The translations under genes and the position numbers were made by a program. 48,251 nucleotides of DNA. Source: Candidatus Adlerbacteria bacterium (lineage in GTDB: Bacteria; Patescibacteriota; Minisyncoccia; Phycocordibacterales; SBAW01). Where the stretch lies: contig PLCJ01000003.1 in assembly GCA_003135635.1 (NCBI GenBank), positions 117,087 through 165,337 of the forward strand, given 5' to 3'. Below the pieces are notes generated by a model. It saw only the letters and a program-made list of their open reading frames with translations. It had not been told where the DNA came from and ran no database searches. Below, one piece after another: positions 1 through 48,251 of this stretch (positions are counted from its first letter, which is position 1; each line of letters begins with the position of its first letter).

Positions 1-3000
1 TTGAGTTACGTCACCTCCTGCAGAAGCAGCACCACCCGCGTGTTTGATGTTCATAGTGAGTTGTGTTCCTGGCTCACCAATTGCCTGAGCAGCGATAGTG
101 CCAACCGCTTCACCAAGACCCACGAGTTTCATAGTGCCAAGATCAACACCGTAGCAATGTGCACAGATACCCTTGCGTGACTTACAACCTATGGGTGAGC
201 GTACATATACACTCTCAATTCCTGTATCTTCAATATGTTTTGCATCTTTTTTTGTTAAGAAGTAGCCTTTCCGATACTCAACGTTGCCTTGGATTTCTAT
301 GTCAGCTGCTAAGTATCTGCCATCGATATTTTTCGCAAGAAAAGTACCTATGCCAGAAGCGCTTTCACGATGGATCGTTAGACCCACCTTAGTGCCACAC
401 TCTTCCCCATCAATAACAATATCCTGTGCTACATCAAAGAGACGGCGCGTAAGATAGCCCGCCTTTGCCGTGGAAAGAGCGGTTGAAGCAAGACCTGAGC
501 GAGAACCGTGCGTCGTCGTAAAATATTCAATAGGCGACAACCCCTCTTTCATTGACTTGGTTACCGGAAGCTCAATAGTCTCCCCCGTGGGCGAGGCAAT
601 AAGTCCTTTCATACCAACCATCTGGGTCATCTGCGAGAGAGAACCACGAGCACCAGAAAGTAACATATCAGATACAGGACCATCAACCGGCAGCGTAAGG
701 GGAATAAGCTTTTCAACATCAGATTTAGCAGCATGCCAAACTTCTATATTCATCCGATAGCGTTCCTCTTCGGAAAGGAGACCATTCTGCCAGTGAGTGA
801 CAATCTCATCTGATTTCTTCTGAGCTGCAGTTACAATCGCCTCTTTTTCTTTTGGAATACGAATGTCGTCAAGCGACCAAGTGATACCAGATTGAGTCAC
901 GTATCGAAAACCGAAGTTTTTAATACGATCCATGATGTCAGGCAGTTTATCGAGGCCATAGCGCGCAATAAGATCATCTACGAGCTTGGCAAGGCTCTTT
1001 TTGGTTATGGGTTGGTTGATGAAAGGATAATCTCCTGGAAAAACGGTGTTAAAAAGCAATCGTCCGACGGTTGTGTCAAACAAGGATCCACCGAATTGGG
1101 CATATTTTTCCTTTTCAGATGGCATAACTTTTATCTTTGCTTGAAAACCAACCTTGCCATAGTCGTATGCGAGAATTGCTGCATTGGGACTTGGGAATGC
1201 AAGACCTTCACCCTTAGCGCCCGGCATTTCTTTCGTCATCCAATAAGAGCCAAGAAGAATATCCAGAAGCTTTGACACCACAACAGGTTCGCCATCTCCT
1301 GGCTTAAGGATGTTTTTCGGTGCTGCCATAATTTCACGCGCTTCTACTTGTGCTTCAGGAGATAGGGGTACGTGTACTGCCATCTGATCACCATCAAAAT
1401 CAGCGTTAAATGCGGGACACACGAGAGGGTGTAGTTGGATAGCGTTTCCTTCGATGAGGATAGGTTGAAATGCTTGAATACCAAGACGGTGGAGTGTAGG
1501 TGCACGGTTAAGAAGTACATACTTGTCTCTGATCACTTCTTCAAGAATAGCCCATACCTCCGGGACACCTTCATCAATCAGGCGGCCTGCACCACGAATA
1601 TTGTAAGCTAATTCCTTCTCAAGAAGTTTTCCAATAACGAATGGACGGAAGAGCTCAAGCGCCATGTGCTTTGGGAGCCCACATTGATTAAGCTTGAGCT
1701 CTGGGCCAACGACAATGACTGAGCGACCTGAGTAATCAACTCGCTTACCAAGTAAATTCTGACGGAAAAGACCATGTTTACCTTTGAGATTATCGGCAAG
1801 AGACTTGAGAGGTCTTGAACGAGCTTGTGTTGTGGCAGAATATGCTGCACCGCCATGGCGGATGGAGTTATCAATAAGTGCATCAACTGCCTCCTGCAGA
1901 ATACGTTTCTCATTGCGCAAAATGACGTCGGGTGCATGAATTTCAAGCAGTTTTTTGAGACGATTGTTGCGATTAATAACTCGCCTATACAAATCGTTCA
2001 CATCGGAAGTAGCATGGCGTCCACCATCAAGCGCAACCATAGGACGCAAACCCGGGGGAATGATAGGAATACGAGTGAGAAACATCCACTCGGGTCTCAC
2101 ATTTGCACGGATCATGCCACGCAATACTGAAAGCCGCTTGTTGGACTTTTCTCGCTCTGCCGCACCTACCTTTGGAAGAGCATCGGCTACAGTGTTTGCA
2201 AGTTTCACAAGATCAAGTCCGCGGCATAGGTTATATACCGCTTCCGCGCCAATACCCGCCTCAAACATCGCACCATACTTTAACCAAAAGCGATGATATT
2301 TTGGCTCATCAAGCACCGTACCCACGGCAATGGAATCAATATCGCGCTTTGCTTCCAGAAAAAGCTCTTTTATTTTATCTTTGGATTTTTCATCTTGAAG
2401 ATTTTTGAGCTTGGCTTTGTATTCAGTCTCAAGCTCAGAAATAATGCGCTCTTTCTCCGCCTTATGAACAACCGTAATAATGTACCCTGCAAAATATACA
2501 ACTTTTTCAAGATCACTCGCTGAAATACCGAGAATTAAGGAAAGATGCGATGGGATGGAGCGCAAAAACCATACATGCGCCACGGGTACTGCGAGATCGA
2601 CATGACCCATCCGTTCCCGACGCACAATAGCCCGAGTGATTTCAACACCACATTTCTCGCATACGATACCTTTGTAACGAATGCCGCGGTATTTGCCGCA
2701 ATAACATTCATAATCCCGTTCTGGACCAAAAATCTTTTCATCAAATAGAGAATTTTTTTCTGGTCTCTGGGTTCGATAGTTGATAGTCTCCGGTTTGGTA
2801 ACTTCACCATGCGACCATTGAAAAATTTTATCTGGGCTTGCTGGTCTAATACGAATGGAGTCAAAATCTGCCGTTTCCGCTCCTAATGTTTTACCTATAC
2901 TTCGCACCGGCTCTGCATTTCGCATAAGCTCGACATCAAGAGCCAGCCCCCGTAAGGTATGGAGCAAAACATTAAATGATGCAGGCGCGTAATGGTGGCT

Positions 3001-6000
3001 AATACGCTCACCACGAACGATAGCGTCAAAGGCTGCTGAGCGACCCATGATGTCGTCCGACTTTATGGTAAGCATTTCACGCAACGTATAAGCCGCACCA
3101 TAGCCCAATAGCGCCCATACTTCCATTTCACCAAATCTTTGACCGCCTCCTTGTGCTTTACCGCCAAGTGGCTGCTGAGTAATGAGCGAATAGGGACCAA
3201 TGGAACGCATGTGGATTTTATCCTCCACCATGTGATGAAGCTTAAGGATGTACATATATCCCACCGCAATATCCTGCTCAAATTGTTCGCCTGTGCGGCC
3301 GTCATAGAGTTTCATTTTCCCTGTTTCGCTGAAGCCTGCTTTCTTTAGCTCTTCCCGAATTTCTCCTTCTGTAGCACCAGCAAAGGGCGGACAGATTGCT
3401 TGATAGTTAAGAGTATTAGCGGCTAGCCCAAGATGAAGCTCGAGGATTTGACCGAGATTCATACGAGAAGGCACTCCTAGTGGAGTTAGAATAAGATCAA
3501 TTGGATGACCGTCGGCGGTATAGGGCATATCCTCTTCAGGAAGGATACGAGAAATAACACCCTTATTGCCGTGGCGACCAGCAAGTTTGTCCCCAACGGA
3601 AACTGCACGTAGTTGTGCGATTTCAATATGAATGCGCTTGATGATGCCGCTCTCCAGTTGGTGCCCTGCCTCACGAGAAAAAATCTTAATACCGATGATA
3701 CGACCGCGTTTGTCATTTTCCATCCGCAAGCTGGAATCTTTCACATCCCGCGCCTTATCTCCAAAGATAGAACGGAGTAATCGTTCTTCGGGCGTTAATT
3801 GGGTTTCTCCTTTTGGAGTAATTTTGCCTACAAGAATATCGCCCGGACGTACTTCTGAGCCAACACGGATAATCCCATCTTCGTCGAGGTTGCGGAGTTT
3901 TGCTTCAGATACATTCGGAATATCATGGGTAGTAACTTCGGGACCAAGTTTGGTATCACGCACATTGCAAACAAATTCTTCGATATGAATGGAAGAGAAT
4001 TTGCTGTCTTTAACTAGACGCTCAGAAATAACGATGGCGTCTTCATAATTAGCCCCTGACCAGCACATAAAAGCAGTGAGCACATTTTGGCCAAGTGCAA
4101 GCTGTCCCCCCTCAGTCGAGGATACATCTGCCAGGAGGCTGCCTTTTTTTACCTTATCCCCCAAAGATACAATCGGTCGCTGATGAAAACTTGTAAAACC
4201 ATTAGTACGAACAAAATTAACAAGAGAATATTCCAGTTCTTTTCCTTTTTCATTTTTAACCTTGATGTGTTTCCCATCGACTGCCGTGATGATCCCTGCC
4301 TCTTTTGCAACAACAAGCCGACCGGTATCCTTTGCCGCACGCGATTCCATACCGGTAGCAACAAGTGGCACCTCGGGCATAATGCAAGGTGTTGCCTGTT
4401 TTTGCATGTTTGAACCCATAAGCGAGCGGTTTGCATCGTCATGTTCCAAAAATGGGATCATGCATGTTGCCACTGAAAACGGCTGCTCAGCCGCGATATC
4501 GATGTAGCTCACCTCATTTCTTGGTACACGCATGGGAGAACCATCCAGCCGTACCTCTATCATCTCTTCCGCTAAAGTACCGTTCTCAATACGAGTGGCG
4601 CCGTGAGCGATTTTTTCTTTTTCTTCTTCTGCAGCATTAAGATATACGATGTCATTGGTCACTGTACTGTTCACTACTTTTGCATATGGAGTCTCGATCA
4701 TCCCAAATTCATTGAGTCGAGCAAATGTAGTGAGGCGAAGAATAAGGCCGATATTTGGGCCTTCTGGCGTATGGATGGGGCATAACCGCCCGTAGTGGGA
4801 AGGATGCACATCGCGCACTTCAAACCCTGCACGCTCACGAGTAAGACCCCCGGGGCCAAGTGCGGACATGGTACGCAAATGTTCAAGTTCCTCCAGTGCA
4901 TTCGTTTGTTGCATGAATTGAGAAAGTTGATTCGTGGTGAAAAACTCCTTGATACGTGCTTGAAACGGACGCGGGTTTACGAACTGGACAGGCAGTGTTG
5001 CCTCCGCATCAATCGTTGACATACGATCTTGAATATTCCGCTTCATGTGAGTAAGACCAACACGCAATCGTTGCTGAAGTGTCTCGCCAACACAACGCAC
5101 TCGACGAGAACCAAGGTGGTCAATATTATCCCCAAGTCCCTCAGGATCATTTTCAAGCTTGAGCATGTGCTCAATAACTGTCACGAGGTCATCAAGCGAG
5201 AGAGTTTTGCGCTTTAGCTCTTTTTCATCCAAAGACTTGCCAAAACGTTGATTAAAGCGGAATCGGCCAACGCGAGAAAGGTCGTATCGTTCCTCACTAA
5301 ATAATGAATTAATGTATTCTTTAGCATTTTGGGCAGTTGCGAGATCTCCATCTCGAAGATGTTTGTGGATTTCTATATACGCTTCCTCTACGGTCTTGGC
5401 AGGATCCTTCTCAAGTACCCTTTCTGCCCATTTTTTACCTACATCGGTGCGAGCGAAGAGCGATTTTATATCGCTGTCATATTGGGCACCCATCACTCGT
5501 AGGAGCGACACTGCAGGGAACTTTCGTTTACGATCGATACGAATTGAAATATCTCCGGTTCCTTCTGCTTCAAGCTCAATCCATGCGCCGCGTACCGGAA
5601 TAATTTTTGCTCCAAAATGTTGCTTACCCTTGACTTCTTCTGCAGTAAAGAAAACCCCATAGGAACGCGCAAGCTGCGGTACGATAACGCGCTCAACTCC
5701 GTTAATAATAAAAGTGCCGTGCTCAGTCATGATCGGTAAATCAGCAAGAAAGATTTCTTGCTCTTTTTCTTCATTCCGAGTTTTGTTCTTCAAACGAACT
5801 ACCGCGCGCACGGGTGCATCAAGTGTCAGCTTCTGCGCCTTGGCATAATGCTCATCATATTTCGGCTCGCCTATTTCTATCTTCAGAAATTCAAGTTCAA
5901 ATTTTTTTCCTGAATAATCCTTGATGGGAGTAAACTCTTTAAACGTCTCTCTGAATCCTTCCTTAAGGAGCCACGCAAATGAATCAACCTGGGCAGCAAC

Positions 6001-6060
6001 CAGGTTTGGAACCTCAACTCGAGAGGCGCGAAAACGACTAAAGAACTTTTGTTCACGCAT
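1..6060 (-). CDS. rpoBC: DNA-directed RNA polymerase beta and beta' subunits fused in a single open frame (RpoB-RpoC); C-terminal part of beta' runs off the left edge
   Basis: Minus frame starting ATG at 6060 (MREQKFFSRFRASRVEVPNL...). Triplet-by-triplet read of most of 1-6060 in this frame found no TTA/CTA/TCA (minus stops), including across the beta/beta' junction at about 2830-2940 (...ASFNVLLHTLRGLALDVELMRNAEPVRSIGKTLGAETADFDSIRIRPASPDKIFQWSHGEVTKPETINYRTQRPEKNSLFDEKIFGPERDYECYCGKYRG). Contains the beta' NADFDGDQMAVH motif. Confidence 0.93.
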   Translation of the reverse strand, partial: MREQKFFSRFRASRVEVPNLVAAQVDSFAWLLKEGFRETFKEFTPIKDYSGKKFELEFLKIEIGEPKYDEHYAKAQKLTLDAPVRAVVRLKNKTRNEEKEQEIFLADLPIMTEHGTFIINGVERVIVPQLARSYGVFFTAEEVKGKQHFGAKIIPVRGAWIELEAEGTGDISIRIDRKRKFPAVSLLRVMGAQYDSDIKSLFARTDVGKKWAERVLEKDPAKTVEEAYIEIHKHLRDGDLATAQNAKEYINSLFSEERYDLSRVGRFRFNQRFGKSLDEKELKRKTLSLDDLVTVIEHMLKLENDPEGLGDNIDHLGSRRVRCVGETLQQRLRVGLTHMKRNIQDRMSTIDAEATLPVQFVNPRPFQARIKEFFTTNQLSQFMQQTNALEELEHLRTMSALGPGGLTRERAGFEVRDVHPSHYGRLCPIHTPEGPNIGLILRLTTFARLNEFGMIETPYAKVVNSTVTNDIVYLNAAEEEKEKIAHGATRIENGTLAEEMIEVRLDGSPMRVPRNEVSYIDIAAEQPFSVATCMIPFLEHDDANRSLMGSNMQKQATPCIMPEVPLVATGMESRAAKDTGRLVVAKEAGIITAVDGKHIKVKNEKGKELEYSLVNFVRTNGFTSFHQRPIVSLGDKVKKGSLLADVSSTEGGQLALGQNVLTAFMCWSGANYEDAIVISERLVKDSKFSSIHIEEFVCNVRDTKLGPEVTTHDIPNVSEAKLRNLDEDGIIRVGSEVRPGDILVGKITPKGETQLTPEERLLRSIFGDKARDVKDSSLRMENDKRGRIIGIKIFSREAGHQLESGIIKRIHIEIAQLRAVSVGDKLAGRHGNKGVISRILPEEDMPYTADGHPIDLILTPLGVPSRMNLGQILELHLGLAANTLNYQAICPPFAGATEGEIREELKKAGFSETGKMKLYDGRTGEQFEQDIAVGYMYILKLHHMVEDKIHMRSIGPYSLITQQPLGGKAQGGGQRFGEMEVWALLGYGAAYTLREMLTIKSDDIMGRSAAFDAIVRGERISHHYAPASFNVLLHTLRGLALDVELMRNAEPVRSIGKTLGAETADFDSIRIRPASPDKIFQWSHGEVTKPETINYRTQRPEKNSLFDEKIFGPERDYECYCGKYRGIRYKGIVCEKCGVEITRAIVRRERMGHVDLAVPVAHVWFLRSIPSHLSLILGISASDLEKVVYFAGYIITVVHKAEKERIISELETEYKAKLKNLQDEKSKDKIKELFLEAKRDIDSIAVGTVLDEPKYHRFWLKYGAMFEAGIGAEAVYNLCRGLDLVKLANTVADALPKVGAAEREKSNKRLSVLRGMIRANVRPEWMFLTRIPIIPPGLRPMVALDGGRHATSDVNDLYRRVINRNNRLKKLLEIHAPDVILRNEKRILQEAVDALIDNSIRHGGAAYSATTQARSRPLKSLADNLKGKHGLFRQNLLGKRVDYSGRSVIVVGPELKLNQCGLPKHMALELFRPFVIGKLLEKELAYNIRGAGRLIDEGVPEVWAILEEVIRDKYVLLNRAPTLHRLGIQAFQPILIEGNAIQLHPLVCPAFNADFDGDQMAVHVPLSPEAQVEAREIMAAPKNILKPGDGEPVVVSKLLDILLGSYWMTKEMPGAKGEGLAFPSPNAAILAYDYGKVGFQAKIKVMPSEKEKYAQFGGSLFDTTVGRLLFNTVFPGDYPFINQPITKKSLAKLVDDLIARYGLDKLPDIMDRIKNFGFRYVTQSGITWSLDDIRIPKEKEAIVTAAQKKSDEIVTHWQNGLLSEEERYRMNIEVWHAAKSDVEKLIPLTLPVDGPVSDMLLSGARGSLSQMTQMVGMKGLIASPTGETIELPVTKSMKEGLSPIEYFTTTHGSRSGLASTALSTAKAGYLTRRLFDVAQDIVIDGEECGTKVGLTIHRESASGIGTFLAKNIDGRYLAADIEIQGNVEYRKGYFLTKKDAKHIEDTGIESVYVRSPIGCKSRKGICAHCYGVDLGTMKLVGLGEAVGTIAAQAIGEPGTQLTMNIKHAGGAASAGGDVTQ

Positions 6061-6322
6061 ACGGTTATAAATTGTAGTAAGCGATTAAAAAACGCATAGA
6101 ACACCATTAACCGTTAAAGGCTCAAATACTTTCGCCATTGCCACAGCAGGGGGTGTATATATAAACAAAAAATAGCCAGCGCAGAAAACGCCTCCCCGCT
6201 TAGTCTTTTCCCTAAGCTCAGATGGCCCTTTTGTTTTATTTCTTTTCTACAGTTTTGAAACCCCGCTCTCAAAACTCACTCTGTCTGCTTTTGGCAGATA
6301 TCTTGCACTGGTTTCAAGTATG

Positions 6323-6352
6323 AATATAGCACCCTTGAACTCTTGAAGTCAA
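6323..6352 (-). promoter_or_regulatory. Sigma70-type promoter upstream of rpoBC: TTGACT-18 bp-TATATT with TGC extended -10
   Basis: Minus strand TTGACT (6347-6352), spacer 6329-6346, TATATT (6323-6328). Confidence 0.55.
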
Positions 6353-6364
6353 GCCTTATCCACA

Positions 6365-7072
6365 TTAACGTAATGGGTGTCTCCTTTTGAGCTTCCATGC
6401 CTCTATTTTTCCTCGATCGCCGGAAAGGAGGATTTTTGGTACACGGTAGATATAGCCCTCACAGGCAATAACCTCGGGTCGAGTATATGTTTCCCTTGAA
6501 GATACACGATTCTCTTCTACGGATTCAAACTTCCCCAAAACGCCGGGTAGCTGCCGTGCTGTGGCGTCCATAATGGCAAGTGCAGGTATTTCGCCTCCAG
6601 TTAAAATGTAGGGTCCAATAGAGATCTCTTCCGCCTTGAGAATTTTCTTCACCCGAGCATCTATACCTTCATATCGACCACAAATAATAATTATATTTTT
6701 GTGCCTGGAGAGCTTCTTGGCATATAGGTTAGTAAGAGATTTTCCACCCGCTGCAGTAACAATAATCTTTACTCTACCGAACTTTTTTTTAGCATTTTGA
6801 TATGAGGATGTTTTCTGTTTTCGTAAATGGGCATTGATTTTTTTTTGTATCTTTTTAACCGCATGAATAATCGGCTCAGCTTGTAACACCATTCCGGGGC
6901 CGCCGCCATAGGGTCGTTCATCTACTTTGCCCCACTTATTGTTGCGTACAAAATCACGAAGCTGATAGGTTTTAACCGAAATCTTTTTTTCTTTTTGAGC
7001 TCGGCCAAGCACAGAAGCATGAGTATATTCATCTATAACTTCAGGAAAGAGTGTAATGATGTGGAAATTCAT
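6365..7072 (-). CDS. trmD: tRNA (guanine-N1)-methyltransferase TrmD
   Basis: MNFHIITLFPEVIDEY..., ICGRYEGIDARV, SIGPYILTGGEIPALAIMDATARQLPGVLG motifs. Confidence 0.95.
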   Translation of the reverse strand: MNFHIITLFPEVIDEYTHASVLGRAQKEKKISVKTYQLRDFVRNNKWGKVDERPYGGGPGMVLQAEPIIHAVKKIQKKINAHLRKQKTSSYQNAKKKFGRVKIIVTAAGGKSLTNLYAKKLSRHKNIIIICGRYEGIDARVKKILKAEEISIGPYILTGGEIPALAIMDATARQLPGVLGKFESVEENRVSSRETYTRPEVIACEGYIYRVPKILLSGDRGKIEAWKLKRRHPLR

Positions 7073-7192
7073 AGTATGAAAAGACTCCTATCATCTAGAG
7101 GATTATTTCTGTGCGGTTATTCTATCTTGACTCCTCATAAGTCCACGCTTTGTGAGAAATGCTTGCGAGAAGATTTTTTTATTTTTATTCCT

Positions 7193-7546
7193 TTATAGTC
7201 GGAGATCTTCCATCGCCTCATCGACGGATTTCATCGCATGAGGAGGAGGTGTTTCGTGAGAGCCATCCCAACCTGTATCCGCACTGCCGCGACTGCTGCC
7301 CACGGGCTCCTTGATTTTAAGGTTTACGCGCGCATTGTGCTTCATACCTACTACTCGCAAAAGCGTACGAATCGCTTTAGCAGTATTGCCAGAACGGCCA
7401 ATGACTTTGCCCATATCTTCCGGATTAAGATCAAGAGTAAGCAGTACCCCCATCTCATCTACCACGCGGTTTATCTTTACATCCTCTGGATGTTCAACCA
7501 ATCCCTTCACTACAAACTCTAGAAACTCCTCATCTCTCTCTGCCAT
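7193..7546 (-). CDS. KH-domain RNA-binding protein (KhpA-like)
   Basis: LEFVVKGLVEHPEDVKI...LNPEDMGKVIGRSGNTAKAIRTLLRV KH signature; between rpsP and trmD. Confidence 0.85.
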   Translation of the reverse strand: MAERDEEFLEFVVKGLVEHPEDVKINRVVDEMGVLLTLDLNPEDMGKVIGRSGNTAKAIRTLLRVVGMKHNARVNLKIKEPVGSSRGSADTGWDGSHETPPPHAMKSVDEAMEDLRL

Positions 7547-7590
7547 TGCAGTATATTTAATTGATTAAAACTAAACGCACTTACTGTATT

Positions 7591-8016
7591 TTATCCTACC
7601 ACCTCTTCTGGAGCAACTTCACTTTTTTCTTGAAGCTCTTTCTCATTTGAAGCCTTTGGTGAATGAGTTGAATCTTCTTGAGATACTTTTGTATCTCCTG
7701 TAAGGACTTCTTGAGTGTTTTGGCTTTCCGTTACCCTCGTTTGAGGAGTCTTCTTTGGAAGAACGTTTATTTTCTTTGCATCAATGATCTTCTTAGAAAC
7801 TAAAAGATTGTGCACGGTGTCAGAAACGGTCGCACCATGCAACATCCAATGCTTGATGCGCTCGCCCTTAAGTTCAGTACGATCAACACGAGCATCGTAG
7901 AAACCGACCATCTCAAGATAGTTTCCGGTCTTCGGTTTCTTTTTGGAATCAACGACAATTACTCGAAATGAGGGATCGTTTTTCCGGCCATGTCGCTGCA
8001 GTCGTATAGTAATCAT
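7591..8016 (-). CDS. rpsP: 30S ribosomal protein bS16 with extended acidic C-terminal tail
   Basis: MITIRLQRHGRKNDPSFRVIVVDSKKKPKTGNYLEMVGFYDAR; internal ATG at 8016 preferred over the track start at 8172. Confidence 0.93.
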   Translation of the reverse strand: MITIRLQRHGRKNDPSFRVIVVDSKKKPKTGNYLEMVGFYDARVDRTELKGERIKHWMLHGATVSDTVHNLLVSKKIIDAKKINVLPKKTPQTRVTESQNTQEVLTGDTKVSQEDSTHSPKASNEKELQEKSEVAPEEVVG

Positions 8017-8101
8017 ATTTTGAAAAATGTCCCCAAGGGCAACGCAGACTGTAGCAGGCAACTGGCAATACGTCAATCTCCGCGGTATAGTACACGCGTT
8101 T

Positions 8102-10054
8102 ATGTCTCCACATAAAAATAGATCTACGAGACAGAAAAAAATAATAACTGGAATCATACAAATCGCTCGCAACGGAAAAGGATATATTGCTTGGCCAGAG
8201 GAGGCCAGTAAAGAAGATGCGAGAATAGAAAATCAGGACCTTTTAGGAGCGCTCAACGGTGACCTCGTTGAAGTAGCGCTGACGAAGTTTTCTTCCCCGC
8301 CGCAAGGAAAAGTTTTAAAAGTGATCAGCCGTGCTAAGAATGAGTTTGTTACAACCCTCAAAGAGATCGAGGGACAGTGGTTCGCTGTTCCCGTTGACCC
8401 AAGATTTTATCGTACAATTCATTTAATTGGGGTGCCAGAAAATACCACTGCCAACAGCAAAGCTCTCATACGCCTTATATCATTTAGCGGCAGCGCAGAC
8501 CCAGAGGGTGAAATAATCACCCTTATCGGACCAGTCGGCGAGCACTATGCAGAAATGAACGCTATTGTGCTTGAACATGGATTTGCAATTGAGTTTCCAG
8601 AAGAAGTCAAAAAGGAAGCACGTCTAATAGAAGAGCACCATGCGAGGACTATTGCAGAGGAAACGATACACCGGAGGGATTATCGACAATTATCCACCCT
8701 TACTATTGATCCAGCTGATGCTAAAGATTTTGATGATGCGCTTAGTGTGCATGAGCTTAGTCATGATGAATATGAAATCGGCATACATATTGCGGATGTG
8801 ACCTTTTTTGTGAGACCAAAAACAGCGCTTGATACAGAAGCGAGAAAACGTAGTACGAGCGTGTATCTTGTCGATGCGACTATACCGATGCTTCCGGAAG
8901 AACTCTCTGGAAATGTATGCAGTCTGCGAGAAAATGAAGATCGTCTTACCTTTTCTGCCGTATTTCGTATGAATAGACAAGCCAAAGTGCTCGAGCGACG
9001 ATTTGAAAAAAGTATCATTCGATCAAAAAAACGTTTTACTTATGAAGAAGCGCAGATAACACTTGATACACAACAGGGTCTGTATTTTCACGAACTTACC
9101 GTACTGCGAGATCTCGCACGCATTCTCAAAAAAGAGCGAGAGCAAATGGGCGCGATAGATTTTGGCGATGCTAATGAGGTGCATTTTACGCTTGATGAAA
9201 AAGGAACTCCGGTGAGTGTAAAGCGTGTGGATCGGCTTGAAACTAATACGCTTATTGAGGAATTTATGCTTCTTGCTAATCGCGAAGTTGCTCAGTATGT
9301 TTCAAAACTTACACAGAACATTCCAGAAAAAAGTCCCCTATTTCTCTACCGTATTCATGATACGCCAAAAGAAGATAGGATCGAGGAGCTTGCTACTTTT
9401 GTACGCGCCATCGGATATGATTTTGGCAATAAAAAAAGAAATCATTCTCCACGCGATATAATCAAATTGTTAAAAGATATTGAAGGTACAGCCGAGGAGA
9501 ACCTTATTCGCACAGCGACTGTGCGCTCAATGGCCAAGGCAATCTATTCTACAAAAAATATTGGACACTTTGGACTGATGCTTCGACACTACACACATTT
9601 TACTTCTCCGATACGGCGCTATCCAGATATACTCGTACATCGTATACTCCTATCACATCTCAACCACAAACTGCTGACGCAGGAGGAATTTAGCAACCTT
9701 GAGCAACTATGTATTGCCGCAAGCGAACAAGAAGCAAGGGCAGTAGCCGCTGAGCGGGAAAGTATACGCTATAAGCAAGTGCAATATATGACTAGTAAAA
9801 TTGGACAGGAATTTGATGCTCTTATCTCAGGCGTAACAGATTGGGGTTTGTATGTAGAAGAAAAAGAGACCTCTGCCGAAGGGTTGGTGCGAATACGTAC
9901 TCTGGGAAATGAATATTTTAATTATGTTGCAAAAGAATATGCACTTGTGGGAGAACAGAGCAAAAAAAAATACACGCTGGGTGACCAGGTGCGAGTTAAA
10001 TTAGTCGCGACTGATCCAGCAGCACGAACATTGGATTTTGCCTTGATTATCTAA
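8102..10054 (+). CDS. rnr: Ribonuclease R / RNase II family exoribonuclease with C-terminal S1-like domain
   Basis: TIDPADAKDFDDALSV catalytic motif, HYTHFTSPIRRYPDILVHR; start chosen at MSPHKNRSTRQKK (8102) rather than 8027. Confidence 0.93.
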   Translation: MSPHKNRSTRQKKIITGIIQIARNGKGYIAWPEEASKEDARIENQDLLGALNGDLVEVALTKFSSPPQGKVLKVISRAKNEFVTTLKEIEGQWFAVPVDPRFYRTIHLIGVPENTTANSKALIRLISFSGSADPEGEIITLIGPVGEHYAEMNAIVLEHGFAIEFPEEVKKEARLIEEHHARTIAEETIHRRDYRQLSTLTIDPADAKDFDDALSVHELSHDEYEIGIHIADVTFFVRPKTALDTEARKRSTSVYLVDATIPMLPEELSGNVCSLRENEDRLTFSAVFRMNRQAKVLERRFEKSIIRSKKRFTYEEAQITLDTQQGLYFHELTVLRDLARILKKEREQMGAIDFGDANEVHFTLDEKGTPVSVKRVDRLETNTLIEEFMLLANREVAQYVSKLTQNIPEKSPLFLYRIHDTPKEDRIEELATFVRAIGYDFGNKKRNHSPRDIIKLLKDIEGTAEENLIRTATVRSMAKAIYSTKNIGHFGLMLRHYTHFTSPIRRYPDILVHRILLSHLNHKLLTQEEFSNLEQLCIAASEQEARAVAAERESIRYKQVQYMTSKIGQEFDALISGVTDWGLYVEEKETSAEGLVRIRTLGNEYFNYVAKEYALVGEQSKKKYTLGDQVRVKLVATDPAARTLDFALII

Positions 10055-10055
10055 G

Positions 10056-12281
10056 TTATTTTGCTACCACAAGAGCTTCTTCAAAATGGACTGACAATAG
10101 TTTAGAAATGCCGTCGCTGTTCATGGTAATACCGTAAAGCACTCCTGCCCGGGACATTGTTTCGCGATTATGAGTAATCAAAATCAGTTGCGATTTCTGG
10201 GCAAGGTTTTCAATCATATCGCCGTAACGACGTGAGTTTGCCTCATCAAGCGCTGCATCAGTTTCGTCGAGGATAAGAAAGGGAGGTGGGTTAACCTGCG
10301 ACATCGCAAAGATAAGTGCGATAGACGTGAGCGCTCGTTCACCTCCGGAGAGCATATGAAGCCCTTTGATACGTTTATGGGGGAGCGTAATAGCAATATC
10401 TATACCCTCTTCGACTTCATCAGTAGTTTCATTTTTTTCTGAGACACTTTCTAATGCGATAGAACGTCGTGATTTCTCTTCATGCACAATAGAAAGTGTG
10501 GCACTCCCTCCTCCAAACATAAGCTTGAAAAAAATATTAAATTCTATATTTATAGTTTCTATTCCAGCGACAAAACGAGTTTGGAGAGTCGCCGTAAGCT
10601 CCTCAACTAGCTGATAGAGCTTTCGCGCAGAGACCTCAAGGTCCTTAATTTCACGTGCTAAAAATTCCTCTCGGGTACTCGTCTCTTTATATTCTTGAAG
10701 AATCTCCTTTGTATTTCCCATCCCAATCTCCTCGAGTCGGATCTTGAGTCGCTCGAGTTTGCGGCGACGCTCCTGCTGCAGAGCGCGATCCTCAGTAAAG
10801 ATCTCTGTGACAGTGAGCTTCTCGCCATGGGTATTTGTGAGTGGGTAGGAATCAAATCCCGCTGCATCACTGCCGATGAGTGCTCCCGCTTCTGCAAATT
10901 CCAAGCGAAAGGTTTCTCGCTCCTTAGCAAGAATCTGTTCTTGAGCTGAAAGTTGAACAAGTATGCTCTCAAGTTCGCTCCGACGTGCCATCCCAGAGAA
11001 AAGCTCGCGTTCGATTTCTCGGCTTGTTTCTCTTTCGCTCTCCATGCCTGTGCGCAGCTTGACAATGGCTGCAGTAATATCCTTTTCTTTTCCTTGTAAA
11101 TCGTGTAGTTCCTGTTCAATTTCAGCCTTGCGCGCGTGGTCCTGTTCTATATGTTGTTCGGATGTTGTATGCATAAGACGCCCGAGGAACTCTTTTGTCC
11201 GAGTGAGAAGAGCTGTAATACGCGCGTGCAACAAAGAGACATCGAGAGTGAGAGATTCCTTCAGTTCTTGTTCAACGTGGCGCACAAACTCTTCTACCTG
11301 TGCGTGGGGTATTATGACTCCTACTTCTTTAACCATACGCTCACGCAGAGCCTCTTCACCTTCGATTCGGCCCAGACGACGCGTAACTTGTTCACGCTTT
11401 TGCGTCATCGTGCGACTCTCTTCCTCAAGAACAACAAGTTTACTTGCGACATTGTCATTTTTACTTTTGTTTCCGATTTCCGTGCGTAACTGTGTAATGC
11501 GTACTTCAAGTACCTTGCGCTCCCCTTGAGGAGCAGCGCGTTTTTCCTCCAGCTGTTCCTGTGCCACGCGCAGATATATGCTTTCACGTCCGAGGTATTC
11601 CAGATATTTTTGGGAAATTTCAGTTTGTAAACGACTGACCTCTTCTATCTTTTTGACTTGTCCGTGCAAAAAACGAAGATGTGGGGCAAGCTCACGGCGC
11701 AACATCTCAACCTCGCGCATGTTTTCTGCTGTCTTCTCAAGTTTTCGTTCAGCGTCCTCCCGCTTATACAGATACGCAGTAAGTCCCAGCGCATCCTCCA
11801 GCATCTCGCGCCGTTCACGGGAGGAAGCCGACAGTATTCTGTCCGCTTCACCTTGAGAAATAATGTGGTGTCCCGATGCACCAATATTTGCTTGTGACAG
11901 CAACTCAACAATATCGCGCAAACGAACAACTGAGCTGTTGAGTAGATATTCGCTAATACCGTCCCGATGTACAACCCGTTCGATCGATACTTCATCGAAG
12001 TCGAGATTAAACGCTCGATCATAATTGTCAAAAATAAGTTTTACAGATGCACGCCCACTGCGCGGCACTCCTCCAGAACCATTCCAAATCATATCTTCAC
12101 CACGCCGGCCGCGCATTGACTTCATTGATTGCTCACCAAGCACAAAACGAAATGCCTCCGCTATATTGCTCTTACCTGAGCCATTGGGTCCAACAATCGC
12201 GGTAATTGTCACTCCAAAATCAAGCGACGTTTTGCGTGCAAATGATTTAAAACCAACAAGCTCAATGCTCTTAAGGCGCAT
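10056..12281 (-). CDS. smc: Short SMC-family chromosome segregation ATPase (741 aa) with no recognisable hinge domain
   Basis: Walker A GPNGSGKSN, signature LSGGERALTSIALIFA, Walker B PFLILDETDAALDEAN; coiled-coil-like middle. Confidence 0.88.
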   Translation of the reverse strand: MRLKSIELVGFKSFARKTSLDFGVTITAIVGPNGSGKSNIAEAFRFVLGEQSMKSMRGRRGEDMIWNGSGGVPRSGRASVKLIFDNYDRAFNLDFDEVSIERVVHRDGISEYLLNSSVVRLRDIVELLSQANIGASGHHIISQGEADRILSASSRERREMLEDALGLTAYLYKREDAERKLEKTAENMREVEMLRRELAPHLRFLHGQVKKIEEVSRLQTEISQKYLEYLGRESIYLRVAQEQLEEKRAAPQGERKVLEVRITQLRTEIGNKSKNDNVASKLVVLEEESRTMTQKREQVTRRLGRIEGEEALRERMVKEVGVIIPHAQVEEFVRHVEQELKESLTLDVSLLHARITALLTRTKEFLGRLMHTTSEQHIEQDHARKAEIEQELHDLQGKEKDITAAIVKLRTGMESERETSREIERELFSGMARRSELESILVQLSAQEQILAKERETFRLEFAEAGALIGSDAAGFDSYPLTNTHGEKLTVTEIFTEDRALQQERRRKLERLKIRLEEIGMGNTKEILQEYKETSTREEFLAREIKDLEVSARKLYQLVEELTATLQTRFVAGIETINIEFNIFFKLMFGGGSATLSIVHEEKSRRSIALESVSEKNETTDEVEEGIDIAITLPHKRIKGLHMLSGGERALTSIALIFAMSQVNPPPFLILDETDAALDEANSRRYGDMIENLAQKSQLILITHNRETMSRAGVLYGITMNSDGISKLLSVHFEEALVVAK

Positions 12282-12293
12282 TTTACCCTTATG

Positions 12294-12986
12294 TTACCAC
12301 CTCTTTTTCTCAAGTGCTGCACGAGCAGCCTCCTGTTCTGCTTCTTGTTTACTTTTCCCATCGCCTTGAGCAAGTAGGGTATCTTTCACATATACACCGA
12401 CTATAAAATGCTTATCGTGGTCGGGACCCATCTCATGAATAACAGAGTAATAAGGGGTTGCACCTTCTGTTTCTTGTACTTTCTCTTGCAAGGTTGATTT
12501 AGAATCTTGCCACAAGCGTTTGCGTATAATGTCCTCAATCTTCGGGAAAAGATAGGTTGCGATAAAGGTCTTCGTGACATCATATCCTTGGTCAAGGAAC
12601 AGCGCGCCTACAATCGCCTCAAACGCATTTGCAAGCAAGACGCTGCGAGCACGGCCAGTATCCTTTGCTTCCCCCCGTGAGAGAAGAAGGTAATCATTCA
12701 TCCCAATTTCTGTTGCGACCTCGGCACAGGTAACCGCGTTAACCAGAGCTGCACGAAATGCGGTTAGCTCCCCTTCTGTTTGATCAGGAAACTTTTCATA
12801 TAAAAAATGTGTAGAGATAAGCTCCAATACTGCATCTCCTAGAAATTCTAATCGCTCATTATGACCAATCGTTTCGCCGCGATGCTCATTAATATATGAT
12901 CGGTGAGTAAATGCTTGACGCAAGAGAGCGACATCATTAAATGAAACCCCTATTTTCTCTTCAAATGTTTTGAAATCTTTCTGCAT
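12294..12986 (-). CDS. rnc: Ribonuclease III
   Basis: HNERLEFLGDAVLELI RNase III signature; C-terminal dsRBD (STLQEKVQE...GDGKSKQEAEQEAARAALEK). Confidence 0.96.
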   Translation of the reverse strand: MQKDFKTFEEKIGVSFNDVALLRQAFTHRSYINEHRGETIGHNERLEFLGDAVLELISTHFLYEKFPDQTEGELTAFRAALVNAVTCAEVATEIGMNDYLLLSRGEAKDTGRARSVLLANAFEAIVGALFLDQGYDVTKTFIATYLFPKIEDIIRKRLWQDSKSTLQEKVQETEGATPYYSVIHEMGPDHDKHFIVGVYVKDTLLAQGDGKSKQEAEQEAARAALEKKRW

Positions 12987-12988
12987 TA

Positions 12989-13894
12989 TTATTTTGTTGA
13001 ATGTGATGCAAGCTGTTTAACTGCTTTAATAACAATCGGGAGCATGTCATCATAAAAATTAAGTTCTGTGGCATCTTGCATACGAAACCAGCGAGCATCA
13101 TCCAGGCCGCCCTTTTTAGCCAGTTCAATGTCATCCCACGGCGACTCAGCAAGAAAATATACTACGTGTTTGCGCTTTTTGCCTGCCTCAGGATCTGAGG
13201 CAACGTATTCATTTTCGCCCAAACATTCCTTAGGTGTAATAGTAAGTCCAATTTCTTCTTTTATCTTACGGATTACTCCGTCCTCGGGCTTTTCTTCCAA
13301 TGCAAGTTTTCCTTTGGAAAGAGTCCAGTGGCCAAACACGTCGTGTACAAGAGCAAGATATAACTCCCCATCGTGCCTGGCATAGACCACAGCACCAACG
13401 AGACGCTCCAGGGGCATTTTTTCATAGGGAACATCTTTTTTCTTTTTGCCGATTTCGTTTTTACCCGGCTCTCCCAGTTCTTTGTAAACAGCTCCCAAGA
13501 CACCGTTCACGAATCGACCGCTATTATCACCACCGAAGCTCTTGGCAAGTTCGATTGCTTCATTTATAGCGACTTTTGCTGGGACCACAGCACGATCAGC
13601 AAATAAAAGTTCGTATAAGCCAAGTCGCAGTACATTACGGTCCACAAGCGCTATACGTTCAAGAGGCCATTCGGGAGCAGCCTTCCCCATTACTAAATCA
13701 AGGTCATCTTTGTGCCCAATCGTGCCACTCAAAACTTCCTGCATAAACGATATATCGCTGATGCCTGGGGCAGATTCTTGTGCATTGCGTATGAGCGATT
13801 CGCGAGCTTCATGTAAAGAGTAGCTTCGAAAATCCCACTCAAAAAGTGTTTGAAGTACCACTGCCCGTGAAAGGTGCCGATTTGCCATTGTCAA
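12989..13894 (-). CDS. nusB: NusB antitermination-factor domain fused to C-terminal Nudix-fold domain
   Basis: N-terminal NusB ([17 protein letters not shown]...[52 protein letters not shown]). C-terminal Nudix-like [23 protein letters not shown]. Confidence 0.88.
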   Translation of the reverse strand: [301 protein letters not shown]

Positions 13895-13959
13895 AAAAAC
13901 GTCTTAACCCCCTATACGCCCCCTGATAAAGAAAAAAGAGATTGCTCTTTATGCTGTGT

Positions 13960-14184
13960 CTAGCGTCTCTCTCCTTCTTTTTTTGTTCGTTTCGCGACCC
14001 TCGCCTGGGCCTGCTGGGCGAGATCTATAACTACACGTCCGCGGTAACGTCCACAAGAAGGGCATGCGCGATGTGATACGCGCAATGCGCCACACTCACA
14101 GGCCGACAGCGCCTGAACCGCGAGCGCGTGATGCGACCGTCGGTTGCGTGTTTGCGCCCGAGTATGTCTCATGCGGACTACCAT
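13960..14184 (-). CDS. rpmF: 50S ribosomal protein bL32
   Basis: MRHTRAQTRNRRSHHAL with zinc-ribbon-like CECG...CPSCGRYRGR. Confidence 0.88.
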   Translation of the reverse strand: MVVRMRHTRAQTRNRRSHHALAVQALSACECGALRVSHRACPSCGRYRGRVVIDLAQQAQARVAKRTKKEGERR

Positions 14185-14229
14185 AGAAATACCCTAACAT
14201 TCCAGGGGAAAACACACAAGCATCGCAGC

Positions 14230-14814
14230 CTAAAAGTTATGACAAAAACTCTTTCGATGGATAGCGCATAGTCCAAATTGTTTGATTGCTCCGCGATGGA
14301 GATCAGTACCATATCCTTTATGTAGCTCAAAACTATATACAGGGAATTTTTTTCCTAAACGCCGCATGAGTCGATCCCGTCGCACTTTCGCTGCAATCGA
14401 AGCAAGTGAAATAATAGGCTCTATCCTATCTCCCCCAATGATGGTTCTTTGCTTATAACGCGATGGCGCATGAAGTAAGCCATCAAGAAGTATATACGTA
14501 CTCCTCGGCTCTGGTGCCAGACGATGGATACCTCGCCGGAGTGCACGCGTCACGGCCTTTGTGATACCAACTTGGTCTATGGTGCTCGCTAAAGAAAACG
14601 CAACCGTATACCGGAGTGCTCCCTTGTGGTGAAGGAGTGCTAAGCGCTCAAACAACTCCTCCCGCTTTTTCTCTGAAAGCGCTTTTGAGTCAGCGATACC
14701 GGGGAACTCTTTCGTAACGTCAAAAGTATACGGAACCATGACAATACCGACGGCAACTGGTCCAGCAAGCGGACCACGTCCAGCCTCATCGATGCCAATA
14801 TACATATCCGTCAT
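14230..14814 (-). CDS. rnhB: Ribonuclease HII
   Basis: YIGIDEAGRGPLAGPVAVGIV...DSKALSEKKREELFE...ASIAAKVRRDRLM. Confidence 0.95.
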   Translation of the reverse strand: MTDMYIGIDEAGRGPLAGPVAVGIVMVPYTFDVTKEFPGIADSKALSEKKREELFERLALLHHKGALRYTVAFSLASTIDQVGITKAVTRALRRGIHRLAPEPRSTYILLDGLLHAPSRYKQRTIIGGDRIEPIISLASIAAKVRRDRLMRRLGKKFPVYSFELHKGYGTDLHRGAIKQFGLCAIHRKSFCHNF

Positions 14815-14869
14815 TATCTCTTATGGTAGCAGGAGTGGCTTAAATCATGCACGTCTGTATACTCGAGAT

Positions 14870-17800
14870 ATGTCGAGATTTGTTCATCTGCACGCCCACT
14901 CACATTACTCACTTCTGCGAGCTCTTCCGAAAATCCCTGACCTGGTTGCAGCAGCAAAAAAAGAGGGGTGTAGTGCGCTTGCGCTTACTGATCTTGATAA
15001 TCTATACGGAGCTATTGAATTTTATAAAGAATGTAAGGCACAAAATATCAAGCCTATCTTGGGACTTGACGCTCATGTAGGTAACGAACAACGTCTCGTG
15101 CTGCTTGCTCAAAACAACATCGGCTATAAACATCTGCTCGCGCTCGTTAGTGAAGCCAATCTCGCTGAGCATACTCATACGCCAATTTTTACCCGCCAGA
15201 TGCTGCGCGCACATGCTGAAGGGTTGATTGTCATAGCACCTATGATTCAGGGCGAGATAACATCCGCCCTGCGAGCTCAAGATACGGCACGCGCAGTGCG
15301 TCTCCTTCTTGAGTATCAAGAAATTTTTGGTCATGAGCGAATATATCTTGAGGTGGGACAATACGAAGATGACGCCCTTATACAGACCATCCGTGAGTTT
15401 GGGCAAACATATAACACTCCTATAGTAGCGGGACAAGAGATACGCTATCTCCACCGTGACGATCGTCGAGCGTGGAGAACTATGCAAGCAATAGAGCACA
15501 AAGATCGCGGTGAGGAGGATGAGAGCCAGGATGCCGACTTATCGTTTCGATCTGACTGGGATATGCAGAAACTTTTTGGCGATATTCCGGAAACACTTAC
15601 CAATACACTCGTTATTGCTCAACAATGCAATGTAGAACTTCCGTTTGATGTTTGGATGTTTCCCAATTTTCCCCTCCCTCCCCACGCTACATTTGATACT
15701 GAACTACGCAGGCTTATTGAGGAAGGGCTTGCACATCGAGGACTTGCCGAGGAGCCACAGGTACGCGAGCGCATTGAGTATGAATATCATATTATCTGCA
15801 AAAAAGGGTTCTCACCGTACTTTTTGGTGGTAGCAGATCTGCTTTCCTTTGCGCGTCACAGTGGCATCCTCACCACTACCCGCGGATCGGCGGCAGGTTC
15901 ACTCATCTCCTATCTCATTGGCATTACAAACGTTGATCCGCTCCACTACAAACTCCCCTTTGAGCGGTTTTTGAATCCTGAACGACCCTCTGCGCCTGAT
16001 ATAGATATGGATTTTGCTGATAACCGTCGAGATGAAGTCATTGAATATACGCGTCAAAAATATGGAGCGGAACACGTAGCCCAAATCGGCACCTTCGGCA
16101 CTATGCTTGCGCGTGGGGTGGTACGCGATGTGGCACGAGCACTTGGGTACCCCTATGGACTCGGTGATCGCATCGCCAAAGAAATTCCTATGGGCTCACA
16201 GGGTTTTCCTATGACACTGAGCCGAGCGCTCAGTGAAAATGCGGAACTTGCTGCTATGTATAAAAACGAGGACGAGGTACAAGAAATTATTGATTTAGGG
16301 AAAAAAATCGAGGGCTGCGCACGCCACATTTCCGTACATGCAGCTGGCGTAGTGATTTCCCCACAACCACTGACTGAATTTACTCCGATCCAGCGCGATC
16401 CCAAGGGGGGCAAAATCATTACACAATATGACATGTATTCGATAGAGAATGCGGGACTTTTAAAATTCGATTTTCTTGGTATCCGTAACTTGGCGATACT
16501 CGCACATTCCGTTGAGCTTGTAGAAAAATTACGTGGTGAAAAAATTGATATTGAAAACGTTCCGCTTGATGATACTAAGACCTTTACCATGCTTGCACGT
16601 GGTGAGACTGAAGGAATATTTCAGCTAAACGGCTCTGGTATGACTAGGTATCTCAAAGAACTTAAACCCACAAGTATTTATGACATTAATGTTATGGTTG
16701 CGCTCTTTCGCCCAGGCCCCATGGAATCTATACCGGCCTATATTGAGCGCAAACATAATCCGACACTAGTGCGTTACCTTGATCCACGGATGCGTGAATA
16801 TCTTGATACCTCCTATGGCCTCTTGGTATATCAAGATGATGTGCTTCTTACCGCTATCAAGCTTGGTGGATATTCTTGGCTTGGTGCTGACAAGCTGCGC
16901 AAGGCAATAGGCAAAAAAATCCCCGAGGTCATGAAGGCAGAAAAGGAAAAATTAATTAAGGGGTTTATCGAATATGGCAAACTTTCCAAAGAACTGGCAG
17001 AACAACTGTGGAAGCTTATCGAACCATTTGCAGCATACGGCTTTGGTAAAGCGCATGCCGCTAGCTATGGCAAAGTCGCCTATCAAACCGCATATATGAA
17101 GGCAAATTATCCTGTTGAATATATGGCAGCTATTCTCACTGCAGAGGCGGGTAATATTGAGACGGTTTCCGTTATGATTGCCGAGTGCAAGCGCATGAGT
17201 ATAGCTGTGCATCCGCCAGATATAAATGAAAGCTATGGCGATTTTACGGTAATTGTAGATGATACAAAAACAGCAGTTGCTATTCGTTTTGGTCTTTACT
17301 CAATAAAAAATCTCGGTCGGGGTGTTGCAGACAGCATTATCGATGAGCGGAAAAAATCTGGACCATTTTCTTCTCTTTCTAATTTTCTTTCTCGAGTCAA
17401 AGATCAAAACCTCAATAAAAAAGGATTAGAATCGCTTATTGCCTGCGGTGCTCTGGGTAGTCTGGGAGAGCGTAGAGCAATGCTCTCTTCAGTGGAAGCG
17501 TTGCTTACATATCATCGCGATGCATCAAAAGAACAAGCGCAAGATTCACTTTTTTCTGGAGAGATAGGCATGAGCGATGTGCGCCTAGCCGCAGCACCCC
17601 CGGCTACCCTTGAAGAGCGACTAAGGTGGGAAAAGGAGCTTCTGGGCCTCTATATCTCTGGCCATCCGCTTGACCGTTTCAAAGAAAAACTTTCTAAGCG
17701 ATCGATGACCCTTCGAGAGCTTAAAGAAAAAATTCCCCCAGGCGGGATCGCTATTGCTGCGGGCATGGTAGAGGGGGTACGCATGGTATTGACACGCTCG

Positions 17801-17986
17801 GGTGATCAGATGGCATTTATAAAATTGACCGATTTTGAAGATTCTCTGGAGGCAGTCATCTTCCCAAAAAACTTTAGTGAACATCGCAGTATCTTGAAAC
17901 CGGAAAGCTGCATCGCGCTGCAAGGTCGTTTATCTGAGCGCAATGGAGAACTCTCTATGGTGGCTGAGAAACTTACAGTCTTATAG
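14870..17986 (+). CDS. dnaE: DNA polymerase III subunit alpha
   Basis: PHP domain FVHLHAHSHYSLL; polymerase core TTRGSAAGSLISYLIGITNVDPL, PDIDMDFAD; C-terminal OB-fold. Start at ATG 14870 preferred over the track start 14738. Confidence 0.96.
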   Translation: MSRFVHLHAHSHYSLLRALPKIPDLVAAAKKEGCSALALTDLDNLYGAIEFYKECKAQNIKPILGLDAHVGNEQRLVLLAQNNIGYKHLLALVSEANLAEHTHTPIFTRQMLRAHAEGLIVIAPMIQGEITSALRAQDTARAVRLLLEYQEIFGHERIYLEVGQYEDDALIQTIREFGQTYNTPIVAGQEIRYLHRDDRRAWRTMQAIEHKDRGEEDESQDADLSFRSDWDMQKLFGDIPETLTNTLVIAQQCNVELPFDVWMFPNFPLPPHATFDTELRRLIEEGLAHRGLAEEPQVRERIEYEYHIICKKGFSPYFLVVADLLSFARHSGILTTTRGSAAGSLISYLIGITNVDPLHYKLPFERFLNPERPSAPDIDMDFADNRRDEVIEYTRQKYGAEHVAQIGTFGTMLARGVVRDVARALGYPYGLGDRIAKEIPMGSQGFPMTLSRALSENAELAAMYKNEDEVQEIIDLGKKIEGCARHISVHAAGVVISPQPLTEFTPIQRDPKGGKIITQYDMYSIENAGLLKFDFLGIRNLAILAHSVELVEKLRGEKIDIENVPLDDTKTFTMLARGETEGIFQLNGSGMTRYLKELKPTSIYDINVMVALFRPGPMESIPAYIERKHNPTLVRYLDPRMREYLDTSYGLLVYQDDVLLTAIKLGGYSWLGADKLRKAIGKKIPEVMKAEKEKLIKGFIEYGKLSKELAEQLWKLIEPFAAYGFGKAHAASYGKVAYQTAYMKANYPVEYMAAILTAEAGNIETVSVMIAECKRMSIAVHPPDINESYGDFTVIVDDTKTAVAIRFGLYSIKNLGRGVADSIIDERKKSGPFSSLSNFLSRVKDQNLNKKGLESLIACGALGSLGERRAMLSSVEALLTYHRDASKEQAQDSLFSGEIGMSDVRLAAAPPATLEERLRWEKELLGLYISGHPLDRFKEKLSKRSMTLRELKEKIPPGGIAIAAGMVEGVRMVLTRSGDQMAFIKLTDFEDSLEAVIFPKNFSEHRSILKPESCIALQGRLSERNGELSMVAEKLTVL

Positions 17987-18016
17987 CATTTTTGAAAAAA
18001 GAAAAAATGTGTCAGT

Positions 18017-19765
18017 ATGAACTGTATGTCATCTCTGGAATATCGCCGGCACACACTTGCCCACTTACTTGCCGCGGCAGTAACTACTCTGTATCCAAAT
18101 GCACTACCAACGATCGGTCCTGCTATCGACACGGGTTTTTATTATGATTTTGATTTCCTTGAAAACACTCTTAAGGAAGAAGATTTAGAAAAACTAGAAA
18201 GGAAAATGCGTGAGCTCTTGGTGGGGTGGAGCGTATTTACTCACCAAGTTACTTCACCCGAAGTGGCGCGCGATTATTTTAAAACCAACCCATACAAGCT
18301 TGAGCTTATCGATGAAATAGAGAAGTCTGGAGAAGTAATTACCCTGTATACCTGTGGCGGCTTTACTGATTTATGTCGTGGCGGACATGCTGAGCATCCG
18401 GCGGAAGAAATCACTGCAGATTCTTTCACGCTGGAGCGTATAGCGGGCGCCTACTGGCGTGGCAATGAAAAAAATACCATGCTCACGCGTGTGTATGGTG
18501 TAGCCTTTGATAGTAATAAAGAACTTGAGAGATATAAAGGACAAAAAGAAGAAGCAGAAAAACGCGACCATAGAAAGTTGGGAAAGGAACTTGATTTATT
18601 TACATTTTCTGAACTCGTCGGTGGTGGTCTTCCCCTATTCACCCCAAAAGGTACTATTTTGCGCGATGAAATAGATGCGTACTCGCAGACACTTCGTACC
18701 GCCCGTGGATTCAGCAAAGTATGGATTCCGCATATCACAAAAACCAATTTATATAAAACCTCAGGCCATTGGGAAAAATTTGGGCATGAACTATTTCTTG
18801 TCAAAAGCCAAGAGACACAGGATGATTTTGTGCTCAAACCAATGAACTGTCCGCATCATGCGCAAATATATGTTTCTCGGCCACGAAGCTATCGAGATTT
18901 ACCTATTCGCTATCTCGAAACTACTGCGGTGTATCGCGATGAAAAAACGGGAGAGCTTTCTGGCCTCTCTCGTGTCCGGGCTATAACACAAGATGACAGC
19001 CATATTTTCTGTCGATTTGATCAAATTGAACAAGAATATGCATCGATTATGGAAATGGTGACTGAGTTTTACGCAACCATGGGGATGCAGTTTCGTGCAC
19101 GACTCTCTTTCCATGATTCTGCTAATCTAGGAAAATATCTGGGCGAAGAGTCGCAATGGAAAGAAGCGGAGGAAAAACTTGAATCAATTTCTAAACGTGG
19201 AAATTTCGACTACTTTATTGCGCGCGGAGAAGCAGCATTTTACGGCCCCAAGATCGATTTTATGGCTACCGATGCACTGGGACGTGAACACCAGCTTGCT
19301 ACAGCACAACTGGATTTTGTACAACCGGCCCGTTTTGAACTTGAATACACTGATTCTGATGGAATTAAAAAGACACCCATTATGATTCATCTTGCTATTG
19401 CTGGATCGCTTGAGCGGTTCCTTTCGATCTATATTGAACACACCGCCGGAGTATTTCCTCTATGGCTTTCCCCGGTGCAGGCGCGCATCTTGCCTATTGC
19501 CGAAACCCATCATGTCTTCGCGCAAAGAGCATTTGAGGAGCTTAAGACCGCAGGAATTCGTATAGAGCTCGATGATTCCAATGAAACCTTGGGCAAAAAG
19601 ATTCGTGCTGCGAAACAAGAAAAAATTCCTTATCTTCTCGTTATGGGAGACAGCGAAGTGCATGCTCAAACCGCAACGCTGGAAGGTCGAACAAATAAAA
19701 TTGGAACATTTCCTATAGCGCAAATAATCCTACAGCTTAAAGAAGAAATTGCTGCAAGAAAATAA
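18017..19765 (+). CDS. thrS: Threonyl-tRNA synthetase lacking an N-terminal TGS domain
   Basis: HTLAHLLAAAV editing domain; class II core KPMNCPHHAQIY, RDEKTGELSGLSRVRAITQDDSHIFC. Confidence 0.95.
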   Translation: MNCMSSLEYRRHTLAHLLAAAVTTLYPNALPTIGPAIDTGFYYDFDFLENTLKEEDLEKLERKMRELLVGWSVFTHQVTSPEVARDYFKTNPYKLELIDEIEKSGEVITLYTCGGFTDLCRGGHAEHPAEEITADSFTLERIAGAYWRGNEKNTMLTRVYGVAFDSNKELERYKGQKEEAEKRDHRKLGKELDLFTFSELVGGGLPLFTPKGTILRDEIDAYSQTLRTARGFSKVWIPHITKTNLYKTSGHWEKFGHELFLVKSQETQDDFVLKPMNCPHHAQIYVSRPRSYRDLPIRYLETTAVYRDEKTGELSGLSRVRAITQDDSHIFCRFDQIEQEYASIMEMVTEFYATMGMQFRARLSFHDSANLGKYLGEESQWKEAEEKLESISKRGNFDYFIARGEAAFYGPKIDFMATDALGREHQLATAQLDFVQPARFELEYTDSDGIKKTPIMIHLAIAGSLERFLSIYIEHTAGVFPLWLSPVQARILPIAETHHVFAQRAFEELKTAGIRIELDDSNETLGKKIRAAKQEKIPYLLVMGDSEVHAQTATLEGRTNKIGTFPIAQIILQLKEEIAARK

Positions 19766-19790
19766 CTTTTGAATGTACAGGAGATACGTA

Positions 19791-19815
19791 AATCGCCGCC
19801 CAGAAGGCGGCGATT
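19791..19815. terminator. 10-bp perfect hairpin AATCGCCGCC-CAGAA-GGCGGCGATT between convergent genes; probable bidirectional terminator
   Basis: Perfect inverted repeat 26 nt after the thrS stop, between convergent thrS(+) and the 404-aa surface protein(-). Confidence 0.7.
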
Positions 19816-19844
19816 ACTTTCTCAATTTGAGAGCTTATTGTATC

Positions 19845-21059
19845 TTAAGCACGAGCGCGATTAATTTGGGAAGTGATGAAATCATCTACTCTTGAAGAAG
19901 AATCCGTTACTGGGTGAGCTAGTCTAGGTGTAATTACTTGTATAGGTTTCTCATCGGTCACAGCAACCACAGTTGCCGGGGTGCCGAAAAGAAAAGTTCT
20001 AAGCCAAGCGACGACACGATTCTGGACGCGCTTTACCACAATAAGGTACGCACCAACCAAGCACCAGAGAATGAGAAACGACCAATAGACAACGGTGCCC
20101 ACAGGCCCAAGATCAAGACCAGTGTAGGGTACTTGAGAAAGTGCCACATAAGGAGTCGTTGGATTGTTATAGACTATCGGTGCAATATAATTGTTGACAG
20201 ATACTGCCGCAGAGCAAGTCACTTGTTGACCGTTCTGACCATAGAAGGTGCCCGTATAAGTGGTGCTTTGTGTTGGATACACTAGCGTTGAGCCACTTTG
20301 ACCAACCGAACCGACATAGCTTATGGAACCAGAGTTAACATACTGTGTATTCCAACTGAGTGTCACTGGCTGGTTATACTGCACAGCGGTCGGTGATGCC
20401 GTTAGAGTACAACTTGGATAGTTATAGGTTGGAGTGGGATAGTTATACGCGACTGGATAAGAGGGAGCGGGAGGCGGATAGTTATACACGATTGGAGCAG
20501 GAGCAGGAGGCGGCTGTGAAATCGTGATTACATTGTTATTTGTATTGTTATTGTTGTTTACATTAGTATTGGTCACTACGGTTGGTGAAGATGCTTGTAT
20601 AGGCTGTTGGAAATAATTTGGCATCTGGTAAGACGGGTAAGAGTAACCATAGTTTGTATAGTACGGGTTTGAGTAAGAAGGAGTTGAGTAAGAAGAAGAA
20701 TAGCCGCATCCGCCACCACAGTTTCCGTAGTCGACATATCCATTACTAATCCCGCTTGGATCATATATGGTGTTATAAGGATCACCGGGAAGACTTGTTT
20801 GGCCATTTGGATTACCCCAAGTATTATTCGGAATCAGTCCAGAAGCATAAGGATCAGTGCCATAGCTAGGCTGGCTGGTGTAGTCAGGTGAGGTATTAGC
20901 AAATGGATCAGTGCTCGGGTCACAGGAGTAATCGCCACAGTCTTGTGCATGGGCGGTTTGCACGTGCAAAATAGGAAACATAATAAGAAATGCCACGGCA
21001 ATTACCATGTAAAACGACCAAGACAAGCTCTGTTGCAACGATAAAGTAAAAGTTTTCAT
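19845..21059 (-). CDS. Secreted, Tyr/Pro/Ser/Asn-rich surface protein with Ig-like domain, VPYTG + TM sorting-signal-like region and about 75-aa cytoplasmic tail
   Basis: N-terminal signal sequence (..AVAFLIMFPILHVQTAHAQD); low-complexity YPSY/NNNN region; CTLTASPTAVQYNQPVTLSWN...C Ig-like segment; VPYTGLDLGPVGTVVYWSFLILWCLVGAYLIVVKR. Confidence 0.75.
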   Translation of the reverse strand: MKTFTLSLQQSLSWSFYMVIAVAFLIMFPILHVQTAHAQDCGDYSCDPSTDPFANTSPDYTSQPSYGTDPYASGLIPNNTWGNPNGQTSLPGDPYNTIYDPSGISNGYVDYGNCGGGCGYSSSYSTPSYSNPYYTNYGYSYPSYQMPNYFQQPIQASSPTVVTNTNVNNNNNTNNNVITISQPPPAPAPIVYNYPPPAPSYPVAYNYPTPTYNYPSCTLTASPTAVQYNQPVTLSWNTQYVNSGSISYVGSVGQSGSTLVYPTQSTTYTGTFYGQNGQQVTCSAAVSVNNYIAPIVYNNPTTPYVALSQVPYTGLDLGPVGTVVYWSFLILWCLVGAYLIVVKRVQNRVVAWLRTFLFGTPATVVAVTDEKPIQVITPRLAHPVTDSSSRVDDFITSQINRARA

Positions 21060-21086
21060 AAGACTATTTTGATAATTAACCTACTT

Positions 21087-21115
21087 GTAATACCACCTAC
21101 TAATAATTTTGTCAA
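21087..21115 (-). promoter_or_regulatory. Promoter of the 404-aa surface protein: TTGACA-17-TATTAC
   Basis: Minus TTGACA at 21110-21115, TATTAC at 21087-21092. Confidence 0.5.
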
Positions 21116-21192
21116 GAACCGAACGATATTCTAACTATTTGGAAACTTCCCTTGAGAATCTTCCAAATTTTAAAATTCGTTTGTTGATAAAG

Positions 21193-21236
21193 ATCGGGGG
21201 GAGCACGCAGTGTTGTTACCACGTGCTCCGACCGAT
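21193..21236 (-). terminator. Two-step hairpin (ATCGG..GGAGCACG / CGTGCTCC..CCGAT) downstream of the 388-aa ORF; possible terminator
   Basis: 5 bp + 2x2 internal loop + 8 bp stem, 14-nt loop; only a weak U-tract follows on the minus strand. Confidence 0.45.
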
Positions 21237-21282
21237 ACTAGGGATTATCTAAGCTCCGAAATGCCATCCTGTCTCCTAAGAG

Positions 21283-22449
21283 TTAATGACGGCCGCGTTC
21301 GAAAGCTTCGCCGACTGCCCCTAACAGCTCGGCGAAGACGTAGTTTCCTTGGTATTGACTTGAGGGTGCGAAGTGCAACCCCGTCTGCCAGTTACCGTAC
21401 GGAGACGCGTCTTTGGTCAAGATCGCGATCTTCCGGTTGAAGACCACGTTGACTTTTCCAGGATGGAACTCTCCTGCCCGGTAGCGACGTTGCGCTTCAT
21501 TAATCGCTCGCCGCGCTTCGGCGAGGTCGATCTCGTATCCCTGGCCCGTGGGGCTACCTTCGAGGCACAAGTGCACTCGAAGCGCATTCACGATATCGCA
21601 AGGAAATCCATAAAACCGACGTTGGTCGTTATATCCGATAATGAAGTGTCCCGAAGGTCTGCCGTTGATATCAATACGGAGTGTTTGGGGTCTATTGAAT
21701 CCGCGCACTTCCGCACCTAACCAACAGTCCATTTCCATCTTCGGCAACAACACAACTGGCGCAGGAGCCTGAATTGGTGCTTGCGTAGGTGCGACTGGCG
21801 GAGCTGTGCATATCACAGATACGTCAGCAACGGCCGAAGCTGTTGCATTCGCTATCATGGATCGGCCAACGTTTTCGTCCTTTCTGGCGACCTCCGTCGC
21901 TGAGACATGAGGTACACCATCCTGACCTATGCAAGTCGCCTTCGCTTTCGCATCGGCGTAAGCTAGAGCGATCGGTTTTAATGGTTGCGGTGTTACTACG
22001 ACCGCAACTTGCTTTACTGCCTTGTTGGCAACATTGCCGCTGCGCAGGTCGATGACGGGAACGTTCCCGTCGTATAGGGCAAAGCCCGGACCGAGCTTGG
22101 AATCGTCGAACGTCCGTGTAATGACCCTGCAGCTGTTCCAACCCAGCGCGCTTGTTAAAAGCGGCCCGGAAGGAACTGGCTTTGATGTCAACCCTTGTAC
22201 GTAACTGACAAGATGATCCAGAGGTACGTCTAGCTCCTCGGCATACTGCCGAGGAGTGGCGGCACATGGATATCCTTTCAGCCGCACCGTGCCGTTCGAG
22301 CGCTGCTCGAAGGACTGTTCTAGCTGGTTCAGAAGCTCGACCTTCCCGCTGGGGCTATTCGAGATATTGGACATCTTGATGAGGCTCTCCGCCTCAGATA
22401 CGCTCCCCAACAGGAGGAAGAGCACGAAGCCGCTGAGAAGACTCTTCAC
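21283..22449 (-). CDS. Secreted protein of unknown function (388 aa, GTG start, signal peptide)
   Basis: MKSLLSGFVLFLLLGSVSEAES signal peptide; strong SD-like AGGAGAAAGGAT before the GTG; no recognised family. Confidence 0.65.
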   Translation of the reverse strand: MKSLLSGFVLFLLLGSVSEAESLIKMSNISNSPSGKVELLNQLEQSFEQRSNGTVRLKGYPCAATPRQYAEELDVPLDHLVSYVQGLTSKPVPSGPLLTSALGWNSCRVITRTFDDSKLGPGFALYDGNVPVIDLRSGNVANKAVKQVAVVVTPQPLKPIALAYADAKAKATCIGQDGVPHVSATEVARKDENVGRSMIANATASAVADVSVICTAPPVAPTQAPIQAPAPVVLLPKMEMDCWLGAEVRGFNRPQTLRIDINGRPSGHFIIGYNDQRRFYGFPCDIVNALRVHLCLEGSPTGQGYEIDLAEARRAINEAQRRYRAGEFHPGKVNVVFNRKIAILTKDASPYGNWQTGLHFAPSSQYQGNYVFAELLGAVGEAFERGRH

Positions 22450-22541
22450 GACTTATCCTTTCTCCTCTCCTTTCAGGGGAGGAAACATGTGTAGTGTTAA
22501 TGTACTATCCTCGCGCTTTACGAGGACGTATCCAATCACGC

Positions 22542-23201
22542 TTACTGCGTGAACGGATACGTTCCCACAAAATCTGCTGTTACTACAAACCGATCTGTCT
22601 TTTCGCCAAATGAATCACAAGTTACAAGAGTAAGATGCTGACCAGCTTGCGTGAGATCTACAACATCTTGTGTAGCGCTTGCAAGTTTAACGGAGACTAC
22701 GGTGTAGCGATATTCCGCTGTAGCTGAATAGACACTGACGATATTCCCTTCCTTCAGATTCTGAATGCCATCAAACGTTTTGTACATTTGATCGTTCAAA
22801 ATGGGCAGATAGCTTGAATGACCGAATATGAGCACGGTGCCACTTTCTCCCAAATCTGCCGAGGTCGGATAACGTACGGCACCTATGAGGAGTGCCTTAT
22901 CCAGCGTAGCTGTATCAGTTGAAGTTGGATTTGATACTTTGACATCAAGTTTGATGTCTTGAGCAACAATCCGTACTGGATATTCACCTTGACCTTGCGG
23001 AATACTCTTTGGTGACGCTGCTTGGATAGACTGCGCAGTGTTGGCGCTTTGAGTATCTGCAGAAGTAATCGTAGGATCAGGATTTGCACCTACAAGGACA
23101 AGAAAGAGAAATGTCGCAGAAAACAAGCCTACAAATGTAAGCGAGAACTGGCCGCGACGAGCGGTGACCTCTTTTATTGCTCCAGGGTACTCTTTTTGCA
23201 T
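22542..23201 (-). CDS. Sortase family transpeptidase
   Basis: N-terminal TM anchor; GESGTVLIFGHSSYLP (His), LTLVTCDSFGEKTDRFVV (TxTC Cys and downstream Arg). Confidence 0.88.
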   Translation of the reverse strand: MQKEYPGAIKEVTARRGQFSLTFVGLFSATFLFLVLVGANPDPTITSADTQSANTAQSIQAASPKSIPQGQGEYPVRIVAQDIKLDVKVSNPTSTDTATLDKALLIGAVRYPTSADLGESGTVLIFGHSSYLPILNDQMYKTFDGIQNLKEGNIVSVYSATAEYRYTVVSVKLASATQDVVDLTQAGQHLTLVTCDSFGEKTDRFVVTADFVGTYPFTQ

Positions 23202-23242
23202 ATGACTGCCTCTTTCATAGGGCTCTATTGGGAAGCGTCTAT

Positions 23243-23271
23243 ATGCTACACTATATAACTATATTTGTCAA
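23243..23271 (-). promoter_or_regulatory. Proximal sortase promoter TTGACA-17-TAGCAT
   Basis: Minus TTGACA 23266-23271, TAGCAT 23243-23248; about 40 nt before the sortase ATG. Confidence 0.5.
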
Positions 23272-23325
23272 GTACCATCTGTAAGGACCTGCGCGAAGTA
23301 CTTTTTGAGATTAATTCTAGAGTAG

Positions 23326-23353
23326 AGTCTACATTATATATTATATTTGTCAA
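23326..23353 (-). promoter_or_regulatory. Distal sortase promoter TTGACA-16-TAGACT
   Basis: Minus TTGACA 23348-23353, TAGACT 23326-23331; near-duplicate of the proximal element. Confidence 0.4.
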
Positions 23354-23364
23354 GCTTTGCATGC

Positions 23365-23393
23365 TTGACAATAAAGATACGGCGTGATACGGT
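23365..23393 (+). promoter_or_regulatory. Divergent promoter for the CARDB-like protein: TTGACA-17-(TGA)TACGGT
   Basis: Plus TTGACA 23365-23370, TACGGT 23388-23393, ATG at 23403. Confidence 0.45.
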
Positions 23394-23402
23394 AGCGCCC
23401 TT

Positions 23403-24476
23403 ATGCAAAAGGATATTGATGCTCCTGCCACCCCATACAAGGACACATTTTTACGTGTTGTTGCGATTATTGGCCTTATTGCTCTTATCATTCTTGGGGC
23501 TTGGGGCATTATTCAAATTGTTTTTAACCTGCCCTCTCTCTTCGGGAGTGTCGGCGACAAAACTCAAACTCTATTCGCACCCGCATCAAAAACCGAATCA
23601 GTAGTGGTTACCCTACCCGCGACCGCATCTTCTGGAGAACCGTTCACCATATCTTGGATACACCAAAACTCTCCTTCGGGTGATTTCGCCTACACTATTT
23701 CATACTCTTGCAGCACTGGACTCTCGCTCAAGGCTCCAACACCAACGGGAATATTTCAGTCAGTCCCCTGCGCAACACCGTTTGATTACACAAATGCAAC
23801 TCAAAACATGCAGGTAGTGCCAACCGTGACTACATCTAACTCGCTCTCTGCGGTAATTTCTGTGTCCGCAATTTCTCTTGCAAACGGCGCTGTCACTACA
23901 ACTGGCAGCAGCACTATCACCATATCTCCTTCTCAAAATAGCCCAGCAGTGGCGACACCCATACCCACTACTCCATTGCCGGCACAAAAACCCGCTGTAA
24001 TTAAAAAAGTTACTACAGTTGCTCGGTCTTATTCCAATCCAAACGGTACACCCGATCTAGCAGTACAAATTATTTCCGTCATACCAGAAGGTAATGGTCT
24101 TACTTCGGTTGAATTTGCTATTGAAAACCTGGGCAATAAAGCAACACCGTACGGCTGGACATTTGCTGCCAACTTGCCAGTTGGGTATGCCTATACCTAC
24201 TACTCCCAACCCCAGCGGGCACTCTATCCTGGGGGCAGGATTATATACACGCTTACTTTTAGTGGGGCAAACAACAACCAAATGCCGTATACCAGCGGGT
24301 GCTACACTCAAGGGCAAATTACTTATCCTTCGTACCAGAATTGTTATGGCTACAGCAATCCAATATATGCCACCAACGGTACGGTCACAATCACGGTTGA
24401 TCCTGGTAATCTCATCTACGAGACAAATAAAGCAAACAACACCGCTAGTGTCAGCGTCCCTGTTACTACCTACTAA
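23403..24476 (+). CDS. Membrane-anchored extracellular protein with C-terminal CARDB-like domain
   Basis: TM RVVAIIGLIALIILGAWGIIQIVF; C-terminal TPDLAVQIISVIPEGNGLTSVEFAIENLGN...GNLIYETNKANNTASVSVPV. Confidence 0.7.
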   Translation: MQKDIDAPATPYKDTFLRVVAIIGLIALIILGAWGIIQIVFNLPSLFGSVGDKTQTLFAPASKTESVVVTLPATASSGEPFTISWIHQNSPSGDFAYTISYSCSTGLSLKAPTPTGIFQSVPCATPFDYTNATQNMQVVPTVTTSNSLSAVISVSAISLANGAVTTTGSSTITISPSQNSPAVATPIPTTPLPAQKPAVIKKVTTVARSYSNPNGTPDLAVQIISVIPEGNGLTSVEFAIENLGNKATPYGWTFAANLPVGYAYTYYSQPQRALYPGGRIIYTLTFSGANNNQMPYTSGCYTQGQITYPSYQNCYGYSNPIYATNGTVTITVDPGNLIYETNKANNTASVSVPVTTY

Positions 24477-24490
24477 AAATTCTTTTTCTT

Positions 24491-26524
24491 CTAGATATCG
24501 AGGTTTGCCAACTTGGCATTGCTTTGGATGAATGACTTGCGAGAAGAGACATCTTCGCCCATAAGAATATCAAATATTCTGTCTGCATCCGCTGCATCCT
24601 CAATGGTTACCTGTTTAAGAACTCTTCGCGCGGGATCCATGGTGGTTTCCCAGAGCTCTTCTGGATTCATCTCGCCGAGACCTTTGTACCGTTGAATATG
24701 TACTTTGACCTTTTTTGATTTCACTTCTTCTACTTCTTCAGGGACTTCCTGCCCTGATGGCTCTTCTTCAATCTCAGCTTCAGTGCCTACAATGCGAATT
24801 TTCTCCTCATCGGAGTAGGTATACATTACTTCCTTCCCTCGTTTGATTTTATACAGCGGAGGCTGAGCGATGTAGAGAAACCCGCCTTCGATCACTGGCC
24901 TGAAATGTCGAAAGAAAAGGGTGAGCAATAACGTTCGGATATGCGCACCGTCAACATCGGCGTCAGTCGCAATAATTACTTTATGATAGCGAAGTTTGCT
25001 TATGTCGAATATATCCCCTATTGCCGTGCCGAGAGCCAGGATAAGGTGCTTGATTTCTTGCGAGGCCAACATTTTATCGAGCCGTGCACGTTCAACATTA
25101 AGAATCTTCCCCCGTAAAGGGAGTATCGCCTGCGTGCGGCGATCGCGACCCTGTTTTGAAGAACCCCCAGCTGAATCTCCTTCAACTATGAAAAGCTCCG
25201 ATTCTGATGCCTCTTTAGTTTGACAATCCGCAAGCTTCCCGGGCAAACCAAACCCTTCAAGCGCTCCTTTGCGCAGCACCGATTCCTTCGCCGCTTTTGC
25301 CGCCTTGCGGGCCTTAAGTGCCAATACTACTTTGCCCATAATCCCCCTCGCATCCTCTGGATTTTCTTCAAGAAATGTTGAAAATGCGCTGCTCATGACT
25401 GCATCGACGGCACCTCGGGCTTCTACAGAGCCGAGTTTTCCTTTTGTTTGACCCTCAAACTGAATTTCGGCCAGCTTTACCGAAATAACCGCAGTCAATC
25501 CCTCAAGCACATCTTCTCCATTGAAGTTTTCCTCATTTTCCTTAAGAGCATTACTTTGGCGTGCATAGGCATTGAGCGTACGCGTGAGCGCCGTGCGAAA
25601 GCCCGTAATATGCGTACCTCCTTCACTATTGAAGATATTGTTTGCAAAAGGAAAAACGCGGGAAGAAATGTCATCCACGTATTGGAGTGCTATTTCAACG
25701 GCAACTCCATCCTGTTCTTTTTCTATATAGAAAATATTTTTATGAACCGGCTTTTGGTGGCGACTGTAAAAAGCAACCAGTGAGCGCAATCCTCCCTCAA
25801 AGTAGAATGTTTGTGATGGACACTCGAGCAGATTCTCTCGCATGTAGAGCGTCTTGCCCGCTTCTGGCAACTTTACCGTAGTTCCTCTTGCATCAACAAT
25901 ACTGATCCGCAATCCCTTCACCAGATAGGCCTGTTCACGTAAGTGGGCAACAATCTTTTCAAAATCAAAATTGATTACATTAAAAATCTCACTGTCAGGG
26001 GAAAATGAGATTACGGTACCATGGAGCTTTGAGCTGCCAATCTTTTTAACCGCAGACTTCTTTTTGCCCCGCGAGTATTCCTGGACATACGCACCGTCTT
26101 CTCGATACACTTCCGCGCGCAGATACGTTGAGAGTGCATTGACCACCGACACGCCCACTCCATGAAGACCGCCAGCGACCTTATATCCTTCTCCGCCAAA
26201 TTTGGCTCCGGCATGCAGAAGGGTCATGACCGTTTCAAGCGCAGACACTTTGGTTTGAGCATGGACATCAATGGGGATACCACGTCCATTATCAGAAACG
26301 CGAACAATATTGTCCGGTAGAAGCACCACTTCAATGTCATCGGAAAAACCACCCATAGCCTCATCCCGGGAATTATCAAAAACTTCCCAGACGAGATGGT
26401 GGAGGCCATCTGGCCCCGTAGTACCAATGTACATACCAGGGCGCCTTCGTACTGCCTCTAGACCTTCAAGCACGGTTATATCCGCCGCGCTGTAGGAGCC
26501 TTTTTTTAGCTTTTCTTGAGCCAC
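24491..26524 (-). CDS. gyrB: DNA gyrase subunit B
   Basis: GLEAVRRRPGMYIGTTGPDGLHHLVWEVFDNSRDEAMGG; LFIVEGDSAGGSSKQGRDRRTQAILPLRGKILNVERA; QRYKGLGEMNPEELWETTMDP. Confidence 0.96.
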   Translation of the reverse strand: MAQEKLKKGSYSAADITVLEGLEAVRRRPGMYIGTTGPDGLHHLVWEVFDNSRDEAMGGFSDDIEVVLLPDNIVRVSDNGRGIPIDVHAQTKVSALETVMTLLHAGAKFGGEGYKVAGGLHGVGVSVVNALSTYLRAEVYREDGAYVQEYSRGKKKSAVKKIGSSKLHGTVISFSPDSEIFNVINFDFEKIVAHLREQAYLVKGLRISIVDARGTTVKLPEAGKTLYMRENLLECPSQTFYFEGGLRSLVAFYSRHQKPVHKNIFYIEKEQDGVAVEIALQYVDDISSRVFPFANNIFNSEGGTHITGFRTALTRTLNAYARQSNALKENEENFNGEDVLEGLTAVISVKLAEIQFEGQTKGKLGSVEARGAVDAVMSSAFSTFLEENPEDARGIMGKVVLALKARKAAKAAKESVLRKGALEGFGLPGKLADCQTKEASESELFIVEGDSAGGSSKQGRDRRTQAILPLRGKILNVERARLDKMLASQEIKHLILALGTAIGDIFDISKLRYHKVIIATDADVDGAHIRTLLLTLFFRHFRPVIEGGFLYIAQPPLYKIKRGKEVMYTYSDEEKIRIVGTEAEIEEEPSGQEVPEEVEEVKSKKVKVHIQRYKGLGEMNPEELWETTMDPARRVLKQVTIEDAADADRIFDILMGEDVSSRKSFIQSNAKLANLDI

Positions 26525-26623
26525 AAAATATATAAGCCTCGAAAGGCTTTGTTTTATTCTAGCAGAAAAGGACTCATATTGAAAGGGGCAAAATGGGGAA
26601 AATAGGCCTTAAAATATGATCAA

Positions 26624-28525
26624 TTATCGAACCACCAACCCTCTTTTGTACAGTGCCGCAGCAATTTTTTCCATTACCGTGTGTACCTCTACTTCTGTAA
26701 GTGTGCGCTCGAAAGATTGAAAGATTAGACGAAAAGCGAGTGACACTTTTCCCTCTTTTTCAAAGCGGTCAAATACATCCAACCGCACTAATAGACTGCC
26801 TGCCTCAGCAGAAATTAGGGTACGCACTTCCTCTTCTTCGCTCTCTTGAGACACCCAAAGTGCAATATCTCGCACAATGTAGGGATATTTTGAAAATGGA
26901 TGGTATTGCTTGTCAGAAGAGAGCGGAAAATGCTCGTAGAGGGTAGGAGTTGGGCTGGAGATAATGAGATTCTCTAGATCAATTTCTACACTTTCCTCCC
27001 CTCCTGTAGCCTCTGGAAGCGGAAGACTCAGCGTTATAGATAATTCTTTCAGTATGTCTGGGGCAGTTTTTTTAAAAGATTTTCCTGGGAGTGCTCCAAT
27101 AGCAAGAAAGATTTTTTCTTCATTCTGGGGAAACACTGCCCCTATTTCAAATAACAGCACCCCATCAAGTCCCAGCAGCTCCTTATTTCGCTCATTTTTA
27201 CGGAGCGCTTCTTGCATTGCGGGAAGTAAGCTTTGCCGTAGGTAGGGAGTACTGCTCTCTACTTTATTGAGAACCGCTCGAACTCCTTGGGCAGTAAATA
27301 GAGAGGTATATATTTCAGAAAATCCACGAGAGATAAGAAATTCGCGTATCCGTTCACTCCAGTAGAAATTTTTGTTTATCTCTGGAGTTTTGCCGGAGGG
27401 AGGTAAATTGACCGTGGGAATTTTTTCATATCCAACGATACGAGCGATCTCTTCCGTCAAATCCTCCGGGAGAGAAATATCAAGTCGCTCAAATGGCACG
27501 GTAACCGCAAATGTTTGATGATTTTCTGTAAACAGAAACCCAAGCCGGGTGAACACCCCCGCGACCGCATCTTGGCTCAACTCTCCTCCTAATATTTTAT
27601 TTGTTTCTGCGAGCGAAATAGTTACGGGCGCGTATTTTTTGGGATGGGGGTACACATCAACAAACCCGACTATCTCCCCTCCCGCCAGCTGCACAATCAT
27701 ATCAACCGCTGCTTGTATGCCGTATGCGGCGAGTTCGGGAGAAATAACCTGCTCAAAACGTGTACTCGCATCCGTGCGTAATTTAAGCGCCGCGGCGGTC
27801 CTGCGGACCGATGCACCGTCAAAGTTGGCAGACTCAATAATGATATTTTTCGTCGCTTCAGTTATTGCCGCAGGCATGCCGCCTTTTATTCCTGCAACGC
27901 CAATGGGTTCATCATCATTTTGATCAGCAATGATAAGCATTGAGCTGGTCAATTCATACTTCATTCCATCGAGTGCTTGCATCTGTTCACCCGAACGAGC
28001 ACTGCGTACCGCAATAGCATACTTCCCATTTTTTTGAATGAGCTTGCCCGCATCAAATGCGTGTAAGGGTTGCCCCGTGTTAAACATGACAAAGTTCATC
28101 GCATCAACGACATTGTTTATTGAGCGCTGGCCGATTGCTTCCAACCTTTCTTTGAGCCATTGTGACGAAGGGCCGACTTTTACTCCTTTTATATATCCGG
28201 CGATATAGCGACTACAGGTATCTGTGTGTATAGAGACTGAAATAACATCCGTTACGGGCTCAAGGCGTGGTTCATGCGCAAAGGGGTCATGGATTAAGGG
28301 AATGTTTAAAATTGCCGAGATCTCCTTGGCAATTCCGCGATGAGAAAGACAGTCATGTCCACGATTGGGAGTGATTTTGACCTCAAGCACATGGTCTCCT
28401 AGCACTTTTTGAAGACTCTCAACCTCAAATACATGAAAGGTCAACGCTTCTTGAAGCTTCTCGGCGGAAGGTAGTTCAATATCAAAAAACTTTTGCAACC
28501 AATAATGAGAAATTTTCATGTGCAA
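26624..28525 (-). CDS. pheT: Phenylalanyl-tRNA synthetase beta subunit, lacking the EMAPII-like domain
   Basis: MKISHYWLQKFFD...LEVKITPNRGHDCLSHRGIAKEISAIL; B5 and FDX-ACB regions present. Confidence 0.94.
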   Translation of the reverse strand: MHMKISHYWLQKFFDIELPSAEKLQEALTFHVFEVESLQKVLGDHVLEVKITPNRGHDCLSHRGIAKEISAILNIPLIHDPFAHEPRLEPVTDVISVSIHTDTCSRYIAGYIKGVKVGPSSQWLKERLEAIGQRSINNVVDAMNFVMFNTGQPLHAFDAGKLIQKNGKYAIAVRSARSGEQMQALDGMKYELTSSMLIIADQNDDEPIGVAGIKGGMPAAITEATKNIIIESANFDGASVRRTAAALKLRTDASTRFEQVISPELAAYGIQAAVDMIVQLAGGEIVGFVDVYPHPKKYAPVTISLAETNKILGGELSQDAVAGVFTRLGFLFTENHQTFAVTVPFERLDISLPEDLTEEIARIVGYEKIPTVNLPPSGKTPEINKNFYWSERIREFLISRGFSEIYTSLFTAQGVRAVLNKVESSTPYLRQSLLPAMQEALRKNERNKELLGLDGVLLFEIGAVFPQNEEKIFLAIGALPGKSFKKTAPDILKELSITLSLPLPEATGGEESVEIDLENLIISSPTPTLYEHFPLSSDKQYHPFSKYPYIVRDIALWVSQESEEEEVRTLISAEAGSLLVRLDVFDRFEKEGKVSLAFRLIFQSFERTLTEVEVHTVMEKIAAALYKRGLVVR

Positions 28526-28526
28526 A

Positions 28527-29261
28527 TTAAAATTGATTCACGAATCGTAAATCGGCGGAGTGCATAAAGCGGACATCATCAATACCCCATTTGAGCATGG
28601 CGAGACGGTCAAGTCCCATACCAAATGCAAAACCACTATATGCTTTGGGATCAAGTCCACTATTTTTTAGGACCTGTGGATGTACCATACCGGCTCCCAT
28701 CATTTCTATCCAACGGCCTCGAAGTTTTTCTGGCGCGTGTTCTCCGGTAATACGCATATCCACCTCGACTGAAGGTTCGGTAAAAGGAAAGAAGCTCGGG
28801 CGAAAACGAATTTCTACTTGTCCTTGTAAAATGGTGCTCAAGAAGTATTTGAGGGTACCTTTGAGAGTGGCAAGTGTCACATCCTTGCCAACGGCGAGTC
28901 CTTCTATTTGAAAGAACTCCGCTTCGTGCGTCATATCGGTTGCTTCATTTCGAAATGCAGCCCCGGGCACGATGACACGATACGGCGGCATAATTCCTTT
29001 TTTCACTTGGCTCTCCATATACCTAACTTGTACGGGCGACGTATGCGTGCGCAAAACCATATCGGGTTCATCTTTAATAAAAAATGTGTCCTGCATGTCG
29101 CGCGCTGGATGGTCCTTCGGAACATTGAGTGCATCGAAGTTATACCACTCACTCTCCACAAGCGGCCCTTCGGCAAGGGTAAAACCTAAAGAGTAAAAAA
29201 TCTCGTTTGCCTGCCGAATAAGAGAGGAGATAGGATGCAAGTGTCCCCGCATGTGTTGCAT
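28527..29261 (-). CDS. pheS: Phenylalanyl-tRNA synthetase alpha subunit, short form without N-terminal coiled coil
   Basis: GHLHPISSLIRQANEIFYSLGFTLAEGPLVESEWYNFDALNVPKDHPARDMQDTFF; GFAFGMGLDRLAMLKWGIDDVR. Confidence 0.95.
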   Translation of the reverse strand: MQHMRGHLHPISSLIRQANEIFYSLGFTLAEGPLVESEWYNFDALNVPKDHPARDMQDTFFIKDEPDMVLRTHTSPVQVRYMESQVKKGIMPPYRVIVPGAAFRNEATDMTHEAEFFQIEGLAVGKDVTLATLKGTLKYFLSTILQGQVEIRFRPSFFPFTEPSVEVDMRITGEHAPEKLRGRWIEMMGAGMVHPQVLKNSGLDPKAYSGFAFGMGLDRLAMLKWGIDDVRFMHSADLRFVNQF

Positions 29262-29347
29262 ATAAACAGTATACGGTACCGTGGTGGAGAAAGTAATTCC
29301 GCTCTAGAAATATGGATCTTTTTGGATAACAAGGTATACTTGCCACG

Positions 29348-30580
29348 ATGGAGGTGAGCGGTTCTCTTGGCGTCTATATATCTCTATTCCTCGCACTCTA
29401 CTTCGAGGTATTTTTGCTTATTGCTTTTTTGGAAAAACGACCGGAGAAACGCTCTATGACTCTTCCCAAACACTATCCAGCAGTGTGTATCATCGTTCCT
29501 TGTTTTAATGAAGTCCAAACCATTGGTAAGACCTTGGAATCCCTCCTCGGACTGCAGTACCCGAAAGGACAGCTTTCCATCATGGTGGTTGATGACGGCT
29601 CTCAAGATGGGACGGGAGCAATAGCAAAAAGTTTTGCCGCGCAATATGAAGAGATACGCTATTTCTATAAAGAAAATGGAGGTAAGTACACTGCTCTTAA
29701 TTTTGGAATTGAGCGGACTTCCGCCGAGTTCGTGGGCTGCCTTGATGCAGATTCTTTTGTCGCACCTGAAGGCCTCAATGAAATGATCAAGAAATTTGAA
29801 AGCGATCCGACCATTTATGCCCTTACGCCCGCAATGAAAGTATCTGCTCCGCGCAACATACTGGAGTTAATGCAAACCGCTGAATATACATTTGGAATCT
29901 TTTGCAAAAAAATGTTTGATAATCTTTCCGCTATTCAGGTGCTTCCGGGTCCTTTTTCAATATATCGCCGGGTGGTATTTGAAAAAATTGGTCTCTTCCG
30001 TCGCGCACATAACACTGAGGATATGGAGATCGCGTTTCGTATGCACTCCCACAAACTCAAAATCGCTAATGCCCATACCGTATATGTATATACTACGGTG
30101 CCCGCAAGCCTCGGTCCCCTCATCAGGCAGCGCACCCGCTGGGTCCAAGGATTTCTTCAAAACTCCCTTGACTATCGGTATATGTACTTTAATCCCCGCT
30201 TCGGCAACTTTGGTAATTTTGTACTCCCGCTTGGCCTCACGGCTTCTCTCCTCGGAATCTACACCGCTTCGTATTCTTTATATCGTCTCTTTTCTTTTAT
30301 CTCTTCTCACCTTTTTAATCTTCAAGCGGGCATCCCCTTGCATCTCTCCCAACCCACCCTTAGCTGGTTTTACCTCAACACCAGCATGATGACCTTTCTT
30401 GTGGTAATCACGCTTGGCATGACTTTCACCGCGCTACTTTTGGGGCAGCGCATAGCACAAAATAAACTCCCAATTCAATCGATTCTATATTACTTTACTC
30501 TGTTTGGACTCATCGCCCCCATCTGGTTGGCGCGCGCCGTGTGGGGCACGGTGTGGGCGCGTGAGAGTACGTGGCGATAG
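29348..30580 (+). CDS. Membrane-bound family 2 glycosyltransferase (BcsA/NodC-like)
   Basis: IIVPCFNEVQTIGKTLESLL, VVDDGSQDGT, CLDADS, NTEDMEIAFRM, RQRTRWVQG (QxxRW); C-terminal TM helices. Confidence 0.85.
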   Translation: MEVSGSLGVYISLFLALYFEVFLLIAFLEKRPEKRSMTLPKHYPAVCIIVPCFNEVQTIGKTLESLLGLQYPKGQLSIMVVDDGSQDGTGAIAKSFAAQYEEIRYFYKENGGKYTALNFGIERTSAEFVGCLDADSFVAPEGLNEMIKKFESDPTIYALTPAMKVSAPRNILELMQTAEYTFGIFCKKMFDNLSAIQVLPGPFSIYRRVVFEKIGLFRRAHNTEDMEIAFRMHSHKLKIANAHTVYVYTTVPASLGPLIRQRTRWVQGFLQNSLDYRYMYFNPRFGNFGNFVLPLGLTASLLGIYTASYSLYRLFSFISSHLFNLQAGIPLHLSQPTLSWFYLNTSMMTFLVVITLGMTFTALLLGQRIAQNKLPIQSILYYFTLFGLIAPIWLARAVWGTVWARESTWR

Positions 30581-31272
30581 AAACCATGCGGATTACGCGC
30601 TATATTCTAGCGTTTGTGATTACCGCAGCGATTTTTGGTACTGCTTTTTATATCACCTCTCACATTGATGCGCAGCGGGTTGCAGATATTCAAGCCACTG
30701 AAAATAACCTCTCAATTGATCTTCTTTCCTCAGAAACACAATTCGAGCTCCTCGGTCAGCTCGACTGCGCCACGCTTGCACAAGGATCAATTCTTTCAGA
30801 CGAGCTCAATTCGCTCGACGGACGACTCTCGGTGGCTGAGCAAAATTTGGGCAGCAATAATACACAAGTCATTGAGCTCAAAAAACAATACTCGCTTCTT
30901 GAAATCCGCGATTATCTTCTCCTGCAGCAGGTCGCACAAAAGTGCAAAAACGTAAAGCCGCCGATATATGTGCTCTACTTCTACTCAAACACCGGCGATT
31001 GCCCTGACTGCTCTCAGGCGGGCGACGTACTTACCTATTTGCGGCAAACGTACCCCAAGTTTCGAGTATATTCATTTGACTATCACCTTGATCTTTCCGC
31101 TCTTCAGACACTCATTAATATAAAAAAGGTGCAAGACGTGCTCCCCGCTTTTATTATTAATGGCCAGACACCCGTGTATGGGGCTAAGACGTTAAGTGAT
31201 ATGGAAAAACTCATTCCTGGACTTAAAAGCCTCGCCACTTCCACCGCAGCCACGAGTAGCAGTAGTTTATAA
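30571..31272 (+). CDS. Membrane-anchored protein with C-terminal thioredoxin-like fold (CPDC motif)
   Basis: N-terminal TM; YVLYFYSNTGDCPDCSQAGDVLTYLRQTYP...VLPAFIINGQ; overlaps the upstream GT gene by 10 nt. Confidence 0.6.
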   Translation: MAIETMRITRYILAFVITAAIFGTAFYITSHIDAQRVADIQATENNLSIDLLSSETQFELLGQLDCATLAQGSILSDELNSLDGRLSVAEQNLGSNNTQVIELKKQYSLLEIRDYLLLQQVAQKCKNVKPPIYVLYFYSNTGDCPDCSQAGDVLTYLRQTYPKFRVYSFDYHLDLSALQTLINIKKVQDVLPAFIINGQTPVYGAKTLSDMEKLIPGLKSLATSTAATSSSSL

Positions 31273-31277
31273 GGAGG

Positions 31278-31350
31278 AGCCGAGGGTGGGACTTGAACCC
31301 ACGACCGACGGTTTACAAAACCGTTGCTCTACCAACTGAGCTACCTCGGC
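31278..31350 (-). tRNA. tRNA-Thr (anticodon UGU), CCA not encoded
   Basis: Minus GCCGAGGTAGCTCAGTTGGTAGAGCAACGGTTTTGTAAACCGTCGGTCGTGGGTTCAAGTCCCACCCTCGGC+T; acceptor GCCGAGG/CCTCGGC, anticodon stem ACGGT/ACCGT, loop TTTGTAA. Confidence 0.95.
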
Positions 31351-31361
31351 ACATACAATCA

Positions 31362-31781
31362 TTATTCTTCCGCAGGAGGAGTATATCGGCGGGAACGTCG
31401 CGCGAGCATTTTTTTATGTTCCGTAACTTCGCGCAAAAATTCCGATGCCGCTCCTTCATGGTGTGGCGGGGGTGCTGTGTTCTGGCGAATAGCATGAAGC
31501 GTACGCTCAAGAGTGTGCTCCACCCAGAGAATACCGTTTGCAAGAGCGTGGCGGGAAATATCGCGTACTACTATTGTTATAGTGTGCCAGAAACGCTCTC
31601 GCACAAATACGGGGAAGGTTTCTTTACTCCAATACACGAAAGAGTGAAGCACGTGCGTGATGGCCGGCCGGATCCGTGCACCCACTATGTTGCCAGTTTG
31701 AAGCTCCCAGCGTTTTACTGCCACCAGCGCCACCATACACACCAGAGAGACGTATAGCAGTATTGCCAAAAAAAGTACCAT
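31362..31781 (-). CDS. Hypothetical membrane-anchored protein
   Basis: N-terminal TM MVLFLAILLYVSLVCMVALVAV, charged C-terminus; same strand and spacing as tsf. Confidence 0.55.
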   Translation of the reverse strand: MVLFLAILLYVSLVCMVALVAVKRWELQTGNIVGARIRPAITHVLHSFVYWSKETFPVFVRERFWHTITIVVRDISRHALANGILWVEHTLERTLHAIRQNTAPPPHHEGAASEFLREVTEHKKMLARRSRRYTPPAEE

Positions 31782-31795
31782 ACCGCTCTAGTATC

Positions 31796-32254
31796 TTACT
31801 GGAGGGAGAAAACCGCAAGGTCGGTGATCTCAATACGCTCTCCAAATTTCTGTGTCGCGTCAGCGATAAGCTCTGCGATTGTTTTCCCTTCGTCTTTGAT
31901 AAATGATTGTGCCCCGAGCATCTGTGTGTTTTCTGGCCGCATCGCCGCAGCGTGCATGGCAATCAGGCGGGCGAGTTCTTTGAATTCCTCATTTTTTGAT
32001 ACAAAATCTGTCTCGCAAGAAAGCACCACCATGGCTCCTACTTGACCGGTAATATGAATATAGGATGCAACCGTGCCGGCCCCCAGTGTGCGACTGGCTT
32101 TGCTGCGCGCGGTTGCCCCCGCTCGCACGCCAAGAAGCTTCAGTGCTTTTTCTTTATCACCACCCGCATCCTCAAGCGCCTTTTTACACTCCATCACGGA
32201 AACTCCAGTCTGGCGACGCAGTTCTTTTACCGCTTCTGCAGAAATGACTACCAT
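31796..32254 (-). CDS. tsf: Elongation factor Ts, short form
   Basis: AVKELRRQTGVSVMECKKALEDAGGDKEKALKLL; VVLSCETDFVSKNEEFKELA. Confidence 0.93.
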   Translation of the reverse strand: MVVISAEAVKELRRQTGVSVMECKKALEDAGGDKEKALKLLGVRAGATARSKASRTLGAGTVASYIHITGQVGAMVVLSCETDFVSKNEEFKELARLIAMHAAAMRPENTQMLGAQSFIKDEGKTIAELIADATQKFGERIEITDLAVFSLQ

Positions 32255-32263
32255 AATGACTGA

Positions 32264-32983
32264 TTATTGCAGGACAGCTTCTGCCGCTTGGGGAGGGGCG
32301 CCTTGGTGTGCCGCGTAGGTGCTTGTGACTTCACTTAGTATGTGGCTGAGGCTTTGTACCGTCGCGTCGTTTGCGGGAATGGGATAGGTGACGCGGGTGG
32401 CATCGCAATCGGTATTCATGAGCGCAATGACGGGAATATGCATTTTTACTGCCTCTTCAACAGCGATGTGTTCGTGCCTTGGATCAATAACAAAGAGTGC
32501 ATCGGGAAGCTTTTGCATACCACGTAATCCCCCAAACATGGCATCGAGATCGGCAATTTCTCGATCAATAAGAACCCGCTCGCGCTTGGTGAAGCGTGCT
32601 GCCAATTCTCCCTTTTCACGCATATCAGAAAGCTCCAAGAGACGTGAGAGACGTTTGCGGATTTCAGAAAAGTTAGTGAGCGTTCCGCCGATCCACCGAG
32701 ATGCGACGTACGGTGCTCCCAGTTTTTCCGCTTCGCGCCGAATGGCCTCGCGGGCTTCAGCCTTACCGCTTACAAAAAGAATTACTTTGCGTTCCGCCGC
32801 AAGCCCTTTTACGAATGCAAGCGCTATACTCAAGCACTGGACGGTCTGCTCCAAGTCAAAAATCTCAACCCCGCCCTTGCTGCCAAAGATATATCTTGAG
32901 GTGGAAGGATGGCGGCGGGAAGGGGCGTAGCCGAAATGCGCGCCGACAGAAAATAATTTTTGCACGAGAGTATCACTATCCAT
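32264..32983 (-). CDS. rpsB: 30S ribosomal protein uS2
   Basis: MDSDTLVQKLFSVGAHFGYAPSRRHPS...SRWIGGTLTNFSEIRKR...VIDPRHEHIAVEEA; start at 32983 preferred. Confidence 0.93.
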   Translation of the reverse strand: MDSDTLVQKLFSVGAHFGYAPSRRHPSTSRYIFGSKGGVEIFDLEQTVQCLSIALAFVKGLAAERKVILFVSGKAEAREAIRREAEKLGAPYVASRWIGGTLTNFSEIRKRLSRLLELSDMREKGELAARFTKRERVLIDREIADLDAMFGGLRGMQKLPDALFVIDPRHEHIAVEEAVKMHIPVIALMNTDCDATRVTYPIPANDATVQSLSHILSEVTSTYAAHQGAPPQAAEAVLQ

Positions 32984-32999
32984 AACGCGCTTCACACTA

Positions 33000-33974
33000 T
33001 CACAGCAGCTTCTCTTCGGCAACTTCCTCCTCAAGGGGCTGCAGCGCATCAAGAATAGGAGCGATGTTGCCTGAGAAAATAGAAGGAAGATTATGCCACG
33101 ATTCTTTGAGGCGGTGATCGGTTACCCGATCTTGCAGCGTATTATAGGTGCGGATTTTTTCCGAGCGATCAGCGGTTCCAATTTGTTCTTTGCGGGTAGC
33201 TGCATGTTTTCTCGCTTCCTCTTCTTCTTGGAGTGCTTCGATCTTTGCCAGAAGGACACTCATTGCGCGCTCACGATTGGCCAGTTGACTGCGTTCGCTT
33301 TGCGCGCGCGCATCAAGGCCGGTCGGTATATGCACGAGCCGCACCGCAGTTTCTACTTTATTAACATTTTGTCCGCCAGCCCCACCAGAGCGCGAGAACT
33401 CCATACGGATATCTGCAGGATTTATGGTCACTGTGTGCTTTTTGCGAATGGGCAAAATAGCGACCGAGGCGGTTGAGGTATGAATGCGACCATTTTTTTC
33501 TGTTGCGGGTACCCGCTGGATGCGATGAACGCCCGTTTCAAAGCGCAGGCGCCGGTAGACACCGCGGCCTTTTATTTCAAATACTGCTTCTTTATACCCG
33601 CCGAGATCACTCTTGGACTCCGCGAGTGTGTGCACACTCCAGCCTTGCGCTCCCGCGTACGCGCGGTACATAGCGGAGAGTTCCCCGGCAAATAGTGCTG
33701 CCTCTTCTCCCCCAACACCGGCGCGCACTTCAAGCACTACCTCGTTGGGAAACTCTTCTTGCTCCTCTGTATGCGCAAGAATTTTTTCTCCTTCACTAAT
33801 GAGCGCCCGCTTTTGTTCCCTCAGGCGGTTGAGATCCTCCCGGGCTAACTCTCCGAGCTCGCCGCCTGCAAGTTGGAGCACATCGCGCTCTTCCAGAGCA
33901 ATACGTTCAATCTCCTGCGCAAGGTAGGCAGTTTTTGGGTTTCCCTTATAGCGGTGAATGTCCGCTTCGTCCAT
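33000..33974 (-). CDS. prfA: Peptide chain release factor 1
   Basis: [14 protein letters not shown] (PxT) and [24 protein letters not shown] (GGQ). Confidence 0.94.
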
Positions 33975-34193
33975 CTATTTTGATTGCTTCTTTGCGGCGG
34001 CTCGACGCGTCTTAAACTTCTCTACCCGACCTGCGGTATCAAGAATTTTTTCGTTGCCAGTGTAAAACGGATGACAGGCACTGCAAATTTCAACTGCGAT
34101 TTCTTTGGCGGTTGAGCCTACACTAAAGGAGTTCCCGCAGCGGCACTTCACGGTAACCTTGGGGAAATACGTGGGATGAATATCTGCTTTCAT
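33975..34193 (-). CDS. rpmE: 50S ribosomal protein bL31
   Basis: [28 protein letters not shown]...[26 protein letters not shown]. Confidence 0.94.
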
Positions 34194-34234
34194 TGCTGCA
34201 GGGTATCACTCTTTTTATATTTTTGCAAAAACAT

Positions 34235-35596
34235 TTATGAGCCATTTATGACATTGATTTCCTGTTGGTACTTACTGGCAAGCTGTGCAACCGAATTGCC
34301 ATAAAATGCGAGGCTCCGGTTGCCCGCATTACCACAGCCGGCAAGATAACACATCGCCGCTTCAAATTCCGCTGAGGGAGTTTGTGCTGAAGCTCCGTCG
34401 TCGGTGAGATACAGTGCCGCAGCGATAAAGGCGTCTTTGGGGTTCCAGGGGCTTGAGGGTATATCGCCACTCACCCCCCCCACGCGATCTTGGGAGGAAT
34501 TGTACTGCCACGTAGGACTTACGTAACCGCCATAAAGCGCCCAGGTCGAAGGAATAAATTGTGCGGGACCCATGGCACCCCCCCATCCATACCATTGTCT
34601 TTTGGAAACCGGCAGCGTTTGGGGACTCAGCCCCAGGTTTGCGGTAATGGCAAGAAATATTGGCACGTTTGCAGGACTCATGTCTACGGTGTAGGTACCC
34701 GTTCCAACGTTTGCTCCCAAACCGCTTTCCTCAGCAATGATTCCCAAAAGAAAGGCAGGACGAATGCCGGTTTTTTGAGCGGCGAGAGTAGCGTACTGGA
34801 GCGCCTGACCGAAGGGTATTGCTGCCGAGCCGGTAAGCTCAAAGAGTGCGCTGCGGATTTGTGCAGCGCTTTGCTGATTTTTAGCAATAAGCGCTTCGTA
34901 TGCTTTCTCTTGTCCTTTCGTTTCAGTTAAGATCTGATTCTTTTGATTTTGCTCCTGCTGAATTTGGGCTTCTTGGAGCTGCTGAACCCTAAGCAGCTGT
35001 GTTTCTGTATCTTTTTGCTGCTGTAGCACCGTTTCTTGCTGTTGCGTTGTTTGTTTTGTCCCTTGAATTTGATTAAACGATTGTTGGAGTGCTGCGTTTA
35101 TGGAATCAAAGGTTTCAAGGTCGGAGTAAAATGTTGAAAGATTCTGTGAGGAGAGCACCGTAATCATGAAAGAGGTGGTATCGAGCTGATCCTTCTCGCG
35201 CATGATCGCGCCAAGGGAGGCAAGTTCGCTTTGTAGCTGTACATTGAGGTTGCCGATGGTTTGATTTTTGCTCTGAATACCTCCCGTTAACTCCTCGATC
35301 GCAATGTTGCGGGCTTTGATTGAAAGTTGTGCCTGGGTTATCTGCGCATTTAAAATCGCAATATCGCGCTGCAGGGATACTCCTTGAATTTGCGTTTGGT
35401 TGAGAATTTGCTGCTGCGCTTGTATTTGCGCTTCAAGCTGATTGAGCTGTGCTTGGAGCTGTGCTTGATAGGAACTCACGGAGCTTGAGCCCGAGCCCGA
35501 GGAAGTGGTGGTTTGCGCGCGGGCGAGTCCTGGGACGATACTAAAGCTCTCTATAAGGACTACGCATATAACTGCGCGCATGATAGCGCTACCCAT
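34235..35596 (-). CDS. Secreted protein: N-terminal coiled coil (PcsB/EnvC-like) plus C-terminal lytic transglycosylase (MltB/SLT-like) domain
   Basis: Signal peptide; Gln-rich coiled coil; AQKTGIRPAFLLGIIAEESGLG...WGGAMGPAQFIPSTWALYGG. Confidence 0.75.
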   Translation of the reverse strand: MGSAIMRAVICVVLIESFSIVPGLARAQTTTSSGSGSSSVSSYQAQLQAQLNQLEAQIQAQQQILNQTQIQGVSLQRDIAILNAQITQAQLSIKARNIAIEELTGGIQSKNQTIGNLNVQLQSELASLGAIMREKDQLDTTSFMITVLSSQNLSTFYSDLETFDSINAALQQSFNQIQGTKQTTQQQETVLQQQKDTETQLLRVQQLQEAQIQQEQNQKNQILTETKGQEKAYEALIAKNQQSAAQIRSALFELTGSAAIPFGQALQYATLAAQKTGIRPAFLLGIIAEESGLGANVGTGTYTVDMSPANVPIFLAITANLGLSPQTLPVSKRQWYGWGGAMGPAQFIPSTWALYGGYVSPTWQYNSSQDRVGGVSGDIPSSPWNPKDAFIAAALYLTDDGASAQTPSAEFEAAMCYLAGCGNAGNRSLAFYGNSVAQLASKYQQEINVINGS

Positions 35597-35640
35597 ATAC
35601 TACTAGTATAGCACTGCGGAAAGCCTTCAGAGAGAAAAGT

Positions 35641-36279
35641 TTATTCTGGTGCTACTGCGCTTTCCGTATCTTCCTTCTTGCCGCGCTCATGCACCTCAAT
35701 TGCTGAGAGATCAATTGGAGGGGCGGGCTCAACTTCTTCTTCTTGGGCAGCCGCAATCATGACTACCACCTCATCTCCATCAATGGCAATCTTAGCGCTT
35801 TGGGGCAACGTGAGATCTTTTATATGAATTTGATCTCCTATATTTTTAAGTATGCTCACGTCAACGGCTATCTCGTGGGGCAGTTCTTTGGGAAGCACTT
35901 CCATTTCAAGTTCACGTATCACTTTTACTAAGACACCTCCCAAATCTTTCACTGCCGGGGAGATACCTTCAAACTGCAGGGGTACCGATACCGTAACGGT
36001 TTGTCCTTTTTCTATAGCATAAAAATCCGCGTGTATGGGCTTACTTGAAACGGGATCTACGGCAACTGCATGAATGAGCACCTCTTTATCCGCGCCGAGT
36101 CCGTGGAGTGTAATCACTTGGGACTCTCCTGCTTCGTGAAAAACTTTTTCAAATTCCTTGTAGGAGAGAGTGATCGGGGTAGCTACTTCTTTGCGTCCAT
36201 ACACCACCGCGGGCAAAACGCCTGCCTTCCTTAGGACACGAGCTTTTGTATGATCGCGTTTTTGTGCGGTTAATTGCAT
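35641..36279 (-). CDS. rplY: 50S ribosomal protein bL25 (CTC/TL5 type)
   Basis: LTAQKRDHTKARVLRKAGVLPAVVYGRKEVATPI...VDPVSSKPIHADFYAIEKGQTVTVSVPLQFEG. Confidence 0.92.
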   Translation of the reverse strand: MQLTAQKRDHTKARVLRKAGVLPAVVYGRKEVATPITLSYKEFEKVFHEAGESQVITLHGLGADKEVLIHAVAVDPVSSKPIHADFYAIEKGQTVTVSVPLQFEGISPAVKDLGGVLVKVIRELEMEVLPKELPHEIAVDVSILKNIGDQIHIKDLTLPQSAKIAIDGDEVVVMIAAAQEEEVEPAPPIDLSAIEVHERGKKEDTESAVAPE

Positions 36280-36325
36280 AGCGCAGATACTGTAGCGGAT
36301 TTACCCCAAATGTGCAATCCGGATG

Positions 36326-37189
36326 CTACTGTTTTCCCACAAACAGGCGCATTTTTTGAGCGATATACGATTGCATGGAGTCCTCAACGGGGCCCAAAAT
36401 TTTATAGGGAGCAACCACATCTGGATGTTTAGTTATAGAGTGCTGAAGATCGTCTCGGTACAATATCCGCAAATCGGTATTGATATGAATAATAGTAATC
36501 CCTGCCTGTACCGCAGCAGAGAACTCTTCGTCACTTGACCCCGAGCCACCATGAAGAACCAACGGAATATTTACTGCCTCAGCGAGTACACGAATCCGAT
36601 TTATAGAGAGTTTGGGCTGTCCGCTGGTTATAATGCCGTGGATATTCCCCACTGCCGGCGCCACAAGATCAATACCCGTCTCTTCCACCAAGGCCTTGAG
36701 CTCCTCGGGCCGGGTCATCATCTCTTCGGTAACGGCAGCTCCCTGAGGAATTTTGTCCATGACACTCGATGAACTTCCAATATATCCCAATTCTCCTTCT
36801 ACAAGGATATCTTTTGTTTGCCCGCGGGCACGCGCTACGGATTCTTTGAGGAGCACAACATTTTCTGTAAAGGGCAGTTGTGCGCCGTCTACTACTATCG
36901 AATCAATCCCGCTTGCAATTGCTGATGCTACTTTGGGGAGACTATAGGTATGATCTGCGTTGAGATAGAGAGAAATTCCTTCCTTTATGTAGAGATCGAT
37001 GAGCGCACGGGCATGCGTCAGGGGGAAAAATTCTCGCTCCCCTTCTGAAAGACCCACAATAACCGGGAGATTTGTCTCTTTGGCAGCGCGAGCGAGTGCC
37101 TCAAGCTGGTTTGAATCGGAAATATTAAAATGGCCGAGCGCCTGACCTTCCTTTCGGTATTCCCCAATCACTTGCCGCAATGGACGCAT
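36326..37189 (-). CDS. Class II fructose-bisphosphate aldolase
   Basis: LGHFNISDSNQLEALARAAKE, LNADHTYS, VEGELGYIG, LVLHGGSGSSDEEF. Confidence 0.9.
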   Translation of the reverse strand: MRPLRQVIGEYRKEGQALGHFNISDSNQLEALARAAKETNLPVIVGLSEGEREFFPLTHARALIDLYIKEGISLYLNADHTYSLPKVASAIASGIDSIVVDGAQLPFTENVVLLKESVARARGQTKDILVEGELGYIGSSSSVMDKIPQGAAVTEEMMTRPEELKALVEETGIDLVAPAVGNIHGIITSGQPKLSINRIRVLAEAVNIPLVLHGGSGSSDEEFSAAVQAGITIIHINTDLRILYRDDLQHSITKHPDVVAPYKILGPVEDSMQSYIAQKMRLFVGKQ

Positions 37190-37211
37190 GCTTTAAGTAT
37201 ATACTACAGCT

Positions 37212-38213
37212 ATGGAACCATCGGTTGATGTCATGGCGGTCGGCGATATGGTGGTAGATAATTTTATCCGCCTCAAAGAAGCTTCAGTACATTGTAGAAT
37301 CGATACTGAGGCGTGTGAGATATGCATGCGCTGGGGCGATAAGATACCCTTTGAATTTTCCATGGATGTTCCCGGTGTGGGCAACTCTGCCAATTTTGCA
37401 GTTTCAGTTGCGCGCCTGGGTCTTACGGCGGCGCTTCGCGCCTACGTGGGAGAAGATACACTCGGAGAGGCGTGTATCGATTCTCTTAAAAAAGAAGGGG
37501 TAGGAGTAGCGTTCGTTGAAAAAGTTCTGGACAAACATACCAATCATCACTATGTATTGTGGTTTGGCAGCGAACGCACCATTCTTATTAAGCACGAGGT
37601 ATTCGATTACCAAATACCCACGACTCTCCCCACACCTCGCTGGCTCTACCTTTCCTCCTTGGGAGAAAACTCTCTCCCGTACCATGAATTGCTCGCCAAG
37701 CTCCTCGCGGGGTGGCCCGGTACCAAGCTTGCCTTTCAGCCTGGCACTTTTCAAATACAAGCCGGGGTAGAGAAACTTCAGGAGATATATAAGCGTAGTG
37801 ATATCTTTTTTTGCAACAAAGAGGAAGCAGAACACATTACCCGCGCGGGGCCGACTGAGGATATAAAAAAATTGCTGGTGAGTATCAAACAACTGGGACC
37901 AAAGATTGTGGTCATTACCAACGATCGCAAGGGTGCCTATGCGCTTGATGATGAGAATCATTTTTACTACATCCCGATGTATCCTGACCCCCGGCCCCCC
38001 TATGAGCGCACGGGTGCGGGTGATGCATTTGCGTCAAGTGTGGTTGCTGCGTTGGCGCTTGGAAAACCTCTCCCGGAAGCGCTGTTGTGGGGACCCATTA
38101 ATGCGATGGCGGTGGTGCAAGATATTGGTGCACAAAAAGGACTCCTCACCCGCGAGCAACTTCAGGCATATATGGATAAGGCGCCCAAAGAATATGCCCT
38201 GCAAGATCTCTAG
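37212..38213 (+). CDS. PfkB/ribokinase-family sugar kinase
   Basis: PGVGNSANFAVSVARLGL and RTGAGDAFASSVVAALALGKPLPEAL. Confidence 0.85.
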   Translation: MEPSVDVMAVGDMVVDNFIRLKEASVHCRIDTEACEICMRWGDKIPFEFSMDVPGVGNSANFAVSVARLGLTAALRAYVGEDTLGEACIDSLKKEGVGVAFVEKVLDKHTNHHYVLWFGSERTILIKHEVFDYQIPTTLPTPRWLYLSSLGENSLPYHELLAKLLAGWPGTKLAFQPGTFQIQAGVEKLQEIYKRSDIFFCNKEEAEHITRAGPTEDIKKLLVSIKQLGPKIVVITNDRKGAYALDDENHFYYIPMYPDPRPPYERTGAGDAFASSVVAALALGKPLPEALLWGPINAMAVVQDIGAQKGLLTREQLQAYMDKAPKEYALQDL

Positions 38214-38227
38214 TAATTATCTGTATC

Positions 38228-38788
38228 ATGATACTGAGCCTTACCGGACCGTCGGGCGTTGGGAAGACAACTCTTTTGCATAATCTTTTGCGCACTCTTC
38301 CTAATGCACATCCTCTTGAAAGTATTACAACCAGAGCGCCGAGGTCCTCAGATGAGCCCGGTGAATATCGCTATGTAGAAAGGGGGCAGTTTGAAGCAAT
38401 GGAGTCTGAAGGAGTGTTTCTGTGGACTGCACACTCAGACACGAATCGTTACGGTACGCGGAAAGTGATTGTTGATAGTGCGCTTGGTAGTGGAATGTAT
38501 ATTCCTATTCTCGTTATGCAAGTGATTTCAATACTGTATTCCTATGCAGACAGGGTACATAAGAAAAATGAGCTGCGTCTTATATATATCCATATGAATG
38601 ATGAGGAGGAGTTGCGCAAGAGACTTCAGGAGCGTGGTGACTCCGCGCAGAGTATTGAGCGGCGTATTAAGGAATGCCGTTCTTGGCACACAGATGCGAA
38701 GGCTTCTGGCGTCCCCTTTCTTTTTCTTGAGGGCAGTTTGAGTCGTGAGAAACTTCTGGAGCAGAGTGTGGCGTATATGCAAAATTAA
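38228..38788 (+). CDS. gmk: Guanylate kinase-like P-loop kinase
   Basis: LTGPSGVGKTTLLHNLL, ESITTRAPRSSDEPGEYRYVERGQFEAM. Confidence 0.75.
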   Translation: MILSLTGPSGVGKTTLLHNLLRTLPNAHPLESITTRAPRSSDEPGEYRYVERGQFEAMESEGVFLWTAHSDTNRYGTRKVIVDSALGSGMYIPILVMQVISILYSYADRVHKKNELRLIYIHMNDEEELRKRLQERGDSAQSIERRIKECRSWHTDAKASGVPFLFLEGSLSREKLLEQSVAYMQN

Positions 38789-38793
38789 AACGC

Positions 38794-38970
38794 TCACTTT
38801 TGGGCTTGGACCTCAGCTGCAATGGCATTTGCCAGAGGATTCTCTCCGTATGCAACATGCCATACAAGAAATAGTGCACCCAGCGCACAAGAGCCGACAA
38901 ATAGGAGCGCAATAACAGAATTAACCCGCGACTGCCATATGCTTATATCAATTGCATCAGGAGATTGCAT
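38794..38970 (-). CDS. Small single-TM protein of unknown function
   Basis: MQSPDAIDISIWQSRVNSVIALLFVGSCALGALFLVWHVAYGENPLANAIAAEVQAQK; start at internal ATG 38970. Confidence 0.45.
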   Translation of the reverse strand: MQSPDAIDISIWQSRVNSVIALLFVGSCALGALFLVWHVAYGENPLANAIAAEVQAQK

Positions 38971-38980
38971 ACCTACTATA

Positions 38981-39967
38981 TTATATACGACGCTTTTTGA
39001 CTGCCCGGATGGCAGAGACAATGTGCGAGATCCCCATCCCATAGTGCTCAAGCAATTCCTTGGGGGTGCCTGACTGGCCAAACTGATCATGCACGCCGAT
39101 ATATTCTATCGGTAAAGGAGCCGCTCCTCCAAGAAGCTCTGCAATGGCGCTTCCAAGGCCCCCGGCGATCTGATGCTCTTCAACGGTTACGACTGCCCCT
39201 GCCATTTTTGCGTAGTTAATGATGGTACCCTGATCCAGCGGCTTTATCGTATGCACATTTATCACTACCACGGGAATTTCTCCTTCCAATTGTTTTGCGG
39301 CACACAGTGCATTGTACAGAAGCGGCCCCGTAGCGAAAATTGCAACCATGGGTGCGTTAGATTCCCAAAAAACTATCGCCTTACCAATCGTAAAGGGAGT
39401 CCCTGGGCTGGTCATGAGGGGCATTTTCTCCCGTCCAAAACGTAAGTACACGGGGCCAGGGGTCTGCGCAGAGGCAATCGTTGCTTTTCGTGCTTCCTCT
39501 GCATCGCACGGCGAGATGACTATCATGCGTGGCAGTATTCGCATGAGTGCTATATCTTCAAGCGCTTGATGGGTGGCGCCGTCTGGTCCTACTGAGACCC
39601 CCGCATGCATGCCGGCGATCTTGACTGGTACATTATTGATGGCAATAGTGGTTCGAATCTGCTCATTATTTCTGCCGGGGGAGAATGTTGCGTAGGAAGC
39701 GATAAAAGGAATTTTTCCATAGTTGGCAAGACCACTTGCGACCGTTGCTAAATTTTGTTCGGCAACCCCTGCCTCGATATATCGCTCGGGAAACTTCTCC
39801 TTAAACGGAAGTGTGCGTGTTGATTCAGCTAAATCTGCGCACACGACAACCACCCGAGGGTCATCATGACCGAGTTGAAGAAGCGCGTTGCCAAATCCGT
39901 CGCGTGTCGCAACTTCTTCGTGTAGATTAAAAAGATCCTCTCGCAGATGCGCACTGACTTCAAGCAT
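38981..39967 (-). CDS. Transketolase, C-terminal (Pyr + C) subunit
   Basis: DLAESTRTLPFKEKFPERYIEAGVAEQNLATVASGLAN; VTVEEHQIAGGLGSAIAELL. Confidence 0.92.
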   Translation of the reverse strand: MLEVSAHLREDLFNLHEEVATRDGFGNALLQLGHDDPRVVVVCADLAESTRTLPFKEKFPERYIEAGVAEQNLATVASGLANYGKIPFIASYATFSPGRNNEQIRTTIAINNVPVKIAGMHAGVSVGPDGATHQALEDIALMRILPRMIVISPCDAEEARKATIASAQTPGPVYLRFGREKMPLMTSPGTPFTIGKAIVFWESNAPMVAIFATGPLLYNALCAAKQLEGEIPVVVINVHTIKPLDQGTIINYAKMAGAVVTVEEHQIAGGLGSAIAELLGGAAPLPIEYIGVHDQFGQSGTPKELLEHYGMGISHIVSAIRAVKKRRI

Positions 39968-40048
39968 ATAGTCGATAGTACCACGTGAACTATTTTTATT
40001 GGCAGCTCGATGAGGGTAAGGTCTCTACGTTGTATAGGTATGGAAAAA

Positions 40049-40903
40049 TTATTCATGTTCGCTTGAAATGCGACCCTTGAGTGTCCGCAGCTCATGCAAA
40101 AAGCGCTGTGCTTGCTCTTTAGTAGGAGGTTTTCCATGCCAAGTGTAATCAAACTCAATTTCCTTGATACCTTTACCGGGAATCGTATGCGCAATAATCA
40201 CCGTTGGTTTTTCATAAATCGCTTTTGCTTCTTCAATACTATCGATAAAAGCGCGGATGTTATGACCATCCACCTCAAGTACATGCCAGTTAAATGCTTC
40301 ATATTTAGCTGCAATATTCTCAAGCGGCATGACGTCCTCGGTCATACCGTTTATTTGTATATTGTTGCGGTCAATAATCGCGATGAGGTTGGAGAGTTTG
40401 TTGTTGCCCGCAAACATCGCCGATTCCCAGGTATTGCCCGCATCTTGCTCGCCATCGCTCATCACGCAGTACACGCGAAATTTTTTATTATCGAGCCGTG
40501 CGCCGAGCGCATACCCTGCTGCCTGGCCAAGCCCACTGCCGAGTGGCCCCGAGGTCGCCTCAAGGCCGGGAAGCCGCATACGCTCTGGATGACCTTGCAA
40601 ACGGGAGCCAAACTTCCGCAGCGTGAGACATTCCTCAAGTGGAAAATATCCCGCGTGGGCCATCGCGGCGTAGCGCACCGGAACAATGTGGCCATTTGAA
40701 AGAAAAAGACGATCACGCTCAGCCCACTCGGGGTGCTCGGGATCATGACTCAGGACATGAAAATAAAATGCGGCGAAAATATCCGCCATGCCCATGGGCC
40801 CTGCCGTGTGCCCAGACCCAGCTGCCACAAGCATGGTAATGATGGTCTCGCGAATCGCTTCTGCCTTGAGTTCGATGCGGCGTATGTCGGCGCCCAGCAA
40901 CAT
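40049..40903 (-). CDS. Transketolase, N-terminal (TPP-binding) subunit
   Basis: AGSGHTAGPMGMADIFAAFYF; GPLGSGLGQAAGYALGARL; MSDGEQDAGNTWESAMFAGNNKLSNLIAIIDRNNIQ. Confidence 0.93.
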   Translation of the reverse strand: MLLGADIRRIELKAEAIRETIITMLVAAGSGHTAGPMGMADIFAAFYFHVLSHDPEHPEWAERDRLFLSNGHIVPVRYAAMAHAGYFPLEECLTLRKFGSRLQGHPERMRLPGLEATSGPLGSGLGQAAGYALGARLDNKKFRVYCVMSDGEQDAGNTWESAMFAGNNKLSNLIAIIDRNNIQINGMTEDVMPLENIAAKYEAFNWHVLEVDGHNIRAFIDSIEEAKAIYEKPTVIIAHTIPGKGIKEIEFDYTWHGKPPTKEQAQRFLHELRTLKGRISSEHE

Positions 40904-40946
40904 GTCTCCATGCTAGCACAAGACTACCAATTAGATTGTTGAACTA

Positions 40947-40969
40947 TATAACTTCCTAAGAGTTATACT
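40947..40969 (+). promoter_or_regulatory. Putative promoter/operator of the first pilin gene: 7-bp inverted repeat TATAACT-TCCTAAG-AGTTATA overlapping -10 TATACT
   Basis: -10 TATACT at 40964-40969, ATG at 40976. Confidence 0.4.
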
Positions 40970-40975
40970 GAAAGT

Positions 40976-41452
40976 ATGAAAAAGCGCGGCTTTACCCTTA
41001 TAGAACTTTTAGTAGTAATCGCTATCATTGGAATCTTGGCCTCAATTATACTGGTATCCTTAAATGGAGCTCGTGCCAAAGCTCGTGATGCTGCGCGACT
41101 GGAATCGCTACATCAAATGGCACTCCTCATTGATGAGGCAGACAGTGGAGTGGAGACCCCTCTTCAGGGATGCACCGGTGGATATGTTGATGCAAGCAGC
41201 TGTACCGGGCCTGCTCCAGTCAACTTTGCATCCTATAAAGATCCAAGCAATTCAGTCACCCCTTGTACAAGCGCCTCAACCGGCGTGTGCCAGTATTCAA
41301 TATCCAACAGATTGGTGGTAGGTGGAGCGGGAGCTACTACGGAGCACTATCAGATTTGTTCATGGCTTGAGGTTGGCACTCCCTCGCTACCCGCTGGATT
41401 AGTGCGCGTTACCACGGCCAGTAGTGAAGCGGTTCAACCGACTTGTCCTTAA
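40976..41452 (+). CDS. Type IV pilin-like / pseudopilin protein
   Basis: MKKRGFTLIELLVVIAIIGILASIILVSLNGARAKARDAAR prepilin N-terminus. Confidence 0.92.
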   Translation: MKKRGFTLIELLVVIAIIGILASIILVSLNGARAKARDAARLESLHQMALLIDEADSGVETPLQGCTGGYVDASSCTGPAPVNFASYKDPSNSVTPCTSASTGVCQYSISNRLVVGGAGATTEHYQICSWLEVGTPSLPAGLVRVTTASSEAVQPTCP

Positions 41453-41460
41453 AAAGGTTT

Positions 41461-42147
41461 CTATATTTTTTCTTTGAGCGCGCGCAAATGAACACGAGGA
41501 TCACCGTGTGCAAAAATCGCTGACCCTACCACCAGTCGTGTTGCTCCAGCGCCAAGAAGCTCTTTGATAATATCTTCCCTTACGCCGCCATCAATTTGTA
41601 TGGGAAGGGTGGGATACGTGGCTTTAAGTTCTCTAATAAGTGTAAGCGCGTGCTTATCAAACGGCTCACCCTGGCGTCCGATTTCTGCAATACCCATTAC
41701 TTGAACATAATCAAAAAGACCTTCAAAGGGAGTGAGCGCTCTGGGCGAAGCGGTAGAAGTAAGTGCCACTCCAACTACTATTGGATAGGCACTTTGCCGA
41801 CTGGCCTTAAGAGCGTTTAGTGCTATGGATGCATCGGGGCTCTCTGCATGAATAACGATTCGAGAAGCTCCTGCACTCACCCACTCCCCAGCATCGCGTG
41901 CACTTTTTACCACCATGAGATCTATTTCAAAATTAAATTCTTCCCGCAAGGGAAGTGCCTCGCTGCCCGAGCATATTGCGGAAAATTCTTCAGAGCCTTG
42001 GGGTGTGTAGGGCCAAGAATACTCGGGAGTAAATATTCCATCAACGACATCAAGCTGTACCGTGGGCGCGATACCCACGACCTGCTTAAGCTGCAGTGTT
42101 ATTTCGGTAAGCGATTTTTGCAAAATCGCTGGAATAAGATCAGCCAT
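41461..42147 (-). CDS. rpe: Ribulose-phosphate 3-epimerase
   Basis: MADLIPAILQKSLTEI...VQLDVVDGIFTP...IQIDGGVREDIIKELLGAGATRLVVGSAIF; start at 42147 preferred over 42279. Confidence 0.85.
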   Translation of the reverse strand: MADLIPAILQKSLTEITLQLKQVVGIAPTVQLDVVDGIFTPEYSWPYTPQGSEEFSAICSGSEALPLREEFNFEIDLMVVKSARDAGEWVSAGASRIVIHAESPDASIALNALKASRQSAYPIVVGVALTSTASPRALTPFEGLFDYVQVMGIAEIGRQGEPFDKHALTLIRELKATYPTLPIQIDGGVREDIIKELLGAGATRLVVGSAIFAHGDPRVHLRALKEKI

Positions 42148-42586
42148 GATCAAGCTTTGCGATGCGGCGAAGATGCCGCTCAGCGCCAGAAAAAGCTGTC
42201 TCAAGCCAGATGCGCGTGGCGGCCAGCGCCTCCTCAGGCGAAAGAAAACGCGCAGCCAGCGAGAGAATATTGCAGTCATTGTGCTCGCGGGAAAGCCGAA
42301 GAATATCGAGAGATCCTCCGTAATACACTGCTGCCCGCGCGCCGGGGACTCGGTTTGCCGCTACCGCTTCCCCTTCTCCCGAAGCACCAATCACGATACC
42401 TATACGATCTTTTTCTTGTGCTACTTTTTTTGCAAGCGGGATGATGTAGTCGGGATAATCATCCAGAGGGTCAAGCGTGTGGGGTCCCAGGTCCTCAATG
42501 TCATGGCCGTCTTGCTGCAGATGTTTTAGGAGAAACTCTTTCAGAGCAAATCCCGCATGATCAGAAGCAACGTAGATTTTTTTCAT
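42140..42586 (-). CDS. rpiB: Ribose-5-phosphate isomerase B
   Basis: MKKIYVASDHAGFALKEFLLKHL...GIVIGASGEGEAVAANRVPGARAAVYYGG...REHNDCNILSLAARFL; start at 42586. Confidence 0.93.
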   Translation of the reverse strand: MKKIYVASDHAGFALKEFLLKHLQQDGHDIEDLGPHTLDPLDDYPDYIIPLAKKVAQEKDRIGIVIGASGEGEAVAANRVPGARAAVYYGGSLDILRLSREHNDCNILSLAARFLSPEEALAATRIWLETAFSGAERHLRRIAKLDHG

Positions 42587-42594
42587 AGTACACT

Positions 42595-43116
42595 TCAGCA
42601 ACCACCACTCCACGGTCCGGTGCCCAGATAAATTGAAGGGGTTCCTCCACCTCCACTGGTCCAACCTCGGACAGTATCGATCAAATTAGAAGAGAAATCA
42701 CTAAAGTTTTCAGGGGTGCGCCATATAAGGATGCAGTAATTGCTGCCCGTGGCATCTGAAAGATATAAATACCCAGCATCTCCCGTAGCGCCACTTGGAT
42801 CTTTAGGAGGAGTAGGGAGATACGCTTGCAGTGCCGCCGTAAGGTTCGCTGCATTTGGATTTGTGATTGCAGTGCCGCTATATGCAGGAGAATCAAATGA
42901 TGCCCACGTAGCGACGATAGGATAGTGACCGTTATCATTGTTATACATTTCGACCGCTGATTGTATGGTGCTGAGGTCAGAGGTTCGCCGTACGTCCCGA
43001 GCTTTTATGCGCGCACTATTAAGTGATACCAATACAATGGAAGCCAAAATGCCGATGATGGCGATAACGACAAGCAGTTCGATAAGGGTGAAACCTTTTG
43101 ACAATTTATAGCTCAT
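42595..43116 (-). CDS. Type IV pilin-like / pseudopilin protein (second copy type)
   Basis: SKGFTLIELLVVIAIIGILASIVLVSLNSARIKARDVRR; Cys-containing C-terminus. Confidence 0.92.
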   Translation of the reverse strand: MSYKLSKGFTLIELLVVIAIIGILASIVLVSLNSARIKARDVRRTSDLSTIQSAVEMYNNDNGHYPIVATWASFDSPAYSGTAITNPNAANLTAALQAYLPTPPKDPSGATGDAGYLYLSDATGSNYCILIWRTPENFSDFSSNLIDTVRGWTSGGGGTPSIYLGTGPWSGGC

Positions 43117-43131
43117 ACAATCTTGGTGTCA

Positions 43132-44148
43132 CTACAAAACATACTTCCCCATCTCAATAATATGTCGCAGAAGTGTATGCGCATACCCCATTTCATTATC
43201 ATACCAGGCAAGGACTTTCACTAATGTGCCTCCCACAACCCGGGTGAGCGCGAGGTCGGCAATGCTCGCGTGTGGATTGCCGATGACATCGGAGGATACC
43301 CAAGGTTCGCGCGTGGTAGTAAAAATCCCTTGCCAACGTTTCTCCCCGGCAGCTTTTTCCAATATGTTATTTATCTCTTCGGCTGTGGTAGTGCGCTTGA
43401 TGACACAGGTAATGTCAGCAAGAGAACCCGCAATGACGGGTACGCGCACGGCAATACCATCAAATTTTCCCGCAAGAGCGGGGTATGCTTTTGTCACCGC
43501 GATCGCTGCACCCGTTGAAGAGGGGGCCATGTTGTGTGCTGCGGCTCTACCGCGGCGCAGGTCATCCCCCTTAACAGGCGAGTCAACAAGGGATTGGGTA
43601 GCGGTATAGGCATGCGTCGTATTGAGTATCGCCTTTTCTATTCCGAAAGCTTCATCAAGAATCGCAATGACGGGGCTTGCAGCGTTAGTGGTGCAGGAGG
43701 CGTTTGAGGTTATGGTGGAGGTCGCGAAATTCTCTTCGTTTACTCCGATCAGTACCGTGGCGGCACCCGGCATCTCGTCTTTGGCAGGGGCTGAGATGAC
43801 TACTCGCTTTGCGCCAGCGCTGAGATGCATGCTTGCTTTTTCAAAGCTATCAAAGGCGCCTGTTGATTCCAAGGCGACATCAATCTGGAGATTTCTCCAG
43901 GGTAATGTCTTTGGGTCTTTTTCTTGCGTAAAGGAAATTTTTTTGCCCTCAATGATAAGGGCTTCTGGTTGTGTGCTCACGGAAAAGGGTGCAGTACCAT
44001 ACACGCTGTCGTATTTAAGGAGATAGGCAAGAGTAGTGAGATCCCCGAGATCGTTAATGGCGACAATGTCTATGTCGCTCTCAGCAATCGCTGCGCGCAA
44101 GAAGCACCGTCCGATGCGTCCGAATCCATTTATCGCAACTCGTGTCAT
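43132..44148 (-). CDS. gap: Glyceraldehyde-3-phosphate dehydrogenase
   Basis: VAINGFGRIGRCFLRAA; SNASCTTNAASPV; WYDNEMGYAHTLL. Confidence 0.96.
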   Translation of the reverse strand: MTRVAINGFGRIGRCFLRAAIAESDIDIVAINDLGDLTTLAYLLKYDSVYGTAPFSVSTQPEALIIEGKKISFTQEKDPKTLPWRNLQIDVALESTGAFDSFEKASMHLSAGAKRVVISAPAKDEMPGAATVLIGVNEENFATSTITSNASCTTNAASPVIAILDEAFGIEKAILNTTHAYTATQSLVDSPVKGDDLRRGRAAAHNMAPSSTGAAIAVTKAYPALAGKFDGIAVRVPVIAGSLADITCVIKRTTTAEEINNILEKAAGEKRWQGIFTTTREPWVSSDVIGNPHASIADLALTRVVGGTLVKVLAWYDNEMGYAHTLLRHIIEMGKYVL

Positions 44149-44171
44149 ATGTGATTCATTATATAGCTCTT

Positions 44172-47100
44172 TTAATTTCCGCTTGGGGTGGTTGTTCCTG
44201 TGCCACTAATCGTTGTAGTTGCACTGCTCGTGTTATTTGCATTGGGATCAATGATGTTCACGGTGCGTGTTGCTGTAGCGATGTTTCCTGCTTGGTCGGT
44301 AGCGCTGTAGAGAATACTGTGGGTACCTGCTGCGGAGGTGTCTATATGTATTTGATCTGGAGTCGTCGTTGCTCCCCCATCCAGCGAAACACTGTAGCCG
44401 AGGTTTGGATCTGTGGAATCCACGACGGTGGCACCAAGATCGATGTAGCTTTCTCCAATGTTAAGTGTCGCAGGGTTATTCCCCTTTATGGTGATGGTGG
44501 GCGGGGTGGTGCCGGTTGAAGTTCCTGCGCTACTGCTGCTTGGAGTACTTTGCGTGTTGGATGCCATTGCAAGGAGTGTTTGGAGTTGCGTTTCAGTGAC
44601 ACACGTAGCACCGAGGCAGAGTTTTTGTGCATATACGGTGTCGGCGGTAATGGTTTGCGCAAAAACAGTATTGAATACTCCAACACTTGCATGTACCGCA
44701 AGACCGAGCTCTCGCACGCCATTTTGTGTAATACCGCTGAGCGCCCCAAGCGCTCCGGAGAGTGCACTTTGAAGGCTTGCACTTGCTGAGGCAAATGGAC
44801 CAGCGATAAGAGCTTGGGGAGTTGTTGTTGCGCTAGAGGAGGCAATTATTTGTGCAAGTGCAAGAGTATTGAGACCTGGCTGTGGATTTATAAATACATC
44901 GATGGTACTGCTGGTTGCAATCGTGGGATATGGTTGCAGCGCCACGCCTACTGACTGATCAAGCAGCTCCCCCTTCATACCAATGCCGGGCTGAGATGAG
45001 AGTGTAATACGATCACCTACATTGATGGGTCCGTTTTCCAGATTCACCTTAACCGGTACACGACCGGAAAGTGCAACGGGGCGCGTTGAAGTAGATACTG
45101 TGCCAAGCAGTACTCCTGGATTTGTTGATACTACTCCAAGAAATGTAGTAGTTGCTGCACTTGCTCTCATAATAAACTCTGGGTTATTTGGATCAAAGGT
45201 GACAATATCACCCGAAGCAAGAGAGAGATCGACCGTCGAGTACACTTCTGCAATGTCAACGCCAGCAGTGAAGTTAGATGAGTCACCTTCAACTAATCCT
45301 GCGGTACTGGCACATTGGCCAGTTTGTCCTCCACCAGGACCCTTAGCAGCACAGATAGAACCAACCACCGTAAGTGTTGCCAGAGGTGTTGAGGTGCCGA
45401 TGCCGACGTTGCCTCGCGCTGTGCCCCCGCTAGTGTCGCCTAAAATAACATTACCCGCTGTGCCGCCGCCATTGGGAGCACCACCAGTGATATAGATATT
45501 CCCTCCGTTGCCTGCGGCGCCATTCCCGCCTACCCCACCCAATAACTCAACAATACCCGCAGCTCCTGCAGACGTTAGTCCAAAACCACCACCACCAGCC
45601 GTCAAGGTAAGGTTGCCGCCTTGTCCGCCAAAAGAAGAGGTGCCTCCGCCTGATCCGCCTTGTCCACCAGTTAGAGCGAAAGTGCCGCCTGTTCCGCCAA
45701 AACCGTTGGTTGGTGTTCCAGTGATATTACCGCCCAATCCGGTTGTCAGAGTTATACCACCACCTTGGCCACCAATAGCATTAGATCCGCTAAAGGAAGT
45801 GTCACCGCCACCAGCGAGGCCGCTAATTAACTGTGTTGTTCCTGTGCTTCCAGTTGATATACTATTCGCCGCACGATTCGGAGGTGTTAGGTTGAGTGTT
45901 CCCAAGAGTGTTGTTTGTCCGGTTACGGCCAAGGTGCCTGTTGCGGTAATATTTGCTGCAGTTAAGTTTCCAGAGAAGAAGCTATTACCTTGCACAGAGA
46001 GTGTTGCGAAGGGAGTCGTGGTACCAATGCCGACGTTGCCTGCAAAATAGTTATTATCAGAAGATCCAGCTTGATAAATTCCAAAAGGATTTGTTATTCC
46101 TGATCCTGCCTGGGCATCTATATACACTCCATAGTCATTGGTGATCGCTCCCGGAACACCTCCACCTCGCACCCACAATCCTCGATAATTAGTGATAAGA
46201 TTCCCCGAACCCACCGCCGGAGTTTCGGCTTGAAATGTCGATGCATCCGTCGAAGATGCAAGTGTGCCGTCAACAGCAATATTTGCAGTAACTGCGCTCA
46301 TCTGCGTTGCGAGATATCCAACACTGGCATTTTCTGCAACATAGCGGTTAGTGATTGACCCACCACGCACAGTCAGAGTCAGATTGCCTGTTGCCGTTGG
46401 GCCCATTACGCTAAAGGAGTTCAATCCCTGTGAAGTCGCGCCCGCGCTTGCGCCTCCGTTATATACCGCAGTAAGGGCGCCAGCACGGATTGGATTTGTG
46501 GCAGCACTCGTCGTTCCAACAACGAATGTATCCCTATTATTCACTGCTGGCGAACTACCGCTTCCGACAATAGGAATGCCAATTGTTGAATATGAGAGTG
46601 GAGATCCTAGGTTCGTAATCCAGACATTTCCGTTTACTGAGAGCGTTTGGCTCGGAGTTGAAGAACCAATACCGACGTTGCCAGAGGTGTCTATGCGCAT
46701 GCGCTCTGTATTGTTAGTGCCAAAAACCATCGGAGAGTTGGTAAATGTTCCGACGCCAAAAATCGCGCCGTTTTGCGGTTGAGCAAGAATCAACGCTGCA
46801 TTGGTCATTGAGTTGCTAAGGAGAGTTTCGCTGTATGACGGACCGTGGACACGAAAATCAAGAGTCGCACCAGCTCCTGTACCACTCATGACACCAACAT
46901 TACTGATGATTCTCCCCGCATTGTTGCCATTTGAAAATTGCGTGCTGAACATAAGCGTTGTCGATGCAACAATATTTAACATACTTACCGGGTTTGTCGT
47001 CCCGATGCCGACATTGCCGTTATTAGCAACTATAAAGTTCGTAGCAGTAGATGATCCCACTACGAATTGTGGGGTACCAGCCGCAAGACCATTTGCGTTT

Positions 47101-48251
47101 ACTGAAAGAAGTCCCCAGGGAGTTGTGGTTCCGATACCGACAAAACCTAATCCTGAGTTATTGTTGTTATAAATATTATTTCCATTGAGCGTCCAGTAGT
47201 TTGTGCCTCCACAGCTGGAACCCGTACCACTTACCAGACCCGATGAATCTGCCTGTAAACATTGCGTCGAGCCGGTGACGTTGAGCGTCGTGTTGCCGGA
47301 GACTGAGAGCGTACCGGTGGCGACGACGTTTGCTGCGGTCAAGTTCCCGGAGAAGAATCCATTACCTTGGACTGCCAAGGTGGTGAAGGGAGAGGTGGTG
47401 CCAATCCCGACGTAGCCGGAGGAATTGATGGTCATTCTTGTAGTCGCCGTGGTATTGCCGTTCGTCGCAAAATTGAGCGCGCCACCTCCATCGGTTCCGA
47501 GGACCGCGCCGCCGATCGCCGTACGGATATACAAGCTCGAGTTCACATTGTCAGAAAGCGCGAGTGCGATGCCGCCCGATGCGCCCACCGCCGCAATCTC
47601 TCCCGCGACCGGCGGATTGCCGCCAACAGTGAGTGGGCTACTTGGGCTCGCCGTACCAATGCCCACATTCCCTTCCACAATCAAACCATTTGTTGGTGCT
47701 GCAGTGTTGTAGTCAGCACCGATTGATTGACCGCCTGAGACCGTGAGTTTTGAGAGGGGTGTGGTGGTGCCGATGCCGACATTGCTACTACCTTCATCGG
47801 CGAGAGCTATATTACGATAAGCAACACCTCCGCTTAAAGCATCTATGTGTAAAACATTACCCCCATAGAACATACCGGCATAAGTTGTAGGACTTGCTGA
47901 TGAGTTGGGATCAACACCAAGAGTGACATATGTATTACTACTGCCCTGATAGATACCTCCTACTACTTGCAACGCACCAATGGGTGTCGTCGTGCCTATG
48001 CCGACGTTGCCACCGCCAGATTGCAGGATCAAATTGTTCCACTGAGAGAATCCTGCGCTATATGCCGATAGTCGTGTGAATGTATTACCTGTAGTCGCTC
48101 CTGTATCAATTAATAGTCCCGACCCAGAAGCACCATTGGCATAATCGCTTGTGGTAAATCGAGCGATACCAAAATCACCAGCCCCTTGAACCTGTAATTT
48201 TGTGTTTGGCAACGTCGTCCCAATCCCCACATTGCCTCCCAGAGTTGCCAG
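44172..48251 (-). CDS. Giant surface/fibre-like protein with VGIGTTTP repeats, Gly-rich block, peptidase_G2-like region and C-terminal Ig-like domain; N-terminus beyond right edge
   Basis: Ten NVGIGT[TS]xP-type repeats; reading frame stays open at 48251 (LATLGGNVGIGTTLP); the track start at 48230 is the GTG (Val) of the first repeat. Confidence 0.85.
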   Translation of the reverse strand: MATLGGNVGIGTTLPNTKLQVQGAGDFGIARFTTSDYANGASGSGLLIDTGATTGNTFTRLSAYSAGFSQWNNLILQSGGGNVGIGTTTPIGALQVVGGIYQGSSNTYVTLGVDPNSSASPTTYAGMFYGGNVLHIDALSGGVAYRNIALADEGSSNVGIGTTTPLSKLTVSGGQSIGADYNTAAPTNGLIVEGNVGIGTASPSSPLTVGGNPPVAGEIAAVGASGGIALALSDNVNSSLYIRTAIGGAVLGTDGGGALNFATNGNTTATTRMTINSSGYVGIGTTSPFTTLAVQGNGFFSGNLTAANVVATGTLSVSGNTTLNVTGSTQCLQADSSGLVSGTGSSCGGTNYWTLNGNNIYNNNNSGLGFVGIGTTTPWGLLSVNANGLAAGTPQFVVGSSTATNFIVANNGNVGIGTTNPVSMLNIVASTTLMFSTQFSNGNNAGRIISNVGVMSGTGAGATLDFRVHGPSYSETLLSNSMTNAALILAQPQNGAIFGVGTFTNSPMVFGTNNTERMRIDTSGNVGIGSSTPSQTLSVNGNVWITNLGSPLSYSTIGIPIVGSGSSPAVNNRDTFVVGTTSAATNPIRAGALTAVYNGGASAGATSQGLNSFSVMGPTATGNLTLTVRGGSITNRYVAENASVGYLATQMSAVTANIAVDGTLASSTDASTFQAETPAVGSGNLITNYRGLWVRGGGVPGAITNDYGVYIDAQAGSGITNPFGIYQAGSSDNNYFAGNVGIGTTTPFATLSVQGNSFFSGNLTAANITATGTLAVTGQTTLLGTLNLTPPNRAANSISTGSTGTTQLISGLAGGGDTSFSGSNAIGGQGGGITLTTGLGGNITGTPTNGFGGTGGTFALTGGQGGSGGGTSSFGGQGGNLTLTAGGGGFGLTSAGAAGIVELLGGVGGNGAAGNGGNIYITGGAPNGGGTAGNVILGDTSGGTARGNVGIGTSTPLATLTVVGSICAAKGPGGGQTGQCASTAGLVEGDSSNFTAGVDIAEVYSTVDLSLASGDIVTFDPNNPEFIMRASAATTTFLGVVSTNPGVLLGTVSTSTRPVALSGRVPVKVNLENGPINVGDRITLSSQPGIGMKGELLDQSVGVALQPYPTIATSSTIDVFINPQPGLNTLALAQIIASSSATTTPQALIAGPFASASASLQSALSGALGALSGITQNGVRELGLAVHASVGVFNTVFAQTITADTVYAQKLCLGATCVTETQLQTLLAMASNTQSTPSSSSAGTSTGTTPPTITIKGNNPATLNIGESYIDLGATVVDSTDPNLGYSVSLDGGATTTPDQIHIDTSAAGTHSILYSATDQAGNIATATRTVNIIDPNANNTSSATTTISGTGTTTPSGN

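Follow-up and report, generated by a model that had tools for sequence, protein, structure and literature searches.

Why a single protein-coding sequence should be packed with perfect inverted repeats is the question raised by a gene of a Candidatus Adlerbacteria genome (602,608 bases in three contigs). The gene, coding for a protein of 388 amino acids, occupies positions 21283-22449 (minus strand) of the window, i.e. the whole stretch of 48,251 nucleotides analysed here (C1:117087-165337), and no family or relative was found for its product. The preliminary description of this DNA regarded it as an unplaced, GC-rich gene, perhaps horizontally acquired, whose mRNA might be a structured RNA as well as a message.

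The 388-aa gene and its inverted repeats

The coding sequence begins with a GTG codon, upstream of which a Shine-Dalgarno-like AAAGGA can be read (22456-22461, minus), and its product has an N-terminal segment resembling a secretion signal; the protein ends in ELLGAVGEAFERGRH and carries no C-terminal sorting signal. The gene is indeed GC-richer than its neighbours, with 55.0% G+C (GC3 0.59) vs 44-47% (GC3 0.36-0.42) in the adjoining genes. Past the stop codon, where the slot described below ends, there is a stem with an arm of 8 and a loop of 14 (21200-21229, minus), terminator-like by position only.

All ten inverted repeats claimed within the CDS were found at their reported positions, and eight of them are perfect with an arm of at least 7 and a loop of at most 15 (arms 7-10, loops up to 14). 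In the order in which they occur in the message, all on the minus strand, these are a stem with arm 7 and loop 3 (22295-22311), a stem with arm 10 and loop 3 (22234-22256), a palindrome with arm 9 (22054-22071), a stem with arm 8 and loop 9 (21984-22008), a stem of 7 + 4 pairs with a one-base bulge (21558-21582), a stem with arm 7 and loop 5 (21507-21525), a palindrome with arm 7 (21419-21432), and a stem with arm 9 and loop 14 (21306-21337). The remaining two, CCGTACGG and AGACGCGTCT, are shorter palindromes with arms of 4 and 5, respectively. An eleventh repeat, placed just upstream of the ribosome-binding site (22464-22482), turned out not to be perfect: it has four outer pairs followed by a plus-strand T.G, which in the message is a C.A mismatch.

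The marked excess of stems that had been proposed for this gene withstands codon-level controls, as synonymous-codon shuffling gives 1.15 stems vs the eight present (one shuffle in 2000 reaches eight) and shuffling of whole codons 0.93 (none in 2000). No other gene in the window matches its stem density. Among the 375 ORFs of at least 100 aa in about 405 kb of this one genome, the CDS ranks first for stem excess (P = 1.3e-5, the next-lowest value being 3.6e-3), and of the 25 stems with an arm of at least 9 found in these ORFs three lie inside it. Local folding of its mRNA is likewise the most extreme of the 375, with z = -5.2 against a mean of -0.42 (sd 1.20). Relative to synonymous shuffles the folding z ranges from -4.8 to -5.4, and it is -4.3 when dinucleotides are also held. 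The strands differ little (-4.8 sense, -4.3 antisense), so that the sense bias is weak in this gene alone, and taken alone it shows no enrichment of stems containing G-U pairs (two G-U vs eight A-C stems at arm 7). A search of Rfam with positions 20000-24000 gave no match at E <= 1.

The possibility that genes for secreted proteins are simply structured was rejected, since 78 secreted-like ORFs of the same genome have a mean z of -0.44 vs -0.42 for the rest. Two more GC-rich (0.58-0.59), lipoprotein-like ORFs are present in this genome, C3:50014-50559 (L076) and C1:92791-93618 (L006), and the former is rather structured too (z = -3.4).

A conserved sortase locus with a variable slot

The gene can be placed, as the variable member of a sortase locus with the conserved order gyrB, a CARDB-like gene, a sortase gene, a variable slot, a gene for a substrate with a PYTG motif, and thrS. 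The order is kept in most relatives in which the locus could be read through, and it is widespread in loci titled Candidatus Adlerbacteria, Kaiserbacteria, Nomurabacteria and Patescibacteria. The upstream neighbour of the 388-aa CDS codes for the sortase (22542-23201, minus; PF04203, 65.9 bits), in which His128, Cys195 and Arg204 are invariant in 15 relatives; the enzyme was found in all 35 genomes of the genus that were examined, mostly at 48-61% identity. On the other side of the sortase gene lies that of the CARDB-like protein (23403-24476, plus), whose match to PF07705 is below the cut-off, and the far border of the locus is formed by thrS (18017-19765, plus).

The gene beyond the slot (19845-21059, minus) codes for a secreted surface protein, whose translation contains a VPYTG sorting motif (residues 310-314; 20118-20132, minus) ahead of a hydrophobic segment and KR. 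PYTG is kept in most relatives of this protein, which, by comparison with known sorting signals, is very probably the substrate of the neighbouring sortase. A promoter-like TTGACA-N17-TATTAC was read upstream of its gene (21087-21115, minus), and the gene therefore probably forms a separate unit. Counterparts rich in TTGACA, resembling TTGACA(A/G)..TTATTAG, occur at the ends of slots including those of L049 and L063.

In relatives the slot contains a single ORF or several, encoded on the same strand as the sortase, and its gene content differs between almost all genomes. Since slot genes are found in relatives at the same place, no misassembly need be assumed, and since the cargo differs almost everywhere, the relatives can be regarded as near-independent replicates of the position.

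Structure of slot messages as a class

The class was examined with 84 slot CDSs from 57 loci and 84 flank CDSs, the ORFs being picked mechanically. Perfect stems in slots are 2.10 times as frequent as expected from synonymous shuffles (1.34 times in flanks), and those with an arm of at least 9 are 4.2 times as frequent (2.8 times in flanks). The mild excess in ordinary flank genes (L086-L165; the same 1.34-fold and 2.8-fold values) is a general background in these bacteria. Outside the slot, one outlier was encountered, a thrS fragment of Candidatus Kaiserbacteria Baikal-deep-G203 (L109:9903-11126, minus; the same gene as in L063) with eight perfect stems vs 1.4 expected.

Folding separates the two sets much more sharply. 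For slot CDSs the mean z is -3.55 (sense strand) and -2.64 (antisense strand), vs -0.54 and -0.57 in flank CDSs; the slot-flank difference on the sense strand has P = 4e-20, and the difference between strands, with P = 4e-8 in slots, is absent from flanks (P = 0.88). A mean z below -1.5 characterizes 93% of the 57 slot loci vs 11% of flank loci. The sortase, substrate, CARDB-like, thrS and gyrB genes of the same loci are near ordinary (z from -0.6 to -1.6). The effect spans the whole ORF, does not depend on the order of genes in the slot, and is present in both nearer and farther loci. The suggestion that the mRNA is structured as well as being a message is thus supported beyond the single gene, since mostly non-homologous genes in the slot of 57 loci behave alike, more so on the sense strand.

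Two further properties concern the pairs themselves. Stems with one G-U pair are found in slots at 2.90 times and those with one A-C mismatch at 1.88 times expectation (bootstrap interval of the difference 0.23 to 1.85), the flank values being 1.18 and 1.06. An early reading of the repeats as an excess at the DNA level, based on the 388-aa gene and five others with no G-U preference, was revised after this comparison in the 84 CDSs. Predicted pairs are also retained between related slot genes (mean z 1.24 vs -0.04 for controls), unevenly and not in every pair of genes.

Slot genes are GC-richer than flanks (0.583 vs 0.538), and an artefact of base composition was considered and rejected, as the excess survives shuffles preserving codons and dinucleotides together with GC-matched flanks (slots z = -2.88, flanks -0.46, P = 5e-18). 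An artefact of wrongly chosen reading frames was rejected by a frame-free test with dinucleotide-shuffled windows of 120 nt, in which 52 of 59 loci show stronger folding in the slot than in the DNA upstream of it (P = 2e-8), with a sense bias in the slot only.

Proteins encoded in the slot

Many slot ORFs have N-termini of the secretion, lipoprotein or twin-arginine-like type, and a crude rule classifies 76% of them as secreted-like. The 388-aa protein is an orphan even within the slot. Nothing convincing was found for it in Pfam, NCBIfam, PHROGs, PDB sequences, phages, plasmids, IMG/VR and GTDB contigs, nor in 60 relatives and 384 genomes of the class, with none in the genus, and the best phmmer match to slot proteins (E = 0.1) lies around a proline-rich linker. 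Similarities noticed by eye (GNW, VxLCLE) were dropped when comparison with the profiles of two slot families yielded no match. An AlphaFold model made without an alignment had a pLDDT of 36 and was unusable.

Some other slot genes do form families. Two of these, one of the Adlerbacteria and one of the Kaiserbacteria type, match each other (97.9%, E = 6e-13) and are connected by an N-terminal domain with the pattern W..PG.DPY ... PEVCxNW; the 388-aa protein has no match to the Kaiserbacteria-type profile of this superfamily. For a slot-family member modelled at pLDDT 83, no solved or viral structure was matched at E <= 0.001. Pfam searched with ten slot proteins gave a sole match, an F5/8-type C domain in one of them, and PHROGs names none of the slot proteins scanned. 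A small secreted-like family ending in an RCxxxGxPSGGPGTGTGWC-like motif is present in the slots of L058, L060, L063, L082 and L084. It is worth adding that in the slots of L047, L059, L063, L079 and L080 strong hairpins directly past the stop codons lead into a tail resembling CACCACTT or ACCACATTTTT in place of an immediate T run, possibly representing an unusual terminator.

Origin of the structure

The reading that we consider probable, with some reserve, is that the 388-aa CDS is a variable cargo gene of a Paceibacteria sortase/PYTG-substrate locus whose slot messages are selected for local RNA structure along the whole ORF, the perfect repeats and the raised GC3 being the visible result. 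Selection would then act at the level of RNA, perhaps on variants that arise by a strand-symmetric mutational process. Such a process leads to an explanation that has a small but real chance of being sufficient by itself, namely that template switching during replication (quasi-palindrome correction), a documented mechanism (PMC8794818), writes perfect repeats into a fast-evolving, weakly constrained locus, where the hairpins would be functionless. The strongest enrichment is that of perfect stems, which stand at 4.36 times expectation in slots and, as this explanation would have it, are also raised in flanks (2.50 times), and much of the signal is found on both strands. However, a purely mutational process should be strand-symmetric, so the excess of sense over antisense structure, seen in slots only (P = 4e-8), counts against it, as do the surplus of G-U over A-C stems in slots and the retention, though uneven, of pairs between related slot genes. 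The same sense bias and G-U excess weigh against a role at the DNA level, which we consider highly improbable, in which hairpins in single-stranded DNA promote the exchange of cargo genes. The change of slot content between almost all genomes and the strong antisense-strand signal would suit such a role, but the hairpins lie inside ORFs along their full length and have no common sequence.

Import of a GC-rich gene from another organism, with a composition that makes hairpins likely, would fit an orphan protein whose GC3 of 0.59 far exceeds that of nearby genes and which has no relative in the genus. It is nevertheless an improbable source of the structure: shuffles keeping both codons and dinucleotides leave no room for composition as a cause, and in flanks folding z does not track GC (correlation -0.06). 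Raised GC is, moreover, common to the slot genes of relatives and is therefore not evidence of foreign origin. With no relative found and a fast turnover of the slot, the horizontal acquisition put forward in the preliminary description is no more than a possible origin, one that is not needed and has no power to explain the structure. Finally, the transcript of the slot might be a functional non-coding RNA to which the ORF is secondary. Structure that is sense-biased and kept by position rather than by protein agrees with this idea, to which we give only a very remote chance, as no Rfam match was obtained in positions 20000-24000, no shared RNA architecture was found, and most slot ORFs (76% by the crude rule) resemble proper secreted proteins.

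Returning to selection on slot messages, the structure probably tunes the translation or stability of a variable secreted cargo. Cargo messages folded along their length, beside the nearly ordinary messages of the sortase and the substrate, might be translated at a low or slow rate, or they might be protected and longer-lived; the high GC3 may be a by-product of the structure. The proposal of low or slow translation draws on an analogy with E. coli operons, in which neighbouring ORFs differ in their ORF-wide structure, and this structure is correlated with the rate of translation (PMC5318159).

Relation to known systems and significance

Coding sequences selected for structure have been estimated at about 2.5% of bacterial ORFs, and the structure scores of homologues were found to be uncorrelated (PMC6544989). 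Slot genes share with the structured coding sequences surveyed so far (PMC6544989; PMC7063772) an arrangement of synonymous codons far more structured than shuffles along the ORF; those surveys, however, take genes singly, whereas here high structure stays with the position as the proteins change. The sharp difference between adjacent ORFs, i.e. between the slot and the sortase and substrate genes, recalls the ORF-centric units of E. coli, in which structure was measured together with translation (PMC5318159); for the slot it is known from computation only, and many genomes show the contrast at one and the same locus. Perfect inverted repeats within protein-coding sequence are also known from the mitochondria of Nematomorpha, but those reach 284 bp in conserved respiratory genes (PMC6649704), in contrast to the slot arms of 7-15 in fast-changing genes. 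Hairpins made by template switching (PMC8794818) likewise include perfect stems that can be made in one step, but the mechanism predicts no sense-strand bias such as slots show. In common with other loci of sortases and sorted surface proteins, the sortase gene lies near that of a substrate in which xPYTG is accompanied by a hydrophobic segment and basic residues; this locus differs in having a hypervariable slot of structured cargo between the two, and in a 388-aa cargo protein that has no sorting signal. Structured coding RNA is already known, but structure that stays with a position while the proteins are mostly non-homologous was not found described in the literature searched and appears to be new.

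A further-reaching proposal, which we put forward tentatively and hold to be somewhat doubtful, is that in Paceibacteria this position forces a strongly structured message on any secreted-protein gene that comes to lie in the slot, so that RNA structure is inherited by the locus and not by the protein family, and that the folded cargo RNA is itself functional, e.g. in pacing the translation of exported, fast-changing surface factors. A syntenic slot in which mostly unrelated cargo is repeatedly found with strong, sense-biased structure offers natural replicates for asking why messages should be folded. The bacteria concerned are uncultured and probably symbiotic, their surface biology is little known, and the slot points to a locus of fast-changing secreted proteins in them.
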